Of a DNA stretch of 64,000 nt, positions 1 to 64,000 are shown piece by piece. The position numbers and the translations under genes are program-made. This DNA is from Nematopogon swammerdamellus (lineage: Eukaryota > Arthropoda > Insecta > Lepidoptera > Adelidae): the NCBI GenBank assembly GCA_946902875.1, contig OX336345.1:17267395-17331394 (forward strand). The letters are read 5' to 3'. The notes beneath the pieces were generated by a model. It saw nothing but the letters and a program-made list of their open reading frames with translations. It was not told where the DNA came from and did no database searches. How positions within the stretch are numbered: the stretch's first letter is position 1; each line of letters begins with the position of its first letter.

Positions 1-39
1 AATTATGAATTAGTGGTTAAACTTGATTAGGTTTTGTTA

Positions 40-175
40 ACGCAGCCAGTGTGCTGGGTACCGCTGCTGGGGGGTCGACGGTCGAATTGGAGGAAATTTT
101 TTTACTTTAACATTAAGTTTTTTTTTAGTTTTAATTTATATTAGTTTTAATAAATATTACTTAAATAAATTTCAA
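40..175 (+). repeat. Interspersed repeat, retrotransposon 3'-end-like
   Basis: A block starting near AACGCAGCCAGTGTGCTGGG is repeated with good similarity at 52939-53075, including the shared GGTCGAATTGGAGGA core and a following TTTTAGTTTTAAT-type tail. This looks like the 3' part of a dispersed retroelement; the family is not identified. Confidence 0.6.
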
Positions 176-424
176 CTTGATTGAATGTTATATACACTAA
201 TATTATAAAGAGATAAAGCTTGTAAGTTTGGATGTAGGAGGTAATCTTCGAAAATACTCATCCGATTTAAAAAAATCCAAAGAGTTTGCGACGTAATACA
301 CTCTTTGAGAAAATCTTTGACCAATATTTAGAATGGACCTTCAGTATGGACATAAGCTATGCGGGCGAATTCGCGGGCAAAAGCTAGCGCACGATAAAGT
401 GAGTGTATAGGTATTATTTAATCA

Positions 425-974
425 ACGGAACGGACTTTTTTTTTTTTATTGAAAGCGCGACATATTGCGCCGAACCACCCGTAAGGTGTCTAACGACGCC
501 CATGGACATTCGGTCGTATGCGGGGGTTCCGAATGCCATGCCGGCCTAACAGGTGCCCATTCACGCCCCTCTTGAAGGATCTGAGGAGTTTACCGGGTGG
601 AGAAAAGATCTGCAGAATCGATTGGTACGCATCCGCGGTAAGTCCAGCGTGTAGGGATGCAATCCCTGCCCAGTGCGTGTGGTGCGGAGGTGGAAAGGGG
701 ACGGCGGGATCGCGTTAAAAAGCTCCTCCGAGTATTCCCCATGGAATAAGCGATAGAACACACTTAGGGAGCCGACGACATCCCTACGGTGTTGCAGTGG
801 TTCTAGATCGCGGGACACTTCAGGGTCACCCATTAGTCGCACGGCTCGACGCTGGATCGAGTCCAAAGGCGCAAGCTGGCAGAGCCATTCCACAGAGGGG
901 CGAGCAGTACTCCAAGCACGACCTGACCTGTGATTTAAACAAAAGCCGCATATTATTATTAGATAATTCTTCAA
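425..974 (-). pseudogene. Non-LTR retrotransposon (Jockey-like) ORF2 C-terminal fragment and 3' UTR
   Basis: The minus-strand frame (stop at 561) encodes about 115 residues typical of the region after the reverse transcriptase domain of Jockey-like LINEs: LDSIQRRAVRLMGDP, then a VFYRLFHGEYSEELF block and a run of basic and aromatic residues up to the C-terminus. The reverse transcriptase core is absent, so this is a 5'-truncated insertion. The adjacent 425-560 stretch ends in an A-rich tail on the minus strand (T-run at 435-447 on plus) and has relatives at 21425-21610, 45440-45600 and 56850-56950. A second copy of the coding tail lies at 61540-62330. Jockey assignment is from the recognised C-terminal pattern; the exact clade is uncertain. 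Confidence 0.75.
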
Positions 975-1437
975 AATGTTACATAATCAACTTTTTTTTA
1001 GTTCCGGTTTTGTCTCAGCTTTACATGCCGAGCCACATACCTACATACCACACGCTGTATCCCGACAATCGGGGTAAGCAGAGTAATCGGTGTTGTGCTG
1101 TAAGGACTATGGTAAATTACGGCACAACAAATTTAAAATGTAAAAGTAATATTATACAAAGATATACATAATTAGATTTAACAAATATGTAGATAATATA
1201 CAACCAACATATTTTAGGTATTACTCATACTTTAAAATATATGATCAACATTAAACAATACGAGATCAGTAAAAAAATTAGAACTTAAAATTAAAATTAA
1301 ACAGCAAAATGTATTCACAAATAAGACGAGAAATTAAAACGACTTTTCTAATAACGTTTAAATCAATTATTAATTTTATTTAAAATTTTTCATACTTTAG
1401 AATTTCACATTTCAGTATGTATTTTTGTATGGTAATG
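975..1437. other. Non-coding, AT-rich; no gene seen
   Basis: Mostly low-complexity AT-rich sequence. About 1020-1125 resembles part of the repeat at 56290-56410 (shared GGTGTTGTGCTGTAA and a segment like CGATTACTCTGC read in reverse). Nothing coding is supported. Confidence 0.5.
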
Positions 1438-1600
1438 GTGTTATTACACGGTTCACTTCTGCCTTTCAATTTGGTTGAAGCAACCAAATTGAATAGTGTA
1501 AACTTAAAAGTGAACCATTCAATGTCAATGTTCAATCACGGGCAACCACGTTCAACCGCATTGAATCAATTTGGTTGAACCGTGTAATATCGCCATAACA
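1438..1600. mobile_element. MITE with TTACACGGTTCA inverted ends
   Basis: The ends TTACACGGTTCA (from 1445) and TGAACCGTGTAA (to about 1590) are inverted repeats about 145 bp apart. Inside, CAATTTGGTTG and CAACCAAATTG form an 11-bp hairpin with a 3-nt loop, and GGTTGAAC recurs. No ORF. The target duplication is not resolved, so the superfamily is not assigned. Confidence 0.6.
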
Positions 1601-3048
1601 CAAAAATGTATATAGTTGACTGTTTCACTCATAGAGAAATAATATACGGGGGTCTTCCTTTATACGTCTATGGTTTCACTACTCCACCCGTTATGCCAGC
1701 CCATCGCCATACCATAGAACAACGAAGCGCGCCGCATTAAAAATAAAATAGAATCCCATTTTAGTCAACATTCGTTGCCATGTCAGAACCGCCGCGTCTA
1801 ATAAATTTGAGGATTTATTTCCTATCGAATATATTCATGCGTTCGAATAGAAAACCTTGGAGCAAGGTTAGCGCCGTCCTTATCTTGGCTCACATAAATC
1901 TCGAGGCTTCAGGAGGTGTCCCTACTTCCCTCATCCCACTTTCCCGGCGTGTCTTCCCGGGGCCCTTCGCTTCGGTGATTAATACAGGTTTACAGTGTAT
2001 TGTTGAACAGAAGCGGCTGCAAGATTTACTGAGCAACAATTACGAAAGAAAATTGAAATACTAGCGGGCGCGCTTCTGATAAAATATGGCCGGGAAATGC
2101 GATCACTTAGCATACTAGACTAGCAGATTGATTCAATGAACCGTTTTATGGAATTATGTGCTTGTCTGTCTGTCTGTCTGTCTGTTTGTCTCTCTGTAGT
2201 GTGTAAAATGGAAACGCCGGAATAGTTGTTTACGCAGCTTTCAGTACTGGAAGCACATTGTTTGGTTTGAGACTATCATCACGGTATTTCTCCGAGTATC
2301 TGGGCAGTGAACCCTTGCACGAACTCAGAAAAAGTGTGACTGTAGTTATTAGGGCCGATTATATTATAGCACGTTCGGTTAAAATGTAGCTGCCGCGCCG
2401 GTTAACGTTTCACTGTCACTTTAACTGGTAGATAACGGCTAGACGATTCTTACCCGAAAATGGTCACAACTGCCATTAGTGGATTTAAAGTTCCGTTGGC
2501 TGGCAGCCACCTGGAAAGGACTTTTGTAAAATGTCAATCAATAACATGGTGTTCGAAAAGAGAAGTAGTAAAGCGAATAAAACGTCAAAATTAGGTGCCA
2601 TTTTACGATTTTTTTTTTCGAATACCTACTTATTCTTATTTTTTATGGAATCTGACTCTGTTGGCTACATCACCTACAACATCCGTGATGTCGGCCCATA
2701 ACATCGGGTGAACAATGACGTTCAAGATTAGTGTACTTTTAAATTCTTATAACAAAACTAGCAATCGAAAGTGTGAATTAAATCATCGATATTTTGTATA
2801 GAATTACACAACGTAGCTATATCGACTAAGGGTATATTTCCTAAAGTTGATGCAATTACCTTGTTATTGAAAATGGGAATTGATTGGTATCGATCGGGCG
2901 GTAGGTAATATTAATAGAGGCACTAATGTACCTGTACGGATATTAACCCTCACCATAAGCCCTGTCATGTACTCTTCGTTATTGATCGTATACGTGTAGT
3001 ATATAGATTTCTTATAGTTGTATGATATAACCTACTAGTCGTCTAGTG
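1601..3048. other. No gene seen; includes short (TGTC)n
   Basis: No supported coding region. A (TGTC)n microsatellite sits at about 2161-2190. A copy of the ATGGAATCTGACTCTG...ATCACCTACAACATCCGTGATGT repeat family occurs at about 2640-2710 (better copies at 11255-11545 and 21230-21310). Confidence 0.5.
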
Positions 3049-3680
3049 CAGTGGTTCTTAACCTTTTAGTGATAAGGGACGAGTAAATTTTTGTCTTTCC
3101 ATGGATAACCAATTGCTTGCTGGTAATATAAATTATTATGAGATTATTCTATAAATAATACACGTATACAATTAAGTATAAGTAAATACCTATATATAAT
3201 ATGTAAAAACTAAGTATATTTAGTCTATCTTATGTATATATCTGGTATATAGGTATAGTATTTAAACTATTCATATTTAAGTTTATCTATCTTTTGTTAT
3301 CCCGTACATCTGTCATATTATAATATTTATAATATCTCTTTTCGCCACTCACCTAGCAGATATTATACTCAATGCCTAGAGGCATTAAGTGTTACCTTTA
3401 GCCCATATTCTATTTGAGTGCAATAAATATATACAATACAATACAAGTATTCGAAACCGAGATTATGGAAAAAATTACATTAATTATGATTTTAGTGCGA
3501 TTTTTGTGACTGCATTATTGTTTACCAAATGCTGAATATGTATATGGGTCAGTGCTACTCAAAGCCAAAGGCATGTCGGAACTAGCATCCAAATGATATC
3601 CAGTATGATGACTTCGCGAACCACTTCTGGTGCTTTTAGGGACCACCAGTGGTTCACGGACCACCGGTTAAGATCCACTG
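3049..3680. mobile_element. Non-autonomous hAT-like element
   Basis: Begins CAGTGGTTCTTAACC and ends GGTTAAGATCCACTG, an inverted repeat with the CAGTG-type terminus typical of hAT elements. CTAGTG lies directly outside both ends (3043-3048 and 3681-3686), consistent with a target duplication, although hAT normally makes 8 bp. The 632-bp interior is AT-rich and non-coding. Confidence 0.75.
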
Positions 3681-4020
3681 CTAGTGCAATTATATGTTAA
3701 ACGCGAGTTTTTGACTATATCGTAATCAATGCATAAAATATGAGGCGCCATAGTGATGTACACAAAGCTTTTCTAAAGTGTGTCGATTTACAAGCAACCT
3801 TGTTTTCCACCATAAGACTGTTATTGTAAAAACAGAATAATACCATTTTTAGCTCTATATAATCGGTAAGTCTAGCTATTTATCTTGTATGTAAGTGATA
3901 AGTGATCCAGAGTCATTGTTAGTCAGTCAGTGCCAGCGAGGTCATTGTTAGTGCGTCTCTTTAGTCGTAACGGCTACACTGAATTGACGTAAGACACGAA
4001 CTATTTTTTCATTATAGCCT

Positions 4021-4257
4021 TTCATTAGATAGATGAAAAGCCGAAAATGAAGAGAAAAAGAAATACGTTCCGATCAGGATTCGGACCCAGAACCCTGGAT
4101 TGTGCCGCCAGCGCGTTACCGTTTCGCCATCGGGTCGATGACGTATTCTCTCTAAATTTTGAACAGTTGCATCTGCTGTAGTAGGTATGACGCAATCTCC
4201 TGCGTTCTCTTTGCTTTTTTTCTCTCTTCATTTTCGGCTTTGTATCTATCTAATGAA
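4021..4257. mobile_element. MITE-like inverted-repeat element carrying a tRNA-like core
   Basis: Inverted arms of roughly 40 bp, TTCATTAGATAGAT...GCCGAAAATGAAGAG at the left and its near-reverse-complement at the right (4213-4257), enclose a 150-bp core with a tRNA-like promoter on the minus strand. No flanking duplication is clear. The core could be a captured tRNA or SINE. Confidence 0.6.
4065..4140 (-). other. tRNA-like / SINE head
   Basis: On the minus strand TGGCGAAACGG (4119-4129) fits an RNA polymerase III A box and GGGTCCGAATCC (4077-4088) fits a B box with one mismatch, at tRNA-like spacing. The T-arm and acceptor pairing are poor, so this is probably a tRNA-derived SINE head or a tRNA pseudogene rather than a working tRNA. 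Confidence 0.5.
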
Positions 4258-4284
4258 GAAATATAAAGCGAGTACATGTTTTTT

Positions 4285-4338
4285 TTAGGGTTCCGTATCA
4301 GGTACGGGACCCTATTACTAAGCCTACGCCGTCTGTCT

Positions 4339-4372
<34 letters not shown>

Positions 4373-4705
4373 CCGTCCGTCCGTCTGTCCGAGGGCTGTA
4401 TCTCTTGAACCGTAATAGGTAGCCAGTTTAAATTTTCACAAAAAAATTTATTATTAGTGCCGATATAACAACAAATAATAAAAAAAAAAAGAAAAAGTAA
4501 AACATTCACGGGGGTTCCCATAGAAGAAACCAAAAAGTGTATGCGCGCGCGCCTTCTACCGAATAGATTATGAAGCATGACAATAACTAATATGAAGCAT
4601 TCCATAACACGCCATTTAGATGGCGTGAGTAGCGTTAGCCGTGACATGGCGATACGGGACCCTCGGTGCGCGAGTTCGACTCGCACTTGGCCGGTTTTTT
4701 ATGTA
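4285..4705 (+). repeat. SINE-like repeat (GGGTTCCGTA...CGAGTTCGACTCGCAC family)
   Basis: Starts TTTTTTAGGGTTCCGTATC, contains a (GTCT/GTCC)n stretch, GGGCTGTATCTCTTGAACCG and a GCGAGTTCGACTCGCACTTG end that resembles a pol III B box, then a T-run. Full or partial copies occur at 6860-7010, 8669-8985 (minus), 13190-13215, 26141-26555, 31440-31545 (minus) and 49575-49805 (minus). The copy at 26141-26555 aligns nearly end to end. Confidence 0.8.
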
Positions 4706-4925
4706 ATCCGGTATGGGTGGCTGAGTCGGAGGGGCCAAAGCACATGCTCAGGTGCCATACCGGAGACTTCCCTGGATTGCTGGCTATAGTGGACAAGAGG
4801 AGAACACAACCGAGGCTGCTATGCGGCCATCTTACATCCAGTACGGTGGTATCAACCCAGTTGGCTTCAATTTGAGCCTGCCACCTAGTAAGGGGCAAGG
4901 GAAGGGACCATGCTTACTTAGTACT
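4705..4925 (+). repeat. Interspersed repeat, GGTGGCTGAGTCGGAGGGGCC family
   Basis: Contains CATACCGGAGACTTCCCTGG, a GGACAAGAGGAGAACACA block and CACCTAGTAAGGGGCAAGGG. Other copies: 6025-6215 (plus) and 61850-62100 (minus, inserted in a LINE fragment). No coding signal. Confidence 0.75.
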
Positions 4926-5320
4926 AACATATAAATATTGTATATCTACACAGTAAGGTGAGCGGAGGTTACCTACAGTTTCACGTGGAAACCGAACCAC
5001 GGTCAACCTAAACGGTCGGACGGCCACCCATCCAAACATAGATCGCGCCCTCGTTAAAAATATAATTGGATGACCGCAAAGCAGCGGTGACGGGACCATC
5101 GGCAAGTGAACATGGTTCACGCTTGACCGGTATTTTTTTATTTTAATATTTTTTTTTAATTGTTCCTATTTTGTTGTTATTATGTAGCATTTTATATACA
5201 AAGGCACTACAGTATTTTCTTTTAATTTAATTTCAAGATTTGACTTATTTCCAATTTAAGAGTCGATTGTGCCCAAAGACATTAAAAACCTGGTTTTTTA
5301 ATCTCTTTGATTGTACCTGT

Positions 5321-5691
5321 GGTCAAGAGCGTTCCGTGCAAAATGACAGGCGACGGTGCTGCCACTCAAGTAAATAATATATATCTCTTAAACAAAGCCA
5401 TAACTGGAAAAAACAACACATGAAACTGTAGGTGATTTTGATTATGATATTCTAAGATACTGGAAACAGTTTTGTATTGCTCAGTTTATGCACAATCATT
5501 ATAACGGATTACGGTGGCCACCGTAAACTGAGCAATACAAAACTGTTTCCAGTATCTTAGAATATCATAATTAAAATCAACTACAGTTTCATGTGTTGTT
5601 TTTTCCAGTTATGGCTTTGTTTAAGAGATATATATTATTTACTTGAGTGGCAGAACCGTCGCCTGTCATTTTGCACGGAACGCTCTTAACC
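5321..5691. mobile_element. Foldback element with ~165-bp inverted arms
   Basis: The left arm (5321-5489) and right arm (about 5523-5691) are near-perfect reverse complements, from AAGAGCGTTCCGTGCAAAAT to GCTCAGTTTA, separated by about 33 bp. The spacer edge contains the 16-bp palindrome TACGGTGGCCACCGTA. No ORF. A transcript would form a long hairpin. No clear flanking duplication. Confidence 0.85.
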
Positions 5692-6024
5692 AAAGACATG
5701 CTTCAAACTATTAGTCCACGCATTTCGATCGTTCGTCCGACGAATTTCCAATAATTTCAGTTACAGTCAGCTAATTAAATTATACACTTATTCATATATG
5801 TATATGGAGGAAACCGAATCGAAAATTAATGTTCACAAAATGGCGACTTCAGTCTTTTATCGATGAGTTTTGCAAAATGTTACCGATGCAAATGGGATGA
5901 CAAACGAGGCCTGATTTGCAAAATTTGAACATGTGATACCTATAACTGATTGTTCGTTTTGCATATTTGTATGCAGGGAGAAATTATTGTAAAAAAATCA
6001 CTCGTGTAAATAATAGAATAGAAA

Positions 6025-6215
6025 TATCCGAGAGGGGCCGGAGAGTGCCATACCGGAGACTCCCCTTTGGATTGCTGGCTATACTGTACTAGAGGAGAAC
6101 ACAGCCGATACTGCTATGCGGCCATCTTACATCCAGTACGGTAGTACCAACCCAGTCGGCTACAATTTGAGCCTACCACCTAGTAAGGGGCAAGGGAAGG
6201 GACCTACAGTTTTAC
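6025..6215 (+). repeat. Copy of the 4705-4925 repeat
   Basis: Shares CATACCGGAGACTCCCC, GAGGAGAACACAGCC, TGCTATGCGGCCATCTTACA and CACCTAGTAAGGGGCAAGGG with 4705-4925. It is truncated at its 5' side. Confidence 0.75.
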
Positions 6216-6289
6216 ACCGATTCCGAACGCTGAAGCAGCAGGTGTAGGTATGTACGCCTTAACCTAACGGAAAAACTAAAAAAACTCAT

Positions 6290-6375
6290 TGATACACGCC
6301 GACCGGATTCAAACTTCGAACCTCTCACAAGAGAACCCAAGACGTCCAGACCACTCGGCCATCCGCCGCGCCGCT
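6290..6375 (-). other. tRNA-Leu/Ser-like sequence (type II), pseudogene or SINE head
   Basis: Minus strand: TGGCCGAGTGG (A box, plus coordinates 6351-6361), a CTCT...AGAG mini-hairpin (6322-6333) where a type II variable arm would sit, and a B-box-like AGTTTGAATCC (6305-6315). The order and spacing match a tRNA-Leu/Ser. The acceptor stem does not pair well, so a functional tRNA is unlikely. The anticodon cannot be assigned. Confidence 0.5.
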
Positions 6376-6469
6376 TAAATAAAAAGTTTAATCCGTTGGA
6401 ATCGATATCACCATTGAATGAATTTCAGTCGAGATGGCTATGAAAATAGTTAGTGTTTTCCATCCTATG

Positions 6470-6590
6470 CGTGTAGTCGGCACTCCCATAGGTAAGCACT
6501 GACATGACACCTAGTTTGTAATACCAAGGTGTAATATGCTGACATCACGGGTGTACTAGGCGATGTTGCCAACCAATTCTAGTCTTTAGT
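6470..6590 (+). repeat. Copy of the GTGATGTCAGCCCATAACACC repeat family (reverse orientation features)
   Basis: Contains GTGTTTTCCATCC, AGTCGGCAC, GGTAAGCACTGACATGACACC and TGCTGACATCACGG. The same blocks in the same order occur at 9240-9445 and 19085-19330, and reversed at 11255-11545 and 21230-21310. Confidence 0.65.
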
Positions 6591-6859
6591 GACTTTCATT
6601 CAGAATGTCACGTTATGGCCACACATAGGACTCACAGCGAGCGCACTAGAACAAACGCTAGTCATGCTGTAAAAGTGAGCAAAATCTCAGCGAATGATAG
6701 AGGAAATGTTCCGGTCCATATCTCGTGCAGCAGAAGTGTTGGGATATGAGACGTGGCTGCACTTAGCCGGCTAGACCGGGAGCCTGTGACCGAACAAATT
6801 GATTTATCTATTTATTTTGTTTCAAAAAAGGTACAGCCTGGTGAGTGAATCTAGTTAAT

Positions 6860-7010
6860 TTTTTAGGATTCCGTATCCGTAAGGGATCATATTACTAAGC
6901 CTTCGCCGTCTGTCTGTCCGTCTAACCGTCTCTGTCCTACCTTTGAAGAACTGCATCTTTTGAGCCGTAATAGGCAACCGATTGAAATTTTCACAGAATA
7001 TGTGTAAGTA
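6860..7010 (+). repeat. Fragment of the GGGTTCCGTA SINE-like family
   Basis: TTTTTTAGGATTCCGTATCC, then ATATTACTAAGCCTTCGCCG, (GTCT)n and TTTGAGCCGTAATAGGCAACC; the 3' B-box end is missing. Confidence 0.6.
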
Positions 7011-7233
7011 TTCCGGATAGAAGTGCTATAAGACTCCTAGGTCGAATAGATTCGTGAAACAAACTTGCCGGAAGACAGTTCCATACCCTAGTGGTGCGAC
7101 GAAGAAACGATTTTGAGGTTCTCAAAAGCCCAATGTCAATAACAAAAGGGTGTTCAGTTTCTCTGCGACCAGCTGCGGAGATAGGATCTGAGGCGTAAAC
7201 GTTGTTCGCGTTCGTGACACCTTAAGGTACTAA

Positions 7234-7369
7234 GGGCCAATTGCGCCAACACGAAATTAACGATATAAATCAGTTTAACTCGTTAAGCTAGTACCCGATG
7301 ACTGTGGGAACCGTGTTTAAATCCATAACTCGCTACTTAACTCTAAATTCGTGCTGGCGCAATTGGGCC
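7234..7369. mobile_element. Harbinger-type MITE, copy 1
   Basis: 136 bp, with inverted ends GGGCCAATTGCGCCA...TGGCGCAATTGGGCC and a 3-bp TAA duplication at 7231-7233 and 7370-7372. A 3-bp TWA duplication with G/C-rich ends fits PIF/Harbinger MITEs. An equally long copy in the opposite orientation is at 56958-57093. Confidence 0.85.
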
Positions 7370-7372
7370 TAA

Positions 7373-8668
7373 GTCACACTTGCCTCGTGTGGTGCCAAAT
7401 GAACAACAAAGTACTTTGTGGTAGACAGACCCTCCACCGTGTCGTCCGGGTAGATACCACATCTCGTAGGCGCAACGTCCTGATTTAGCTTGCTGCACTT
7501 GGAGGCCAACAGACGAGTCAGCCGGTTCGGTTGACTGAGTGAGCGGAGGAGAGGAGGGAAGTGGATACTAGTCCATGGCTCATCATCTAGTTGCACGGTC
7601 TCTCTGATCAGGAAGAGCCAGGTGCAACAGGAGTTATGTCGCTACCTACCCGTGGATAGTACAGGTGCCCGCCGCGTGCGGTCGCAATTCAAGAAACCCT
7701 GAACTATAAGGCTATAGATCTTCAGAGCTATTACTAGAAAATGGACTGGAATTATTAGGAGCATTAAGTTTTACCTTTTGCCCATATTTTATTGGACTGC
7801 AATAATTGTATACAATCATTTATTCCTCATTGGTAACTGATTACGAAACTACGGTTACGTAGAAGACCGAAGGGATACAATACAGTACAACGACGGCTGA
7901 GTGATGGGGAATGATGGTGATGGATGACGAAGAAATATCAAGGGTGAAGACGTGACGTCTTCTGTTAAATTGAACCACAAATATGTTGGATAAAATCACG
8001 CTATCTTACATATTTAGGGACTATAGTGTTGGAAGCAAAGACAGTTGACAGTTATTTGTCGGTTAAAGTGACATTTCTCATACATTTGACAGGAGTCAAT
8101 TGGCAACAAAATTTTAGACGAAGGTGGTGATATCGGCCGTTAGTCATGTCTCGTGTGAGGTGCGCTCAATAATAGTACTATTACTTCGACGTGAATACGA
8201 GCGAAGCCTCGTGCATTTAGTATATTGTTTCATTAAACACTTCTTTCTTGACCTAGTCAGTAGTTCGCCAGCTCCCAGACTGCAACGGCCGAAACTCCCT
8301 CCATTTATGTTCTCGGGCTGAGTTGACGAACGCCGGATATTATCCTCTTTGCTCTGCGTGTATCTGCTCTACTCTACGTCGCGTAATGTATTCTGGCGCA
8401 ACTTTCTTATTTCTTTATTTATGATGGCAGTGGAGTTGAGTTTAGCTGTGCTCGCACCTTCTCGCCTCGCCTTGGCCTAGCCAAGGGACCGTGAGTTTGT
8501 GTAATTCGTGTTACTTTGTTATATTGTGTACATGGATAACTGTTAGTGAAAGACTGATGAGGTGCTGCGCAGGGGCACACTTATACATATAAGTTAAGCA
8601 GAGGGGGGTAGAGAGGGCAGTTCGTCAGTGCGATGACCTTTGGCCCCGGTGACCTACACGCCACAATA
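7373..8668. other. No recognised gene or element
   Basis: Several short open frames exist but none has a recognisable domain. The stretch 7020-7200 upstream (AGTTCCATACCCTAGTGGTGCGAC) resembles 52060-52180, so a dispersed repeat reaches into this region. Nothing else is supported. Confidence 0.4.
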
Positions 8669-8985
8669 ATAAAAAAAAAACCGGCCAAATGCGAGTAGGA
8701 ATCGCGCACCGAGGTTGCCGCATCTTAGAAAAAAAAAAGGTTGAAAAAACACGTTTCTTGTATTGGGACCCCTGTAATTTTTCACTTTTGAGTTTTTTGA
8801 TTATTTGTTGTTATATCCGCCAAAATAACACAAATTATGTGAACATTTCAACCGGCTAGCTATACTATTCGAAAGATACAGTCATCGTACGGACGGACGG
8901 GTGGACTGACAGACAGTCAGACATACGTTGTAGGCTTATTAATAGGCTTCCGTACGGGTTACGGAAACCTAAGAAAACGTATTTT
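8669..8985 (-). repeat. SINE-like family copy, minus strand
   Basis: Reverse-orientation copy of the 4285-4705 family: it starts with an A-run and ACCGGCCAAATGCGAG and ends with GTAGGCTTATTAATAGGCTTCCGTACGGG. It contains the CAGACAGTCAGACA stretch. Confidence 0.7.
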
Positions 8986-9239
8986 GTTTAATTGGCGATA
9001 TATGACAATTTGTTAGTGGCATGCTAGCGGATAAAAAACTAACGGTAGTAGCCCGACTTCTACCGACCCCGATTTTTTTTTATTTTGCCTAAAACCTACA
9101 TATTTTAAAAAAGGGTCCCAACTACCAGCGGTTAACAGTGGAGGGGTTTCATAAACTATAATTTGTTAACTGTTTTTTTTTCCTTTTTTTTCCGAGTTTT
9201 AGTGAGCGGCGACCGCGCCTCGGCAAATTTTCAGAGCAT

Positions 9240-9445
9240 TCTTCCGGAGGGTATGAAGTCATTAATATTATTTATTGAAGCCCGCCCGGGTTGGTACCCC
9301 CGCACTGAATGATAGGTCTGTCGAAACGGCTATGTAAATAGTTTGTGTTTTCCGTCCAGTTCAGTGTAGCCGGCACGACCGAAGGGAAGCACTGACGTGG
9401 CACCAAGTTCACCCGGTGTTATGGGCTGACATCACGTCATGTTGT
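9240..9445 (+). repeat. Copy of the GTGATGTCAGCCCATAACACC repeat family
   Basis: CCGCCCGGGTTGGTACCCCC, GGTCTGTCGAAACGGCTATG, GTGTTTTCCGTCCAGTTCAG and GGGCTGACATCACG match 19125-19330 in order. Confidence 0.7.
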
Positions 9446-9514
9446 AAAGCGCATATTTTTTAGTTGCCGCCGAATGGGTCTTTCAGACAGTATAAGTATT
9501 CAGTTATAGTTTAG

Positions 9515-9561
9515 TTCATCGTCTTCGTACGTCTAAACTTTAGACGTACGAAGACGATGAA
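9515..9561. repeat. Perfect 23-bp palindrome with 1-nt spacer
   Basis: TTCATCGTCTTCGTACGTCT continues to AAA, then a single C, then the exact reverse complement. Perfect pairing over 23 bp suggests a young hairpin or the tip of a foldback. It is followed at 9605-9646 by C-rich runs. Confidence 0.85.
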
Positions 9562-10304
9562 AGTACATTATTTTCGTCAGATGATTTTTCAGAATGACCC
9601 TCTTGCCTCCCCCCCCCCCCTCCCCCCCCCCCCTCCCCAAAACTTAAGACCTTCATCTATAATTTGCTAGCTTTTTCTTTTTAATTTGCTAGCTTAATTT
9701 TCACAGTCGGGTTTTTTGTTTATTTTAATATTTTTGTTTATTTTTAATAATATGTTTTTTTCATATTGAGATGAATATGAGGCGAGATTATTTTCATATT
9801 TAACCTTCCCTCATTTCTAATCATATAATCTATGAAATTCTTCCTGTACGTTGTGTGGGATGCTAACATTGACACGAGCGGTTTTTGGGCAGATGAACGT
9901 CAACTTTTTAGGGTAATTCGAAAAGGATTTAGATTCAGTTAGTGTTCACATTACGAGTCCCTAAATAAATACGTTTTCATTATTATTAGAGGGTTTGACA
10001 ATTTAATTAGAAGGGCGAAACTTCGGGACCCGGTGCTCCAGACAAAATTGTTAATTGCTAAGAGAATTTTTAATGGAAACTTCCGGGGATGTTCGGCTCC
10101 CTTTCCGGCTTGGTTCCGTGCGTACAACTCGCGAAGAATAAATTAAAAGCATAGAGTTATTTGAATGGGGTGTTTATTAAGAGTTTGTTTTTGAACCCTG
10201 ATCGCTGGTACGCCACCTTACAGGATGCGGTTTTGCGATGCTCATCATTCGACGGACTATGGGGAGCAGTCACGTGTGCTAGTTCTTAAGAATATAATAT
10301 ACTA

Positions 10305-11210
10305 GCTTTTGCCCGCGGCTTCGCTCGCGTGAAATTCGTATTTCAAAGGAAGAAAGTAAGTAACTAAGGCCGATCTGCGTTAAGGTAAACGATAAACCTT
10401 CTCAACTAAAGTAAGTAACTAAGGGCGAGGCCGAAGGCCGAGCAACGTTCAGGAAGACGATAAACCTACTCAAAGAAATTCAGTATTTGAGGGCGAGGCC
10501 GAAGGCCGAGCTGCGTACAGGAAGACTATAAACCTTCTTGAAGAAAGTAAGTAACTGAGGGCGAGGCCGAAGGCCGAGCTGCGTTCAGGAAGAAGATGAC
10601 CTTTTCGAAGAAAGTAAGTAACAGAGGGCGAGGCCGAAGGCCGAGCTGCGTTCAGGAAGACCATAAACCTTCTCGATGAAAGTAAGTAACTAAGGGTGAG
10701 GCCGAAGGCCGAGCTGCGTTCAGGAAGACTGTAAACCTTTTCGAAGAAATCAAGTAATTGAGGGCGAGGCCGAAGGCCGAGCTGCGTTCAGGAAGACTAT
10801 AAACCTTCTTGATGAAAGTACGTAACTGAGGGCGAGGCCGAAGGCCAAGCTGCGTTCAGGAAGACGATGACCTTTTCGGAGAAAGTAAGTAACAGAGGGC
10901 GAGGCCGAAGGCCGATCTGCGTTCAGGAAGACCATAAACCTTTTCGATGAAAGTAAGTAACTAACGGCGAGGCCGAAGGCCGAGCCGCGTTCAGGAAGAC
11001 TATAAACCTTTTCGAAGAAATTAAGTAATTGAGGGCGAGGCCGAAGGCCGAGCTGCGTTCAGGAAGACTATAAACCGTCTTGAAGAAAGTAAGTAACTAT
11101 CGCCCATATTTACCTACTGTCATCGAGAAAGTTTAGCGTCTTCCAGGATACAGCTCGGCCTTCGGCCACGCCTCAGTTACTTACTTTCTTCTTTTGAAAT
11201 ACGAATTTCT
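10305..11210. repeat. 68-bp tandem array 1 with inverted ends
   Basis: The left flank ACTAGCTTTTGCCCGCGGCT...GAAATTCGTATTTC leads into about 11 copies of a 68-bp unit containing GGGCGAGGCCGAAGGCCGAG, CTGCGTTCAGGAAGAC and AAACCTTCTCGAAGAAAGTA. The right edge (about 11100-11210) has the unit inverted and ends in GAAATACGAATTTC, so the array lies inside an inverted-repeat element. The open frames seen on the minus strand are repeat artefacts. Confidence 0.9.
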
Positions 11211-11213
11211 TCT

Positions 11214-11255
11214 CCCTCTCCCTCTCCCTTTCCCTCTCCCTCTCCCTCTCCCTTT
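11214..11255 (+). repeat. (CTCCCT)n microsatellite
   Basis: About seven hexamers directly next to the inverted right edge of array 1. The third array has the same neighbour at about 30455. Confidence 0.9.
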
Positions 11256-11575
11256 TTTATTTTTATGGAAACTGACACGGTTGGCTACATCACCTACAAC
11301 ATCCGTGATGTCAGCCCATAACACCGGGTGAACTTGGTGCCACGTTAGTGCTTCCCTTCGGTCGTGCCGGCTACACTGAACTGGACGGAAAACAGAAACT
11401 ATTTACATAGCCGTTTCGGCCGACCTTTCATTCAGTGCGGTGGTACCAACCCGGGCGGGTTAAACCCTACCACCTAGTGATATAAGAAGGGATTCGTATC
11501 CCTTAGTCGCCTTTTACGACATACACGGGGAGAGATGCAGTGGGGCTATTCTTTTAAAGTACCGGCCCCACACGG
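11255..11575 (+). repeat. Copy of the GTGATGTCAGCCCATAACACC repeat family, fuller copy
   Basis: TTTTTATGGAAACTGACACGG, CATCACCTACAACATCCGTG, TCAGCCCATAACACCGGGTG, then GGTCGTGCCGGCTACACTGA, CCTACCACCTAGTGATATAA and CCTTAGTCGCCTTTTACGAC. The last block recurs reversed at about 51106-51145. It is a dispersed retroelement end of unknown family. Confidence 0.75.
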
Positions 11576-11577
11576 TC

Positions 11578-11712
11578 CCTCACCCTCTCCCTCTCCCTCT
11601 CCCTCTCCCTCTCCCTCTCCCTCTCCCTCTCCCTCTCCCTCTCCCTCTCCCTCTCCCTCTCCCTCCCCCTTCCCATCCCCCTTCCCCCCTCCCCCCTCCC
11701 CTCCCACGCCCC
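11578..11712 (+). repeat. (CTCCCT)n microsatellite, about 15 units
   Basis: Uninterrupted CTCCCT hexamers from 11581 to about 11664, degrading into C-rich sequence to 11712. Both strands are open only because the period is divisible by three. Confidence 0.95.
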
Positions 11713-11720
11713 CTTTACTG

Positions 11721-12140
11721 TAATATACACTTAATTTACAGGAAAACGTAAACGAAAATCCCAATCCTTCTAGTTCTCACAGAAAACGCGATGGTACGGA
11801 ACCCTCTTTACGCGAGTTCGACTCGAACTTGACCACTTTAAAAAAAAAATTGTTACCATGGGATATACACTTAATTTACAGGAAAACGTAAACGAAAATC
11901 CCAATCCTTATAGTTCTCACAGAAAACGCGATGGTACGGAACCCTCTGTACGCGAGTTCGACTCGAACTTGACCACTTTTAAAAAAAAATTGTTACCATG
12001 GGATATACACTTAATTTACAGGAAAACGTAAACGAAAATCCCAATCCTTCTAGTTCTCTCAGAAATCGCTATGGTACGGAACCCTCTGTACGCGAGCTCG
12101 GCTCGAACTTGACCACTTTTTTTAAAAATTATGTTACTCC
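11721..12140 (+). repeat. Three tandem 140-bp units
   Basis: Units begin at 11721, 11861 and 12001 (exact 140-bp spacing). Each contains ATATACACTTAATTTACAGG, ACGGAACCCTCT and GCGAGTTCGACTCGAACTTG. The last block matches the B-box-like end of the 4285-4705 SINE family, so the unit is a tandemly amplified SINE 3' end. Unit 3 is the most diverged. Confidence 0.9.
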
Positions 12141-12247
12141 GGGATATTCACTACCCATATACGAAGTTTCGTCCAAATCCGTCCAGCCGTTCAGGCGTGA
12201 AAGAGGAACAAACAAACAAACAAACAAACAAACAAACAAACAAACAT
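12141..12247 (+). repeat. Retroelement 3' end with (AAAC)n
   Basis: TTCGTCCAAATCCGTCCAGC followed by CGTTCAGGCGTGAAAGAGG and (AAAC)n from about 12208. The phrase is typical of lepidopteran RTE-like or SINE 3' ends; a similar one is at 31315-31335. Confidence 0.6.
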
Positions 12248-12273
12248 ACTTTCACATTTATGATATTAGTGAG

Positions 12274-12672
12274 ATAAGGTGTTTCGTTAGTCATCGCAAC
12301 TTCGGGAGGGTTACATACGCACTCAAATAAACAGGTTACGCAAAAAAAAATATATGTTTTTAGCATTACTTTTCGAGAAATTTAACAAAACATGTTTGCT
12401 ACCTACCTAAACATTAACCTGTGTGTAACGTAGGTAACATGCATTGTACGGGGTCAATGACCGTACTATGTTCAAACGCAGAACAGCTGTTTGTTGTAAG
12501 TGAGTCACAAGGTCACTATGATTGGTTTTTACAGCTACCTATTTGATTTTATTTTTTTTGTTAGGAGAAATAATGCTCCTATAAACATATGTTTTTTTTT
12601 GCGTAAAGTATTTGTTTGAGTGCGTATGTAACCCTCCCGAAGTTATTGACATGACTAACGAAACACCTTATA
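12274..12672. mobile_element. MITE with ~95-bp inverted arms
   Basis: ATAAGGTGTTTCGTTAGTCA at the left is mirrored by ATGACTAACGAAACACCTTA at the right, and the arms continue through GGGAGGGTTACATACGCACT. No ORF; the 200-bp core is AT-rich. Target duplication not resolved. Confidence 0.8.
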
Positions 12673-13189
12673 TAGTTACAACTATAGGCTCTTTGCAGCT
12701 GCCTAGGTGGTATTTTATTTATCATATTGATTAATTGATTACACAGTAACACTGACATTTCACTAAATTCGTTTAAGTCTCCGCCTCGGTCTCCGCTGAC
12801 ATTCTTCATACAGTTGACAGGAGTTAATTGACCGATATGTTTTAGCGGAACGTGGTGAAATATATTTGTTTTCTCTTTAATTTAGTATTTGAATCATTCG
12901 GTATAGAGAATGCTGTATTACTTTTAGAATTTAAGGTACTGAATTGCTTTTAACACAACACAAAAAACACTCTGGCACCATTCGCCGGTTCCCGAGGTAA
13001 TTTGAGTTAATTTATTGAGTTTCAAATAAAACTGTCAGCGGTTCCTGATTTATTTCCATCGACGTAATGAGACGCCGCCGGGCCTCCGCCGCCGGCCACA
13101 GAAATCTAGGAGGACTAGGCGGCTGGAATCTGGCTATCTGAATAAATCTAAACGTCAAATAGGACACTGGCCTGGAATGAAAGATACGA

Positions 13190-13235
13190 CCTTTTTAGGG
13201 TTCCGTATCCGGTACTGTCTGTCTGTCTGTCTGTA

Positions 13236-13303
<68 letters not shown>

Positions 13304-13375
13304 GGACTGTCTGTCTGTTCGTCTGTTCGTCCGTCCGTCCGTCCGTCCGCCTGTCTGTCTGTCTGTCAGTCTGTC
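13190..13375 (+). repeat. SINE 5' stub with long (GTCT)n microsatellite
   Basis: TTTTTAGGGTTCCGTATCCG (the head of the 4285-4705 family) runs directly into about 40 GTCT/GTCC tetramers, showing expansion of the tetramer already present in that SINE-like family. Cysteine/leucine-rich open frames here are artefacts. Confidence 0.9.
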
Positions 13376-13439
13376 GGACCACAATCTCCTCTTGTGCAAA
13401 TTGTAAAAATACGGTGTTAGTGATAAACCTCATGAACTG

Positions 13440-14455
13440 CTAAAGTTATTTTTAACAGATCGAAGACAGGTCACTGACGTCACTCTGAAAGGAAATAAAT
13501 AAAGTTCTGAGCCAGGTAAAATAAAAATGGGTATTCCGCAGGGTTCTGCAATGAGTAATACATTATTTTTATTATTTATTAATGATTTAGCCTTAATTAA
13601 GATAGATGGTGTGTTAATACTTTTTGCCGATAACACTAGTATAATAGTCTTTGCTGATTCCATGCATGAACTGGAAATAAAATTAAACTTCGTAGTAGGA
13701 AAAATATCAGAATGGTTTGCTAAGAACGGACTAATACTAAACACATCGAAAACCTACCATATGGTATTTTCTGGACGGCACTGTGGGTCCCGTGAGCTCT
13801 CTATTTCGAATTCCTCTGGCTCTATTGGTTCCCAGTCGCATGACTCGTATGAATCGTATTCATATACGATTTTTAGCATTCTACTTTGACCCAACTCTAT
13901 GTTGGAAAAGTCACATAGACAAACTATATGACAAGATGGCTAGCCGCTAGAGGTATTTATGCATTAAGAGAGTTACGCCGCTTGATAGGTCCAGAGGTTT
14001 TGAAACAATCCTACTATGCACTCATTACTATCGTATGGAGTAATCCTGTGGGGTAACTCAACCGATGCTGAAAGAGTGCTAATACTGCAAAAACGAGCAA
14101 TTAGGGTATTAGCCAGTGTACCGCGAAAAACATCTCGCAGAGACCTTTTCAAATCCTTGGGTATATTAACTGTGTGCTCTCTCTATATTATATGAAGTAG
14201 TAGTATATGTGCGTAAAAATATTATTTTTTTTTAGTTTAACGGCGCTAGTCATAATTATAGTACACGTAACTCAGAGCGATTAAAATCAGTTGCACATAA
14301 ATCAGCGATGGGTGAAAAAGACCCTGACGTGATCGGACCCAAATTGTACGAAAATGTCCCCGAAAAAATTAGATCTATAAACAGTGACAATGTGTTCCAG
14401 AGTCCGCTGAAAATATTTCTTTTAGATAATCCATTTTATAAATTACTAGATGAGC
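13440..14455 (+). pseudogene. Non-LTR retrotransposon reverse transcriptase, C-terminal half, decayed
   Basis: The frame at 13527-13889 has the RT palm motif GIPQGSAMSNTLF, then LFADNTSII in the position of the catalytic FADD motif (second Asp replaced by Asn), then ISEWFAKNGLILNTSKT. After the stop near 13889 the reading continues in shifted frames (YFDPTLCWKSHIDKL, then WGNSTDAERVLILQKRAIR) to 14308-14440, which encodes the C-terminal tail (VIGPKLYENVPEKIRSI). Multiple frameshifts and a mutated active site mark an inactive copy. The 3' end abuts the GCCCGCGGCTCCGCTCGCG head of array 2. Confidence 0.85.
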
Positions 14456-15465
14456 CCGCGGCTCCGCTCGCGGGAAATTCGTATTTGAAAGAAGACAGTA
14501 AGTAACTATGGGGGAGGTCGAAGGCCAAGCTGCGTTAAGGTAAACGAAAAAACTTCTCAAATAAAGTAAGTAACTAACGGCGAGGCTTCAGGCTGAGCTG
14601 CATTCTAGAAAGAAAATAAACCTTCTCGAAGAAAGTAAGTAACTGAGGGCGAGGCCGAAGGCCGAGCTGCGTTCAGGAAGATTGGCATGCCAGGTACTGG
14701 CATTCTGTGTTGAAATGATACACATGCCCGTGGCTGGCGTGCCAGTTTCTATGCCGCTGACAGCTAGCGTGCGAGTCTCCCTCCCCATTCCCCCGTGAGG
14801 GGAAAAAAATCAAACGTACTGGCATGCCGCGCATGCCTTGTACTGGAATGTGAGCTACTAGCACAATGGCGATACACATGCTTAACCTTGATTAACCTTC
14901 TCTAAGAAAGTAAGTAATTAAGGGCGAGGCCGAAGGGCGAGCTGCGTTCTGGAAGACCATAAACCTTCTCGAAGAAAGTAAGTAACTGAGGGCGAGGCCG
15001 AAGGCCGAGCTGCGTTCAGGAAGACGATAAACCATCTCTAAGAAAGTAAGTAATTAAGGGCGAGGCCGAAGGTCGAGCTGAGCTCAGGAAGACGATAAAC
15101 CTTCTCGAAAAAGTAAGTAACTGAGGGCGAGGCAGAATGCCGACCTACGTTCAGAAAGACTATACACCTCCTCATAGAAAGTAAGTAACTAATGGAGAGG
15201 TCGAAGGCCGAGCTGCGTTCAGGAAGAACATAAACCTTCTCGAAGAAAGTAAGTAACTAAGGGCGAGGCCGAAGTCCGAGCTGCGTTCAGAAAGACAATA
15301 AACCTTCTCGATGAAAGTAAGCAACAAAGAGCGAGGCCGAAGGCCGAGCTGCGTTCGTGAAGACGATAAACCTTCTCGAAGAAAGTAAGTAACTGAGGAC
15401 GAGGCCGAAGGCCGAGCTGCGTTCAGGAAGACTACAAACCTTCTCGAAGAAAGTAAGGTTTTTAA
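14456..15465. repeat. 68-bp tandem array 2, interrupted
   Basis: GCCCGCGGCTCCGCTCGCGG at the left edge is followed by about 11 of the 68-bp units. Two blocks (about 14490-14682 and 14890-15460) are separated by about 210 bp of unrelated sequence rich in GGCATGCC and TACTGGCAT. Units are more diverged than in array 3. No inverted right edge is seen, so the element is truncated. Confidence 0.85.
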
Positions 15466-15609
15466 GAAAGGACATTTTTGAAAGTTAGGTTGTAGACTTG
15501 ATTCGATAGTGACCTACATAAGTGAAGCCGCAACCAATGCCAATTTATAATTTACTCCCCTCCCTTCCATTTCTCTACGCCCACCTCCCCTCCCGCCCCT
15601 CCCTCACCT

Positions 15610-16335
15610 CAATCCCTCTATGCCTCTATCCCCCCCCCCCCCCCCCCTCCACCTTGTTATTAATCGAAATATTGCTAAGTGGTCATATTTCACTTCACTG
15701 CTAACCTCATAAGCCATTTAGCGTGATAGTAAGTAGCCTATAGTTGAAGGGAAGAATCAAGCTATCCGTAGAATTGTTATTTATTAAAAGTCGAACCCTA
15801 GAGTTGAAGGCGGTCGGTTATTTTTGCTTGCTTTAGCACCGCCTTCAACTGGGTTCGATTTTTTTTTTCATACATTTTTGAAGGCGGTTTTATATTTTTT
15901 TAAATAGTTTTTTATATCACAGTTTTTTATTTTAGTAATTTTTTGCTATTAATGTACTCGGCGGAATCGCTTTCCAATTCGATCTTGACCAAATTGAAAT
16001 GGGACCACACGGAAAGCACCAGCTTTCAAATGAAAAAAGAATTTTCAAAATCGGTTCACCCAGTCGAAAATCCGCCCGCCCCTCCCTCACTTCCCTCCCT
16101 CTATGCCGGTATTTACCCCCCCTCCCCCTCCCCCCCGCCACTTCACTACTAACCGTACCGTACATTTAGCTTGATGGTAAGTAGCCTATAGTTGATGGGA
16201 AGAATCAAGCTATTCGTTGAATTTTTTTAAAATTAAAATCGGTTCAGTGGTTCTCGAGTTATAAGCGGACAGACAGACATGTATACATACATACATACAG
16301 GCAGAAATCAGACGTTGGATTTTATTAAAGGTAAG
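15610..16335 (+). repeat. RTE/SINE-like repeat, two partial copies
   Basis: AGTAAGTAGCCTATAGTTGA with GGGAAGAATCAAGCTAT occurs at about 15725-15770 and 16170-16215. The second copy ends with GGTTCAGTGGTTCTCGAGTT, ATAAGCGGACAGACAGACA and GACGTTGGATTTTATTAAAG. Cleaner copies are at 55157-55380 and 61100-61320. C-runs (15630-15646) and CCTCCC-rich tracts flank them. A 15-20 bp GGCGGTT-containing inverted pair sits near 15795-15895. Confidence 0.7.
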
Positions 16336-17092
16336 GAAGGAGGAAGGAAGGAAGGATAAGGATATGGAAATGATTTTTTTTTCATATTGTAAATAAACAA
16401 TATTGCTGACTTGGACGATTCAAATGAATCTTTTATATGTATAAATTTGACTGAACCCTATGTTCTTTGTACTTTATTATCTTTTTTAAAGATAACCTTT
16501 TACTTATTATTTTTATTTTTTATTAGATGTAGTGTCACATAATTAAACATTTACATAATTAAAAATTAGCATGTAAGTTAAGCATTTATAAAAAAAGCTC
16601 TGTAAGGTTTCTGCCCGATTCTTCCTTCCTTCCTGTTTTTGTTTTATCCCGATAATACTATGACGAACCATATTGAATATGCATATGTCTCAATGTTAAA
16701 AATTGTAACAAATATACTGAGAACAACTTAATTTTTAATGAAATACGCAAGTGTAAATCATGGCAACACTGCCCGTATCGGGTCGGACCGCAACCGGCTC
16801 GGACGGATCGACGGCGACGCACAACGGTATCGGCCCTGCTTAACGGAACGGAATAAGTATGGCGATATATTGTCTTTTTTGACCTTCCGTTTTCATCCTT
16901 TTCTTACCAGACTGGGTGAAAACGGCATGTAATATTGCCGCCCTTAATGTTTCCTTTTTAAAATACTGCTGCGAAGGGAATAAGGACCTGCCTGCCTGCC
17001 TGCCCTTCATGACTTTACCAAGTGCTTGAGTTTACCAGAACATATGCTATGCCAGAAAATACATTCATGATTCCTCTCTCAATTCCGACAAT
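16336..17092. other. No gene seen; (GGAA)n and (CTGC)n patches
   Basis: AGGAAGGAAGGAAGG near 16335-16355, CTTCCTTCCTTCCTG near 16620, and CCTGCCTGCCTGCC near 16988. The short open frame at 16738-16932 has no recognisable feature. Confidence 0.4.
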
Positions 17093-17254
17093 CATAACTA
17101 TGACACACGGGGTAAGAATAATGTACAACTAATAACACATAGATTAGCTAAAACTACAAAAAGCTTTATTTGTAATAGTGTTAGATTTTATAATAAACTG
17201 TCTCCTAACATAAAACAATTAGATGTCAATAATTTTAACGACGGATTAAAATAA
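17093..17254 (+). pseudogene. Non-LTR retrotransposon C-terminal tail fragment
   Basis: An uninterrupted 53-codon frame ending at TAA 17252-17254 reads HNYDTRGKNN followed by HRLAKTTKSF and VRFYNKLSPNIKQL. This is the standard end of LINE ORF2 proteins (NYxTR followed by GxxxYNxLPxxIK). The 5' part is missing. Confidence 0.7.
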
Positions 17255-17754
17255 TGTTAATTGAAAAGAGTTATTATAGTATTAAGGATGCATTAACTGA
17301 CCGTAATTTTATCTAAGAGTCTGACTACTGTTTTTCCCACTAACAAATTTTGACAATTCGATACACTTTGTATCATTTGATTTTTAATATGACTTATTAC
17401 ATTTCTTTGTAATAAACGTAAACTGTTTTATTTGACTTGATATAATATGAAATATAAAAATTGACGATGGCACTATACACCAGATATAGGTAATTTAAAT
17501 AGGCTGTGGTCAGATTCTTCAGTATTCATGTTTATGCTGTAAAAATATTAAATGCTCTTGTGAGCGGTAGTATGGGTTAATTATTTGTAAGTTACTATAA
17601 TATAATACTTATAAGGTACTAACAAAACATTGTGACTTGCGAAGTTTGTTTGTCAGTTTTTCTTCGCATTGAATTTAGAACTGGCGGAATTTTCGACATG
17701 TCCAAGCGTAGGTTACCTACCTATGGATGAAATTATACAATAAACAATAAATAC

Positions 17755-17800
17755 GAATTTCACGCGAGCGAAACCGCGGGCAAAAGCTAGTTACTAATAT
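17755..17800 (-). repeat. Inverted copy of the GCCCGCGG repeat head
   Basis: ACGAATTTCACGCGAGCGAA then ACCGCGGGCAAAAGCTAG is the reverse complement of the array-1 left edge, standing alone here. A plus-strand copy is at 18415-18460. Confidence 0.7.
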
Positions 17801-18190
17801 ATTCTTATGCCGGCACTTCAACTGGCTTACCGTATTCGTGATTGTTGCAAAAATTTTAGTTTTATCTCGCTCTAAAGAAGCCATTAATTAAAGGGAGACG
17901 AAACGGGAATTTTTGCCAAATATTTGTGTGCATACAGCCAAGTGTGGTGCCAGCATAACAGTCAAAACCAATTATACAGCACAATGCAGTATAGAGATAG
18001 ATATATAATACAATGAGTTTGTATTACGTCGCTGCGCTCCTTTATAGAGAGAATCTGAGCGTTGGTGGGTGAAGCTTCGTTGGTGAGCGCCACGAACCGC
18101 GTTCGGGTCCGATCGGCAGTCATCGGCCGTGCTCCGTCGCGCGATGCAGAGGGATCAATTTCTTAGTTTTATTCCTAAAATTCAGCCAAA

Positions 18191-18289
18191 ATGGTCAACT
18201 GTTGTGTTTTAATTTGCAAATCTGACTCAAATAAGAAGACTAGAATCGTGAATGGTCTAAGATTCCACAGGGAATTGGTATTTTGGTGA
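18191..18289 (+). pseudogene. THAP zinc-finger N-terminal fragment
   Basis: A 32-codon frame starts MVNCCVLICKSDSN and continues to GLRFHREL before a stop at 18287-18289. The M-x-N-C-C-x3-C spacing followed about 18 residues later by FHR matches the first half of a THAP C2CH zinc-binding domain, a DNA-binding module of P-type transposases and of domesticated regulators. The open frame ends just after the FHR motif at GAATTG/GTATTT, which could be an exon edge, but no second half was found downstream. Remnant rather than a working gene. Confidence 0.6.
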
Positions 18290-19084
18290 TATTTTAACCG
18301 GGAGCGACGGCGGTGGCGGATTTCCTATAGAACGTACTAAGTCTAAATCATATTTTTTCCAGAATATTTATATAATAAATAATCCATGTGATTACGTATT
18401 TAATTTAAGTAGTACTAGCTTTTGCCTGCGGCTTCGCTCGCGTGAAATTCGAATTTAAAAAGAAGAAAGTAATTAAGCCCGCCCCCGTACCTTTTCGGTT
18501 TGTATGACAGCCACATCATAGCGTAACCGGAACTGAATTTTATTTAGCCTATCCTATGTCTCGTATAGGTAAATGTGCTTGTACTAAGTTTCATCAAATT
18601 CGGATGATCGGTTTAAGAGCTATGGTGGAATATACATAGTTATATACATACAGAAAATAGTTCTAAAAATCGTCAATTTAGTTTTAGTATCATACATCTA
18701 GAGTCTACAAACGCAATATCTCATAAAACAAAGTAACTTACTCCATGGCCATCCCTTACAGATTTATTATTAGTAGGTATTGATGATAAAGTTCCAAAAT
18801 AGGAGGCAGATATGATCTTTCGTGTATTTTTTTTAAACAAAGTAAAAGTCAATACTCTATGGAAGGACTTTAGGGCTCGGTTACTTTATTAAACGACGCA
18901 TGTTCACGTAGGTATCTTATTTTAAAAAATTTTTATTTTTTCAAAAAATGGCCGCTATTTCGAAACGAATGGATTGAGCTTAACGTAAATCACGCATACT
19001 TCGTTCTTAAGCAACCCTGAGCGCGGTCAGTACTGGATGAGTGACCGCTCGACCGTTGGAGCTGACCGTGGTTCGGATTCCATG

Positions 19085-19330
19085 TTAACCTGTAGGCCCC
19101 TTCTCTTCATACCTTACAAGGTGGTAGGGTTTATCCCGGCCGGGTTGATACCACCGCTCTGACAAAACGTCGGTCGAAACGGCTATGTAAATAGTTCGCG
19201 TTTTCCGACCAGCTCAGTGTAGCCGACATGAAATGAAGGGAAGCACCGACATGGCACCTAGCTCACCTGGTGTTATGGGCTGACATCACGGATGTTCTAG
19301 GTGATATAGGTAGCCAACTGTGGGAAAACA
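19085..19330 (+). repeat. Copy of the GTGATGTCAGCCCATAACACC repeat family
   Basis: TAGGGTTTATCCCGGCCGGG, GGTCGAAACGGCTATGTAAA, GCTCAGTGTAGCCGACATG and GGTGTTATGGGCTGACATCA match 9240-9445 and the reverse of 11255-11545. Confidence 0.75.
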
Positions 19331-19775
19331 GTGCCCCGTAGAGAAAATTTGTGTTATACCGATGAAAGTTCATAAAATTGTCAACAACTTTTATTCTATT
19401 CACTTTTTTCGAATTCCGAACCGTTTTCGAGCTACACGCTTAGGAAAAGTGTAAATTTTTGAAAAATTGATTTTTACCTCATATTTCTCATCAAACATTC
19501 CTTCATATCGTCATACACAATTGAAGGGAATTGAATTCTCTATAACTTCTGGTTTCACAATATCTTTCTCAGGTGAATAGCTTAGACGATATGAAGGAAT
19601 GTTTGATGAGAAATATGAGGTAAAAATCAATTTTTCGAAAATTTTCACTTTTCCTAAGCGTGTAGCTCGAAAACGATTCGGAATTTGAAAAAAGTGAAAA
19701 CATTAGAAGTTGTAGATAATTTTATGAGCTTTCATTCGGTATAAGACAATTTTTCTCTACGGGGCACCGTTTTCG
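19324..19775. mobile_element. Foldback element with ~190-bp inverted arms
   Basis: The left arm (about 19324-19514; GTGCCCCGTAGAGAAAA...CTCATCAAACATTCCTTCAT) and right arm (about 19584-19775) are strongly complementary, with a central spacer of about 70 bp. The arms differ by scattered substitutions, for example around the TTTTCGAGCTACACGCTTAG block. No ORF. It sits inside the THAP-containing element. Confidence 0.85.
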
Positions 19776-20732
19776 AGATCGTAGCGAAAAACCCAAAAGC
19801 AGGACCTTATTTGGGCCCCGCCCCCTCCGGCTCACCTCGTAGACGCCAGGACTTTTAGTATGTTTACTCCCTATGCACCCCGAACAGGTTTCTGAAGAAA
19901 TCGCATTTGACCCTGCTCACACACTGTACACCTCCTTTATTGCCTGAACTATAAGGTTATCAGAAGAAAAAAAAATCCCCCTTTACAAAAGAGAAGAAAA
20001 AGAGTGCATGGAATTTTAAAGCCTTTATCTGTACATTTATTTTTAAAGTCCTAAACGAGTGATATTCAAAATAAACTTGAATTTTTGGAGCATTTTACGA
20101 AAACCACCATCCTTTGCGTTTTCCTAGTATAGTAATGTAGTAGTGATAGCTAACTCATAATCCGCAACTTTTTGTGTGAGGTTTAGTTAAATTCCAAAAG
20201 ACCTCAATCATGTTTTCGTTCGAATGTTGAATTTTAAAAATTCATAAATTTTGATTTAAAAAACTTTTGTTATGTTATGTTTTTTTTCACTAATTTGTCG
20301 TAAATACGAATCTTTCATGTTGGCAAGTACCTGAGCGATCGAGCTTTGCTCGGTGTCTACACCTATCTATGTAGATGAATAAACTTGAAAAAGTAACATT
20401 ATCTAAATACAATTAAATTTCGTCGAAATCGTTAAAGCCGTTTCCGAGAAACAAATATATACATACAAAAAGTAAGCACCGTAAGAATTCAATATATTAA
20501 GGTACATACAACCTCACTTACAATACAAATTAAATTTTGCAAAATAAGAGATACATTGTTTCTACGCTTGGACGCTTTCCGTTCGCGCATGCCCGAGTAG
20601 GAGCCGAACGTCGTTCCCCTGCCCGCACTACACCGCGCAGCGGGCTTCATTCTTTCTCGTAGCCGTGTGCCCATAGGGTCGCTCTATAAAGGAGCGCAGC
20701 GACGTAATACAAACTCTTTGATATAATACAAT

Positions 20733-21224
20733 ACAATGTTCCAATGACATTTTCAAAAGAGGAATTTTAAAGATCAATATCCAAGACCGTATTTCTCGTT
20801 TGCAAAGAAACAGTGTAGCTACTTACGTTTCCCATTTCCGAATACACTGAAATACAAGTGCATACTGGTTACCCGGTTAGTTACTGCGAGTAACCACCCT
20901 TCTATGTATATCCGTGAGCCCATACATAACCAGACCTCGTAAAGTGTAAAAGGCACTAAGCGTAAATTTAATGAAATGGAACGACGTTTCCACTTTTATT
21001 GACTTCCCTTCGAACTAACGAGGTCATATAAAACGGTAATATAATATTTTCTCATCCTCTCTAGTGTCTATCCATTTTATATTTATGCTCGCAACCTTAC
21101 ATATGACTATTTTTACAGGAGATGCGTCATGTCATGTAACATGTTTAGCACCATCCCACTTTTTGATGTGTAAACATCAACATATACCGGCATTTATGTA
21201 TGTCTAATGTAGGTAGGTACTACT
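20733..21224. other. Nothing recognised
   Basis: Single-copy-looking AT-rich DNA with no supported ORF or repeat. Confidence 0.4.
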
Positions 21225-21610
21225 TTTTTTATGGAAACTGACAGGGTTGGCTACATCACCTACAACATCCGTGATGTCAGCCCATAACACCGGGTGAACT
21301 AGGTGCCATTTTAATTATAACTAATAAAAAAAATTCCAATGAAACAACGTATCCACGGTCTTACTAACCGGTTCTGTAGGTCTTTTATTCACGGAACCGG
21401 GAAAATGTGGGACGCACTCCCTGCTCATCTATGTCCTCTCAAGTACAGCCCTGGGGGTTTTTCAAAAGGGGCGTGACAAGGCTCCTGTCAGGCCGGCATG
21501 GCATTCGCAATGCCCGCGCATCACAGAATCGCATGAGCACACATGGGCATCGTTAGTCACCTACTCGTAAGTGAAACGACGCCTCATGTTGCGCTTTCCA
21601 TAAAAAAAAA
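21225..21610 (+). repeat. Two dispersed-repeat fragments
   Basis: 21225-21310 is the head of the 11255-11545 family (GGAAACTGACAGGGTTGGCT). 21425-21610 resembles the 3' region of the Jockey-like repeat at 430-560 (GTCAGGCCGGCATGGCATTC, CATGGGCATCGTTAG, GCGCTTTCCATAAAAAA), ending in an A-run. Confidence 0.6.
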
Positions 21611-23050
21611 AACTGATTAATATACATTTTAGTTCAAAATGTATTTCTTTCGGTCGAAGGCTTAATATCAAATTATCAGAGGAATACAAGTTAATTAATT
21701 ACATTGAACATTCAAGATAATGCGTAAAATTATTTAACAATAACCACGTAAAGCGCTAATCGAGCTGACTGAAGTTCGTCGATTTATCATTTCCAAGTTT
21801 CGAATAAGCGCAGATAGAAATATTTGAACGTCCACGAAGAAAGGGCTAAAGAAGAACAGTTTCCAATTCGCCGAATATCTCATGAATTTTAATGTTCAAT
21901 ATTCGATTGTACCCAGCCGAAATCTGAAGAAATTGTCTAATGCTTCAACTAACGAAGCAAAGTTTGTCAGTTTTTCAATATCCGCCCGCATATCTAAAAG
22001 TGAATTATGGGGATGGTGGATTATACAAGACTGGATGTCGACGGGATATAAATTATACGTAACAAAAACTGACGATTTGTGATAAGGTTTAGAGTGCTTC
22101 ATTTTCGGTGATCGTAAGTATAACACGACCGCATTAACAGTACACAGTAAGGATTAAAAAAACAATTTTGTTTACAAATTTATATTCTGCATGGCAAAAG
22201 GTTTATGAACATTGAATCAGTGTTACGAATCACATAGGTACACAATATGCTATTTTTTATCCGGGTTCGCTATCGTTAAGTAGGACTGGCTATAATGCGA
22301 GCGAAACCACGAGGAAGCTACTTAATGAATAAAACTGCTTACATAACACTCATTTATTTGGTTCAAAATTACTATAACCACCTATAACCATCACACACCT
22401 ATCACCTCTCCCGCGATGCACTTGGGCGGGGACTGAATACTGAACTGAACTGTATACCAGTACAAGATGCTGAGAGTCTAAAACGACCAGACGAAGACGA
22501 ATATAGTAGAAACTGTGCAAAATATATATAGTAAATTTCATAAAAAAACCGTTCATTAGTTAACAAGAAGTCAAAAGTTACACAATGTTGATATACGATA
22601 ATAGTACTTATAATATGTAAATAGGTATTGAGCGCGAACGCGTGAGTATACGTTGTGGCGTTTCCGACCGTACTCGCCAGACGTGAGCGCGGGGAAGCGA
22701 CGCGGGAAGCGGGGGTGATCTCGAATCTCGAGTATGATTTTAACGTTGCCATATTATACAGTACAAACTTTCCGTCGGTGCTTTCCCCCAGCGAGCTGAA
22801 AACGTTGCTTTTCACGCATAGTTATCGCAAGCGCCATTTTCAAATTTTATACCAGTACGTATTTTTGCGTTATTTGGTAATCTAACTCTGAAATTGAGAC
22901 CATTGTGGTATTTAGAATTTCAGAGGTAGATTTTAAATATTTTTTTTCAATCAATGATCTGGTGTGTTCCACCGATAAGTAAGTGGCTGGTGTGTACGTG
23001 TACCACCGATAAGTAAGTGGTCCTGTTACAAAGTGCCCGTATTGTCGTTC
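21611..23050. other. No recognised gene; CpG-rich patch at 22630-22720
   Basis: Overlapping open frames at 22402-22885 arise from a short CpG-rich patch (GAGCGCGAACGCG ... GAAGCGACGCGGGAAGCGG) and lack any known motif. The patch could belong to a host promoter, but nothing else supports that. Confidence 0.3.
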
Positions 23051-23250
23051 TGTTCTGGTATGGACGAAATATACTATATATATTTCAAATCAAATCAAAT
23101 CAAAATATGTTTATTGCCTTTTAAAAATTTTGCAAAAGGTACAACTTAACGCCGTAGGCGTTCTCCTCCAGCCAACCTTTGGGTTATCATGAATGAGTGT
23201 GGAGTGGCAGAGAACAAATAAGAATGATGTAGATAATTTCAACAAATTAT
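23051..23250 (-). repeat. (ATCAA)n-tailed retroelement 3' end
   Basis: TCAAATCAAATCAAATCAAA followed by ATATGTTTATTGCCTTTTAA is a typical lepidopteran LINE tail read in reverse. The body is degraded. Confidence 0.5.
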
Positions 23251-23447
23251 ACAATATAAATATAAATAAATAGATAAAAATATATAAATACATACAAATA
23301 TACACGAATAAAATATACAGAGAAAACTAACATTAGACTCTAATCCATAAATAGCGAGTAATTTATCGTTCCAGAAAGTGAGACATTATACGCATTTTAA
23401 ACATAAACAGCGACTGCGATAGACGAATTTCGAGGTTCGATATTTAA

Positions 23448-23448
<1 letters not shown>

Positions 23449-23524
<76 letters not shown>
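23449..23524. repeat. (TA)n microsatellite, about 38 units
   Basis: Uninterrupted TA dinucleotides. The YIYIYI open frames here are artefacts. Confidence 0.98.
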
Positions 23525-23526
<2 letters not shown>

Positions 23527-23529
23527 TAT

Positions 23530-26120
23530 ATTTCGTCCATGTGTTCTGGTCTATCCTCGTCTCTATCCCTAATTTTGGCCACATAGTAAATGATTTGTAT
23601 AGCATGTGTATACCGTTGGAAAAGGCATAAACTAGCAAACTTTTTAAAAGAAAAAGAAACTCTCATTTGCTGTCAGTTTTTTTTTATGAATTAGGAAATT
23701 AAGATTCTGTTATATGTTTGCATGTTCTCCGGACTTTGGCAGGTCATAACGACGGGTCATAAGTCCTTTTCATGGTATTAACTTTATCAAATAATATTTT
23801 TGCTAGAACAAGGATACATCATAAAATCCAATAAATTTTATTTCGTGTTGATTCAATCATAAACAAAAAAGTTATAGGGGTTTAAGCTGGGATTTTGGTA
23901 ATTAAAAAAAAAAAAAGACACCTGACAAAAGGTATCACGGGTCAAAACGTTGCAAATGACCCCACTTACCTACAAAAAATTTTTGTCGGTCGATGTGCCG
24001 AACAGCCTGTATATTGCGCGATAAATCATATTTCCTCCACTTAAACATTTTACACATTACACGTCTCACTGAAGAGGCCGACCTTTTGACCACTAGGCTA
24101 ACAGAAATTGTTTCTTTCATTATAACCTCCTCCTTTGGCAGACTGAATTAGAGATTATGTGATTACTTTTACGAGAGTGATTAGAAAATAAAAGGGCACG
24201 AAAAACCGTTTCTTAATCTAAAAACTTTCAGGATTTTCGTGCTAACAAAATCGTACACTATAAGGAAAATACTTCTACAGAAACATTAGGCGTAATTGCA
24301 CTAAGTGCCGAGGAAGATGCAAAATAAAAAGGCTTCAACATTTCTTAATCTTGAATAGAGACATTTCTGAGCAGCCTTACTTCTGAACCTTCTTGAAATA
24401 AATAACTAAGTTGGGCTTTTACTTTAAGACTCTTCTTTTTATGGGTGAATGTGCCCAGGGACCAATAGTGCTGTCGACAAAGCCAAAATCACCTCACATC
24501 ACAAAAACATGCTCATTGAGGTGTCATTCCGGCAGATTTGCGGACTGTTGAAGGGCTGTTTAGCTTAAAATATACTTCTCTGAAGACACGCACGGTGCAT
24601 ATCGTTTTCGACGAAAGACAGTCAGTGGTGAAAAAATTATAACAGCTGTTCAGTTTTGGCGTTGCGTTTTTAAAGGCCCTCTGACGTCACTCACTGCAAA
24701 CGATAAACAACGCCTTGGAGCTTGTGTTGTCCCCTATAATTGCGCCAGATAGTATGGACCACAGAGATCGTAACCCGCCGCGCCGACGCAGGGAGCATGG
24801 GCTATCCAAATTCTTTGGTATGGACAAAAGTACGTCAGTGACATCTCACCCGGGAGTGTCAATGTCAATGTTAATGTAAATTACTAGCGTTACTGTTATT
24901 AGTGTTAATGTTACTAAATCGCAATTCGAAAGGTGTTCATCCTTCGATTATACCATGTTTTAGGTATGATCGAAGTGTTCATGAAAATCCTCGCGTAGGA
25001 TTTTTTAACCCTTGAAACATAACCTACCTTGAAACATACATCGTTTGCAATGCATGTTTTACACAGTATGTTTTATCAGGTACCTCCGCGTAAAGGCCAC
25101 CGTAAACCAATGACAAACACGACCTGATGGGAATCCATCTCCGAGAAATCCATGAACACGGGCTAGGCTCACACGCTCATATTTTATCAGCCAAGCTCGA
25201 GCCTGATCCAGGCTTATAAGCGCTGTTGTCGCTACGGCCTTCAAAGATAAGCGAAGGATTATACGAGTACCCTCTCTGCCGATATACTTAGAAGTTTCGG
25301 GTTTGTTCATAATGAGAGCTATTTGTTTGTAATATTTTCAATGTAAATAATTTTATTAAATTATTTATTCTAAGTAAAAATTTTCTTTTGTAATTTCCAT
25401 ACGTTTTTGTAGCGATAAACTCGAAATATGTATTGGGCTAACATATGTACTTATGAAAATTTCGTTCTATGCTGCGTGTGTCGTGTTTTAAATTCGAATT
25501 ACCAAAGTTAATATTGGAGTAAACGGTTTTAGCAGTTTTGTGTTAACACTAGTTGTTTCAGCATATTTAAGTGTGATTGAAATACGACTAGCTGTATGAG
25601 GTTTCGTTGGATTTGGAGGAGCTGTTGACTTTCCATGTCAAATCCTAACAAATAAGTTTCTACGGGCGACCGGCGGCCGTGTAACATATGCCAATATATG
25701 AATATATTTATAACTCGAAAACGACTTGATCGATTTACATACGGTTTTCACTGTTACATTCTGTCATTTCTCAAGATAGTTTATGGCTTTAGTTTATAAG
25801 ATTAGTTTATTTATTATAAATCATAACGCTGCGTTATCGGCGGCCTGAGTTGTGAGCAAAATGTCACGCGAAGCAAAGCCACGGGTAAAAGCTACTAAAT
25901 AAATTAATCCGTAATTATGAAAGTTTTCTTATATAGTACCCAAGAAATTTTTACTAAAACAAGATCCGCCGTTGTGGCCGTATGAGAAGGACAACCCATG
26001 CGTGCGTGGGAAGAGTTCTTACACAAATGCGTAACTGGGAAGAGACGTACTCTTGCGCCATATTCAGCCAATGAATTATTAATTAAGCCATATTCATTGG
26101 CTGTCTTCCTCTAAAAACAG
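23530..26120. other. No recognised gene
   Basis: A lone A-box-like TAGCCTAGTGG (minus strand, about 24083-24093) hints at a degenerate tRNA-derived SINE. GTGCTGTCGACAAAGCC at 24468-24484 and the following 70 bp have a relative at 32310-32375. TGTCACGCGAAGCAAAGCCACGG near 25861 is a worn relative of the GCCCGCGG head. Open frames such as 25059-25310 show no motif. Confidence 0.35.
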
Positions 26121-26140
26121 ATCTTAGCATATATCCTTTT

Positions 26141-26555
26141 TAGGGTTCCGTGTCCGGTACGGGACCCTATTACTAAGCCTACGCCGTCTGTCTGTCTGTC
26201 TGTCTGTGCCTCCGTCCGTCCGTCCGTCTGTCCGAGGGCTGTATCTCTTGAACCGTATTAGGTAGCCCGTTGAAATATTCACAGAATATGCGTTATTATG
26301 GCCGATATAACAAGAAATAATAATAAAAATAAGAAAAAGTAAAAAATTCACGGGGTTCCCATAGAAGAAACCAAAAAGTGTATGTCGTGCACGCCATCTA
26401 CCGAATAGATTATGAAGCATTTTAAATAATGACATTTAACTAATATGAAGCATTTCATAGCACGCCATAAATGGCGTGAGTGGCGCTAGCCATGACATGG
26501 CGATACGGAACCCTCGGTGCGCGAGTTCGACTCGCACTTGGCCGGTTTTTAATGT
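26141..26555 (+). repeat. SINE-like family, full copy
   Basis: Runs from TTTTTAGGGTTCCGTGTCCG to GCGAGTTCGACTCGCACTTG and a T-run, matching 4285-4705 nearly end to end, including the CACGGGGTTCCCATAGAAGA and CATGACATGGCGATACGG blocks. Confidence 0.85.
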
Positions 26556-26598
26556 TTGGAGGTATTTGTCAGTCAGACCACATTGTTCGTTATGGTTT

Positions 26599-27086
26599 TT
26601 TAACCCCCGACGAAAAAATCGGAGGGGTGTTATAAGTTTGACGTGTGTGTGTGTGATTGTGTGTGTGTGTGTGTGTCTGTCTGTGGCATCGTAGCTCCCA
26701 AACGGATGGACCGATTTGGATGCGGTTTTTTTTATTAGAAAACTGGTTTAATCGGGATGGTTCTTAGCTATGTTTGTAATCAAGTAATCAAGTAATTAAG
26801 TAATAAAAAAATTTATGATCTTAAAAAGTGGACCGATTTTCATGCGGTTTTTTTTTAAAAGCTTGAAATAAAAGTTAAATTACAAATTTAAAAAACCCCC
26901 GACCCTTAAAAAGTCCAAAATAATTTCCGTTTACTTACTTAAAGGAGTCGGGGGACCGCTAAGTAAATACAATATAAAAACTCAAGAGCTGCGCGGGCAT
27001 TTACTTAGCGGTCCTCCGACTCCTTTAAGTAAGTAAACGGAAATTATTTTGGACTTTTTAAGGGTCGGGGGTTTTTTAAAATTGTA
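26599..27086 (+). repeat. Repeat with (GT)n and 3' long hairpin, copy 1
   Basis: Head TTTAACCCCCGACGAAAAAA, a (GT)n microsatellite, TGGCATCGTAGCTCCCAAAC and GGATGGACCGATTTGGATGC, then a roughly 90-bp inverted repeat (CCCCCGACCCTTAAAAAGTC...GGAGTCGGGGGACCGCTAAG / reverse complement) around a short loop with AGAGCTGCGCGGGC. Copies: 62424-62910 (plus) and 44850-45320 (minus). Confidence 0.85.
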
Positions 27087-27235
27087 ATTTAACTTTTTTA
27101 AGCATATTTTCACCAGCACTCAAACGTTTATGTATTTTTTATGTCTTGAAGAAATATATAAGTAATAAACAAAATGCTATTCCTGTTTATATTTTGCGTG
27201 CAATATTGGGACGCCCAGAGAAGCCCTCAAGTTAA

Positions 27236-27469
27236 TTATTTAATCTGATGAAGTCTCGAAGTTTCCTTCTTCTTATAAATTAGTTCTGGCGCAGAGTTTC
27301 GTATTTTTACTAGAAAATAATTTAGAGGACGCTCATAGCAGACTTTATTAATTATTTGTTGTCCCTTTGCTTTCACCAAAGGATTTGCTTCGGAGCTCAC
27401 TAAGTTGACCGGGCATTGACGAAAGAGTGCTTGGTACAATTTATAATTTAAGAGCATGTCGGCCGCCAT
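27236..27469 (-). CDS. Hypothetical ORF, 77 aa, unsupported
   Basis: Begins ATGGCGGCCGAC, an acceptable eukaryotic start, and runs 77 codons to TAA. The product is mixed hydrophobic and basic with a lysine-rich end (YKKKETSRLH). No known domain, no visible splice sites or neighbours that suggest a function. It could be an old exon, part of a dispersed repeat, or chance. Confidence 0.15.
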   Translation of the reverse strand: MAADMLLNYKLYQALFRQCPVNLVSSEANPLVKAKGQQIINKVCYERPLNYFLVKIRNSAPELIYKKKETSRLHQIK

Positions 27470-27551
27470 ACTAACTTTCTACTCAATAGTTGTGTCGCTG
27501 TTGGATCAAATTATAAGTTAATTTAATAAAATATTTTTTTGTTGTTGTTTA

Positions 27552-27800
27552 TTGATCATTCATGTGGCAGTTAGACTGGACTCGAACTTGTCACAATTTG
27601 TTCTATCCGGTTCTATTACACCCACGAAGAAGAACCGGCAAGAAACTTGGCAGGGTGTTTTTTTTTTCATACATATTATTATTTTTAAGATTTTAGTGAC
27701 TAGCTACTTATTAGCATCGCTTACAGTCTATCGAAAACAGAGAGTTATGACTACAAAAACGTTTTTTTATTATTATTTGTTAGCATATCCATCATAATAA
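27552..27800 (+). repeat. Diverged relative of the 55906/56506 repeat
   Basis: TATCCGGTTCTATTACACCC ACGAAGAAGAA-type sequence, GACTAGCTA and CGCTTACAG appear in the same order as at 56508-56700 with many changes. Weak match by eye. Confidence 0.35.
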
Positions 27801-27819
27801 GATATATTTATTATTTACT

Positions 27820-30395
27820 AGCTGAGCCCGCGGCTCCGCTCGCGTGAAATTCGTATTTCAAAGAAGAAAGTAAGTAACTGAGGGCGAGGCCGAAGGCCGA
27901 GCTGCGTTCAGGAAGACTATAAACCTTCTCGAAGAAAGTAAGTAACTAAGGGCGAGGCCGAAGGCCGAGCTGCGTTCAGGAAGACTATAAACCTTCTCGA
28001 AGAAAGTACGCAACTGAGGGCGAGGCCGAAGGCCGAGCTGCGTTCAGGAAGACTATAAACCTTCTCAAAGAAAGTACGTAACTATGGGCGAAACCAAAGG
28101 CCGAGCTGCGTTCAGTAAGACTATAAACCTTCTCGAAGAAAGTAAGTAACAAAGGGCGAGGCCGAAGGCCGAACTGCGTTCATGAAGAATATAAACCTTC
28201 TCGAAGAAAGTAAGTAACAAAGGGCGAGGCCGAAGGCCGAGCTGCGTTCAGGAAGACGATAAACTTTCTCAAAGAAAGTAAGTAGCTGAGGGCGAGGCCG
28301 AAGGCCGAGCTGCGTTCAGGAAGACTATAAACCTTCTCGAAGAAAGTAAGTAACAAAAGGCGAGGCAGAACGCCGAGCTACGTTCAGGATGACGATAAAC
28401 TTTCTCGAAGAAAGTAAGTAACTGAGGGCGAGGCCGAAGGCCGAGCTGCGTTCAGGAAGACTATAAACCTTCTCGAATAAAGTAAGTAAGAAAGGGCGAG
28501 GGCGAAGGCCGGGCTGCGTTTAGGAAGACTATAAACCTTCTCGAAGAAAGTAAGCAGCAAAGAGCGAGGCCGAAGGCCGAGCTCCGTTTAGGAAGACGAT
28601 AAACTTTCTCAAAGAAAGTAAGTAAGTGAGGGCGAGGCCTAAGGCCGAGCTGCGTTCAGGAAGACTATAAACCTTCTCGAAGAAAGTAAGTAACAAAGGG
28701 CGAGGCTGAAGGCCGAGCTGCGTTCAGGAAGACTGTAAACCTTCTCGAAGAAAGTACGCAACTGAGGGCGCAGCCGAAGGCCGAGCTGCGTTCAGGAAGA
28801 CTATAAACCTTCTCAAAGAAAGTAAGTAACTATGCCCGAAACTGAAGGCCGAGCTACGTTCAGTAAGACTATAAACCTTCTCGAAGAAAGTAAGTAACAA
28901 AGGGCGAGGCGGAAAGCCGAGCTGCGTTCAGGAAGACTATAAACCTTCTCGATGAAAGTAAGTAACAAAGGGTGAGGCCGAAGGCCGAGCTGCGTTCAGG
29001 AAAACGATAAACTTTCTCGAAGAAAGTAAGTAACTGAGGGCGAGGCCGAAGGCCGAGCTGCGTTGAGGAAGACTATAAACCTTCTCGAAGAAAGTACGTA
29101 ACAATGGGCGAGGCCGAAGGCCGAGCTGCGTTCAGGAAGATGATAAACTTTCTCAAAGAAAGTAAGTAACAAAGGGCGAGGCCGAAGGCCGAGCTGCGTT
29201 CAGGAAAACAATAAACCTTCTCGAAGAAAGTAAGTAACTGAGGGCGAGGCCGAAGGCCGAGCTGCGTTCACTAAGACGATAAACTTTCTCGAAGAAATTA
29301 AGTAACTGAGGGCGAGGCCGAAGGCCGAGCTGAGTTCAGGAAGTCTATAAACCTTCTCGGAGAAAGTAAGTAATAAAAGGCGAGGCCGAAGGCCGAGCTG
29401 CGTTCAGGAAGACGATAAACCTTCTCGAAGAAAGTAAGTAAGGAGGGTGAGGCCGAGGGCCGAGCTGCGTTCAGGAAGACTATAAACCTTCTCGAAGAAA
29501 GTAAGCAACAGAGGGCGAGGCCGAAGGCCGAGCTGCGTTCAGGAAGACGATAACCTTTTCGAAGAAAGTAAGTAACAGAGGGCGAGGCCGAAGGCCGAGC
29601 TGCGTTCAGGAAAAATATAAATCTTCTCGAAGAAATTAAGTAATTGAGGGCGAGGCCGAAGACCGAGCTTCGTTCAGGAAGACTATAAACCTTCTTGATG
29701 AAAGTACGTAACTGAGGGCGAGGCCGAAGGCCGAGCTGCGTTCAGGAAGACTATAAACCTTCTTGATGAAAGTAAGTAACTGAGGGCGAGGGCGAAGGCC
29801 GAGCTGCGTTCAGGAAGACGATAAACCTTCCCGAAGAAATTAAGTAATTGAGGGCGAGGCCGAAGGCTGAGCTGCATTCAGGAAGACTATAAACCTTCTT
29901 GATGAAAGTACGTAACTGAGGGCGAGGCCGAAGGCCGAGCTGCGTTCAGGAAGACGATGACCTTTTCGAAGAAAGTAAGTAACAGAGGGCGAGGCCGAAG
30001 GCCGAGCTGCGTTCAGGAAGGCCAATAACCTTCTCGATGAAAGTAAGTAACTAAGGGCGTTGCCGACGGCCGAGCTGCGTTCAGGAAAACTATAAACCTT
30101 CTCGAAGAAATTAAGTAATTGAGGGCGACGCCGAAGGCCGAGCTGCGTTCAGGAAGACTATAAACCATCTTGAAGAAAGTAAGTAACTATCGCCCATAGT
30201 TACTTACTGTCATCGAGAAGGTTTAGCGTCTTCAAGGATTCAGGTCGGCCTTCGGCCAAGCCCTTAGTTACTTACTTTCTTCAAGAAGGATTATAGTCTT
30301 CCTGAACGCAGCTCCACCGTAGGCCTCGCCCTCAGTTACTTACTTTTTTCTTTTGAAATACGAATTTCACGCGAGCGAATCCGCGGGAAAAAGCT
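27820..30395. repeat. 68-bp tandem array 3 inside an inverted-repeat element
   Basis: The left edge CTAGCTGAGCCCGCGGCTCC...GAAATTCGTATTTCAAA is mirrored at the right by TTTGAAATACGAATTTCACG...CCGCGGGAAAAAGCTA. Between them are about 34 copies of the 68-bp unit (AAGTAAGTAACTGAGGGCGA, GGCCGAAGGCCGAGCTGCGT, AGGAAGACTATAAACCTTCT). The last units (about 30185-30345) are inverted. The unit carries an imperfect GGCC-GAA-GGCC palindrome. The period is not a multiple of three, so the short open frames on the minus strand are artefacts. Confidence 0.95.
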
Positions 30396-30454
30396 ATCGA
30401 TATTAAAATAAGAAACTTAAGTTAAAATAATATTCGCCTCGCCCCGCTGCTGCC

Positions 30455-30850
30455 CCCTCTCCCTCTCCCTCTCCCTCTCCCTCTCCCTCTCCGCCTCCGC
30501 CTCCGCCTCCGCCTCCGCCTCCGCCTCCGCCTCCGCCTCCGCCTCCGCCTCCGCCTCCGCCTCCGCCTCCGCCTCCGCCTCCGCCTCCGCCTCCGCCTCC
30601 GCCTCCGCCTCCGCCTCCGCCTCCGCCTCCGCCTCCGCCTCCGCCTCCGCCTCCGCCTCCGCCTCCGCCTCCGCCTCCGCCTCCGCCTCCGCCTCCGCCT
30701 CCGCCTCCGCCTCCGCCTCCGCCTCCGCCCCGTCCCCGTCCCCGTCCCCGTCCCCGTCCCCGTCCCCGTCTCCGTCTCCGTCTCCGTCTCCGTCTCCGTC
30801 TCCCTCTCCCTCTCCCTCTCCCTCTCCCTCTCCCTCTCCTCTCCCTCTCC
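30455..30850 (+). repeat. Hexanucleotide array: (CTCCCT)n-(CCTCCG)n-(CCCGTC)n-(CTCCCT)n
   Basis: About 6 CTCCCT units, then about 39 CCTCCG units (30490-30727), then CCCCGT, then CTCCGT, then CTCCCT again. The phase changes by single substitutions, as in a slippage-evolved array. The minus strand is runs of GGAGGC, able to form G-quadruplexes. It sits about 60 bp beyond the right edge of the 68-bp array element. Confidence 0.95.
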
Positions 30851-30854
30851 TTGA

Positions 30855-31348
30855 TTTAACTATAACGCAGAAACACGTAATTCTTTATTTCATACCAAAA
30901 GCCTAAATATGAATCGTTATATCCCTAAATTGAGAAATGATGGGTTCCCCATACAAACGTTCATCCTCTATTTCACCCCCTTAGGGGTTGTTTTTTGAGA
31001 CAAAAGGTAGCCTATGTCCTTCCTCAGGATGCAATTCATCTCTGTACAAAATTTTATAAAATCCTAAAATCTAATTTTGAAATCATCCCCTATTGTAATT
31101 TAAGGGTTGATTTAGCAAAAACGCTGAAACACGTAATTCTTTATTTCATACCAAAAGCCTAAATATGAATTGTCATATCCCTAACTCGAGAAATGCTAGG
31201 TTCCCCATACAAACTTTCATCCCCTATTTCACCCTCTTAAGGGTTGTTTTTTGAGACAAAAGGTAGCCTATGTCCTTCCTCAGGATCCAATTCATCTCCG
31301 TGCAATATTTGATCGAAATCTGTTCAGCGGTTTAGGCGTGAAAAGGTA

Positions 31349-31380
<32 letters not shown>

Positions 31381-31415
31381 CAGAGTTACTTTCGAATTTA
31401 TAATATTAGTATGGA
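30855..31415 (+). repeat. Retroelement 3' end, partly duplicated in tandem
   Basis: AAACACGTAATTCTTTATTT...CATACCAAAAGCCTAAATATG...GGTAGCCTATGTCCTTCCTC occurs twice (about 30869-31040 and 31129-31280; 260-bp spacing). The second copy ends in TCTGTTCAGCGGTTTAGGCG, (CAGA)n and TTATAATATTAGTATGGAT, the usual end of a lepidopteran RTE-like repeat. Confidence 0.7.
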
Positions 31416-31439
31416 TATACCTATCTCTGAGAAAACTTC

Positions 31440-31545
31440 AACCTATTACGGTTCAAAAGATACAGCCCTCGGACGGACAGGCAAACAGACGACGCGGCGT
31501 AGGCTTAGTAATAGGCTTCCATATGCATACGGAACCCTACAAACG
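31440..31545 (-). repeat. SINE-like family fragment, minus strand
   Basis: ACCTATTACGGTTCAAAAGA, TACAGCCCTCGGACGGACAG and GTAGGCTTAGTAATAGGCTT are reverse-orientation blocks of the 4285-4705 family. Confidence 0.7.
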
Positions 31546-32479
31546 GTCTGAGTTCTTTAGGTACGACGTGCAGTCCCCGCTTATGCACAGCAGGCTTACG
31601 CTTCGAAAAAGCATCGAGTTTAAAATTGAATACCATAGCAGAATCGATTAATTCTACACAAAGCGTGTTTATTTGGTGACTTGATTGTAAATAAATTTAG
31701 TTCATTTTCTCTCGCCAACATTCACGAATTCCTCTCTCCGTTAGCAGCATTTATTTCGGCCGCTCGGAGGCGCAAGTGCTTGCTCTCTCACTCATTGTAG
31801 GTTTCGGTATTGTGCGGGCTAGATCGTTGTCGTTTCGTGATTTCACACGAGTGCACAAAGCCATTTCAAATCGGTAAATCGTAAAACGTTTTGCGACTTT
31901 GCGAGTATATTTTGTTAAAGTTATATTTGCTATTGTGAATACTGAATTTATTTGAACAATTCTTAAGTTTTAAGGATATGGGCCTAGGTGCTAGGAAAAC
32001 GATAAGTGAGAGATATCGTATGGGGAATCTGTCATAACGTCCCTTTAAAACTAAGTACAAGTTGAAAAAGCAAAGGCTAAAAAAGGCATATTTTTTTTTT
32101 TAATAAAACTATTTCTTTGCAAGGCGTGACCTATCATGTGGACAAATGAAAGTCTGCCTTTAGAATATTTCTATTAAAAATATGTATTGCAAGAAGCACA
32201 ATATTAGCTATTAAACTATAAAAGCTAGGTATCGATGGATGTTATTTTTTTAAACAATTAGTCCCGGGGCACAGCCACCCGTGATAGATGGCTGTGGCTG
32301 TGGTACCAATGGTGCAGTCGACAAAGCCCATTTCACCTCTCCAAGCTCAGTGAGACGCCATCTCAGCAGATTTACCTATTAATATGACGTTTGAAGCTGT
32401 ATATGGACTGTATATATCTTTAAATACGCCATAAGTACGAATACAGGGAAGTCGTAAATAATTTTTAAAAATAAAATAT
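31546..32479. other. No recognised gene
   Basis: No supported ORF. About 32290-32385 (CAATGGTGCAGTCGACAAAG, CAGCAGATTTACC) resembles 24455-24540. This is the left host flank of the Polinton. Confidence 0.4.
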
Positions 32480-32485
32480 AGTCTC
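32480..32485. other. Target-site duplication, left copy (AGTCTC)
   Basis: AGTCTC lies immediately outside the left terminal repeat and is identical to 44321-44326. Six-base duplications are the hallmark of Polinton integration. Confidence 0.95.
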
Positions 32486-32628
32486 AGTAGTGTATAATTG
32501 GGCTGTTTGATTCACCTCGTCAGAAACATCGAGCTGCTCAATCATAATCGCATTCGCTTCGCTCATACTCATGATTCAAACAGCTCGATCTGTCTGTCGA
32601 GGTGAAATCAAACAGCCCAATTATAAAC
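32486..32628 (+). repeat. Left terminal inverted repeat, hairpin-forming
   Basis: Starts AGTAGTGTATAATTGGGCTG. Arms 32491-32544 and about 32570-32628 pair over roughly 50 bp (AATTGGGCTGTTTGA with TCAAACAGCCCAATT, and the CACCTCG/CGAGGTG and ATCGAGCTG/CAGCTCGAT blocks), leaving a loop of about 25 nt containing TCGCATTCGCTTCGCTCAT. The whole block matches the reverse complement of 44181-44320, loop included. Confidence 0.93.
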
Positions 32629-32844
32629 TACGTCTGCGATGCAGGTGCAGATCGTTTGCATTGCAGAGCTCTTTGAGCGTTAAAATCGCTTTTTGATCGG
32701 TAAACTGAATGCCGATGGCAGAATGGTAATGTTTAGGTGCTAAATAGATTACAGTTTTCACAGCAATCGATATGAAGATACGATGGCTATACCGAAGAAT
32801 GAAAAAACCAAGTAATAAATGCGATCGAATTTTAAACCTTTTAT
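32629..32844. other. Left subterminal non-coding region
   Basis: No gene. It includes GCGATGCAGGTGCAGATCG next to the hairpin and ends at the poly(A) signal of the minus-strand gene block. Confidence 0.5.
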
Positions 32845-32845
32845 T
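32840..32845 (-). promoter_or_regulatory. Poly(A) signal AATAAA for the minus-strand gene block
   Basis: On the minus strand the stop codon of the last gene runs into the signal (TAAATAAAA), so AATAAA overlaps the final TAA. Its place after the last gene suits termination of the capsid transcript. Confidence 0.6.
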
Positions 32846-33327
32846 TAAAAAATTATATTTTCATCACACCACTTCTTTAGACATATTACATTTTTCAAAG
32901 CACAACATTTCTTATGACTTATACAATTATAATAGTATGGCTCATCACAATACTTTTCTTCTAAAATCTTAAAATTAGGACAATTCAAGCTTTCTAGATT
33001 TATTACATTTTCATTTCCAAGTAATTGTATTATCCATGCCACTTTTTCTTCACCTTTACAATAAATTTTTTTATCGCTAAAATACGGTTTAACAATTTTA
33101 TTAAATTCATACATATGCATGAAACCCCCGCCCCAGGAAATTTCCCGATTTCGTTGCAGCCAATTGACTTGTCTTCTTTCTTCAATGCTTAATTTCTCAT
33201 AGGGAAATGGTGCTTTTAGAACAAAAACTTGTGTATTCGTGTCTGCAAGCATCGCTAGTTCTTTGAGAATAAATTTGTTCTCAGAAGTTTTAAATCCTTG
33301 AACGTCCACTATGATAGGTTGAGCCAT
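32845..33327 (-). CDS. Small Polinton protein, possible DnaQ/Maelstrom-like nuclease fold
   Basis: 160 aa, last gene of the minus-strand block. It starts MAQPIIVDVQGFKTSENKF: a beta strand with a lone Asp followed by KFILKELA, as at the start of DnaQ/RNase H-fold exonucleases. The C-terminal part has a C-x3-H-x3-CC pattern (NCISHKKCCALKNV) preceded by NLESLNCPNF. A degenerate DnaQ fold with a Cys/His metal site is known from Maelstrom, so the same fold is plausible here; this is inference from pattern only and no catalytic acid set is evident. Its ATG overlaps the capsid gene stop (TAATG), suggesting coupled translation. Similar small ORFs accompany insect Polintons; the role is unknown. Confidence 0.75.
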   Translation of the reverse strand: MAQPIIVDVQGFKTSENKFILKELAMLADTNTQVFVLKAPFPYEKLSIEERRQVNWLQRNREISWGGGFMHMYEFNKIVKPYFSDKKIYCKGEEKVAWIIQLLGNENVINLESLNCPNFKILEEKYCDEPYYYNCISHKKCCALKNVICLKKWCDENIIF

Positions 33328-34538
33328 TATGTTAGTTTCCTCACAATACTGCTTAGAGGCTTATATTCTATTAAACAGTCGTTAATTATAAGACAGTAAG
33401 CTGCTGTTTTGTCAGGTATTTCCTGCTGGCTCTGAATTTCCAGTCGAACGTCAATTACCCCAGCTTTCACAGTCTCGTTTTGATGAGAACAGTCTATTAC
33501 GAAAAGTGGTGCTTTTGTTTTAAAATCGGTTAAACTTAGCAACGAGCTCGGCTGACGGCCGTAGTAAGACTGTTGAAACTTGCAGTATAACTCGTATAAT
33601 AAAGCATACTTCGACTCATTAAATTTTATGGAGAGGAGGTCATACGGGTAATAAGTTGAATTTAAAAAGACTTTAACATCAATCAAATTACAATGATCAA
33701 ATTCGGACATGTTTCCTTGAGAATTTTTGCGATTCGTTTGAAGACCTAAGACAACAAATCTAGGCTTTTCTAACTGATTCGATGTTTTAATAGACCATGT
33801 GTGTTTGGTTGTTCTAGGTAGAAGAGGGTACTCATATAAATCCCAGTTTCTAAAAGCAATTTTTAATGATTTATCTTTTTCCAGGTGCCTGAGTAAATTT
33901 AAACGCATGCGATCTGACACTTTAACGTGAGGCATTCTCCAAATTATTTTTGAAATAAATACTTCAGAAATAAATTCACCTTGATTCAGTTTTAAGGAAT
34001 TCACGTTGCTGCTACTTCTCAAAAGCACAAGCTCATGTTTGCAGTTAACTATAATTTTTTTGAAATCCTCTGCAAAGCCTAGAATTCTATTGAGGGGGAT
34101 GTTAACGGTAAAATTTCCATCGCTATTAACACCATCTGTATACCATCCCCATGCTCCAGCCATTTTCGACTCATTTTCATTCATCGAAATGTATGATTTC
34201 ATAGTTGTTGTTATACCAGCGTTTTTTATTTTATCTATTTCAACACCATTAAGCTCATATCGTATGTCTTGAAATAAAAATAAAATGGAATTGTTGATTA
34301 AATGCATATTAGGCAATTTCTCAGTTTTATTATCAGCATTCGATTTGTACGCACGAAATACACCCTCCATGTACAGGGAACTTTCTGATGGTAGTACATA
34401 CAAATCTTGCTGGTTTATCGGTATTCTAATCTCATCGTTGTTACTGAAACTATTGACATAGGGCTTATAGGAATGAATTTCAAAGCTTTCTATAGAATCA
34501 TCTTGCTCGGGCAATGCTGTTACATCGAAAATGCTCAT
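33327..34538 (-). CDS. Major capsid protein, double jelly-roll type
   Basis: 403 aa, starting MSIFDVTALPEQDDSIESFE. Long beta-rich sequence without cysteine clusters or signal peptide, in the position and gene order of the Polinton capsid protein (called PX in early Polinton literature). It has blocks typical of insect double jelly-roll proteins: EIRIPINQQDLYVLPSES, an MAGAWGWYTDG turn, ISKIIWRMPHVKVSDRMRL, and YYGRQPSSLLSLTDF near the end. Trimers of such proteins make the hexons of icosahedral shells. It is somewhat shorter than adenovirus hexon but usual for this lineage. It opens at an ATG that overlaps the stop of the 46-aa gene (ATGA) and closes with a stop overlapping the next ATG (TAATG). 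No disabling mutation. Assignment rests on pattern and neighbours; a structure prediction would settle it. Confidence 0.85.
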   Translation of the reverse strand: MSIFDVTALPEQDDSIESFEIHSYKPYVNSFSNNDEIRIPINQQDLYVLPSESSLYMEGVFRAYKSNADNKTEKLPNMHLINNSILFLFQDIRYELNGVEIDKIKNAGITTTMKSYISMNENESKMAGAWGWYTDGVNSDGNFTVNIPLNRILGFAEDFKKIIVNCKHELVLLRSSSNVNSLKLNQGEFISEVFISKIIWRMPHVKVSDRMRLNLLRHLEKDKSLKIAFRNWDLYEYPLLPRTTKHTWSIKTSNQLEKPRFVVLGLQTNRKNSQGNMSEFDHCNLIDVKVFLNSTYYPYDLLSIKFNESKYALLYELYCKFQQSYYGRQPSSLLSLTDFKTKAPLFVIDCSHQNETVKAGVIDVRLEIQSQQEIPDKTAAYCLIINDCLIEYKPLSSIVRKLT

Positions 34539-34675
34539 TTTTGTATTAATCCGATTAACCGTAAAAATTGTTTATTCTCTTTTGTTAATTTAATCACGCG
34601 TCGTTCTTGCCGAGCGATGCGTCTGTTACTGGCACATTGTTTAGGGGGAGGTGCTAATTTATTGAACACTAGCAT
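34535..34675 (-). CDS. 46-aa basic micro-protein between penton and capsid genes
   Basis: An ATG at 34675-34673 lies inside the last codons of the penton-like gene (overlap ATGCTAG), and its TGA at 34537-34535 overlaps the capsid ATG (ATGA). The product begins MLVFNKLAPPPKQC, then an arginine-rich stretch (NRRIARQERRVIKL) and TKENKQFLRLIGLIQK. The exact nesting between two genes, the strongly basic middle and the conserved-looking TKENKQFL tail argue for a real gene. A role in DNA condensation or capsid assembly is only a guess. I recall comparable short basic ORFs beside capsid genes of insect Polintons, but could not compare them here. Confidence 0.65.
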   Translation of the reverse strand: MLVFNKLAPPPKQCASNRRIARQERRVIKLTKENKQFLRLIGLIQK

Positions 34676-35349
34676 GATTTTTTTCTTAAATGCAGACACA
34701 TATGTATATCTTCCTTGCGAAGATTAACTAAACTATTACCTCCGTCGAGTATTCTTATGGTTATTGCTGATATTGTTTGCTGATTGACGGGGAAGTAGAT
34801 AATATTTTCAGGTTTTTCTAAAATCCTATAACCTGGAGGTGAATTAGGAATAAATTCGTGAATTATATGCGATGGTTTCCCGTTTATAAAAGAGCCATTC
34901 ACAATATCGCATTCGATTCTTATGACTGCTGTAGGTAGAATGGCGATCGTTTGAGTCGATTCATGAGTTATATTTGCTTTCAGCATCTCTCGGGGGAACC
35001 CGAGCAGAGAAACTATTGAATTTGGCTTCTCAAAGTGAACATCTTTCGAACAGTTGATGCTGCACTTCAAAGTGTTATTATTGGATGTAATATTAATATT
35101 ACATTTATTAATTAAATTATTTTTCAGGAATTCGCTTATATCTTGCAGCTCGTAAGAGCCTTCGGGAATTTCTAAGACATCACTATCGTTAAAATGAAAT
35201 TTGTTATTTTTATAGTCAACATTCGGAATAGAATTAAATGTTGCAAAATAGAGCAATCCACACTCGTATTCTCCGTTCAGTTCAAGTGCAGGCAAATAAT
35301 TGCTGGTTAAGAGGGAATCGGTGCCGTGAATTGACAGAGTGAAAGACAT
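34669..35349 (-). CDS. Penton-like (minor capsid) protein
   Basis: 226 aa, starting MSFTLSIHGTDSLLTSNYLP. The N-terminal half has the LELNGEYECGLLYFATFNSIPN and SYELQDISEFL blocks; the second half has a beta-rich segment (IRIECDIVNGSFINGKPSH, RILDGGNSLVNLRKEDIHM) as in the single jelly-roll minor capsid protein (PY) of Polintons. It lies directly upstream of the micro-protein and the major capsid gene and downstream of the protease, the usual order. It would form the vertex pentamers. Start 34 nt after the protease stop. No breaks. The function call is from length, position and pattern, not from an alignment. Confidence 0.7.
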   Translation of the reverse strand: MSFTLSIHGTDSLLTSNYLPALELNGEYECGLLYFATFNSIPNVDYKNNKFHFNDSDVLEIPEGSYELQDISEFLKNNLINKCNINITSNNNTLKCSINCSKDVHFEKPNSIVSLLGFPREMLKANITHESTQTIAILPTAVIRIECDIVNGSFINGKPSHIIHEFIPNSPPGYRILEKPENIIYFPVNQQTISAITIRILDGGNSLVNLRKEDIHMCLHLRKKSC

Positions 35350-35382
35350 TTTCGAAATGAATGCGTTTTACTAACGTCTGCA

Positions 35383-35760
35383 TTATAAATGTATTTCCCA
35401 AAATTTGCGGAGGAATTTGACACACAGATGACCGCAATTTTTAGCATGATCTTTTTGATATTTTTTATAGTTATAATAAATTTTACACGTTTTTAAATAA
35501 TGTATTAATTCTAGCGGTGGCTGTAAATTTCCAAAACTATCGAAATATTCAGCATAATTATTTATTTTAGCATAGGCCACCCAGTGAGTTCCATGGTTTT
35601 TATTGCTATCCAAATTAAGAACACCGCACTCAATTTTTTTAGGCTTATGAGGCAGGGCATCCCTCATGTACACATTTCTAAAGTGCGGTATATCCTGAGC
35701 ATGTTCCAAGATATCTATATTTGTGAGCGCTCTTCTAGGCAGCCTTTTGATCAGTTTTTT
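35383..35760 (-). CDS. Adenovirus-type cysteine protease (maturation protease)
   Basis: C5/Ulp1-type protease. Catalytic set visible: His in NHGTHWVAYAK, Asp in AEYFDSFGNLQPP, Gln in KKYQKDH and Cys in KNCGHLCVKF, with Gln to Cys spacing of 7 as in adenain. The first ATG in frame lies after part of the N-terminal domain (35657-35655, VYMRDALP), yet the frame stays open with family-like sequence up to about 35760, where it begins inside the end of the PLA2-like gene. No AUG exists in that segment. This fits production by -1 frameshifting from the PLA2-like frame, or non-AUG initiation (for example TTG at 35709). It cleaves structural precursors during virion maturation. About 125 codons from the overlap; ends at TAA 35383-35385. 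Confidence 0.9.
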   Translation of the reverse strand, partial: KKLIKRLPRRALTNIDILEHAQDIPHFRNVYMRDALPHKPKKIECGVLNLDSNKNHGTHWVAYAKINNYAEYFDSFGNLQPPLELIHYLKTCKIYYNYKKYQKDHAKNCGHLCVKFLRKFWEIHL

Positions 35761-36494
35761 GAACCATTAAAAAATAATCCAGCTCCATTTTTATAATGTT
35801 TGAGATATAAACCATGTCCTATAGCGATTGATTCCATGGCGCTATTATGACGATGTGCTTCTTTCAAATCTTCTCTAGCTATTTTGTAATCATTCACGGC
35901 TTTAGCGATTCCAGCAGCCCCTCCAGCCAAGCTGCCTAAAGCAGATAGGCCTGCAAAAATTGGTATAAGCGGTAATATACCACCTGTTTTTGGAATTGGT
36001 ATTACTCTAGGCAATGAAATGCATGCATTCCTCGGAATAATCTTTTTTGCAAAAGCAAGCGCCCGACGAATAACCGTTTTATTGCTTTTGGATTTAATTT
36101 TTCCTAATTTAGTCTTAATTTTTTTTATCGCTGTCTTAAACGTTTTTATTTTTTTCTTTACACCGGCCCCCGCTTTCACTTTCGCCTTCATAATATTTTT
36201 CACCAGCCATGAAGCGATTTTTTCTCCTCTCCCTGCATCAGCACACTTTGAACGTTTCCCCGCTCTATCCATCAATTTTAAATCAGCTATACGTCTAACG
36301 CCCAAATTTTTTGATTTCATATATTCTATATCGTGTTCTCGACAGTAATCGTCCAATTGATTAACCCCCGTATCACCTCGCTGCAGTCTTTTATTTAAAC
36401 GCGTCCCCGGACCGCAATAATTATAGCCAGGCAGATGAATTTCAAAAGGTAAATTATTTATCAATGTATCGACTATTCCCTCCCCTTTCATCAC
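35751..36494 (-). CDS. Phospholipase A2-like virion protein
   Basis: 247 aa. N-terminal PLA2-like domain: calcium loop YNYCGPGT (residues 24-31) and catalytic dyad CREHDIEY (His54, Asp55), the same arrangement as the parvovirus VP1u and adintovirus PLA2 domains that breach endosomal membranes. A very lysine-rich middle (about 100-145) could bind DNA. The C-terminal third has a glycine/alanine-rich hydrophobic segment (PIFAGLSALGSLAGGAAGIA) and ends NGAGLFFNGSKN. Such a protein is probably internal to the capsid and released on entry. Its stop TGA (35751-35753) follows an in-phase A_AAA_AAC heptamer, linking it to the protease frame. Start ATGATG at 36494; the second ATG is equally possible. 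Intact. Confidence 0.88.
   Translation of the reverse strand: MMKGEGIVDTLINNLPFEIHLPGYNYCGPGTRLNKRLQRGDTGVNQLDDYCREHDIEYMKSKNLGVRRIADLKLMDRAGKRSKCADAGRGEKIASWLVKNIMKAKVKAGAGVKKKIKTFKTAIKKIKTKLGKIKSKSNKTVIRRALAFAKKIIPRNACISLPRVIPIPKTGGILPLIPIFAGLSALGSLAGGAAGIAKAVNDYKIAREDLKEAHRHNSAMESIAIGHGLYLKHYKNGAGLFFNGSKN
35754..35760 (-). promoter_or_regulatory. Candidate -1 frameshift slippery heptamer A_AAA_AAC
   Basis: On the minus strand the last codons of the PLA2-like frame are TCA AAA AAC TGA. The heptamer A AAA AAC is in the required X XXY YYZ phase, immediately before the stop. A -1 slip enters exactly the open protease frame. No strong stem is obvious in the next 10-40 nt, so a stimulator is unproven. 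Confidence 0.6.
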
Positions 36495-36543
36495 TTAATA
36501 TCAAATGAACGTTTTAGCAAGCGTTTCAAGTTTTTATAACTAA

Positions 36544-37470
36544 TTATACCTTGTTATCAGCATCTATCCAGCTATTTTCAGACGCGGGAAGACCCAGCCA
36601 TTTTACAAACACTTTTTCCCCATTTCTTTTTAAAACTTTTTCAACCAGGTAAATATCTGGATATCTTGTTTTCATCAGTTCTTGCTCATAAAAACATCCT
36701 GATATAATTTGGCCGTGCATATCGCTTAATATATACGAGGCAGGCCTCACTGTTTTTATTTTAGCTATTTTAAACAGTTCAGTTGACCAATTCGGATTAT
36801 ATCCCTTGGCAAAAGCTCCCTTGTATTTGCTTATACGGACATGATCACCTATTTTAAATTTCGGGGGTAGCAGCGCGTTTGCATATTTTTTTCTACTTTT
36901 TTCAATATTTGCATGAACAGCAGCCGCGTTATAATTGCTCACAATTGCAGGTTTAAAACGCGTGGTGCTGTGCACTGTATTATTGTAATTAGTCATTATA
37001 TTTGCAAGTGGTTTTCCAACCCATTTATAGTTACCATTTAAACTGAATGTTTTATACAATCGGGTTTTTAGCGTTCTTATAAAACGTTCAACGATCGAAG
37101 CTTTCTTGATAGAATATGTTGAATAATGATTAATAGATTGTTTCACCATAAATTTTTTAAATTTTTCATTGTAAAATTCTTTCCCGTGATCGGTCTGCAG
37201 GTGTGCGGGTTTTCTCCCCTTTTTTAAAATTACCTCCATCGCATTACAAATATCCTCCTTATTTTTTGTCTTCACAGGAACTGCCCATGCTAATTTCGAA
37301 AATCCGTCAATTACAACTAGTATTAATTTATATCCTCTGTTATACCGTTGAAAACTTCTCATCTCAGCCAGATCTGCTTGCCATAAATCGTCTATGCCTC
37401 GAAGCTCTACTATTCGCGTCGGAAAATTTCTACGAGCGGGTTTATGAATTTCTTCGACAACAGCCTCCAT
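36544..37470 (-). CDS. Retrovirus-type integrase with C-terminal chromodomain
   Basis: 308 aa. Core rve domain with catalytic D33 (WQADLAEM), D94 (LQTDHGKEFY) and E128 (ASIVERFIRTLK), the DDE triad of Polinton integrases. An SH3-like segment follows (FKIGDHVRISKYKGAFAKGY), then a chromodomain at about 270-308 (YLVEKVLKRNGEKVFVKWLG, ENSW), which can steer integration to modified chromatin. No separate N-terminal zinc finger is seen. It catalyses strand transfer and accounts for the 6-bp duplication. The ATG overlaps the upstream gene stop (TAATG at 37468-37472). All catalytic residues are present and the frame is open. Confidence 0.95.
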   Translation of the reverse strand: MEAVVEEIHKPARRNFPTRIVELRGIDDLWQADLAEMRSFQRYNRGYKLILVVIDGFSKLAWAVPVKTKNKEDICNAMEVILKKGRKPAHLQTDHGKEFYNEKFKKFMVKQSINHYSTYSIKKASIVERFIRTLKTRLYKTFSLNGNYKWVGKPLANIMTNYNNTVHSTTRFKPAIVSNYNAAAVHANIEKSRKKYANALLPPKFKIGDHVRISKYKGAFAKGYNPNWSTELFKIAKIKTVRPASYILSDMHGQIISGCFYEQELMKTRYPDIYLVEKVLKRNGEKVFVKWLGLPASENSWIDADNKV

Positions 37471-37820
37471 TATGAAGATTTATTTTCTCCTTCAAGGCTA
37501 TGAACGTCTGCTTTAGTATAGATCTTTCGCTCGAAATGAGATTGTAGCAATTCAATATCGTGTTTTATATCAGCTTGAAATCGATGAAAGCTATCGCTTA
37601 ACTGTTTGTTGCTGCAAAATTCCTTAAGGAGGTTATCGATATAAGATTTTGTAACAGCATCATTTGATTCTTTCGGGGGCAGAAGCCCTGTCAATCTCGA
37701 TGATCGTGCATCAATATTGCCATCTCCAGTTCTATGGAAGCATGAATCTATATGATCACGTTGAAGCTCAGAAAGCCTAAGTCTTTTGTGCACATGCTGG
37801 CCGAATTTATCAATATTCAT
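37470..37820 (-). CDS. Polinton-associated protein, 116 aa, unknown function
   Basis: Starts MNIDKFGQHVHKRLRL and contains RLTGLLPPKESNDAVTKSYI, which resembles the short 'P...DAVxKxYVD' motif found at the base of many phage and viral tail- or fibre-like proteins. The C-terminal half is predicted helical with heptad-like leucines (IKHDIELLQSHFERKIY). Together these suggest a trimeric or coiled-coil attachment protein, but this is inference. It is followed by the integrase gene with a TAATG overlap. No catalytic motif. Confidence 0.7.
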   Translation of the reverse strand: MNIDKFGQHVHKRLRLSELQRDHIDSCFHRTGDGNIDARSSRLTGLLPPKESNDAVTKSYIDNLLKEFCSNKQLSDSFHRFQADIKHDIELLQSHFERKIYTKADVHSLEGENKSS

Positions 37821-37893
37821 TTTAGCAAGCCTCGGAAATAATTGCTGCGAAAGTTTGAATGTTACTGAGCGTATAAACCATCAACACCACATT

Positions 37894-38844
37894 TTATACA
37901 TTAATAACGCCGCATTCTTTTAACTCTTCTAAAATAGATATAATCTCATTATCGAGGCCTGTATTTCCTGCATCCCGCGATGCGATTAGCAAACGGAGGC
38001 GGTCGACTAATTCATTCGGATCATCCCAGTAAACATAGGAGGTATTTTTCTTCAACATTTTCATACTAGGCAGACCATTTCCTGATGTATAGCCATCGCC
38101 ATCCGTCTTCCGATCCAAATTTAGCAGTGGTTTTATTATATACCGATATTTAATACCTTTATTACTCTTTACAGGTTTAGTGGGATCATAATTTCGTTTA
38201 TGCACGCTAGTTTCTAACAAAATTTCTTTATACTTAATTTTGTCCGCTGCTGTTATTTTGCTTAAATTTGGACTTTTCTTGAATAATAACTCTCTTAAAC
38301 CAGGCGATAATTTGTATTTAAAACCTGCCAGCGTAATCTCATCGTTTTCTATTCTAACAGGGTTTTTACCTATCATTGTTTTTCCTCTGTCTACTCTCAC
38401 ACCGAAGGGGACATCCAGTTTTATCATATCTGTAAGACGAGGTCTATTAGCGCCCGCGTCGCCGCTTCCTGATTCTAGCGAAGAAGCCGATGATTGGCGG
38501 ATGAAAGTTGTATTAGGAGATTCGAATATCTCAACATCTTTTTCCTCCTCCGAATCTAACTCGGCACCATCGCTAATATTGCTATGGTTATGCGAGTCGA
38601 ATTTGTTGCTCAATTGATCGTCATCATGAATTTCCTGAGAGTGTTCAAATTCCCGACCTGAGTTTGCATTCGCGGAGCGGTCAGCAATTTTTTTCAGCGG
38701 TTGAATAATTGGCTGGAACATGTCTTCCATCACTTTCTCGTCATGCATTTTATTTTCCCGCATTTCACAAACTTTTTTCTTAACCGCTTGTACAGATTTT
38801 ATAATTTCCTCTTTGATGGATTTGTTTTTATTAATATTTATCAT
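37894..38844 (-). CDS. Polinton-associated protein, probable DUF8207 family
   Basis: 316 aa. N-terminal 60 residues are basic and helical (KEEIIKSVQAVKKKVCEMRE), then a long acidic and serine-rich low-complexity linker (about 65-130), then a globular C-terminal part with GFKYKLSPGLRELLFKK, YVYWDDPNELVDRLRLLIAS and ILEELKECGVI. The 'YWDDPNELVDRL' end is what I recall as the DUF8207 domain common in insect transposon-linked proteins; its function is not known. It lies between the packaging ATPase and the 116-aa gene. Intact frame with a good ATG. A capsid-associated or DNA-binding role is possible from the charge pattern only. Confidence 0.75.
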   Translation of the reverse strand: MININKNKSIKEEIIKSVQAVKKKVCEMRENKMHDEKVMEDMFQPIIQPLKKIADRSANANSGREFEHSQEIHDDDQLSNKFDSHNHSNISDGAELDSEEEKDVEIFESPNTTFIRQSSASSLESGSGDAGANRPRLTDMIKLDVPFGVRVDRGKTMIGKNPVRIENDEITLAGFKYKLSPGLRELLFKKSPNLSKITAADKIKYKEILLETSVHKRNYDPTKPVKSNKGIKYRYIIKPLLNLDRKTDGDGYTSGNGLPSMKMLKKNTSYVYWDDPNELVDRLRLLIASRDAGNTGLDNEIISILEELKECGVINV

Positions 38845-38938
38845 GATAATTGTTATAAAAAATTAAAAGACAACCTATTACCATTAAAATTTAAGTATTA
38901 ATGAGCTTTGACTCTTCCCTCGAGACATTTTAAAGATT

Positions 38939-39631
38939 TTATTCGCTGGAAAGATATTCATCAAAATTTTTTCTATACCGCCCATTACTCTTTTCGCAGT
39001 CCTTATTAATTACCAAGAAATTATAGGGCTCGCTCCAAATTCTCGCCGCAATATGACGGAAATCATTAAACGACATATCGCTATTAACATGCTCATCGTA
39101 AACATGTTTCAGATTTACATCATCCTGCCGAAAAAGTATAATCAAATTAGCATTATCCCTCACAAGCTGCTTCGGTATCTTCGAGTATGTTTGAGTCAAG
39201 TAAAAACAGTCGATAAATGCATGTCTTCCCATCGAAAAGAAATCGCGAATATTATTCTGCTTTTCACACGCAATATCATCAAAAATAAAAATGGAATCCG
39301 GCAATGTTTCCAGGAGTGATATAACTTTTTCATTATCATTAAATTTTTCAAATCTTACTTCAGGTATATTATCGAAAACTTTGCTAAGGAAAAGGTATTT
39401 CGGTTGGAATATTGTTTTTGAGTAAAGATAAATGTTTCTATATTTTAACCCATTCTCGTGTAATAAGAGTGCTAAAATCAGGTTTGTTTTCCCGGAATTA
39501 CTGGCTCCGCATACTAAAGATCTTATACTATTCGGTAGAAGACTGCAATGCCTCGGCGCTGAATTTTCACTTTCACCGCAGCGATAAGCGAAATTTAAAT
39601 CTAATAATATAGGTTGTTTTACAAATTTCAT
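38939..39631 (-). CDS. DNA packaging ATPase (FtsK/HerA, A32-like)
   Basis: 230 aa. Walker A GASNSGKT at residues 42-49, Walker B IFIFDD at 113-118 and a downstream polar motif (FYLTQTYSKIPKQLVRDNAN) with the sensor-like Gln/Asn residues of A32-type ATPases. It pumps the genome into the preformed capsid. First gene of the minus-strand block, preceded by a TATA-like TATAAAA (39710-39716) in a region shared with the divergent plus-strand gene. Length and motif spacing are normal for Polintons. Intact. Confidence 0.93.
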   Translation of the reverse strand: MKFVKQPILLDLNFAYRCGESENSAPRHCSLLPNSIRSLVCGASNSGKTNLILALLLHENGLKYRNIYLYSKTIFQPKYLFLSKVFDNIPEVRFEKFNDNEKVISLLETLPDSIFIFDDIACEKQNNIRDFFSMGRHAFIDCFYLTQTYSKIPKQLVRDNANLIILFRQDDVNLKHVYDEHVNSDMSFNDFRHIAARIWSEPYNFLVINKDCEKSNGRYRKNFDEYLSSE

Positions 39632-40108
39632 GACCGCTATACTCCTAATATAATTCCTTACTCAGCTGCTGAATGCACATATATGATTATCTTCAGCAAA
39701 GCCACCCCCTTTTATAAATTCCGGCTGTATGAAAAAAAAACAAAAAGTTTTACATGCAATATAATCTAAAAAAGGGGTGTATGCCTAATTAACGCTTTAC
39801 TATGCGCGAATTTGACATCCGCAATGCTTTCAGCGATGCGTGTCTAGAAAGCTCGTGCACACCACTGTAGGTACTAATCGATGAAAAAGAAAAAAAATCA
39901 TGTTGCGACATCTGCAATGATTTCAGCGGAACGTGTCTAGCAAGCTCGCACATGTATCTGCAGGTGCTACTCGATGAAAAAAAAACATGTTAGAACAGGT
40001 TTTACTTGAAATATTGATGAAATTTAATTTCACAGCTGCAGCGATGCGAATCCCTCCGCTCTCGCGGCACTTCAGCTTTACATTTCGAATACTTCGCACG
40101 CCTGCATC
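39632..40108. promoter_or_regulatory. Divergent promoter region with a 93-bp tandem duplication
   Basis: Between two divergent genes. Minus-strand TATAAAA at 39710-39716 and CATTCAG (39669-39675) could drive the ATPase block. A unit of about 93 bp (GACATC-GCAATG-TTTCAGCG-CGTGTCTAG-AAGCTCG-CGATGAAAAA) starts at 39814 and again at 39907, with about 80% identity by eye. Duplicated upstream elements may be binding sites or a replication or packaging signal. Confidence 0.6.
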
Positions 40109-40688
40109 ATGTCGGTAAGCCTCATATTATAATAATAACAACTATTTCCATGTTTCACTATGGTGATAAAGGAAGAATAAATAAATAAATAAATAATAAC
40201 TATTTCATGTTTTCCAGCATTACATCAAATCAGCATTACATAAAATAATGTTTAATTGTTTTTTTTTTCAGATTCGCGATCAGGAAGCCATGACATATCG
40301 CGATGCAAGTTCAAAACCTCTCATACTTCAAACTTATAATGATATTTTAAAAAACGAGCGGAGCGCCGGACGTCTCAAGAGTCATGGGATAGACGAAACA
40401 GGCGTTTTCAAAAATGCGAGCCAGTCCACTAGTCAAGGACGGGGAAAAAGGAATATGCAAGCTGCCGTTAAACAACAGCCGTCATCATACATAATAACAC
40501 CGCAGCAGGCTCGGGGACACCATCTAATAAAAATTCAGATGTATGATTTAGTAGGGAGCGAAGCTTCTGAAGTTCTAACAGTGCAGTCTCAGTACGTGGT
40601 TGTTGAAAGCGGTTATAATGAAATTATGGATTTAACTCAAAATATTTTAAGAAAGATATCCCGAGAATGCACATTTTCCACACTGTAG
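40109..40688 (+). CDS. Spliced plus-strand Polinton gene, about 140 aa, unknown function
   Basis: The open frame at 40248-40688 begins inside a polypyrimidine tract that ends TTTTTTTTTCAG (40271), a strong splice acceptor. Upstream, ATGTCG followed by GTAAGC (donor at 40115) gives a phase-0 join of a two-codon exon (40109-40114) to 40272. The intron is 157 nt and includes (AAAT)n. The product has YRDASSKPLILQTYNDILKN, an SQSTSQGRGKRN basic patch and a C-terminal segment SQYVVVESGYNEIMDL. No known domain. Poly(A) signal AATAAA near 40760. Alternatively translation starts at the unspliced ATG 40248, which would encode an odd MFNCFFFQ leader. Confidence 0.6.
40115..40271 (+). other. Predicted phase-0 intron of the plus-strand gene
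   Basis: Donor TCG/GTAAGC at 40115, acceptor TTTTTTTTTCAG ending 40271 next to ATTCGC. Length 157 nt. It contains an (AAAT)n run at about 40167-40190. Confidence 0.6.
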
Positions 40689-41440
40689 TGTTAGCATAAT
40701 ATCGTAAGGTTTATTGTTTATTTTTATTTTTATAAATACATTAAACATGAAATTTAAAGAATAAATAAATATATATGTAAGCTACTTCTTGAGTTTTAAT
40801 TTCCCCAGCAAATTTACTATTTAAATTCAAGTAAAAAAAAAAAAAAGATTATGCATAAATCTATTCTCATTTGCAAGTAAAGTAGTCATATTACGAGAAT
40901 AATTTTGTATTTACATAATATTAATAATATAATAATACGCTTTACACCGCTTAATATGAGGCGAGGATGGGTTTACCGCCTCAGTCAATTTTTCCCAGCC
41001 AACATACATATGTGCAATAACATGCATATATGCGCATACCGCATGCAGTATCCCTACAGTTTTTTTTTTTTTTATCGACAGACAGGCATACAGGCAGGCA
41101 GGTGTTTTTTGTAAGCACTCCTTTATTCCTTTTAATGCGCGGAACCCTAAAATTTCATATAGAGCGGTCGCATAGATGTATTTTTACGAATTAACACCGC
41201 CGCCGGGCATTGAAGCTTCGAATTTCACTCGGCGCGCCACAGCGCCTCGCTTTGTACAACCGCCTGCGAAGCAATATTATTTCAATTCCCGTGAAAATGC
41301 TGATTCGCCTGATTGCATTATTCTGTAAGACATGCTCACACTCGGTTTTGATGATGAAATATGGAACACGGGTGGATCGTTGCATACAAACATTGTATTT
41401 ACTGTAAGATTTCAGTCCCTATGTGAATCTGGCTTTATGC
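40689..41440. other. Polinton intergenic region, no gene seen
   Basis: Contains the poly(A) signal of the upstream gene (AATAAA, about 40760), T-runs, a GGCAGGCAGG patch, and a CpG-richer stretch at 41180-41350 without a convincing ORF. The missing polymerase N-terminus might have been lost near here. Confidence 0.45.
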
Positions 41441-41451
41441 ATTGGTTTTTG

Positions 41452-41490
41452 TATAAATTTGACGTCGCGCTAGTACCGGGCATCATTCAG
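41452..41490 (+). promoter_or_regulatory. Core promoter of the polymerase transcript (TATA + initiator)
   Basis: TATAAAT at 41452-41458 and TCATTC at 41483-41488, an exact match to the arthropod initiator TCAKTY, with A+1 at 41485, 33 nt after the first T of the TATA box. Donor-like GTAAGT sequences follow at 41542 and 41591, suggesting a spliced 5' leader. Confidence 0.6.
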
Positions 41491-41590
41491 TTGAGCAGTA
41501 AGCAGTAAGTACAAGTGCCTAGTGAAAAGTGGAAAGTGAACAAGTAAGTGCCTGCCCCCCGCCTTCGCCGAGACTCAAGGAACTCGACTG

Positions 41591-41596
41591 GTAAGT
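41591..41596 (+). other. Candidate splice donor of the polymerase 5' leader (GTAAGT)
   Basis: ACTCGACTG/GTAAGT about 105 nt after the predicted initiator. No matching acceptor before the first polymerase-like codons was chosen with confidence, probably because of the deletion of the gene's 5' part. Confidence 0.4.
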
Positions 41597-41821
41597 TTTA
41601 TCTCTTCATAACTAGGGCAATTTTTACTTGTTATTCTCAGACCCTTTGCACTGTTTTAAATTGAAAAAATACTTTGAAATTTCAAATAAAACACTTGATC
41701 AATTCCCGTCTGTTTTCCAATTTTTAAGCATCACAATTTCAAATACTTGTACAAATTTCATGCATGTTTAAACTTGGAGCTCTGTCTCATGTTTTTAAGC
41801 GATGTAATGATTGATTAACTC

Positions 41822-43476
41822 TTGGATGAAATCGAGTTACCGTTAAAAGATAGTTTTTACAACGCGCTCACTTCGGCTGATATATCGCAAAGCGATTATG
41901 AGCATGCTGTAAATGTTTGGAGACAATTTAGAGTTTAAAGTTTGGGTCAATATACAGATCTTTACTTAAAAAGCGATGTTCTGTTATTGTGCGATATATT
42001 TGAAAACTTTAGGAATATGAGCTTAAAACATTACAAGCTCGATCCGGCTTATTATGTAACCTCGCCGGGGCTGAGCTGGGACGCGATGCTACTTCACACT
42101 AAAGTCAAACTTGAATTGATCTCTGATATAGAGATTTATCAATTTTTCGAGAAAGGTGTTCGAGGAGGATTGGCTCAGGTCTCTTTGCGATATTGTAAAC
42201 CTAATAACAAGTATCTGCCTGATCATGACGAGTCATTACCCTCAAGTTTTTGCATATATCTCGATTCAAATAACTTATATGGCTTTTCCATGATGAGGAA
42301 AATGTCGGTGTCCCAATTTTCATTTTTAACCTCGAATGAAATCGCGAGCTTGGACATTCGCTCGGTCCCCGATAACAGCGACATTGGCTATGTTTTGGAG
42401 GTTGATTTGAAATACCCGTCATATTTGCACGACGATCATTCGGATTTACCTTTCGCGCCTGAAAAACTTACACCGCCTGGCGGCGCTAACTCGAAACTCA
42501 TAGCAAGTTTATATCACAAATATAACTATGTTATTCATTACATCCACTTAAAGACATGTCTGAATAATGGTTTGATATTGAAAAAAGTGCATAGAGCACT
42601 CGTTTTCAAGCAGGATGACTTTCTGAAAAAGTATATTGAACTTAACACTTCTTTGCGCACGGTTGCCAAGTCAGAATTTGAAAAGGATAATTAAAAAAAA
42701 ATGAATAACGCTATCTTCGGAAAAACAATCGAAAACAAACGTAAGCAAGCTAATGTGAAATTAGTGAACTCGTGGAGAGACGATCGTAATATAACGAACA
42801 AGATTTTAAGCGCTGAAAAACTCGTATGCATGCCTAACTTCAAAAGCATTTCGATATTTTCAGAAAATCTAGCAGCGGTTCAATTGCATCCTGAAGAAAT
42901 TGTTTTGGACAGGTCAATTTACATCGGTTTTACCGTATTAGAACTTTCGAAAGCCCATCTATACAATTTTCATTACTCTGTAATGAAGCGAAAGTTCAGT
43001 AAAAATATAAAATTATGTTATACTGATACGGACAGTTTACTTTACCATGTGTTTACTGATGACATATACAGAGATATAAAAGACGATATTTCAAATTTTG
43101 ATACAAGCAACTTTGCCTGCAATAATATTTACGGTATACCTAGAGTAAATATGAAAGTTCCCGGTCTCTTCAAAGACGAGATGGGAGGTGTGGTTATATC
43201 AGAGTTCATAGGACTTCGCGCTAAACTGTACTGCATAAAAACATCGGATTCATCTATAAAGAAAGCAAAAGGTATATCCGGATCTGTTACCAAGCAATTA
43301 CGCAGCGATGAATACAAACACGCTCTTGACAGCGGCGCGATAGTTCGACGTAAAATGCATACTATTCGATCGGTTAATCACAAATCTTTAAATCGGTGCT
43401 CGATAGATCTGATGATAAGCGGCGATTGTTGAAAAGAAGCTATAATACTTTGCCATGGGGGCATTATAAATTGTAA
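41822..43476 (+). pseudogene. Protein-primed family B DNA polymerase, truncated and broken
   Basis: Only the polymerase half is present. Visible: LGQYTDLYLKSDVLLLCDIF, palm motif A (CIYLDSNNLYGFSM, about 42250-42295), motif B (MNNAIFGKT, 42701-42727), motif C (YTDTDS, 43019-43036), and an LPWGHYK C-terminus ending TAA at 43474-43476. The N-terminal exonuclease and terminal-protein-linked part is missing. In-frame stops lie at 41816-41818, 41936-41938 and 42692-42694, and a frameshift at about 43385-43410 moves the C-terminal block to another frame. Catalytic motifs are still readable, so decay is recent. Poly(A) signal at 43641-43646. Without it this copy cannot copy its own DNA. Confidence 0.93.
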
Positions 43477-44180
43477 TTGCGTCTTAAAAATAATTAATTT
43501 ACGTGTTTGCGTGTTTGATCTGCTGTTTTTTTTTATACTTTTTATAAGCTAAGTACTTGCCCTATGAAGGCATTGTAATTGTAACCGTATCTTATAATTA
43601 ATCCAAGTGTTTTTTATGATGCTGTTCATGTAATAGAATCAATAAAATATTCTTGTTTGCTAATAAACATGTTTTATTTTAATTAGACCTCCATTACTAT
43701 ACGTGTTCATGATATAAAACTTGGCAAAAATATAGCCTCCTACGAGAATTTCATGGAAATAGGAAAGATTTCATAATATAGTCTGGTTGTGGAGGGCTTG
43801 ATGAATTTCCTGCTTGATTTTGATGTCGCAATTTGAGTATGTATGTACAATAGCTCGCATGCAAACGATAAAGAGATTCATTACATGAAATTTAATAGTG
43901 CTCCACGGGCGGGTGGGCTTTAGACAAAGCGAGAATTGCTTGAAATACTTAGAATATAAAAAAATATTGCATACAATATTTTATAAAGCATGCATGCCTT
44001 ACTTACAGCGTCTCAAAAAAAAAAAATTGCAAACATTTATAATCGCCATATGCAGCTCATCGGCATTCAGTCTAATCAATACATGAATATCAGCAGGTAA
44101 ATTGAGTTTTATCGATTTGAAGTTAACAGAATTTAACCTCGACTTCATTCAAATAATCAGCATAGTTGCCCGCAGCGATA
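43477..44180. other. Right subterminal non-coding region
   Basis: Contains poly(A) signal AATAAA at 43641-43646. No supported ORF. An A-run and a GCATGCATGCC patch are present. Confidence 0.5.
43641..43646 (+). promoter_or_regulatory. Poly(A) signal after the polymerase gene
   Basis: AATAAA 165 nt after the polymerase stop, followed by a TTGTTTGC/TGTTTTATTTT U-rich stretch. Confidence 0.55.
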
Positions 44181-44320
44181 CAGTAGAATTGGGTTATCTA
44201 ATTCACCTCGGCAGAAACATCTTGCTGTTCAGGATAATGAGCATGAGCGAAGCGATGCGAGTTAGACTGAACGGCATGATGTTTGTCGAGGTGAATTAGA
44301 TAGCCCAATTCTACACTACT
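44181..44320 (-). repeat. Right terminal inverted repeat, hairpin-forming
   Basis: Mirror of the left repeat, ending CCCAATTCTACACTACT. Arms (AATTGGGTTATCTAATTCAC with GTGAATTAGATAGCCCAATT, and CAGAAACATC...GATGTTTGTC) pair over about 45 bp around a loop with ATGAGCGAAGCGATGCGA, the reverse complement of the left loop. Confidence 0.93.
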
Positions 44321-44326
44321 AGTCTC
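44321..44326. other. Target-site duplication, right copy (AGTCTC)
   Basis: Identical to 32480-32485 and directly adjacent to the right terminal repeat. Confidence 0.95.
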
Positions 44327-44849
44327 CTTTCAGGAACTGAAAGCTCTATTTCAGGCCACGCAAGCCTTTCTTCCCGATCACTATAAATGTTGTAACACAA
44401 GCACTGAATGAACAGGCCTTAGTAGAAATGCTACGGACTAATAAAATCATTTAAAATAAATAAATAAAAATAAAATAATGATAATGATTTAGATATACTA
44501 TACGCACAATCATAAAGCGTTTCATTACTTAGTTTTGTATATAATATTTGTGTACATACACACCTACATAGTGTACGTATGTAGGTTAATGATAAGCTAT
44601 TATAGAATGTACAAACAAAAATAAAATAAAATGGATCATTAAAAATAAAATAAAATCCTGACTGCGTAAAAAACTTAACAAAAACAAAGAGAAACAAGCT
44701 AGCAAATCAATGAAACTACTCCACTGTAAGCAGTAGTAGTCGGAGACCTTTATTACTACATTTAAATTACTAATGTTACTATTCCCTAATTAATTTTTAT
44801 TTTTCCTAAAGCCTAAATATTAATGAAGAGGGTACAAAAACACATAAAA
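44327..44849. other. Host flank, no gene seen
   Basis: AT-rich; the open frame at 44431-44697 is low complexity (AAATAAAATAAA). Nothing recognised. Confidence 0.4.
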
Positions 44850-45320
44850 AGCTAAATTACAAATTTAAAAAGCCCCGACCCTTAAAAAGTAATAAAATAT
44901 TTCCATTTACTTACTTAAAGGAGTCGGAGGACCGCTAAGTAAATATCCACGCAGCTCTGAGTTTTTATATTTTATTTACTTAGCGGTCCCCCGACTCCTT
45001 TAAGTAAGTAAACGGAAATTATTTTTGATTTTTTAAGGGTCGGGGATTTTAATTATTTGTAATTTTACTTTTATTATAAGCTTTTTTTAAAAAACCGCAT
45101 TCAAATCGGTCCTTTTTAAGTTAATAAATTTGTTTGATTACTTACTGGATTAAAAGATCTAGCTAATAAGAACCATCCACATTACCCCGCTTTCTAATAA
45201 AAAAACCGCATCGAAATCGGTCCATCCGTTTGGGAGCTACGATGCCACAGACAGACACACCCATGCACACACATACCCACCCTTACATACACCCATACAC
45301 ACATACACACACACGTTAAC
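44850..45320 (-). repeat. Repeat with long hairpin and (GT)n, copy 2, minus strand
   Basis: Reverse-orientation copy of 26599-27086: the hairpin (CCCCGACCCTTAAAAAG...GGAGTCGGAGGACCGC and reverse complement) comes first, then TCGGTCCATCCGTTTGGGAG, CATCGTAGC reversed and (CA)n. Confidence 0.85.
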
Positions 45321-45439
45321 ACGGGTTTTCTGTTTTATTTTTAATATTACGAGTATTATAACAGTTTTTGCCAAAAATTCACCTTCCATTTCCTTTAATT
45401 TAATATTCCACTCGATAAGTTTTAAAATTTCCTTTTTAT

Positions 45440-45600
45440 ATTGAGAGGCGTGAATAGGGCACCTGTCAGGCCGGTATGGCATTCCCGACCACCGCGTAAG
45501 ACCGAATGTCCATGGGCGTGGTTAGACACCTTATGGGTGGCTCGGCGCAACATTTCGCGCTTTCTATGAAAAAATGTAGATTGCTTCCCGTTATTTCGTA
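45440..45600 (-). repeat. Jockey-like repeat 3' region
   Basis: GTCAGGCCGGTATGGCATTC, GAATGTCCATGGGCGTGGTT and GGCGCAACATTTCGCGCTTT match the reverse of 430-560. Confidence 0.65.
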
Positions 45601-45957
45601 CCAGGGTTTTACGAGTACATAGTTTATTTTATTCTTCGCTTTCGTATTTACTCGTATTTTATTTCTGGCCCTCAAGAAATGGGCTCTCTTTCCCTATACA
45701 TTCTGTGCTATGAGCAACATTTCCACAACATAAAGCAGAAGCTGTGCAAACGTGATCCAGCCTCCGCGCAAGTTCTCGAATTTAGGAAGCAATGAAACAC
45801 CCACGGCGCGGCGGGCGCCTTTGCCGACAATTTTCAGAGCCTAAAGGCGAATAGCTGAGACCATGAAGAAGTGAGTATAGAAGAGATTTATCAGCTTTAA
45901 TTTATATTAAAACATTTGTCGCCAGCGCAGGAAGAAGCGGCAGAAGGCACGACTGTG

Positions 45958-46380
45958 CACTGAGAATTACTAAACTGTTTAGTGAAGTAGTTTTTTACTC
46001 AAATTACTAAATAATGTTACCTAAACCGGTTTAGTTGCGGCAATTAACCACAATTTAGTAAAACCCTCTTTTGTAACTAACTACCGAAGTAGTAGCTACT
46101 ATTTACAAAATTAAATTGTTCACTGAATTGTTTGGCTACACGTGACCAAACGTGATCAATTTTGCCTCTACTAGTTCAGCTAATACATTACAAATCTATT
46201 TAGCTGTTATGGAAGAAACCGTTTTTCTTAACAAACAGTTAAGGATGAAGCAACCAAAGTGATTTACTAAACTCGGTTTAGTTGTGGTAACTGCTAGTTT
46301 TGTAGTCACCACAGCAACTAAACTGTTTGTAACATATTACACAAAATTTAGTTACTAACTGACTAACCGTTTTTTCAGTG
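45958..46380. mobile_element. MITE-like element, CACTGA...TCAGTG ends
   Basis: Ends CACTGAGAATTACTAAAC and GTTTTTTCAGTG are short inverted repeats. The 423-bp interior is full of TTTAGT/ACTAAA repeats in both orientations (TAAACTGTTTAGT, CCGGTTTAGTTGCGG, CTCGGTTTAGTTGTGG). Termini resemble hAT MITEs, but no clean 8-bp duplication is seen. Confidence 0.5.
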
Positions 46381-47380
46381 TGCGTGGTCTCACACAACAT
46401 TCTGCGCGCGCCGGGTGGTACTCGGTCCGTGGACGCAACTGATGTCACGCCCACTACAATGACGCACGTATGCCCCCAGTTGGTGGCGACGTACACAGGT
46501 GGCTTTGACTCCAAAACCCCTCTCTACTGTCTATTTCGTGGCTAGAACTCCCGAGGTGACTTGTACAAAGGATAAATTCGGTTTCAGTCTAGATTCGGAA
46601 GATGAATGCTGTGCACGTGACTGTTTCGCCTTATGGCTGTTTTATTTCAAGCCTTGTAATATTGGCTGTGTAATTATGCGAATAAAGGACGTACTTGTAA
46701 TGTCGGCGTTTTCATCATCATCATCATCGTCATCATCAACTCGTATCGATCCACTCCCGTCGACGTTTTACTGTATCTTTTTTAATTTCAGAAAATTTTA
46801 AGAAAACGAAATCTCAGCCAATCTTTGAATTTTTTTAACTGTATGTGTTTATTTTAATTATGTGTTTGTGTACATATTGAAAAATTTACTTGCATTGAAA
46901 ATTTTTGTACTTATGCCTTAGTTAGCTAAGTTACCTACCATGGCTATTTCATTTTCACATTTTCATTTCCAATACATTATTTCACCTTTTTATTGGTAGA
47001 TATTTAAGTTAAACATTCTAAAAGTACTCACACATTTCGATAATTATCTATAAATAACTAAAATGTAAAATCACCTCTAACTCCGTCGCAATCGATTGTT
47101 CAACGCATCAAGGCGACAAATGGCTTATAAGTTGTGATCTGTAATCAGCCGGACGGGCAATGCGGTGGTATTCTCCCAGGCAGCAGTCTCCAGGGAGTTG
47201 ACTATCAGTGTTCGTCTTACACCGCGCCACGGAAACCTTCACTACCCCACTCGACCCACACTGCCCCACTCTACCGCCTGCTTAACGCCTCCGACCCGTC
47301 CGCACTGCGGTTTATAGCCATCTTGAACTGACTTATAACAGGACCAAAGAATAAAAATAGAAGACGATGCCTCTTGCCGA
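46381..47380. other. No recognised gene; (ATC)n at about 46713-46738
   Basis: An open frame at 46499-46801 has cysteines but no known motif and runs into a (CAT)n microsatellite. 46800-47100 is AT-rich. Nothing supported. Confidence 0.35.
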
Positions 47381-47735
47381 TCATTTTAAGTAATTTCAAA
47401 TAGAGGAGCATCAAAGTGTCGAACATTTCAAGTAATTTCAAATAGAGGACCATCAATGTTGGACAACAACATTTCAAGTAATTTCAAATGCAGGAGCATC
47501 AACGTGTCGAACATTTCAAATAGAGGAGCATCAACGTGTCAAACATTTCAAATAGAGGAGAATCAACGTGTCGAACATTTCAAGTAATTTAAAATAGAAG
47601 AGGCATCTTAACGAATATTTGAGATTCTTTCAAATAGAAGGGGCATAAACTTGTCGAATATTTCAAATAATTTCAAATAAAGGGGCATCAACTTGGCGAG
47701 GATTTCAAGTAATTTCAAATAGAGGGGTATCGAAG
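47380..47735 (+). repeat. Minisatellite, ~43-bp unit
   Basis: Units like ATTTCAAGTAATTTCAAATA-GAGGAGCATCAACGTGTCGA repeat about eight times, some shortened to about 31 bp by loss of AAGTAATTTC. Degenerates towards 47735. Confidence 0.85.
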
Positions 47736-49574
47736 TCATTTAGCAGGTGAAAAGTCATAATGTCATAACTCCAAAAACTGTTACCATCCTAACATAATAT
47801 CACTGATACGTTCTCAATAAGAATATGCTGCCGGGGCGGCGTCTGGAGTCCACTCTATTCAAAATTTAACTCCATTGAATATGTTGAGCGTAGGTTTATG
47901 AAAACCATGTATCACCGCTGTTTTAGATATTACTTACAAATTATAGAAATTTATTAAGTTTTAGCTGCTTACTTTACTGTAGTCGTCATACTATCTTTGA
48001 TTCCACGACTTTTTATAAAATTTGCAATATTATATGAATTATTAGAAAATTTAACGGCTTTACTCACGGTTACGCGCAGACGGTTGACAGAGAACTGTCA
48101 GTTTTTCAAAGATTGTAGCGGTGGCCAGGAGATCACCCACTCCGCAGTGACACAAACACTTATAAAATTCATAACGTGACGGAATATCGTTGCAGTCGCC
48201 GTCGAGTGTGAAAGCTGTTATATGTTTAAATAAATGTTTGGCTGCTTCCGTGCCGTGGTCGTGATGTTAGCGCTGCTGCCGTGCATTATCGTCTAGTGTG
48301 TCGTGCCAAAGTGTCATGCCGTCACTGCATTTCATACGTGTTTGTCTCCACTGCTCTCGTGCTGTGGTCTATTGTGCAAACAGCCATTCTTTTCTGAATT
48401 TCAAATGTGACTTTTCGCTGTACGAGCTACTCTATCATTCGTAGGTATACAATTCCTTAACTTTACTAATAGGGTAATGCTTGCAAGCATTGATACAACC
48501 GCTCCTAACGAACGCTGTTCGCAACGGGTATGTACAATGGCTCGTGTTTTATGCTCCGCTGAATTGAATGAGCTGGACTTATGCCACTGGTTCTCTTGTT
48601 GAACTAGTGGCGAAAAGCCGCTGACGAATAGAAGCTTTCGTAAATATGTGTTCATATTCGAGAATGCGCTCTGTGTGTTGCCATATTTGGTGTTGAACGA
48701 ATAAAACTACAGAAGGAACTACGGTTATACGGAGATCCCCGACTAAACATATAATTTTGAGCAATATGTTCGTTTAGGCTTTTACCAGTGTTACACATTA
48801 TCGTAATGTTTTCGGTTACGCGGTATATTACAAAGCGGCTTACATTGGTCGACGTTTCGTCCCTCGCTCTGGGATTTGGGAATTTTGAGCAGATAATATT
48901 AGTTAGGGACATGTCATAACAAGCATCCGGTGTATCTGATATTTAGGAGTTCTAAAAATTTAATAGATGGTTCAGAAGTGCTGCTCCCTTTAAAATGTGT
49001 CTTCGAACAGGCTCATTAAACTATGGACAACCAATTTTTTGTTTATTAATTTGGGACGGGATTCCAAAGCTGCAACCTGAATGTAATATAGGGAGCCGGG
49101 AGGAGAAGGGGAGGGGGGAGGGAGAGGTCTCCATGAGTAGGCCCCCTGCGGAAACGTCGCCGGAGGAAGGGGGGCATTTAATAAGGGATATATCTAGCTA
49201 GGTGAAGAGAAGGGAGCGAGAGTGGTAGGAGGGGAGGGAGAGTTCGTAGGTTGGTTTCATTCCCCCCACCGAAGGGGGACCATATGAGTATTTTCAATGG
49301 TAATAAAAAAAATCTGTCACGTGCGAGTTTTACTCGCGCACGGAGGTTTCCGTATCTATCCGCTATCAATAATATTCGCCTATCCGCTCAGGTGGCATGG
49401 TCATCGAATTTCGAAGATATGTAGGACGATCGGAGAGAAGCCTCAATGAGGTCGATGGCAATTGACGGTGAGAAAATGACAACACCTCAATGAGGTCGTT
49501 GGAAATTGAGCGGCTATCTTTTGTCTTTCAACAATGCAATGTATAAAAGCCTGTGGCGCCATCTATTATTCAGT
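47736..49574. other. No recognised gene; purine-rich patch at 49095-49250
   Basis: 48800-48870 has GTCGACGTTTCGTCCCTCGC, seen by eye only here. 49090-49270 is G-rich (GGGAGGAGAAGGGGAGGGGG, GGAGGGGAGGGAG). TCAATGAGGTCGATGGCAAT and TCAATGAGGTCGTTGGAAAT (49443-49507) are a 42-bp-spaced pair. No coding assignment. Confidence 0.35.
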
Positions 49575-49805
49575 AGCGTGACTAATTGATTTTTAGCACG
49601 TTTATTGTATGGGAGCCCCCCTTAATTTTTAAGATTTTCTTTTTTTTATTATTATTTGTTGTTATGTCTGCCATAGTAACACATATTCTGTGTACATTCC
49701 AATGGGCTACCTATTACGGTTCAAGAGATACAGCCCTCGGACAGACGGACAGACAGACGGCGGAGGCTTAGTGATAGGCTTCCGTACGGGATACGGAAAC
49801 CTAAA
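49575..49805 (-). repeat. SINE-like family copy, minus strand
   Basis: CCTATTACGGTTCAAGAGAT, ACAGCCCTCGGACAGACGG and GGCTTAGTGATAGGCTTCCG in reverse of the 4285-4705 family. Confidence 0.7.
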
Positions 49806-51539
49806 AATAACCATATCCTATCATGGTGCCCTAATTAAAACACAATAACAAGTAATTTCAAAGATCATAAAAAAATTACTATAACAATATTTTTGAACCC
49901 TAAGAAAGATCGGTAAGATACAATTTCGGTGGACATTTCAAAACTTTGCAGTTTTAGATAATTTGTTTCCCAAGAAAGTGTAATTTCCTTATAAATATTT
50001 CACTCACGTTATTTGCTAGAGTCAAACTATTATATTAGCGCTTTGCTTACTCGGCCGCAGTCTTGTAAACCCCAGTCATAATTTTTTCAACAATAGTGTT
50101 GGTTTTACAAATTATTAGTTACGTGTTGAAGTGCTTAATACTTCAAACTTAAAAGGCGGGAGAATGTTCCTGTCGATAATGCATTATCGTTGTAACTTGT
50201 CTGTAAAAGGTAGTATTACCTATATTCTTAATCTAACTTCAATCTGTTTCTCCAAACGCCATGTTTGGAGAAACAGCGTGGCTGCCACATTACAAAAATC
50301 GTTGCAAGACATAATATTCGATGTACCATGTAAATGTTATAAATGTTCATCGAAACCACCAAACGTACGTAGGCGTTCATGTTTGATCTTTCATCAATTT
50401 ATTAGACATATTTAAGTTCTTCTCGAACGCAAAAGCGCCAGCAGTACATTGTCTTAATCAAGAAAGTTTCCGAAAAACTCCATTCGCCGAACCTACCAAA
50501 ATGGGTCAAGCAATTCGCGTCGCCGTGTTATTTGTCAAGCGAACGTTCCAGATGTCGCTCAAAATGGCCGAACGGATTTTAGAGTGCCGTAAATAAAAGA
50601 CGGACTTTCGGTAGAATTCCGCTCATTTGTCGTTTTCACCGTTAGTATAAGATTGGAATGGGGCGGAATAAGTAATGGTAAGTCACTAAAATGGTGCTGA
50701 TCAAAGCATTATAACGAAGTTAAACATTGATTGATGACATGGTACGCAATTTAATTGTTGTCCTTCGAAACTACCCGCAATGAAGGCCTGCGCGACAAAC
50801 GTTTTCTACTGACCGCTAATGGCCGAGTGCACATTTGAGGGTGTGGGTATGGCTCGAAACATTGAGACCTTATTGATTTAGAGTTTGAGTTGATTATCCA
50901 ATGGAAGACCTGCGTCTGAAGAAGCGCAGGACTTATGGATTTTTTAAGACCTTGTTTGTGGCAATAATTTTTTATTGTTTCGATATAAGATCCATTTTCT
51001 TTGAGGAGTCGGGATGCAGTCTAACCTTCTTTACAATACATACTCTAATAAAAATAATACAAACATTTTACCGTGTGGGGCCGTTACTGCATAATATCCC
51101 TACTGCATCTCTCCCCGTGCATGTCGTAAAAGGCGACTAAGGGATAAAGAGAAGATGCCGTGCTAAAGGGCGACAGGATAGCCACCTCTCACCATGGAAC
51201 GGTACTCCCACCGAGTCATGCAGCCGGTGGGTCTTCGGGCCTTACTTGCTGCTTGATGATTGATCTTGTCCGAATACTTTGCTAAACGTGGTGGTCGGTG
51301 TTGTCTTGTAATTTAAGAGTACCTATAGTACAACTCCAATTACTCTACTACCTAGTTTGGTTACACTACTTTGTTTTGGCATAGATGGATGCTACGCCGA
51401 CCAAGTTTTCGTTCTCGAGCTAATTATCGACGAAATTGTGTTAGTAGCACAAACCTGATTAAACTAGAAATGTGATAAAATTGATCTTGAAATATCATTT
51501 CTAGGTCTTAACTTATATACTTCGTCTGTAATGTTTATC
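49806..51539. other. No recognised gene; dispersed-repeat fragments
   Basis: 50242-50275 contains an 11-bp hairpin (TTTCTCCAAAC / GTTTGGAGAAA). 50455-50640 shares GTCGCCGTGTTATTTGTCAA and GATGTCGCTCAAAATGG with 52715-52765, and the latter part (AAATAAAAGACGGACTT) with 53717-53735, suggesting a dispersed retroelement 5' region. 51106-51145 is the reverse of the ACGACATACACGGGGAG end at 11500-11535. 51150-51360 matches 55875-55905 plus 56215-56400. Confidence 0.45.
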
Positions 51540-52330
51540 GTGCTTCCAAACTGGGTGGCTCTGCCCGAGGTCGAAGCATCAGGCGCAGCCAATTTCACCG
51601 CCGAGGAGGTGCCAGCCCGGCTTGAAGGTGGACTAATGTCGCTGGGGAAAGGCTATCAACCCGCGATTTGAAGATCCGTGGATTGTAGGAGTGGGGAAAG
51701 ATATTCCCTGGGAGCCCGTTCCACACCTTTGCAGTGCGGCACAGTGCGGCGGATTTAGAGAATCTTGCAGAGAAATGTATTTTTTTTAAGTTCTATAAAT
51801 TATCGAGATATTAATGATTTATATTTTATATTTTGTAAGAACAATGACAAATTTTCTACGTCGTTTTTGAAGTATACTAACATGGGTGGCTGTTTCGAGG
51901 GACCGATTGTGTATTCGACAGAACCAAAAATACCTCTCCTCGCGATACCACGCACAGAGAGACGCAATGCCAGCAGATTTGCAGATTGTTGCTAGGCTGT
52001 ACGATACGAGGTTTGGAGACACCCAGATGATAGGATTCGGGATACACACTCGCCGGAATACAGTTCCACAACCTAGCAGTGCGACAAAGAAAAGATTATG
52101 CGGAGTGGGTTATCAAAAGCCTACAATGTCAACCATAAAAGTGTGTTCCACTTCTCTGGTACTCGTTCTGGTACGAATGCTGCGGAGAGGGTTTGATACC
52201 TGAAAGACTTCCTGGCTCCTTCCTGGCTCCTTTGGCTCCTTTCGTAAACACTCGGCTCGAAACGAAACGTAACAAAAACGACATGCACCGCCTCAACATT
52301 AGGTTAGGGTTAATATACACGCGCACCGCT
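51540..52330. repeat. Degraded dispersed repeats
   Basis: 51540-51770 (GGGTGGCTCTGCCCGAGGTC, GTTCCACACCTTTGCAGTGC) and 51990-52250 (ACAGTTCCACAACCTAGCAG, GCGACAAAGAAAAGATTATG) are relatives of 7065-7200 (ACAGTTCCATACCCTAGTGG, GCGACGAAGAAACGATTTTG). Old retroelement 3' ends, no reading frame preserved. Confidence 0.45.
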
Positions 52331-52938
52331 GCGCAGATAGGTTAGAATGCAAGGAATAAGGAATGCAAGTTCCACCGAGGAATTTCGACTTTTGTATGAA
52401 AAAAAATTCATCTGAGCGAAAAATGATGTACTCCAAATGACCTGGTTAATGCCCTGGTGAAAGTTCCACGGAATGTCTGAACATTCGCTATAGAAATAAT
52501 ACAGCTAAAGGGCACAGACAGCTGCTCCCAGAAAATTATATCTCTGAATCGTCCACTGTGCAAGAGACAACTTTAGAAAGGAGACGGTCAAGTTAATTCA
52601 ACTGCAGACCATTCCAATTGTCTCGAGCTTAAGCATTATGCGTTACTTTGGTCGCAAAGTAAAGACAACTTTCCATCGCCAGAGAAAGGATAAGTGAGCT
52701 GGGAGGACACGAACTACGCCGTGTTATCTGTCAAGCGCGCGTCGAGATGTCACTCAAGACAAGACATCGAGATAAAGAAAAACAGCAAAGACGGCCTTGA
52801 TATTCTGAAAAACTGCTGCGGAAATACAGTCGCAGTAGAACATAGACAGTTTCAGAATAAAAGACGTTTATCTCAAAAAATAGATAAACAATCTTCCCAA
52901 CAATCTCGTACGGCGAATTAGCCTCGAAATTCATAGGG

Positions 52939-53075
52939 GCAACGCAGCAGTGTGCTGGGTACCGCTGGGGAGACGACAACGGTCGAATTGGAGGAGATTT
53001 TTGAACTGTATCATCATTTTTGGTTTTAATTTCTATTAGTTTAGTTTTATGAAAATAAATAATAAGTCTTGTTTA
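52939..53075 (+). repeat. Interspersed repeat, partner of 40-175
   Basis: GGCAACGCAGCAGTGTGCTG, GGTACCGCTGGGGAG and GGTCGAATTGGAGGAGATTT match 40-110 with few differences. Confidence 0.6.
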
Positions 53076-53968
53076 TCTTCTCAATTGTGTATTTGAAATT
53101 ACATCTGGTTTAAATTAGTATCACTACTATAGATAAAAGATTGGTAGATATAATTTCACAGCGACTGTTTTTTTAAACATCGGACATGTGCTCAAAAAGG
53201 GTCAAGTACGTACTAACGTAACCGACGAAGTATGAAGGACATAAATGAGAGTGGAAGAAGCGGCAGGATCGCGGCACGTGGAGATCCGTTGTCTCAGCCT
53301 ACACAACAGGCGTGATTCGATTTACACGAAATATTCAAAACGATGGACAATTTTGCTGCACACAATTTTTTTTTCTATTCATAAACAAGTTTAATCTTAC
53401 AGTTTTCCGGTATCGCGTCGCGCTAGTGCGTGGAACAATTTGACACAAAGTCCGAACCTGCAACTCTGTAAAAATCATATCATGTTAACTAAGGCACTGG
53501 TCTGACTCACTGAGTCTGTTGTCTGTCATGTTTGTGTGAGTGAAGCCTACGCAGTTTATTATGTAGGTCAGAGATATAGAATAGACGCTATTGTTGTAGT
53601 AAACCGACAGCTGGCTACGCCTGAGAGTCTCTAGTGGATCAATAAAAACAATTTTGCTCGTGTTCATTGTATTCTAGTCCTAGCTATTTCGATGGTGCAA
53701 GATGGCGGCCGAAGTCCGCCATAAATAGACGGACTTGCCGCCGGATTCGGGTCGTTTATCGATCACTTCTCTCACGCACTGCCGCCGGGATAGTGTGGAA
53801 TGGATAACGGAATGTGCGGTATATACCGAAATACTTCACGCGAAACTTAGTCACAAATCCTGCGAGATATTATCTCTTTGTAGAGTTTGCATATTTGGAG
53901 ACTCGGTTTGGAGTTAGGGTTACCAGACCAGTAGGGTACCAGTAGGGTACCCACAGCCGTCTTAGACC
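53076..53968. other. No recognised gene
   Basis: 53695-53760 (CAAGATGGCGGCCGAAGTCC, GCCATAAATAGACGGACTTG) resembles 50570-50610 and may be a retroelement 5' end. Other open frames are short and featureless. Confidence 0.35.
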
Positions 53969-54433
53969 ATGCAGGGGCACTTGAGCACATTTGGAGACCT
54001 TTTAGAAAGTAAAAAAAAAAACCATGAAACATCAGTTAGGTACCGTACTTTTTTAGTGACTTTAAAATATGTAAATCGTAATTTTTCACGTTATTTAAAT
54101 ATTTGTATACATTTTATAGAATTCATTAAGAAATTTTACACTATGTATTTTCAGATTAGTTTTTTTTTAGATTTAGTAAAATTTTGTTCACTATTTAAAA
54201 AAATATTTAGAAATGTCATCGGTTCTCCGATTTACTTTCAAATTTTAAATTTTAACCCAAATTCTTGGCAAAATACACTAAAAATGTTACTCCTCTTTTT
54301 CGGTGTAAACGACGCGACGGTGACTGTTTTCGGTTGGGCCCTCACCGAGCTATGTGCCCTTATGGAAATGACATACCTGACGCTACCTTTATTTACATAC
54401 ATTCAAACACTTTTATTCTACATAATTAATTGA
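53969..54433 (+). CDS. Unsupported ORF, 154 aa
   Basis: The frame is open for 154 codons in very AT-rich DNA and encodes a Phe/Leu/Ile/Asn-rich sequence with hydrophobic stretches (MLLLFFGVND, LTLPLFTYIQTLLFYII). No known domain, no splice or promoter evidence. Composition matches translated AT-rich non-coding DNA, so it is probably not a gene. Confidence 0.12.
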   Translation: MQGHLSTFGDLLESKKKNHETSVRYRTFLVTLKYVNRNFSRYLNICIHFIEFIKKFYTMYFQISFFLDLVKFCSLFKKIFRNVIGSPIYFQILNFNPNSWQNTLKMLLLFFGVNDATVTVFGWALTELCALMEMTYLTLPLFTYIQTLLFYIIN

Positions 54434-55156
54434 ACATGTAGAGGTGGAACGCGAAAAGTATGTAAACACGGAATGCTAAAAAACTATGTAATAACGATTA
54501 GAAACTATTTTTGAACGTATGGGTGAAAACTGCATAAAAATAGGAGATTCTTACAGAAGAACGGTTTCAAAGTTATGTGCGGTCAAACAGACACTTTCAA
54601 AACAGTGAAAGTACTTAGTTTCAATAATGTAAACTACCAGTGAAGAAAATTTGCAAATATTTAGTTATTGCAGACGCTGCAACGCGTCTGCAATAAATAA
54701 CAAAATATTTGCATTACCTATAAATTAGTGATGATGATTCACATTGAAGTGATCATAATTGATAAATTAAACCGGTCTCGGTTATTAACACTGATTTATA
54801 AACACTGATATGTAGGTTTGTCTGAACATATCGACTGCCCATCGTCTGCGTCAGAAACTTGAAATGAAAATATACTTTATTGTACACCATTGAATAAAAG
54901 GGTTACAAAAGGAGAGTTTAATGCCTTTCGGCATTCTATACGAACGAAGCTTTAGAATGTGGAAAACACCGAGGGGCGGACAATGCAGTACCTAAAGAGG
55001 GAACAGTAGTATGAAATATAAATACACACATATACAAATTATACAAAGATACTTACAATCAATATACATTCTTACATATGCATAATTACATATATACAAT
55101 AAATTATTAATAATAAATTATTTTCATCAACACCATTTTACATTATATTATATACA
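54434..55156. other. No recognised gene
   Basis: CAGACGCTGCAACGCGTCTG (54671-54690) is a 20-bp imperfect palindrome between two ATATTT(A/G)-type flanks. 54845-55130 (ATATACTTTATTGTACACCA, AAAGGAGAGTTTAATGCC) looks like a LINE 3' end with a worn tail. Confidence 0.35.
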
Positions 55157-55380
55157 AGCTGTGCCCGCGGCTCCGCCCGCTCTCATATTTCACTTCACTG
55201 CTAACCTCATAAGCTATTTAGCGTGATAGTAAGTAGCCTATAGTTGATGGGAAGAATCAAGCTATCCGTAGAATTTTGTTTTATTACAATCGGTTCAGTG
55301 GTTCTCGAGTTATAAGCGGACAGACAGACACTCAGATACTCAGACAGAAAGCAGACGTTGGATTTTATTATAGGTAAGGA
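55157..55380 (+). repeat. RTE/SINE-like repeat, copy 2
   Basis: From CAAGCTGTGCCCGCGGCTCC to GACGTTGGATTTTATTATAG; nearly identical to 61100-61320, including the internal CACTCAGA...CAGACAGAAA stretch. Followed by a (GGAAATAA)n purine tract to about 55500. Confidence 0.85.
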
Positions 55381-55500
55381 AAAGGAAATAAGGAAATAAG
55401 GAAATAAGGAAATAAGGAAAAAGGAAATAAGGAATAAGGAATAAGGAATATTATAGATAAGGAATAAGGAAGGATAAGGAAATAAGGATAAGGATTATAA
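55381..55500 (+). repeat. (AAGGAAATAAGG)n purine-rich tract
   Basis: Irregular GGAAATAA and GGAATAA units, probably expansion of the AAGGAA tail of the preceding repeat. Confidence 0.85.
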
Positions 55501-55905
55501 TTCTCACTGAAGACGACATAAGTCGAAATATATGAAACTGTGTACATTTTATGAATAATATGAATATAAAAAAATATATACTATAAGAAACATAAATATT
55601 ATAATATACCAAACTAATACCCATAACACGAAACGACACTTCAACAACGATACAAAGCGACATGTCTAGAATGCCCCTTTCGACCAATAGATACCCCACG
55701 ATCCCAACGCCTTTCCCACCCCCCGGATGCCCCTTTTGATGCGTATCCATCACACCGCCATCTGTCAAACCCAACTTGTTCAATTTACAAGAACGATCGT
55801 TGCGAATATTCTCTCGGCTATTCTCGGGTAAATTCTATTTCGTAGGTACACTCTTGCTCTAAGTGCTACAAGGACAAGGTGCCGCGCTAAAGAGCGACAG
55901 AATAT

Positions 55906-56785
55906 TTATTTATACTCTTACTTTTGATTTTATCTGGTTAGAATTTATCAAGCTTAAATTATAGTTATTCTAGCTCTCAAACTGTATCTTAAAACTGTAA
56001 GCGGTGTCTATCGTGTAGCTAGTCACAATGTATCGTAGGTTTTGTATGTATCGTTTAATCGAAGATGTTAAAAAACAACCTGCGAAGTTACTTGCCGGGT
56101 CTTCTTTGTGGGTGTAATCGAACCGGATTGTAAAACCTAAACAGGACAAATTCAAGCAAGTACTACCATACGAATGATGAATAAAGAATAAAATTAAATA
56201 ATAAATAATAGACACCTCTCATCTTGGCACGGCCCTTCCACCGAGTCACGCAGTAAGTGCCTTTATTCGTACCTTACTTATTACTTGATAGTTATCCTGT
56301 CCGAATACTTTGCTAAACGTGGTGCGTTGGTGTTGTGCTGTAACTCACAAGGTTGTAGCACAGCTGTAACACACCGATTACTCTGCATACCTCCTCATAG
56401 GTGTTATTGGCCTGACCCTGCAACCCATACAGGAAAAACAAATTCTGGTCGCAAGAGTGCTTTGAGCACACTTCAGAAATATTCCAATAATACTAAGTAG
56501 GTATGTTCTTTATTCTTTATTCATCATTCCTATGGTAGTACACTACACTTGAATTTGTCCTGTTTAGTTTTTACAATCCGGTTCGATTGGATCCTCAAAG
56601 AAGCTTCGCAGGGGTTTTTTAACGTCTTCGATTACAATTACAATACATTGTGACTAGCTAAACAATAGACACCGCTTACAGATTTAAGATACAGTTTGAG
56701 AGCTTGAATAACTATAATTTAAGCTTGATAATTCCGAACACGTAAAATCAAAAGTAAAAGTATAAATAAAATCAGGTGTATAGGA
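55906..56785. repeat. Inverted repeat pair (~285-bp arms) around a 310-bp spacer
   Basis: 55906-56195 (TACTCTTACTTTTGATTTTA...CAAACTGTATCTTAAAACTG...CAATGTATCG...AACCGGATTG...AGGACAAATTCAAG) is mirrored by 56506-56785 with modest divergence (CTTGAATTTGTCCTG...CAATCCGGTTCG-type...CTAGCTA...CAGTTTGAGAGCTTGAATA). The spacer is the rest of a repeat related to 51150-51360, into which the left arm has inserted. Confidence 0.75.
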
Positions 56786-56957
56786 GCCTCTGTCAATTTT
56801 TTTTTGATACATATCGTATCAAGTCATTTATGTTAAGGAAGGGTCAATACGGTATTTTTTTTATTGAAAGCCCGACATACGGCGGCGCCGAGTCACCCAT
56901 ACATATGTACCTACATCTAACGACGCTTATGGACAATGCAAAGACCGTACCAACTTA

Positions 56958-57093
56958 GGCCCAATTGCGCCAACACGAATTTAGAGTTAAGTAGCGAGTT
57001 ATGGATTTAAACGCGGTTCCCACAGTCAACGGGTACTAGCTTAACGAGTTAAACTGGTTTATATCGTTAAATTCGTGTTGGTGCAAGTGGGCC
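56958..57093. mobile_element. Harbinger-type MITE, copy 2
   Basis: 136 bp, inverted ends GGCCCAATTGCGCCAACACG... ...GTGCAAGTGGGCC, flanked by TTA at 56955-56957 and 57094-57096. Inner sequence AACTCGTTAAGCTAGTACCC appears reversed relative to 7234-7369. Confidence 0.85.
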
Positions 57094-57096
57094 TTA

Positions 57097-58360
57097 GAAT
57101 CTAAGTCGGTACGGTCTTTGGGACAATGTCGATGTTTTATTGCTATATCCGTGATGTTAGCCCATGACATGGCACCTTGTTCCGACAGGAATTAGGCGCC
57201 ATGACTGTGGTTTCCTTTGGTCCTAAAGGCGCATTGTAGTATGTCATCAAATTTCTATGAGGTGTCTCAAAATGTATAGGAAAAAAGTGCACATAAAAAA
57301 AATTTAATTTTAATGAAGCTGTTTCATTCGTTCCTTATGCAGAATTCGCCTCCTAAGAAGAACATTTTATCAGGCAGATTATTAATTACGTAAATTCTTT
57401 TGAGCGTGATTCATTATTCATTAGTATTGACTTTCTCGAAGGAAAACTGAATGAAAATGAGGGCGAGCCGGACGATAGCATGATTTCGTTTCATATTCTT
57501 TTTTTACTTTGCAATTTTATTCTTCCGGAAAATACTTTTAATAAATAAGCATATAGCCCAAAGGCGGAATGCTCGTTCAATTAATGTTTTTCTCGACATA
57601 AACCTAAGTAAAACATAATACATATGCGGCGCTTGGAGGTACATACGATATACAGCGTTACATTTTGTATGGTACTTTTTAAGATTTCACCGAAAACTTT
57701 ATTTGTTTGTGAAACTAAACATATTGTGATCTCCAACTTTTTTATTTGGAGTGCCAAAAGTTTTAAATTTATAATTTCTTCGTATGAAGAAATAGTGAAA
57801 AATTTATTATCAAAATAAAAAGTGCTAAAGCAAGTATTGTTCCCTTTCAGCTGTAGAATCACCTCCTTTCGGGTACTACCTCCTACGTAACACCGTGTAT
57901 AATACGTAGGTACTTACTCTTAATACTAAGGTACAAAGTCAAGATTCCTTAATTTCATTTAAAGTTTCAAAGGAAAATCTTATTATGTCATACTCTTTTT
58001 ATTATGTATCATCCTACCTCTTTGTAGGTTACGTGTAAACATTGCCTCAAAGCAAACAAACCTGCCTAAACGCCTAAGGCCCATTACGTCCGTTAGAAGC
58101 GCGGCAGCCTAATGGGCGTACTCTGAAATAATATTATTCATAACTTTATCTAATGGAGCTGCATAACGTTATGGCTGCAGAAGTTGTATTCCAAGTAGAA
58201 CACTGCGATAAGATAAGCAAATTAGAATAAAATATAAACTCTTCATTACACACATTAAAAGTGGAAAATATGAAAAAAAATACAAATTATAGAGTATTTT
58301 CGGATTTTCCAATATTTATGTAGGTATCTCAAGGAGGAATAAAATTTTCTCAGCGGATGG
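57097..58360. other. No recognised gene
   Basis: 57130-57230 is a worn copy of the CCGTGATGT...CCATGACA repeat family. Otherwise AT-rich with short meaningless frames, for example 57581-57862. Confidence 0.4.
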
Positions 58361-58425
58361 GGGGGTCGGAGGGGGGGGGGGGGGGGGGGGAATAAGGGGC
58401 TGAATCCCCCCCCGCAACCCATTTT
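58361..58425 (+). repeat. G-run and C-run
   Basis: GGGGGGGTCGGAG is followed by a G-run of about 21 (about 58373-58391) and, 16 bp on, CCCCCCCC. G-run length in assemblies is unreliable. Confidence 0.85.
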
Positions 58426-58911
58426 ACAAAATATAAATACAGTAGATTATAATATGTATAATATGTATAACCTCCTTAGGTCGGATATTCGACCAATTAG
58501 ACGGTCAGTGTGAATATCCTGCGCGGTATGAAAGCTATCATTCTATCACTTTAAATTTACAATATATCCATCCTAAATTAATCAACAACATAATACTTAC
58601 TTACATTTAAGTACTTACCTACTGTCATACGGGGTACCCGCTATAAATATGTTACTTACCAGGATAATTACTACCTAAGAAACTGCGGGCGGGCGGATAA
58701 GTTGGAATCGGCAAGCCAGGCACTGAGCGCAACGGAGCGGAAAAGGTTACTTTTATAGAGAGCTTCAGGCTAATTTGAAATATGTATACTCACTCTTGTT
58801 TACTAGGACAAAGTAATTTTTATAGATTTTTATATTTTCTTTATAAAGCTATCTCTAACACGCTGAGTGCCGATGAGTCCCATCGGAGGGATTAACTATC
58901 ATTACCCAGGG
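58426..58911. other. No recognised gene
   Basis: Single-copy-looking AT-rich DNA; no supported feature. Confidence 0.4.
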
Positions 58912-58919
58912 GCCATGAG

Positions 58920-59880
58920 CAGTGGCGGCTGGTGACTTCAGTGACCGGTAGTGCGCTAAGTACCTACCTACATAAATACCAAATTTCCCAACACATTCTC
59001 GTCATGTTATTTTAAGATCGGGACTTCCGAATTTTTTAAACGCCTGCGTTTTATTATCTATGTACCTAGTATGAATATTCTCAAGACACTCAATGAGTTG
59101 CAAAAAACAAGAAAAAAAAATCCAAACAAGTTTTTTAACTTATTTTTAGTACGTTTATGAATACACCCATAGACCACAACACTACTGCAGCTTTCAAAAA
59201 GAAAACAGTCCAAAAATACTTCAAAAAAATAAAGAAAAATAAAAGCATTTGAAAAGTAGGAATTGAACCCGGGATCATCTGATTGTAAAGCCTTGCCTTT
59301 AACCAACGCTTAGGCAAATATCGGCACCACTTAATTCACAGTATCACGTGACAGAAAGCACAAAACCTAACCATATCCCATTTTAAATTTCGCGCGCTAA
59401 CGGGTATGTGATGTGACATCACATGACAGCGCGCTGACTCTAGGTAGACGGCAAAGAGTTTGTAAGACGGACTTGTGCAAAACGAATCGCTCGCGACGCG
59501 ACGTGTCGCACGCGCGGGTATTCACGATATAGCGTCCTTGTTTGGCGCTCGTGCGCCGCACGCAGAACTCCTTTCGGCCCATACTGTTTCTATGAAGTAT
59601 CTTCTGTCTCACGCGCCAGCGGTGTTTTGCCGATCCCCATACATTCAGTATGGGAGACCCGCGTGCGATTTATATTCCGCACGGCGCGCGCGTTTACTCT
59701 CAAAAACGTGCCTTGTGATCTATAAAATAAGGTCGAATACACATTCGTATTTATTTGGAGTACGATCTTTATGGTTTTAATGTAGTATGTTGTAAGGTAT
59801 TATTTATTTTGAGTGAAGTGAAGACTTCTCGTGGTATGGTAGTGCGGCGCACGAGCGCACTTTAGGACCAGCCGCCAGTG
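58920..59880. mobile_element. Non-autonomous hAT element with 8-bp duplication
   Basis: Starts CAGTGGCGGCTGGT and ends ACCAGCCGCCAGTG (inverted with one mismatch), flanked by identical GCCATGAG at 58912-58919 and 59881-59888. An 8-bp duplication with CAGTG-like ends is diagnostic of hAT. The 961-bp interior has no transposase. The right half is unusually CpG-rich (GCGCGCTAACGG, ACGGCGCGCGCG). A tRNA-like segment lies inside. Confidence 0.92.
59253..59328 (-). other. tRNA-like / SINE head inside the hAT element
   Basis: Minus strand: B box GGGTTCAATTCC (59259-59270, a full consensus match) and an A-box-like TTTGCCTAAGCGTTGG (about 59303-59318) at tRNA spacing, with GCC/GGC pairing for a D-arm. 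The anticodon stem pairs poorly, so a tRNA-derived SINE head or pseudogene is more likely than a working tRNA. Confidence 0.5.
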
Positions 59881-59888
59881 GCCATGAG

Positions 59889-61099
59889 CCTCACCGGTGG
59901 GATCATATTACAAATTACAATTACACATTTTAGATGCGTCTAAATTGAAATGGCACAGTAGGAATGATGCTATTTTTATTAATCCTGGCACAGGACAGGA
60001 GTAATATTTATAGAGTGTGGAAAATATTTTTTTTGCTCTGGCAACACAAAATTGAATGACTTTTCACAGGGGAATCAGCTGGTTGAATTTCTACTATGCA
60101 CGTGCTATCAAAGTATCCACGTGTATACGTAAAATGTAAAAAGTTTCTCTGCTTATGATGTTTCACTAAACTTCACTAAAAATAAACTTTGATACTTAGT
60201 GTAGGTATATTTTAGAAGTAATAATACAATTTTGGTTTTATTTTATAATAAATAAACAAATTGAAACTCAATGTACGTATATTTTAGAAAGTAATTTTGA
60301 TTTTTTAAATAAATACACAGATTCAATCTAATACGTAATATTTTATTTTGAAAATCTTTGATCCCACCGTCGATGATCATGGCACCTGGTTATATTCAGA
60401 TTCAGATTCAGATATTTATTTCGCCATAAAGAACACACACACAACAATAACAATACCAATATTACAAAGCCTTGTGAGCCCTGCCGGTGGGATCATGTAT
60501 TTTGTTTGGTGGCACTGGGTGAAAAAAAAGGATCATTGTATGGTGGCACTCAACGTGTGAATATAGTGATTGTCTATAGTCTAATAACCATTCAACCATA
60601 TCTTCACATCTCACACATATATTAGATTGCACTTCTGAAAACTGTATCTAAATATCGCTAATTCCATGGCGAGTGCTCGGATTCAGCTAATCCGAGCACA
60701 CCAAGCACCAAGGCTGCATCCTTTCTCTCATACGACTTTCGTTTCGACGAAGCAGCTAATCGATTTTACTTACAAAAAAAAAATGTTTAATAATAGCGCA
60801 AAACTGACTAAATTAAAAACCCATATAATACGCAATACCACAAATGCATGCAGAAACAGACACGAAATGAATTTACACTACTTCTGCTTTTAAATTCCAC
60901 CACGTTCTTTGTGCAAGTCAGAGAAATATTGTACTAGTAAAAGAATTCAATATTATAGTAGTGCTATTGCCATCCAGTGCATACAATTTACTTCGCCGCC
61001 AACATTATCTGCAAATGAACACAAGACGGATACTTGTATCCAAAATCATATAGTTAATGTGAATGCCATATTGTAATTATATGTCATTTTTATGAAACA
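59889..61099. other. No recognised gene
   Basis: GCCTCACCGGTGGGATCAT (59887-59905), TTGATCCCACCGTCGATGATC (60358-60378) and GAGCCCTGCCGGTGGGATCA (60476-60495) are related short blocks. The rest is AT-rich without supported ORFs. Confidence 0.35.
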
Positions 61100-61320
61100 C
61101 AAGCTGTGCCCGCGGCTCCGCCCGATCTCATATTTCACTTCACTGCTAACCTCATAAGCTATTTAGCGTGATAGTAAGTAGCGTATAGTTGATGGGAAGA
61201 ATCAAGCTATCCGTAGAATTTTGTTTTATTAAAATCGGTTCAGTGGTTCTCGAGTTATAAGCGGACAGACAGACACTCAGACAGACAGAAAGCAGACGTT
61301 GGATTTTATTATAGGTAAGG
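61100..61320 (+). repeat. RTE/SINE-like repeat, copy 3
   Basis: CAAGCTGTGCCCGCGGCTCC...AGTAAGTAGCGTATAGTTGA...GACGTTGGATTTTATTATAG; best match is 55157-55380. Confidence 0.85.
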
Positions 61321-61539
61321 AAGTCTTCCTGCAAGACAGGGACAGGGTATTTGTAAAATAGGCGTAGACATTTCTTAAATAAATTATGTTCATTTTTTCG
61401 TTTTCATAGCAGAGATACATAGACGTAATATTGTAGTTTCGTACAATTTATGACGTTTTTATGAGGCGCAAAATTAGGCGTACATTCGGATTGCGGTTGC
61501 AAATGCTGAGCCGGCTTGACATGTGTTTATTTATACCCC

Positions 61540-62330
61540 TCTTGAGCGTCCCGAAACTGTACTTCGGGGAAATACATTCGCAGGGAGAACGTTCAAGAGC
61601 TTATCGGATGCGTAGTTGAAAGACCTATAGAACCGATTAGTTCGCATCCGCGGTAAGCAAATCGTCTATGGATGCAATCACCGCCCAGTGCTCGTGGTGC
61701 GAAGGTGGAAAGGGGGCGGTGGGATCGCATGAAACTGCCTCGTGGAGGAGGCATTCGTAGCCTCCCATCCCATTGAATAAACGATACAACACACTTATAG
61801 AGCCAACATTCAAACTGTGTTGCAGTTCAGTTCCGGACCGGTGTTAAACTGTAGTTACCTTCCCTTGCCCCTTGCTTGGTGATAAGCTCGAATTGTAGCC
61901 GACTGGATTGGTGCCACCGTACTGGATGTAAGATACCGCATAGCAGCATCGACTGTGTTCTTCTCTAGTCCAGTATAGTCAGAAATCCAAAGGGAATTCT
62001 CTGGTATGGCATCTACCTTCTCGGTGGTGATATTGGCTGGACGGAGCATGTGCTTTGGCCCATCTGACTCAGCGGCCCATATACTGATTATATAAAAAAG
62101 GGGTTCTAGATCAAGGGACATTTCGGGGTCACCCATAATCAGTCGCGTGGATTCGACACAGGATTGAGTCCAGAGGCGCAAGCTGGTAATGCGGTGAGCT
62201 GTTCCACAATGAATTTTTGTATAGACTAAGTGGACATTGAAAAAATTTCCAGTGAAGTTTTTTGTCAGTTCTTCTTCGCTGTGATAATCGAACTGGCGGA
62301 ATGTTACAATGTAAATATGTCAAATCTGAG
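61540..62330 (-). pseudogene. Jockey-like LINE C-terminal fragment, interrupted
   Basis: Second copy of the 425-974 coding tail. 62105-62240 (minus) carries the part near YQLAPLDSILCRI, and 61540-61845 the VLYRLFNG-like and downstream block in shifted frames. Between them, 61850-62100 is a reverse copy of the 4705-4925 repeat, so the LINE fragment was hit by a later insertion. Several frameshifts. Confidence 0.7.
61850..62100 (-). repeat. 4705-4925-type repeat inserted in a LINE fragment
   Basis: CCTTCCCTTGCCCCTTGCTT, CGTACTGGATGTAAGATACC and GAGCATGTGCTTTGGCCCAT match the reverse of 4705-4925. The flanks are the two halves of the Jockey-like fragment (compare intact 780-870). Confidence 0.75.
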
Positions 62331-62423
62331 CGCAGTGTACTGCCAATAGATGCTAAATAAACAATAAACAACAATAAACAATAAACAACACCTGCTCAAC
62401 GAGTTGATGTCCCTTCCATCGTT

Positions 62424-62463
62424 TTTAACCCCCGACGCAAAAAACGGAGGGGTGTTATAAGTT

Positions 62464-62504
<41 letters not shown>

Positions 62505-62910
62505 TGTCTGTGGCATCGTAGCTCCCAAACGGATGGACCGATTTGGATGCGGTTTTTTTTATTAGGAAGCTTGTTTAATCGGGATGGTTCTTAGCTATGT
62601 TTGTAATCAAGTAATCAAGTAATTAAGTAATAAAAAAAATTATTATCTTAAAAAGTGGACCGATTTTCATGCGGTTTCTTTTAAAAAGCTTGAAATAAAA
62701 GTTAAATTACAAATTTAAAAAACCCCCGACCCTTAAAAAGCAAAAAATAATTTCCGTTTACTTACTTAAAGGAGTCGGGGGACCGCTAAGTAAATAAAAT
62801 ATAAAACTCAGAGCTGCGCGGGAATTTACTTAGCGGTCTCCCGACTCCTTTAAGTAAGTAAACGGAAATTATTTTTTGCTTTTTAAGGGTCGGGGGTTTT
62901 TTGAATTATT
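62424..62910 (+). repeat. Repeat with (GT)n and long hairpin, copy 3
   Basis: TTTAACCCCCGACGCAAAAA, (GT)n, TGGCATCGTAGCTCCCAAAC and GGATGGACCGATTTGGATGC, then the 90-bp-arm hairpin with AGAGCTGCGCGGGAATTT in the loop. It is very close to 26599-27086. Confidence 0.88.
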
Positions 62911-64000
62911 TGATACCAGCACCAGCGGCACGTTGTAAGGCTGCGGTCACAGTGGACGAAGCCCATTTGTATTCAGTAGCTGTTCGGAATTAAAGTCTGT
63001 GGTAGGTACTTCTAATGCTACGCCGTAGAACAGCGCACATTGTGTGAAACTTTACATTATGATGAATATTTCATACAAACAAACACAAGTACATTTGCTT
63101 CAGCGAAACTTCTTAACGCACGTTTGCGATGGGGACCTAACTCAGAAAAATTTAAACGTCAGGAAAGTACGAACGGAAGTGGCAACGCTCATAAGCTGGG
63201 CAGCGCATAGCGCTGCCTCAGTGCGATTTATGAAAGTTTTTTAAAGGAATATCTCATATATGGCGCGATCGCTATCAGAATTAAATTAATAATTTGATTT
63301 TAAATACAAAGCTTCGCTTCTGTCGGGTGTCACACAACACCTCAACTTTTTATTTATTATTGTTTTTCTATTTAGCATGATCGATAGATAGACTATTTGA
63401 TGTTCAAACGGATTATTATTCATAATAACACTTAATTACCGTGCGACGGAGAAAAGTATGTATTTCTGTTCCTGTGATATCGCCGTTCACAAGGGTGATA
63501 TATATTTTCGCCTTTGTGCAATCAAACATGAAGACTTTTATCTACCAGATGGTCGCGCTGACTCCTCTTCTAATCCTCTGAGTTCTTTACAGGAATCATC
63601 ACCCATTTTCTTTGAATATTACTATTAGACATAGTCCTCTTTAGATTCGCACTAAGTCCCTCTACTGCACGTTCCACGACTCCACTGTTTGCCTATCATG
63701 GCCTTGACGTCGTCGGTCTATGTAGGAATATATTTTTGGCGGTTTCGCCCAATAAGCGCTATTCACTGCCATCCCACGCTCTTCGCACATTGTTTCCCTT
63801 CATACGCCGGCAACCAAAAGAAATCATATTCTTTCTAAATTCGAACATATCGAGATACGCCGCCGCCGCCGCCGCCGCGCGCCTTGCTTTTATCATTCTA
63901 CAATAAAAAAACCAAGCCAGAAAGTCTATTGTCGAAACGAAATACTTCACAAAAGCGATATAGATTGCTCCGAATCAAATATTGAAAGAGATTGCCTCAG
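62911..64000. other. No recognised gene; (CGC)n at 63859-63880
   Basis: The open frame at 63044-63244 starts with a plausible ATG but shows no domain. A CGCCGCCGCCGCCGCCGC microsatellite lies at 63859-63880. Nothing else supported. Confidence 0.35.

What the first reader, a model, noticed from the sequence alone, without database searches (positions are those of the whole stretch)
35707..35762. Candidate -1 frameshift joins PLA2-like protein and protease
The PLA2-like frame ends TCA AAA AAC TGA. The A AAA AAC heptamer is in perfect phase and abuts the stop, and the -1 frame is open straight into the protease, which has family-like sequence but no AUG before its conserved N-terminal part. A capsid-internal PLA2 and protease fusion would package the protease with its substrates, like retroviral Gag-Pro.
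Basis: partly seen in the sequence, partly recalled or inferred. Interest (0 to 1): 0.88.

Follow-up and report, generated by a model that had tools for sequence, protein, structure and literature searches.

The report
Possible ribosome slip before Polinton protease
In one copy of a virus-like mobile element, the capsid-maturation protease has no usual start signal but directly follows a strong ribosome-slip sequence at the end of a lipase-like gene, so it may be made as a fusion protein, although a decayed start cannot be ruled out without relatives.

Summary
On the minus strand the PLA2-like ORF (36491-35751) ends TCA AAA AAC TGA; the A AAA AAC heptamer (35760-35754) is in phase and touches the stop. 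The -1 frame runs 123 codons from the slip point through an adenain-like protease. Its first ATG is codon 34 of the open frame; the other eight late ORFs have one within 21 codons. Codon usage looks coding from the junction on. Of 25 in-phase heptamers in nine late ORFs, only this one and one near the end of the next gene open long -1 frames. Chance of a canonical heptamer in four in-phase positions is 3.3%.

Against: PolB of this copy is broken; no nearby pseudoknot was found; insect Mavericks of nearly the same gene order list PRO as a separate 133-aa ORF (PMC5803895). No relative was obtained, so conservation, the decisive test, was not done. Programmed -1 frameshifting leads at 0.45; an A-run length change by mutation or assembly error follows at 0.35. 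Frameshift-made adenain fusions were suggested before, with hexon (PMC11071296).

The parts
35754..35760 (-). A AAA AAC slippery heptamer, in phase with the PLA2-like ORF
35751..35753 (-). TGA stop of the PLA2-like ORF, directly after the heptamer
35751..36491 (-). PLA2-like protein, 246 aa (PF08398, E 2e-12, above cut-off); adenain-type sites MKGE/G at its N-terminus and LAGG/A further on
35383..35766 (-). Protease open frame, 127 codons stop to stop, no ATG before codon 34; 123 codons from the slip point (35754) on; adenain-like with H, D, Q, C aligned
   Evidence: (PF00770 E 0.0096, below cut-off)
35665..35667 (-). First in-frame ATG of the protease, past its N-terminal part
35765..35767 (-). 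ATG in the third frame just upstream of the heptamer; its frame closes after 10 codons
35603..35752 (-). Possible large branched RNA structure downstream (150-nt MFE -39.6, z -1.86 against shuffles); no H-type pseudoknot found within 90 nt
36544..37470 (-). rve integrase with a sub-cut-off chromodomain hit, upstream neighbour
34669..35349 (-). 226-aa ORF, called penton by position only (no Pfam hit); in-phase A AAA AAA at 34684-34678 near its end
34535..34675 (-). 46-aa basic ORF; its ATG overlaps the stop of the previous gene, its TGA overlaps the MCP start; lies in the -1 frame after the second heptamer
33327..34538 (-). Double jelly-roll major capsid protein (PF21738, E 3e-110)
38939..39631 (-). 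Packaging ATPase (PF04665 Pox_A32, E 2e-7)
41939..43432 (+). Broken PolB: the piece 41939-42694 matches PF03175 positions 143-366 of 468 and is bounded in frame by TAA at 41936-41938 and 42692-42694; the next piece (to 43432) has no Pfam hit and is assigned by recalled motifs, as is a frame change near 43400

Best explanation
The junction is a -1 programmed ribosomal frameshift site. Most ribosomes stop at TGA and make the PLA2-like core protein. A minority slip back one base on A AAA AAC and continue, making a PLA2-protease fusion of about 369 residues. The fusion would carry a fixed minority of protease into the particle together with its substrate, and the protease could then free itself and trim the PLA2-like protein. 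Shown: the heptamer, its phase, its contact with the stop, the open coding-like -1 frame, and the missing AUG. Inferred: that slipping occurs, at what rate, that the fusion is packaged, and that cleavage takes place.
For: In-phase A AAA AAC touches the stop. The protease is the one late ORF of nine with no ATG within 21 codons of its opening; its first ATG is codon 34. The codon-usage score of the 35 codons after the slip point is 0.119 per codon against -0.42 and -0.20 in the other frames; whole late genes score 0.12 to 0.19, though eight of these nine also trained the score. Of 25 in-phase heptamers in the late ORFs, the two with -1 openings above 19 codons (123 and 47) are also the only two within 2 codons of their stop. 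The other eight late genes read as single frames, most of them of sizes like those of the Sf Mavericks. H and D align with adenain in a 13.6-bit stretch, Q and C in a second stretch of -0.1 bits. The 150 nt downstream fold well: 9 of 200 shuffles fold as well, and so do 2 of 130 windows of the late module, some of which overlap this stretch. Frameshift-made hexon-adenain fusions were proposed for adintoviruses (PMC11071296 section 16).
Against: One copy only, with no relatives examined. PolB of this copy is broken. No H-type pseudoknot was found within 90 nt. RNA folds of 63 to 103 nt are no better than shuffles (z 0.03 to 0.33), and the 100-nt MFE is ordinary (39 of 132 windows fold as well). 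An in-phase heptamer near the stop has a few percent chance, and an identical in-phase A AAA AAC lies inside the MCP gene with a -1 opening of only 14 codons. A third-frame ATG lies just upstream. Sf Mavericks list PRO as a separate ORF of 133 aa, longer than the whole open frame here.
Confidence: 0.45

Rival explanations
1. The frames are out of step because the length of the A-run changed, by mutation in a decaying copy or by an assembly error. The ancestor had an ordinary separately started protease, or a continuous fused frame. The heptamer is then a by-product of the homopolymer.
For: The PolB domain of the same copy is cut by in-frame stops on both sides. A-runs are indel-prone (general knowledge). 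A third-frame ATG lies at 35767. The integrase and the 160-aa gene start in the same CATAATGG context, and this third-frame ATG reads TTAATGG. PMC8097293 (passage) reports 96% of vertebrate Maverick loci eroded; PMC10120064 (passage) reports false frameshifts from collapsed assemblies. Sf Mavericks list PRO separately.
Against: The other eight late genes show no split, so the single hit would have to fall at one of 22 distinct runs of six or more (23 listings, one shared), and at a gene border. The run lies in the PLA2 frame too, so its stop directly after the run would be a further coincidence.
Confidence: 0.35
2. The protease is translated on its own from a non-AUG start such as the CUG at 35754-35752, or by reinitiation after the PLA2 stop, and the heptamer is incidental.
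For: Neighbouring genes are packed with start-stop overlaps at four junctions, which suits termination-reinitiation. A CUG with A at -3 sits at the slip point.
Against: All four of those overlaps use AUG, so a non-AUG start would be the exception. The in-phase heptamer would be coincidence (1.7 to 3.3%).
Confidence: 0.1
3. The protease is a 3' exon joined by splicing to an upstream AUG-bearing exon.
For: The finding itself names it, and an AG lies shortly after the stop. Splice sites were not scored.
Against: Intact vertebrate Mavericks are described with intronless ORFs (PMC8097293 passage). No transcript data here.
Confidence: 0.05
4. The protease start was lost by a point substitution and the gene is simply dead; the heptamer is chance.
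For: Broken PolB.
Against: It needs both a start loss and a chance heptamer; the other late genes show no split.
Confidence: 0.05

Closest known systems
Hexon-adenain ('Hexain') and penton -1 frameshift candidates in adintoviruses (PMC11071296; section 16 and passages read)
   Same: Adenain-type protease joined to a virion protein by a predicted -1 slip in the same virus group. The penton 3'-end slip also has a possible counterpart here at 34684.
   Different: Partner is the hexon, not the PLA2-like core protein. Their prediction rests on KnotInFrame; no pseudoknot was found here.
Spodoptera frugiperda Maverick 1 and 2 (PMC5803895; section 11 part 1 of 2 and passages read)
   Same: ATP 228, ORF2 305, INT 310, CAP (PLA2) 258, PRO 133, ORF6, ORF7 404, ORF8 158 aa, with POLB on the opposite strand in Sf Maverick 2; the order is taken from the ORF numbering and from CAP being called the 4th small ORF. 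Here: 230, 316, 308, 246, at most 127, 226, 403, 160 aa.
   Different: PRO is listed there as a separate 133-aa ORF; both uses of 'frameshift' in the text are in the errantivirus section. An extra 116-aa ORF precedes INT here, a 46-aa ORF precedes the MCP, and ORF6 is shorter there (148 aa).
Retroviral gag-pro frameshift sites of the A AAA AAC type (recalled)
   Same: Same heptamer class; structural protein upstream and protease downstream in the -1 frame.
   Different: Unrelated proteins, a DNA element, and no defined stimulatory pseudoknot here.
Adenovirus protease, adenain (1avp)
   Same: H, acidic, Q and C positions align.
   Different: Weak match (E 0.07); adenain is independently started (recalled); this frame has 127 codons against 204 residues.

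Membership tests
-1 programmed ribosomal frameshift site | X XXY YYZ heptamer in the zero frame | tested here: met
   A AAA AAC, 35760-35754
-1 programmed ribosomal frameshift site | Open coding -1 frame without its own upstream AUG | tested here: met
-1 programmed ribosomal frameshift site | Stimulatory RNA structure a few nucleotides downstream | tested here: inconclusive
   No H-type pseudoknot in 90 nt and ordinary 100-nt fold; the 150-nt branched fold is unusually stable
-1 programmed ribosomal frameshift site | Conserved across relatives | not testable with these tools
   No relatives retrieved
-1 programmed ribosomal frameshift site | Trans-frame product made | not testable with these tools
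   needs a reporter assay or peptides
Polinton/Maverick (adintovirus-like) | rve integrase with chromodomain | tested here: met
   PF00665 E 1.4e-11, above cut-off; the chromodomain hit PF00385 (E 3e-4) is below its cut-off
Polinton/Maverick (adintovirus-like) | Double jelly-roll capsid protein and packaging ATPase | tested here: met
   PF21738 E 3e-110; PF04665 E 2e-7
Polinton/Maverick (adintovirus-like) | Family B DNA polymerase | tested here: met
   PF03175 E 2e-14 for one piece; the gene is broken. Protein priming not tested
Polinton/Maverick (adintovirus-like) | Terminal inverted repeats and 6-bp target duplication | tested here: inconclusive
   142-nt, 78% inverted match 32486-32625 / 44184-44320, each arm itself hairpin-like; target duplication not tested
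Adenain-type cysteine protease (C5) | H, D/E, Q, C in order | tested here: met
   aligned to 1avp, the Q and C part in a stretch of only -0.1 bits
Adenain-type cysteine protease (C5) | Pfam PF00770 above curated cut-off | tested here: not met
   16.1 bits against 21.3; Sf Maverick PRO is similarly weak in CDD (E 6.1 and 0.58). So 'adenain-like' is claimed here, not formal family membership

The most novel reading that the evidence does not exclude
A Polinton late module that uses two -1 slip sites, one to tether the maturation protease to the PLA2-like core protein and one to extend the gene before the MCP with a basic tail. That would be a Gag-Pro-like packaging strategy in an integrating double-stranded DNA virus lineage.
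Probability: 0.15. Interest if true: 0.75.

Novelty: new variant of a known kind. Interest (0 to 1): 0.5.

Why it matters
How Polintons and adintoviruses get their protease into the particle, and at what dose, is not described in the passages I could read. A conserved slip site would give a testable answer and a parallel to retroviruses. If the junction proves to be decay, it is a caution against reading programmed frameshifts from single broken copies.

Tried and rejected
IMG/VR: all 8 scans gave no relative. These were protease, MCP, PLA2-like and integrase proteins and patterns for protease, MCP, PLA2 and integrase motifs. One search gave 11 loci and one search gave one. Against 12 element proteins the best tblastn value was E 0.028, phmmer gave nothing, and L029 matched over 15 residues only; L002 and L009 look like phage contigs by eye. 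Prokaryote genome contigs: one search found none; one search found 17 loci, none related. Phage records: no match for MCP or protease. No second copy of any of the 12 tested element proteins in the window at E 0.01. PHROGs gave nothing for the protease and only weak unnamed families for the PLA2-like protein. NCBIfam gave only two far-below-cut-off hits, both for the 226-aa ORF. A single-sequence AlphaFold model of the protease was poor (pLDDT 41) and was not used. Repeat 26825-26984 / 44958-45117 was rejected as the element's ends because it is a dispersed repeat.

Papers: three searches answered; some searches failed. I saw no report of a PLA2-protease frameshift in the passages read, but Starrett 2021 is not held, nor is the paper asked for. 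No claim of absence from print is made beyond those searches.

Full report
What is there. The window holds a Polinton/Maverick-type element. On the minus strand lie a packaging ATPase (39631-38939), a 316-aa ORF (38844-37894), a 116-aa ORF (37820-37470), an rve integrase with a sub-cut-off chromodomain hit (37470-36544), a PLA2-like protein (36491-35751), a protease frame (35766-35383), a 226-aa ORF taken as penton by position only (35349-34669), a 46-aa ORF (34675-34535), a double jelly-roll capsid protein (34538-33327) and a 160-aa ORF (33327-32845). PolB pieces lie on the plus strand. Order and most sizes match the Sf Mavericks of PMC5803895 (section 11 part 1 of 2 read), with POLB reversed as in Sf Maverick 2. 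Differences are extra 116-aa and 46-aa ORFs here and a longer ORF after the protease.

The junction. The PLA2-like ORF ends TCA AAA AAC TGA. A AAA AAC at 35760-35754 is in phase and touches the stop. The -1 frame opens at 35766 and, read from the heptamer's last base, stays open for 123 codons. It encodes a small adenain-like protein: PF00770 at E 0.0096, below the cut-off, and 1avp at E 0.07, with H and D aligned in a 13.6-bit stretch and Q and C in a stretch of -0.1 bits. The Sf Maverick PRO proteins are also weak in CDD (E 6.1 and 0.58).

No start codon. Eight of nine late ORFs have an ATG within 21 codons of the opening of their frame. The protease's first ATG is codon 34 (35667); starting there would drop 33 residues of the open frame. 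The 35 codons after the slip point have coding-like codon usage in the -1 frame (0.119 per codon) and not in the others (-0.42, -0.20). Whole late genes score 0.12 to 0.19, but eight of the nine also trained the score. So the protease gene most likely reaches back to the junction.

How much is chance. In-phase canonical heptamers are 25 of 2142 codons in the nine late ORFs. A random-codon model gives 3.3% for any canonical heptamer in four in-phase positions and 1.7% for 11 strong ones chosen from memory. Among the 25, only two lead into -1 frames longer than 19 codons: this one (123) and A AAA AAA at 34684 near the end of the 226-aa ORF (47 codons, into the 46-aa ORF, which has its own ATG). 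They are also the only two within 2 codons of their stop. The same A AAA AAC occurs in phase inside the capsid gene with a 14-codon opening, so the heptamer alone means little.

RNA structure. Folds of 63, 83 and 103 nt downstream are no better than shuffles (z 0.03, 0.33, 0.27). The 150-nt fold is better (z -1.86, 9 of 200 shuffles as good). Two of 130 windows of the late module fold at least as well over 150 nt, some windows overlapping this very stretch, and 39 of 132 over 100 nt. A simple home-made search found no H-type pseudoknot scoring below zero in 90 nt, whereas 100 shuffles of that stretch averaged -2.6. So a classical stimulator is not seen; a branched one is possible.

State of the copy. 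The piece 41939-42694 matches the PolB domain at positions 143-366 of 468 and is bounded in frame by TAA at 41936-41938 and 42692-42694. The following piece, to 43432, has no Pfam hit; that it continues PolB, and that the frame changes near 43400, rests on motifs I recall. None of five frames tested upstream of 41939 matched a family. The late genes, by contrast, each read as one frame of plausible size. This contrast is odd and allows both readings: the junction may work, or it may be the one visible disruption.

Rivals. The strongest is a change in the length of the A-run. It is favoured by the broken PolB, by a third-frame ATG at 35767 in a TTAATGG context resembling the CATAATGG starts of the integrase and the 160-aa ORF, and by the separate PRO of the Sf Mavericks. 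It is disfavoured because one event among 22 long runs would have to land on the gene border. The run is also in the PLA2 frame, so the PLA2 stop directly behind it would be a second coincidence. Non-AUG initiation, splicing and start loss each need the heptamer to be chance. The odds given are my judgement, not a computed result.

Mechanism if real. A minority PLA2-protease fusion of about 369 residues would bring the protease into the particle with a substrate. Of the nine late ORFs, the PLA2-like protein alone has both adenain-type sites (MKGE/G at its start, LAGG/A at 189-193 of the stop-to-stop frame). The 226-aa ORF has one, the other seven none. The consensus is recalled, and short motifs like these arise by chance.

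Prior work. PMC11071296 (section 16) suggests from KnotInFrame that some adintovirus pentons end in a slip site and that hexon-adenain fusions show a similar relationship. It also defines membrane-active capsid core proteins, some with predicted lipase activity (passage). A PLA2-adenain fusion was not mentioned in what I read. PMC8097293 (abstract and passages) reports most vertebrate Maverick loci as degraded and the intact ones as intronless. In PMC4028283, PMC3671162 and PMC4642659 (passages) the word frameshift has 0 occurrences.

Limits. No relative of this element could be fetched, so the decisive comparison was not made. Confidence in programmed frameshifting is 0.45.

Noticed in passing
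34684-34678 and 34675-34535, minus strand: A second in-phase heptamer, A AAA AAA, sits two codons before the stop of the 226-aa ORF and opens 47 codons in the -1 frame into a basic 46-aa ORF with its own ATG (ATGCTAG overlap). This resembles the penton slip proposed in PMC11071296.
   Followed up: partly
37470 and 33327, minus strand: Two gene junctions share CATAATGG, where the stop TAA overlaps the next ATG by one base; the 46-aa ORF and MCP overlap as ATGA. This suggests termination-reinitiation or very tight packing.
   Followed up: no
41939-43432, plus strand, against 39631-32845, minus strand: The PolB domain is cut by in-frame stops on both sides while each late gene reads as one frame apart from the protease junction: an uneven pattern of decay.
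   Followed up: partly
33327-34538, minus strand: The ORF matching Sf Maverick ORF7 in size and place scores E 3e-110 to a double jelly-roll capsid domain; PMC5803895 stated that Sf Mavericks lack a homologue of the PY capsid protein.
   Followed up: no
32486-32625 and 44184-44320: Inverted 142-nt match (78%), each arm a hairpin in itself: possible element ends or a pair of palindromic repeats.
   Followed up: partly
27860-30353: Tandem array with a unit of about 68 bp and a diverged inverted part, followed by a long GC-rich simple repeat at about 30420-30860.
   Followed up: no
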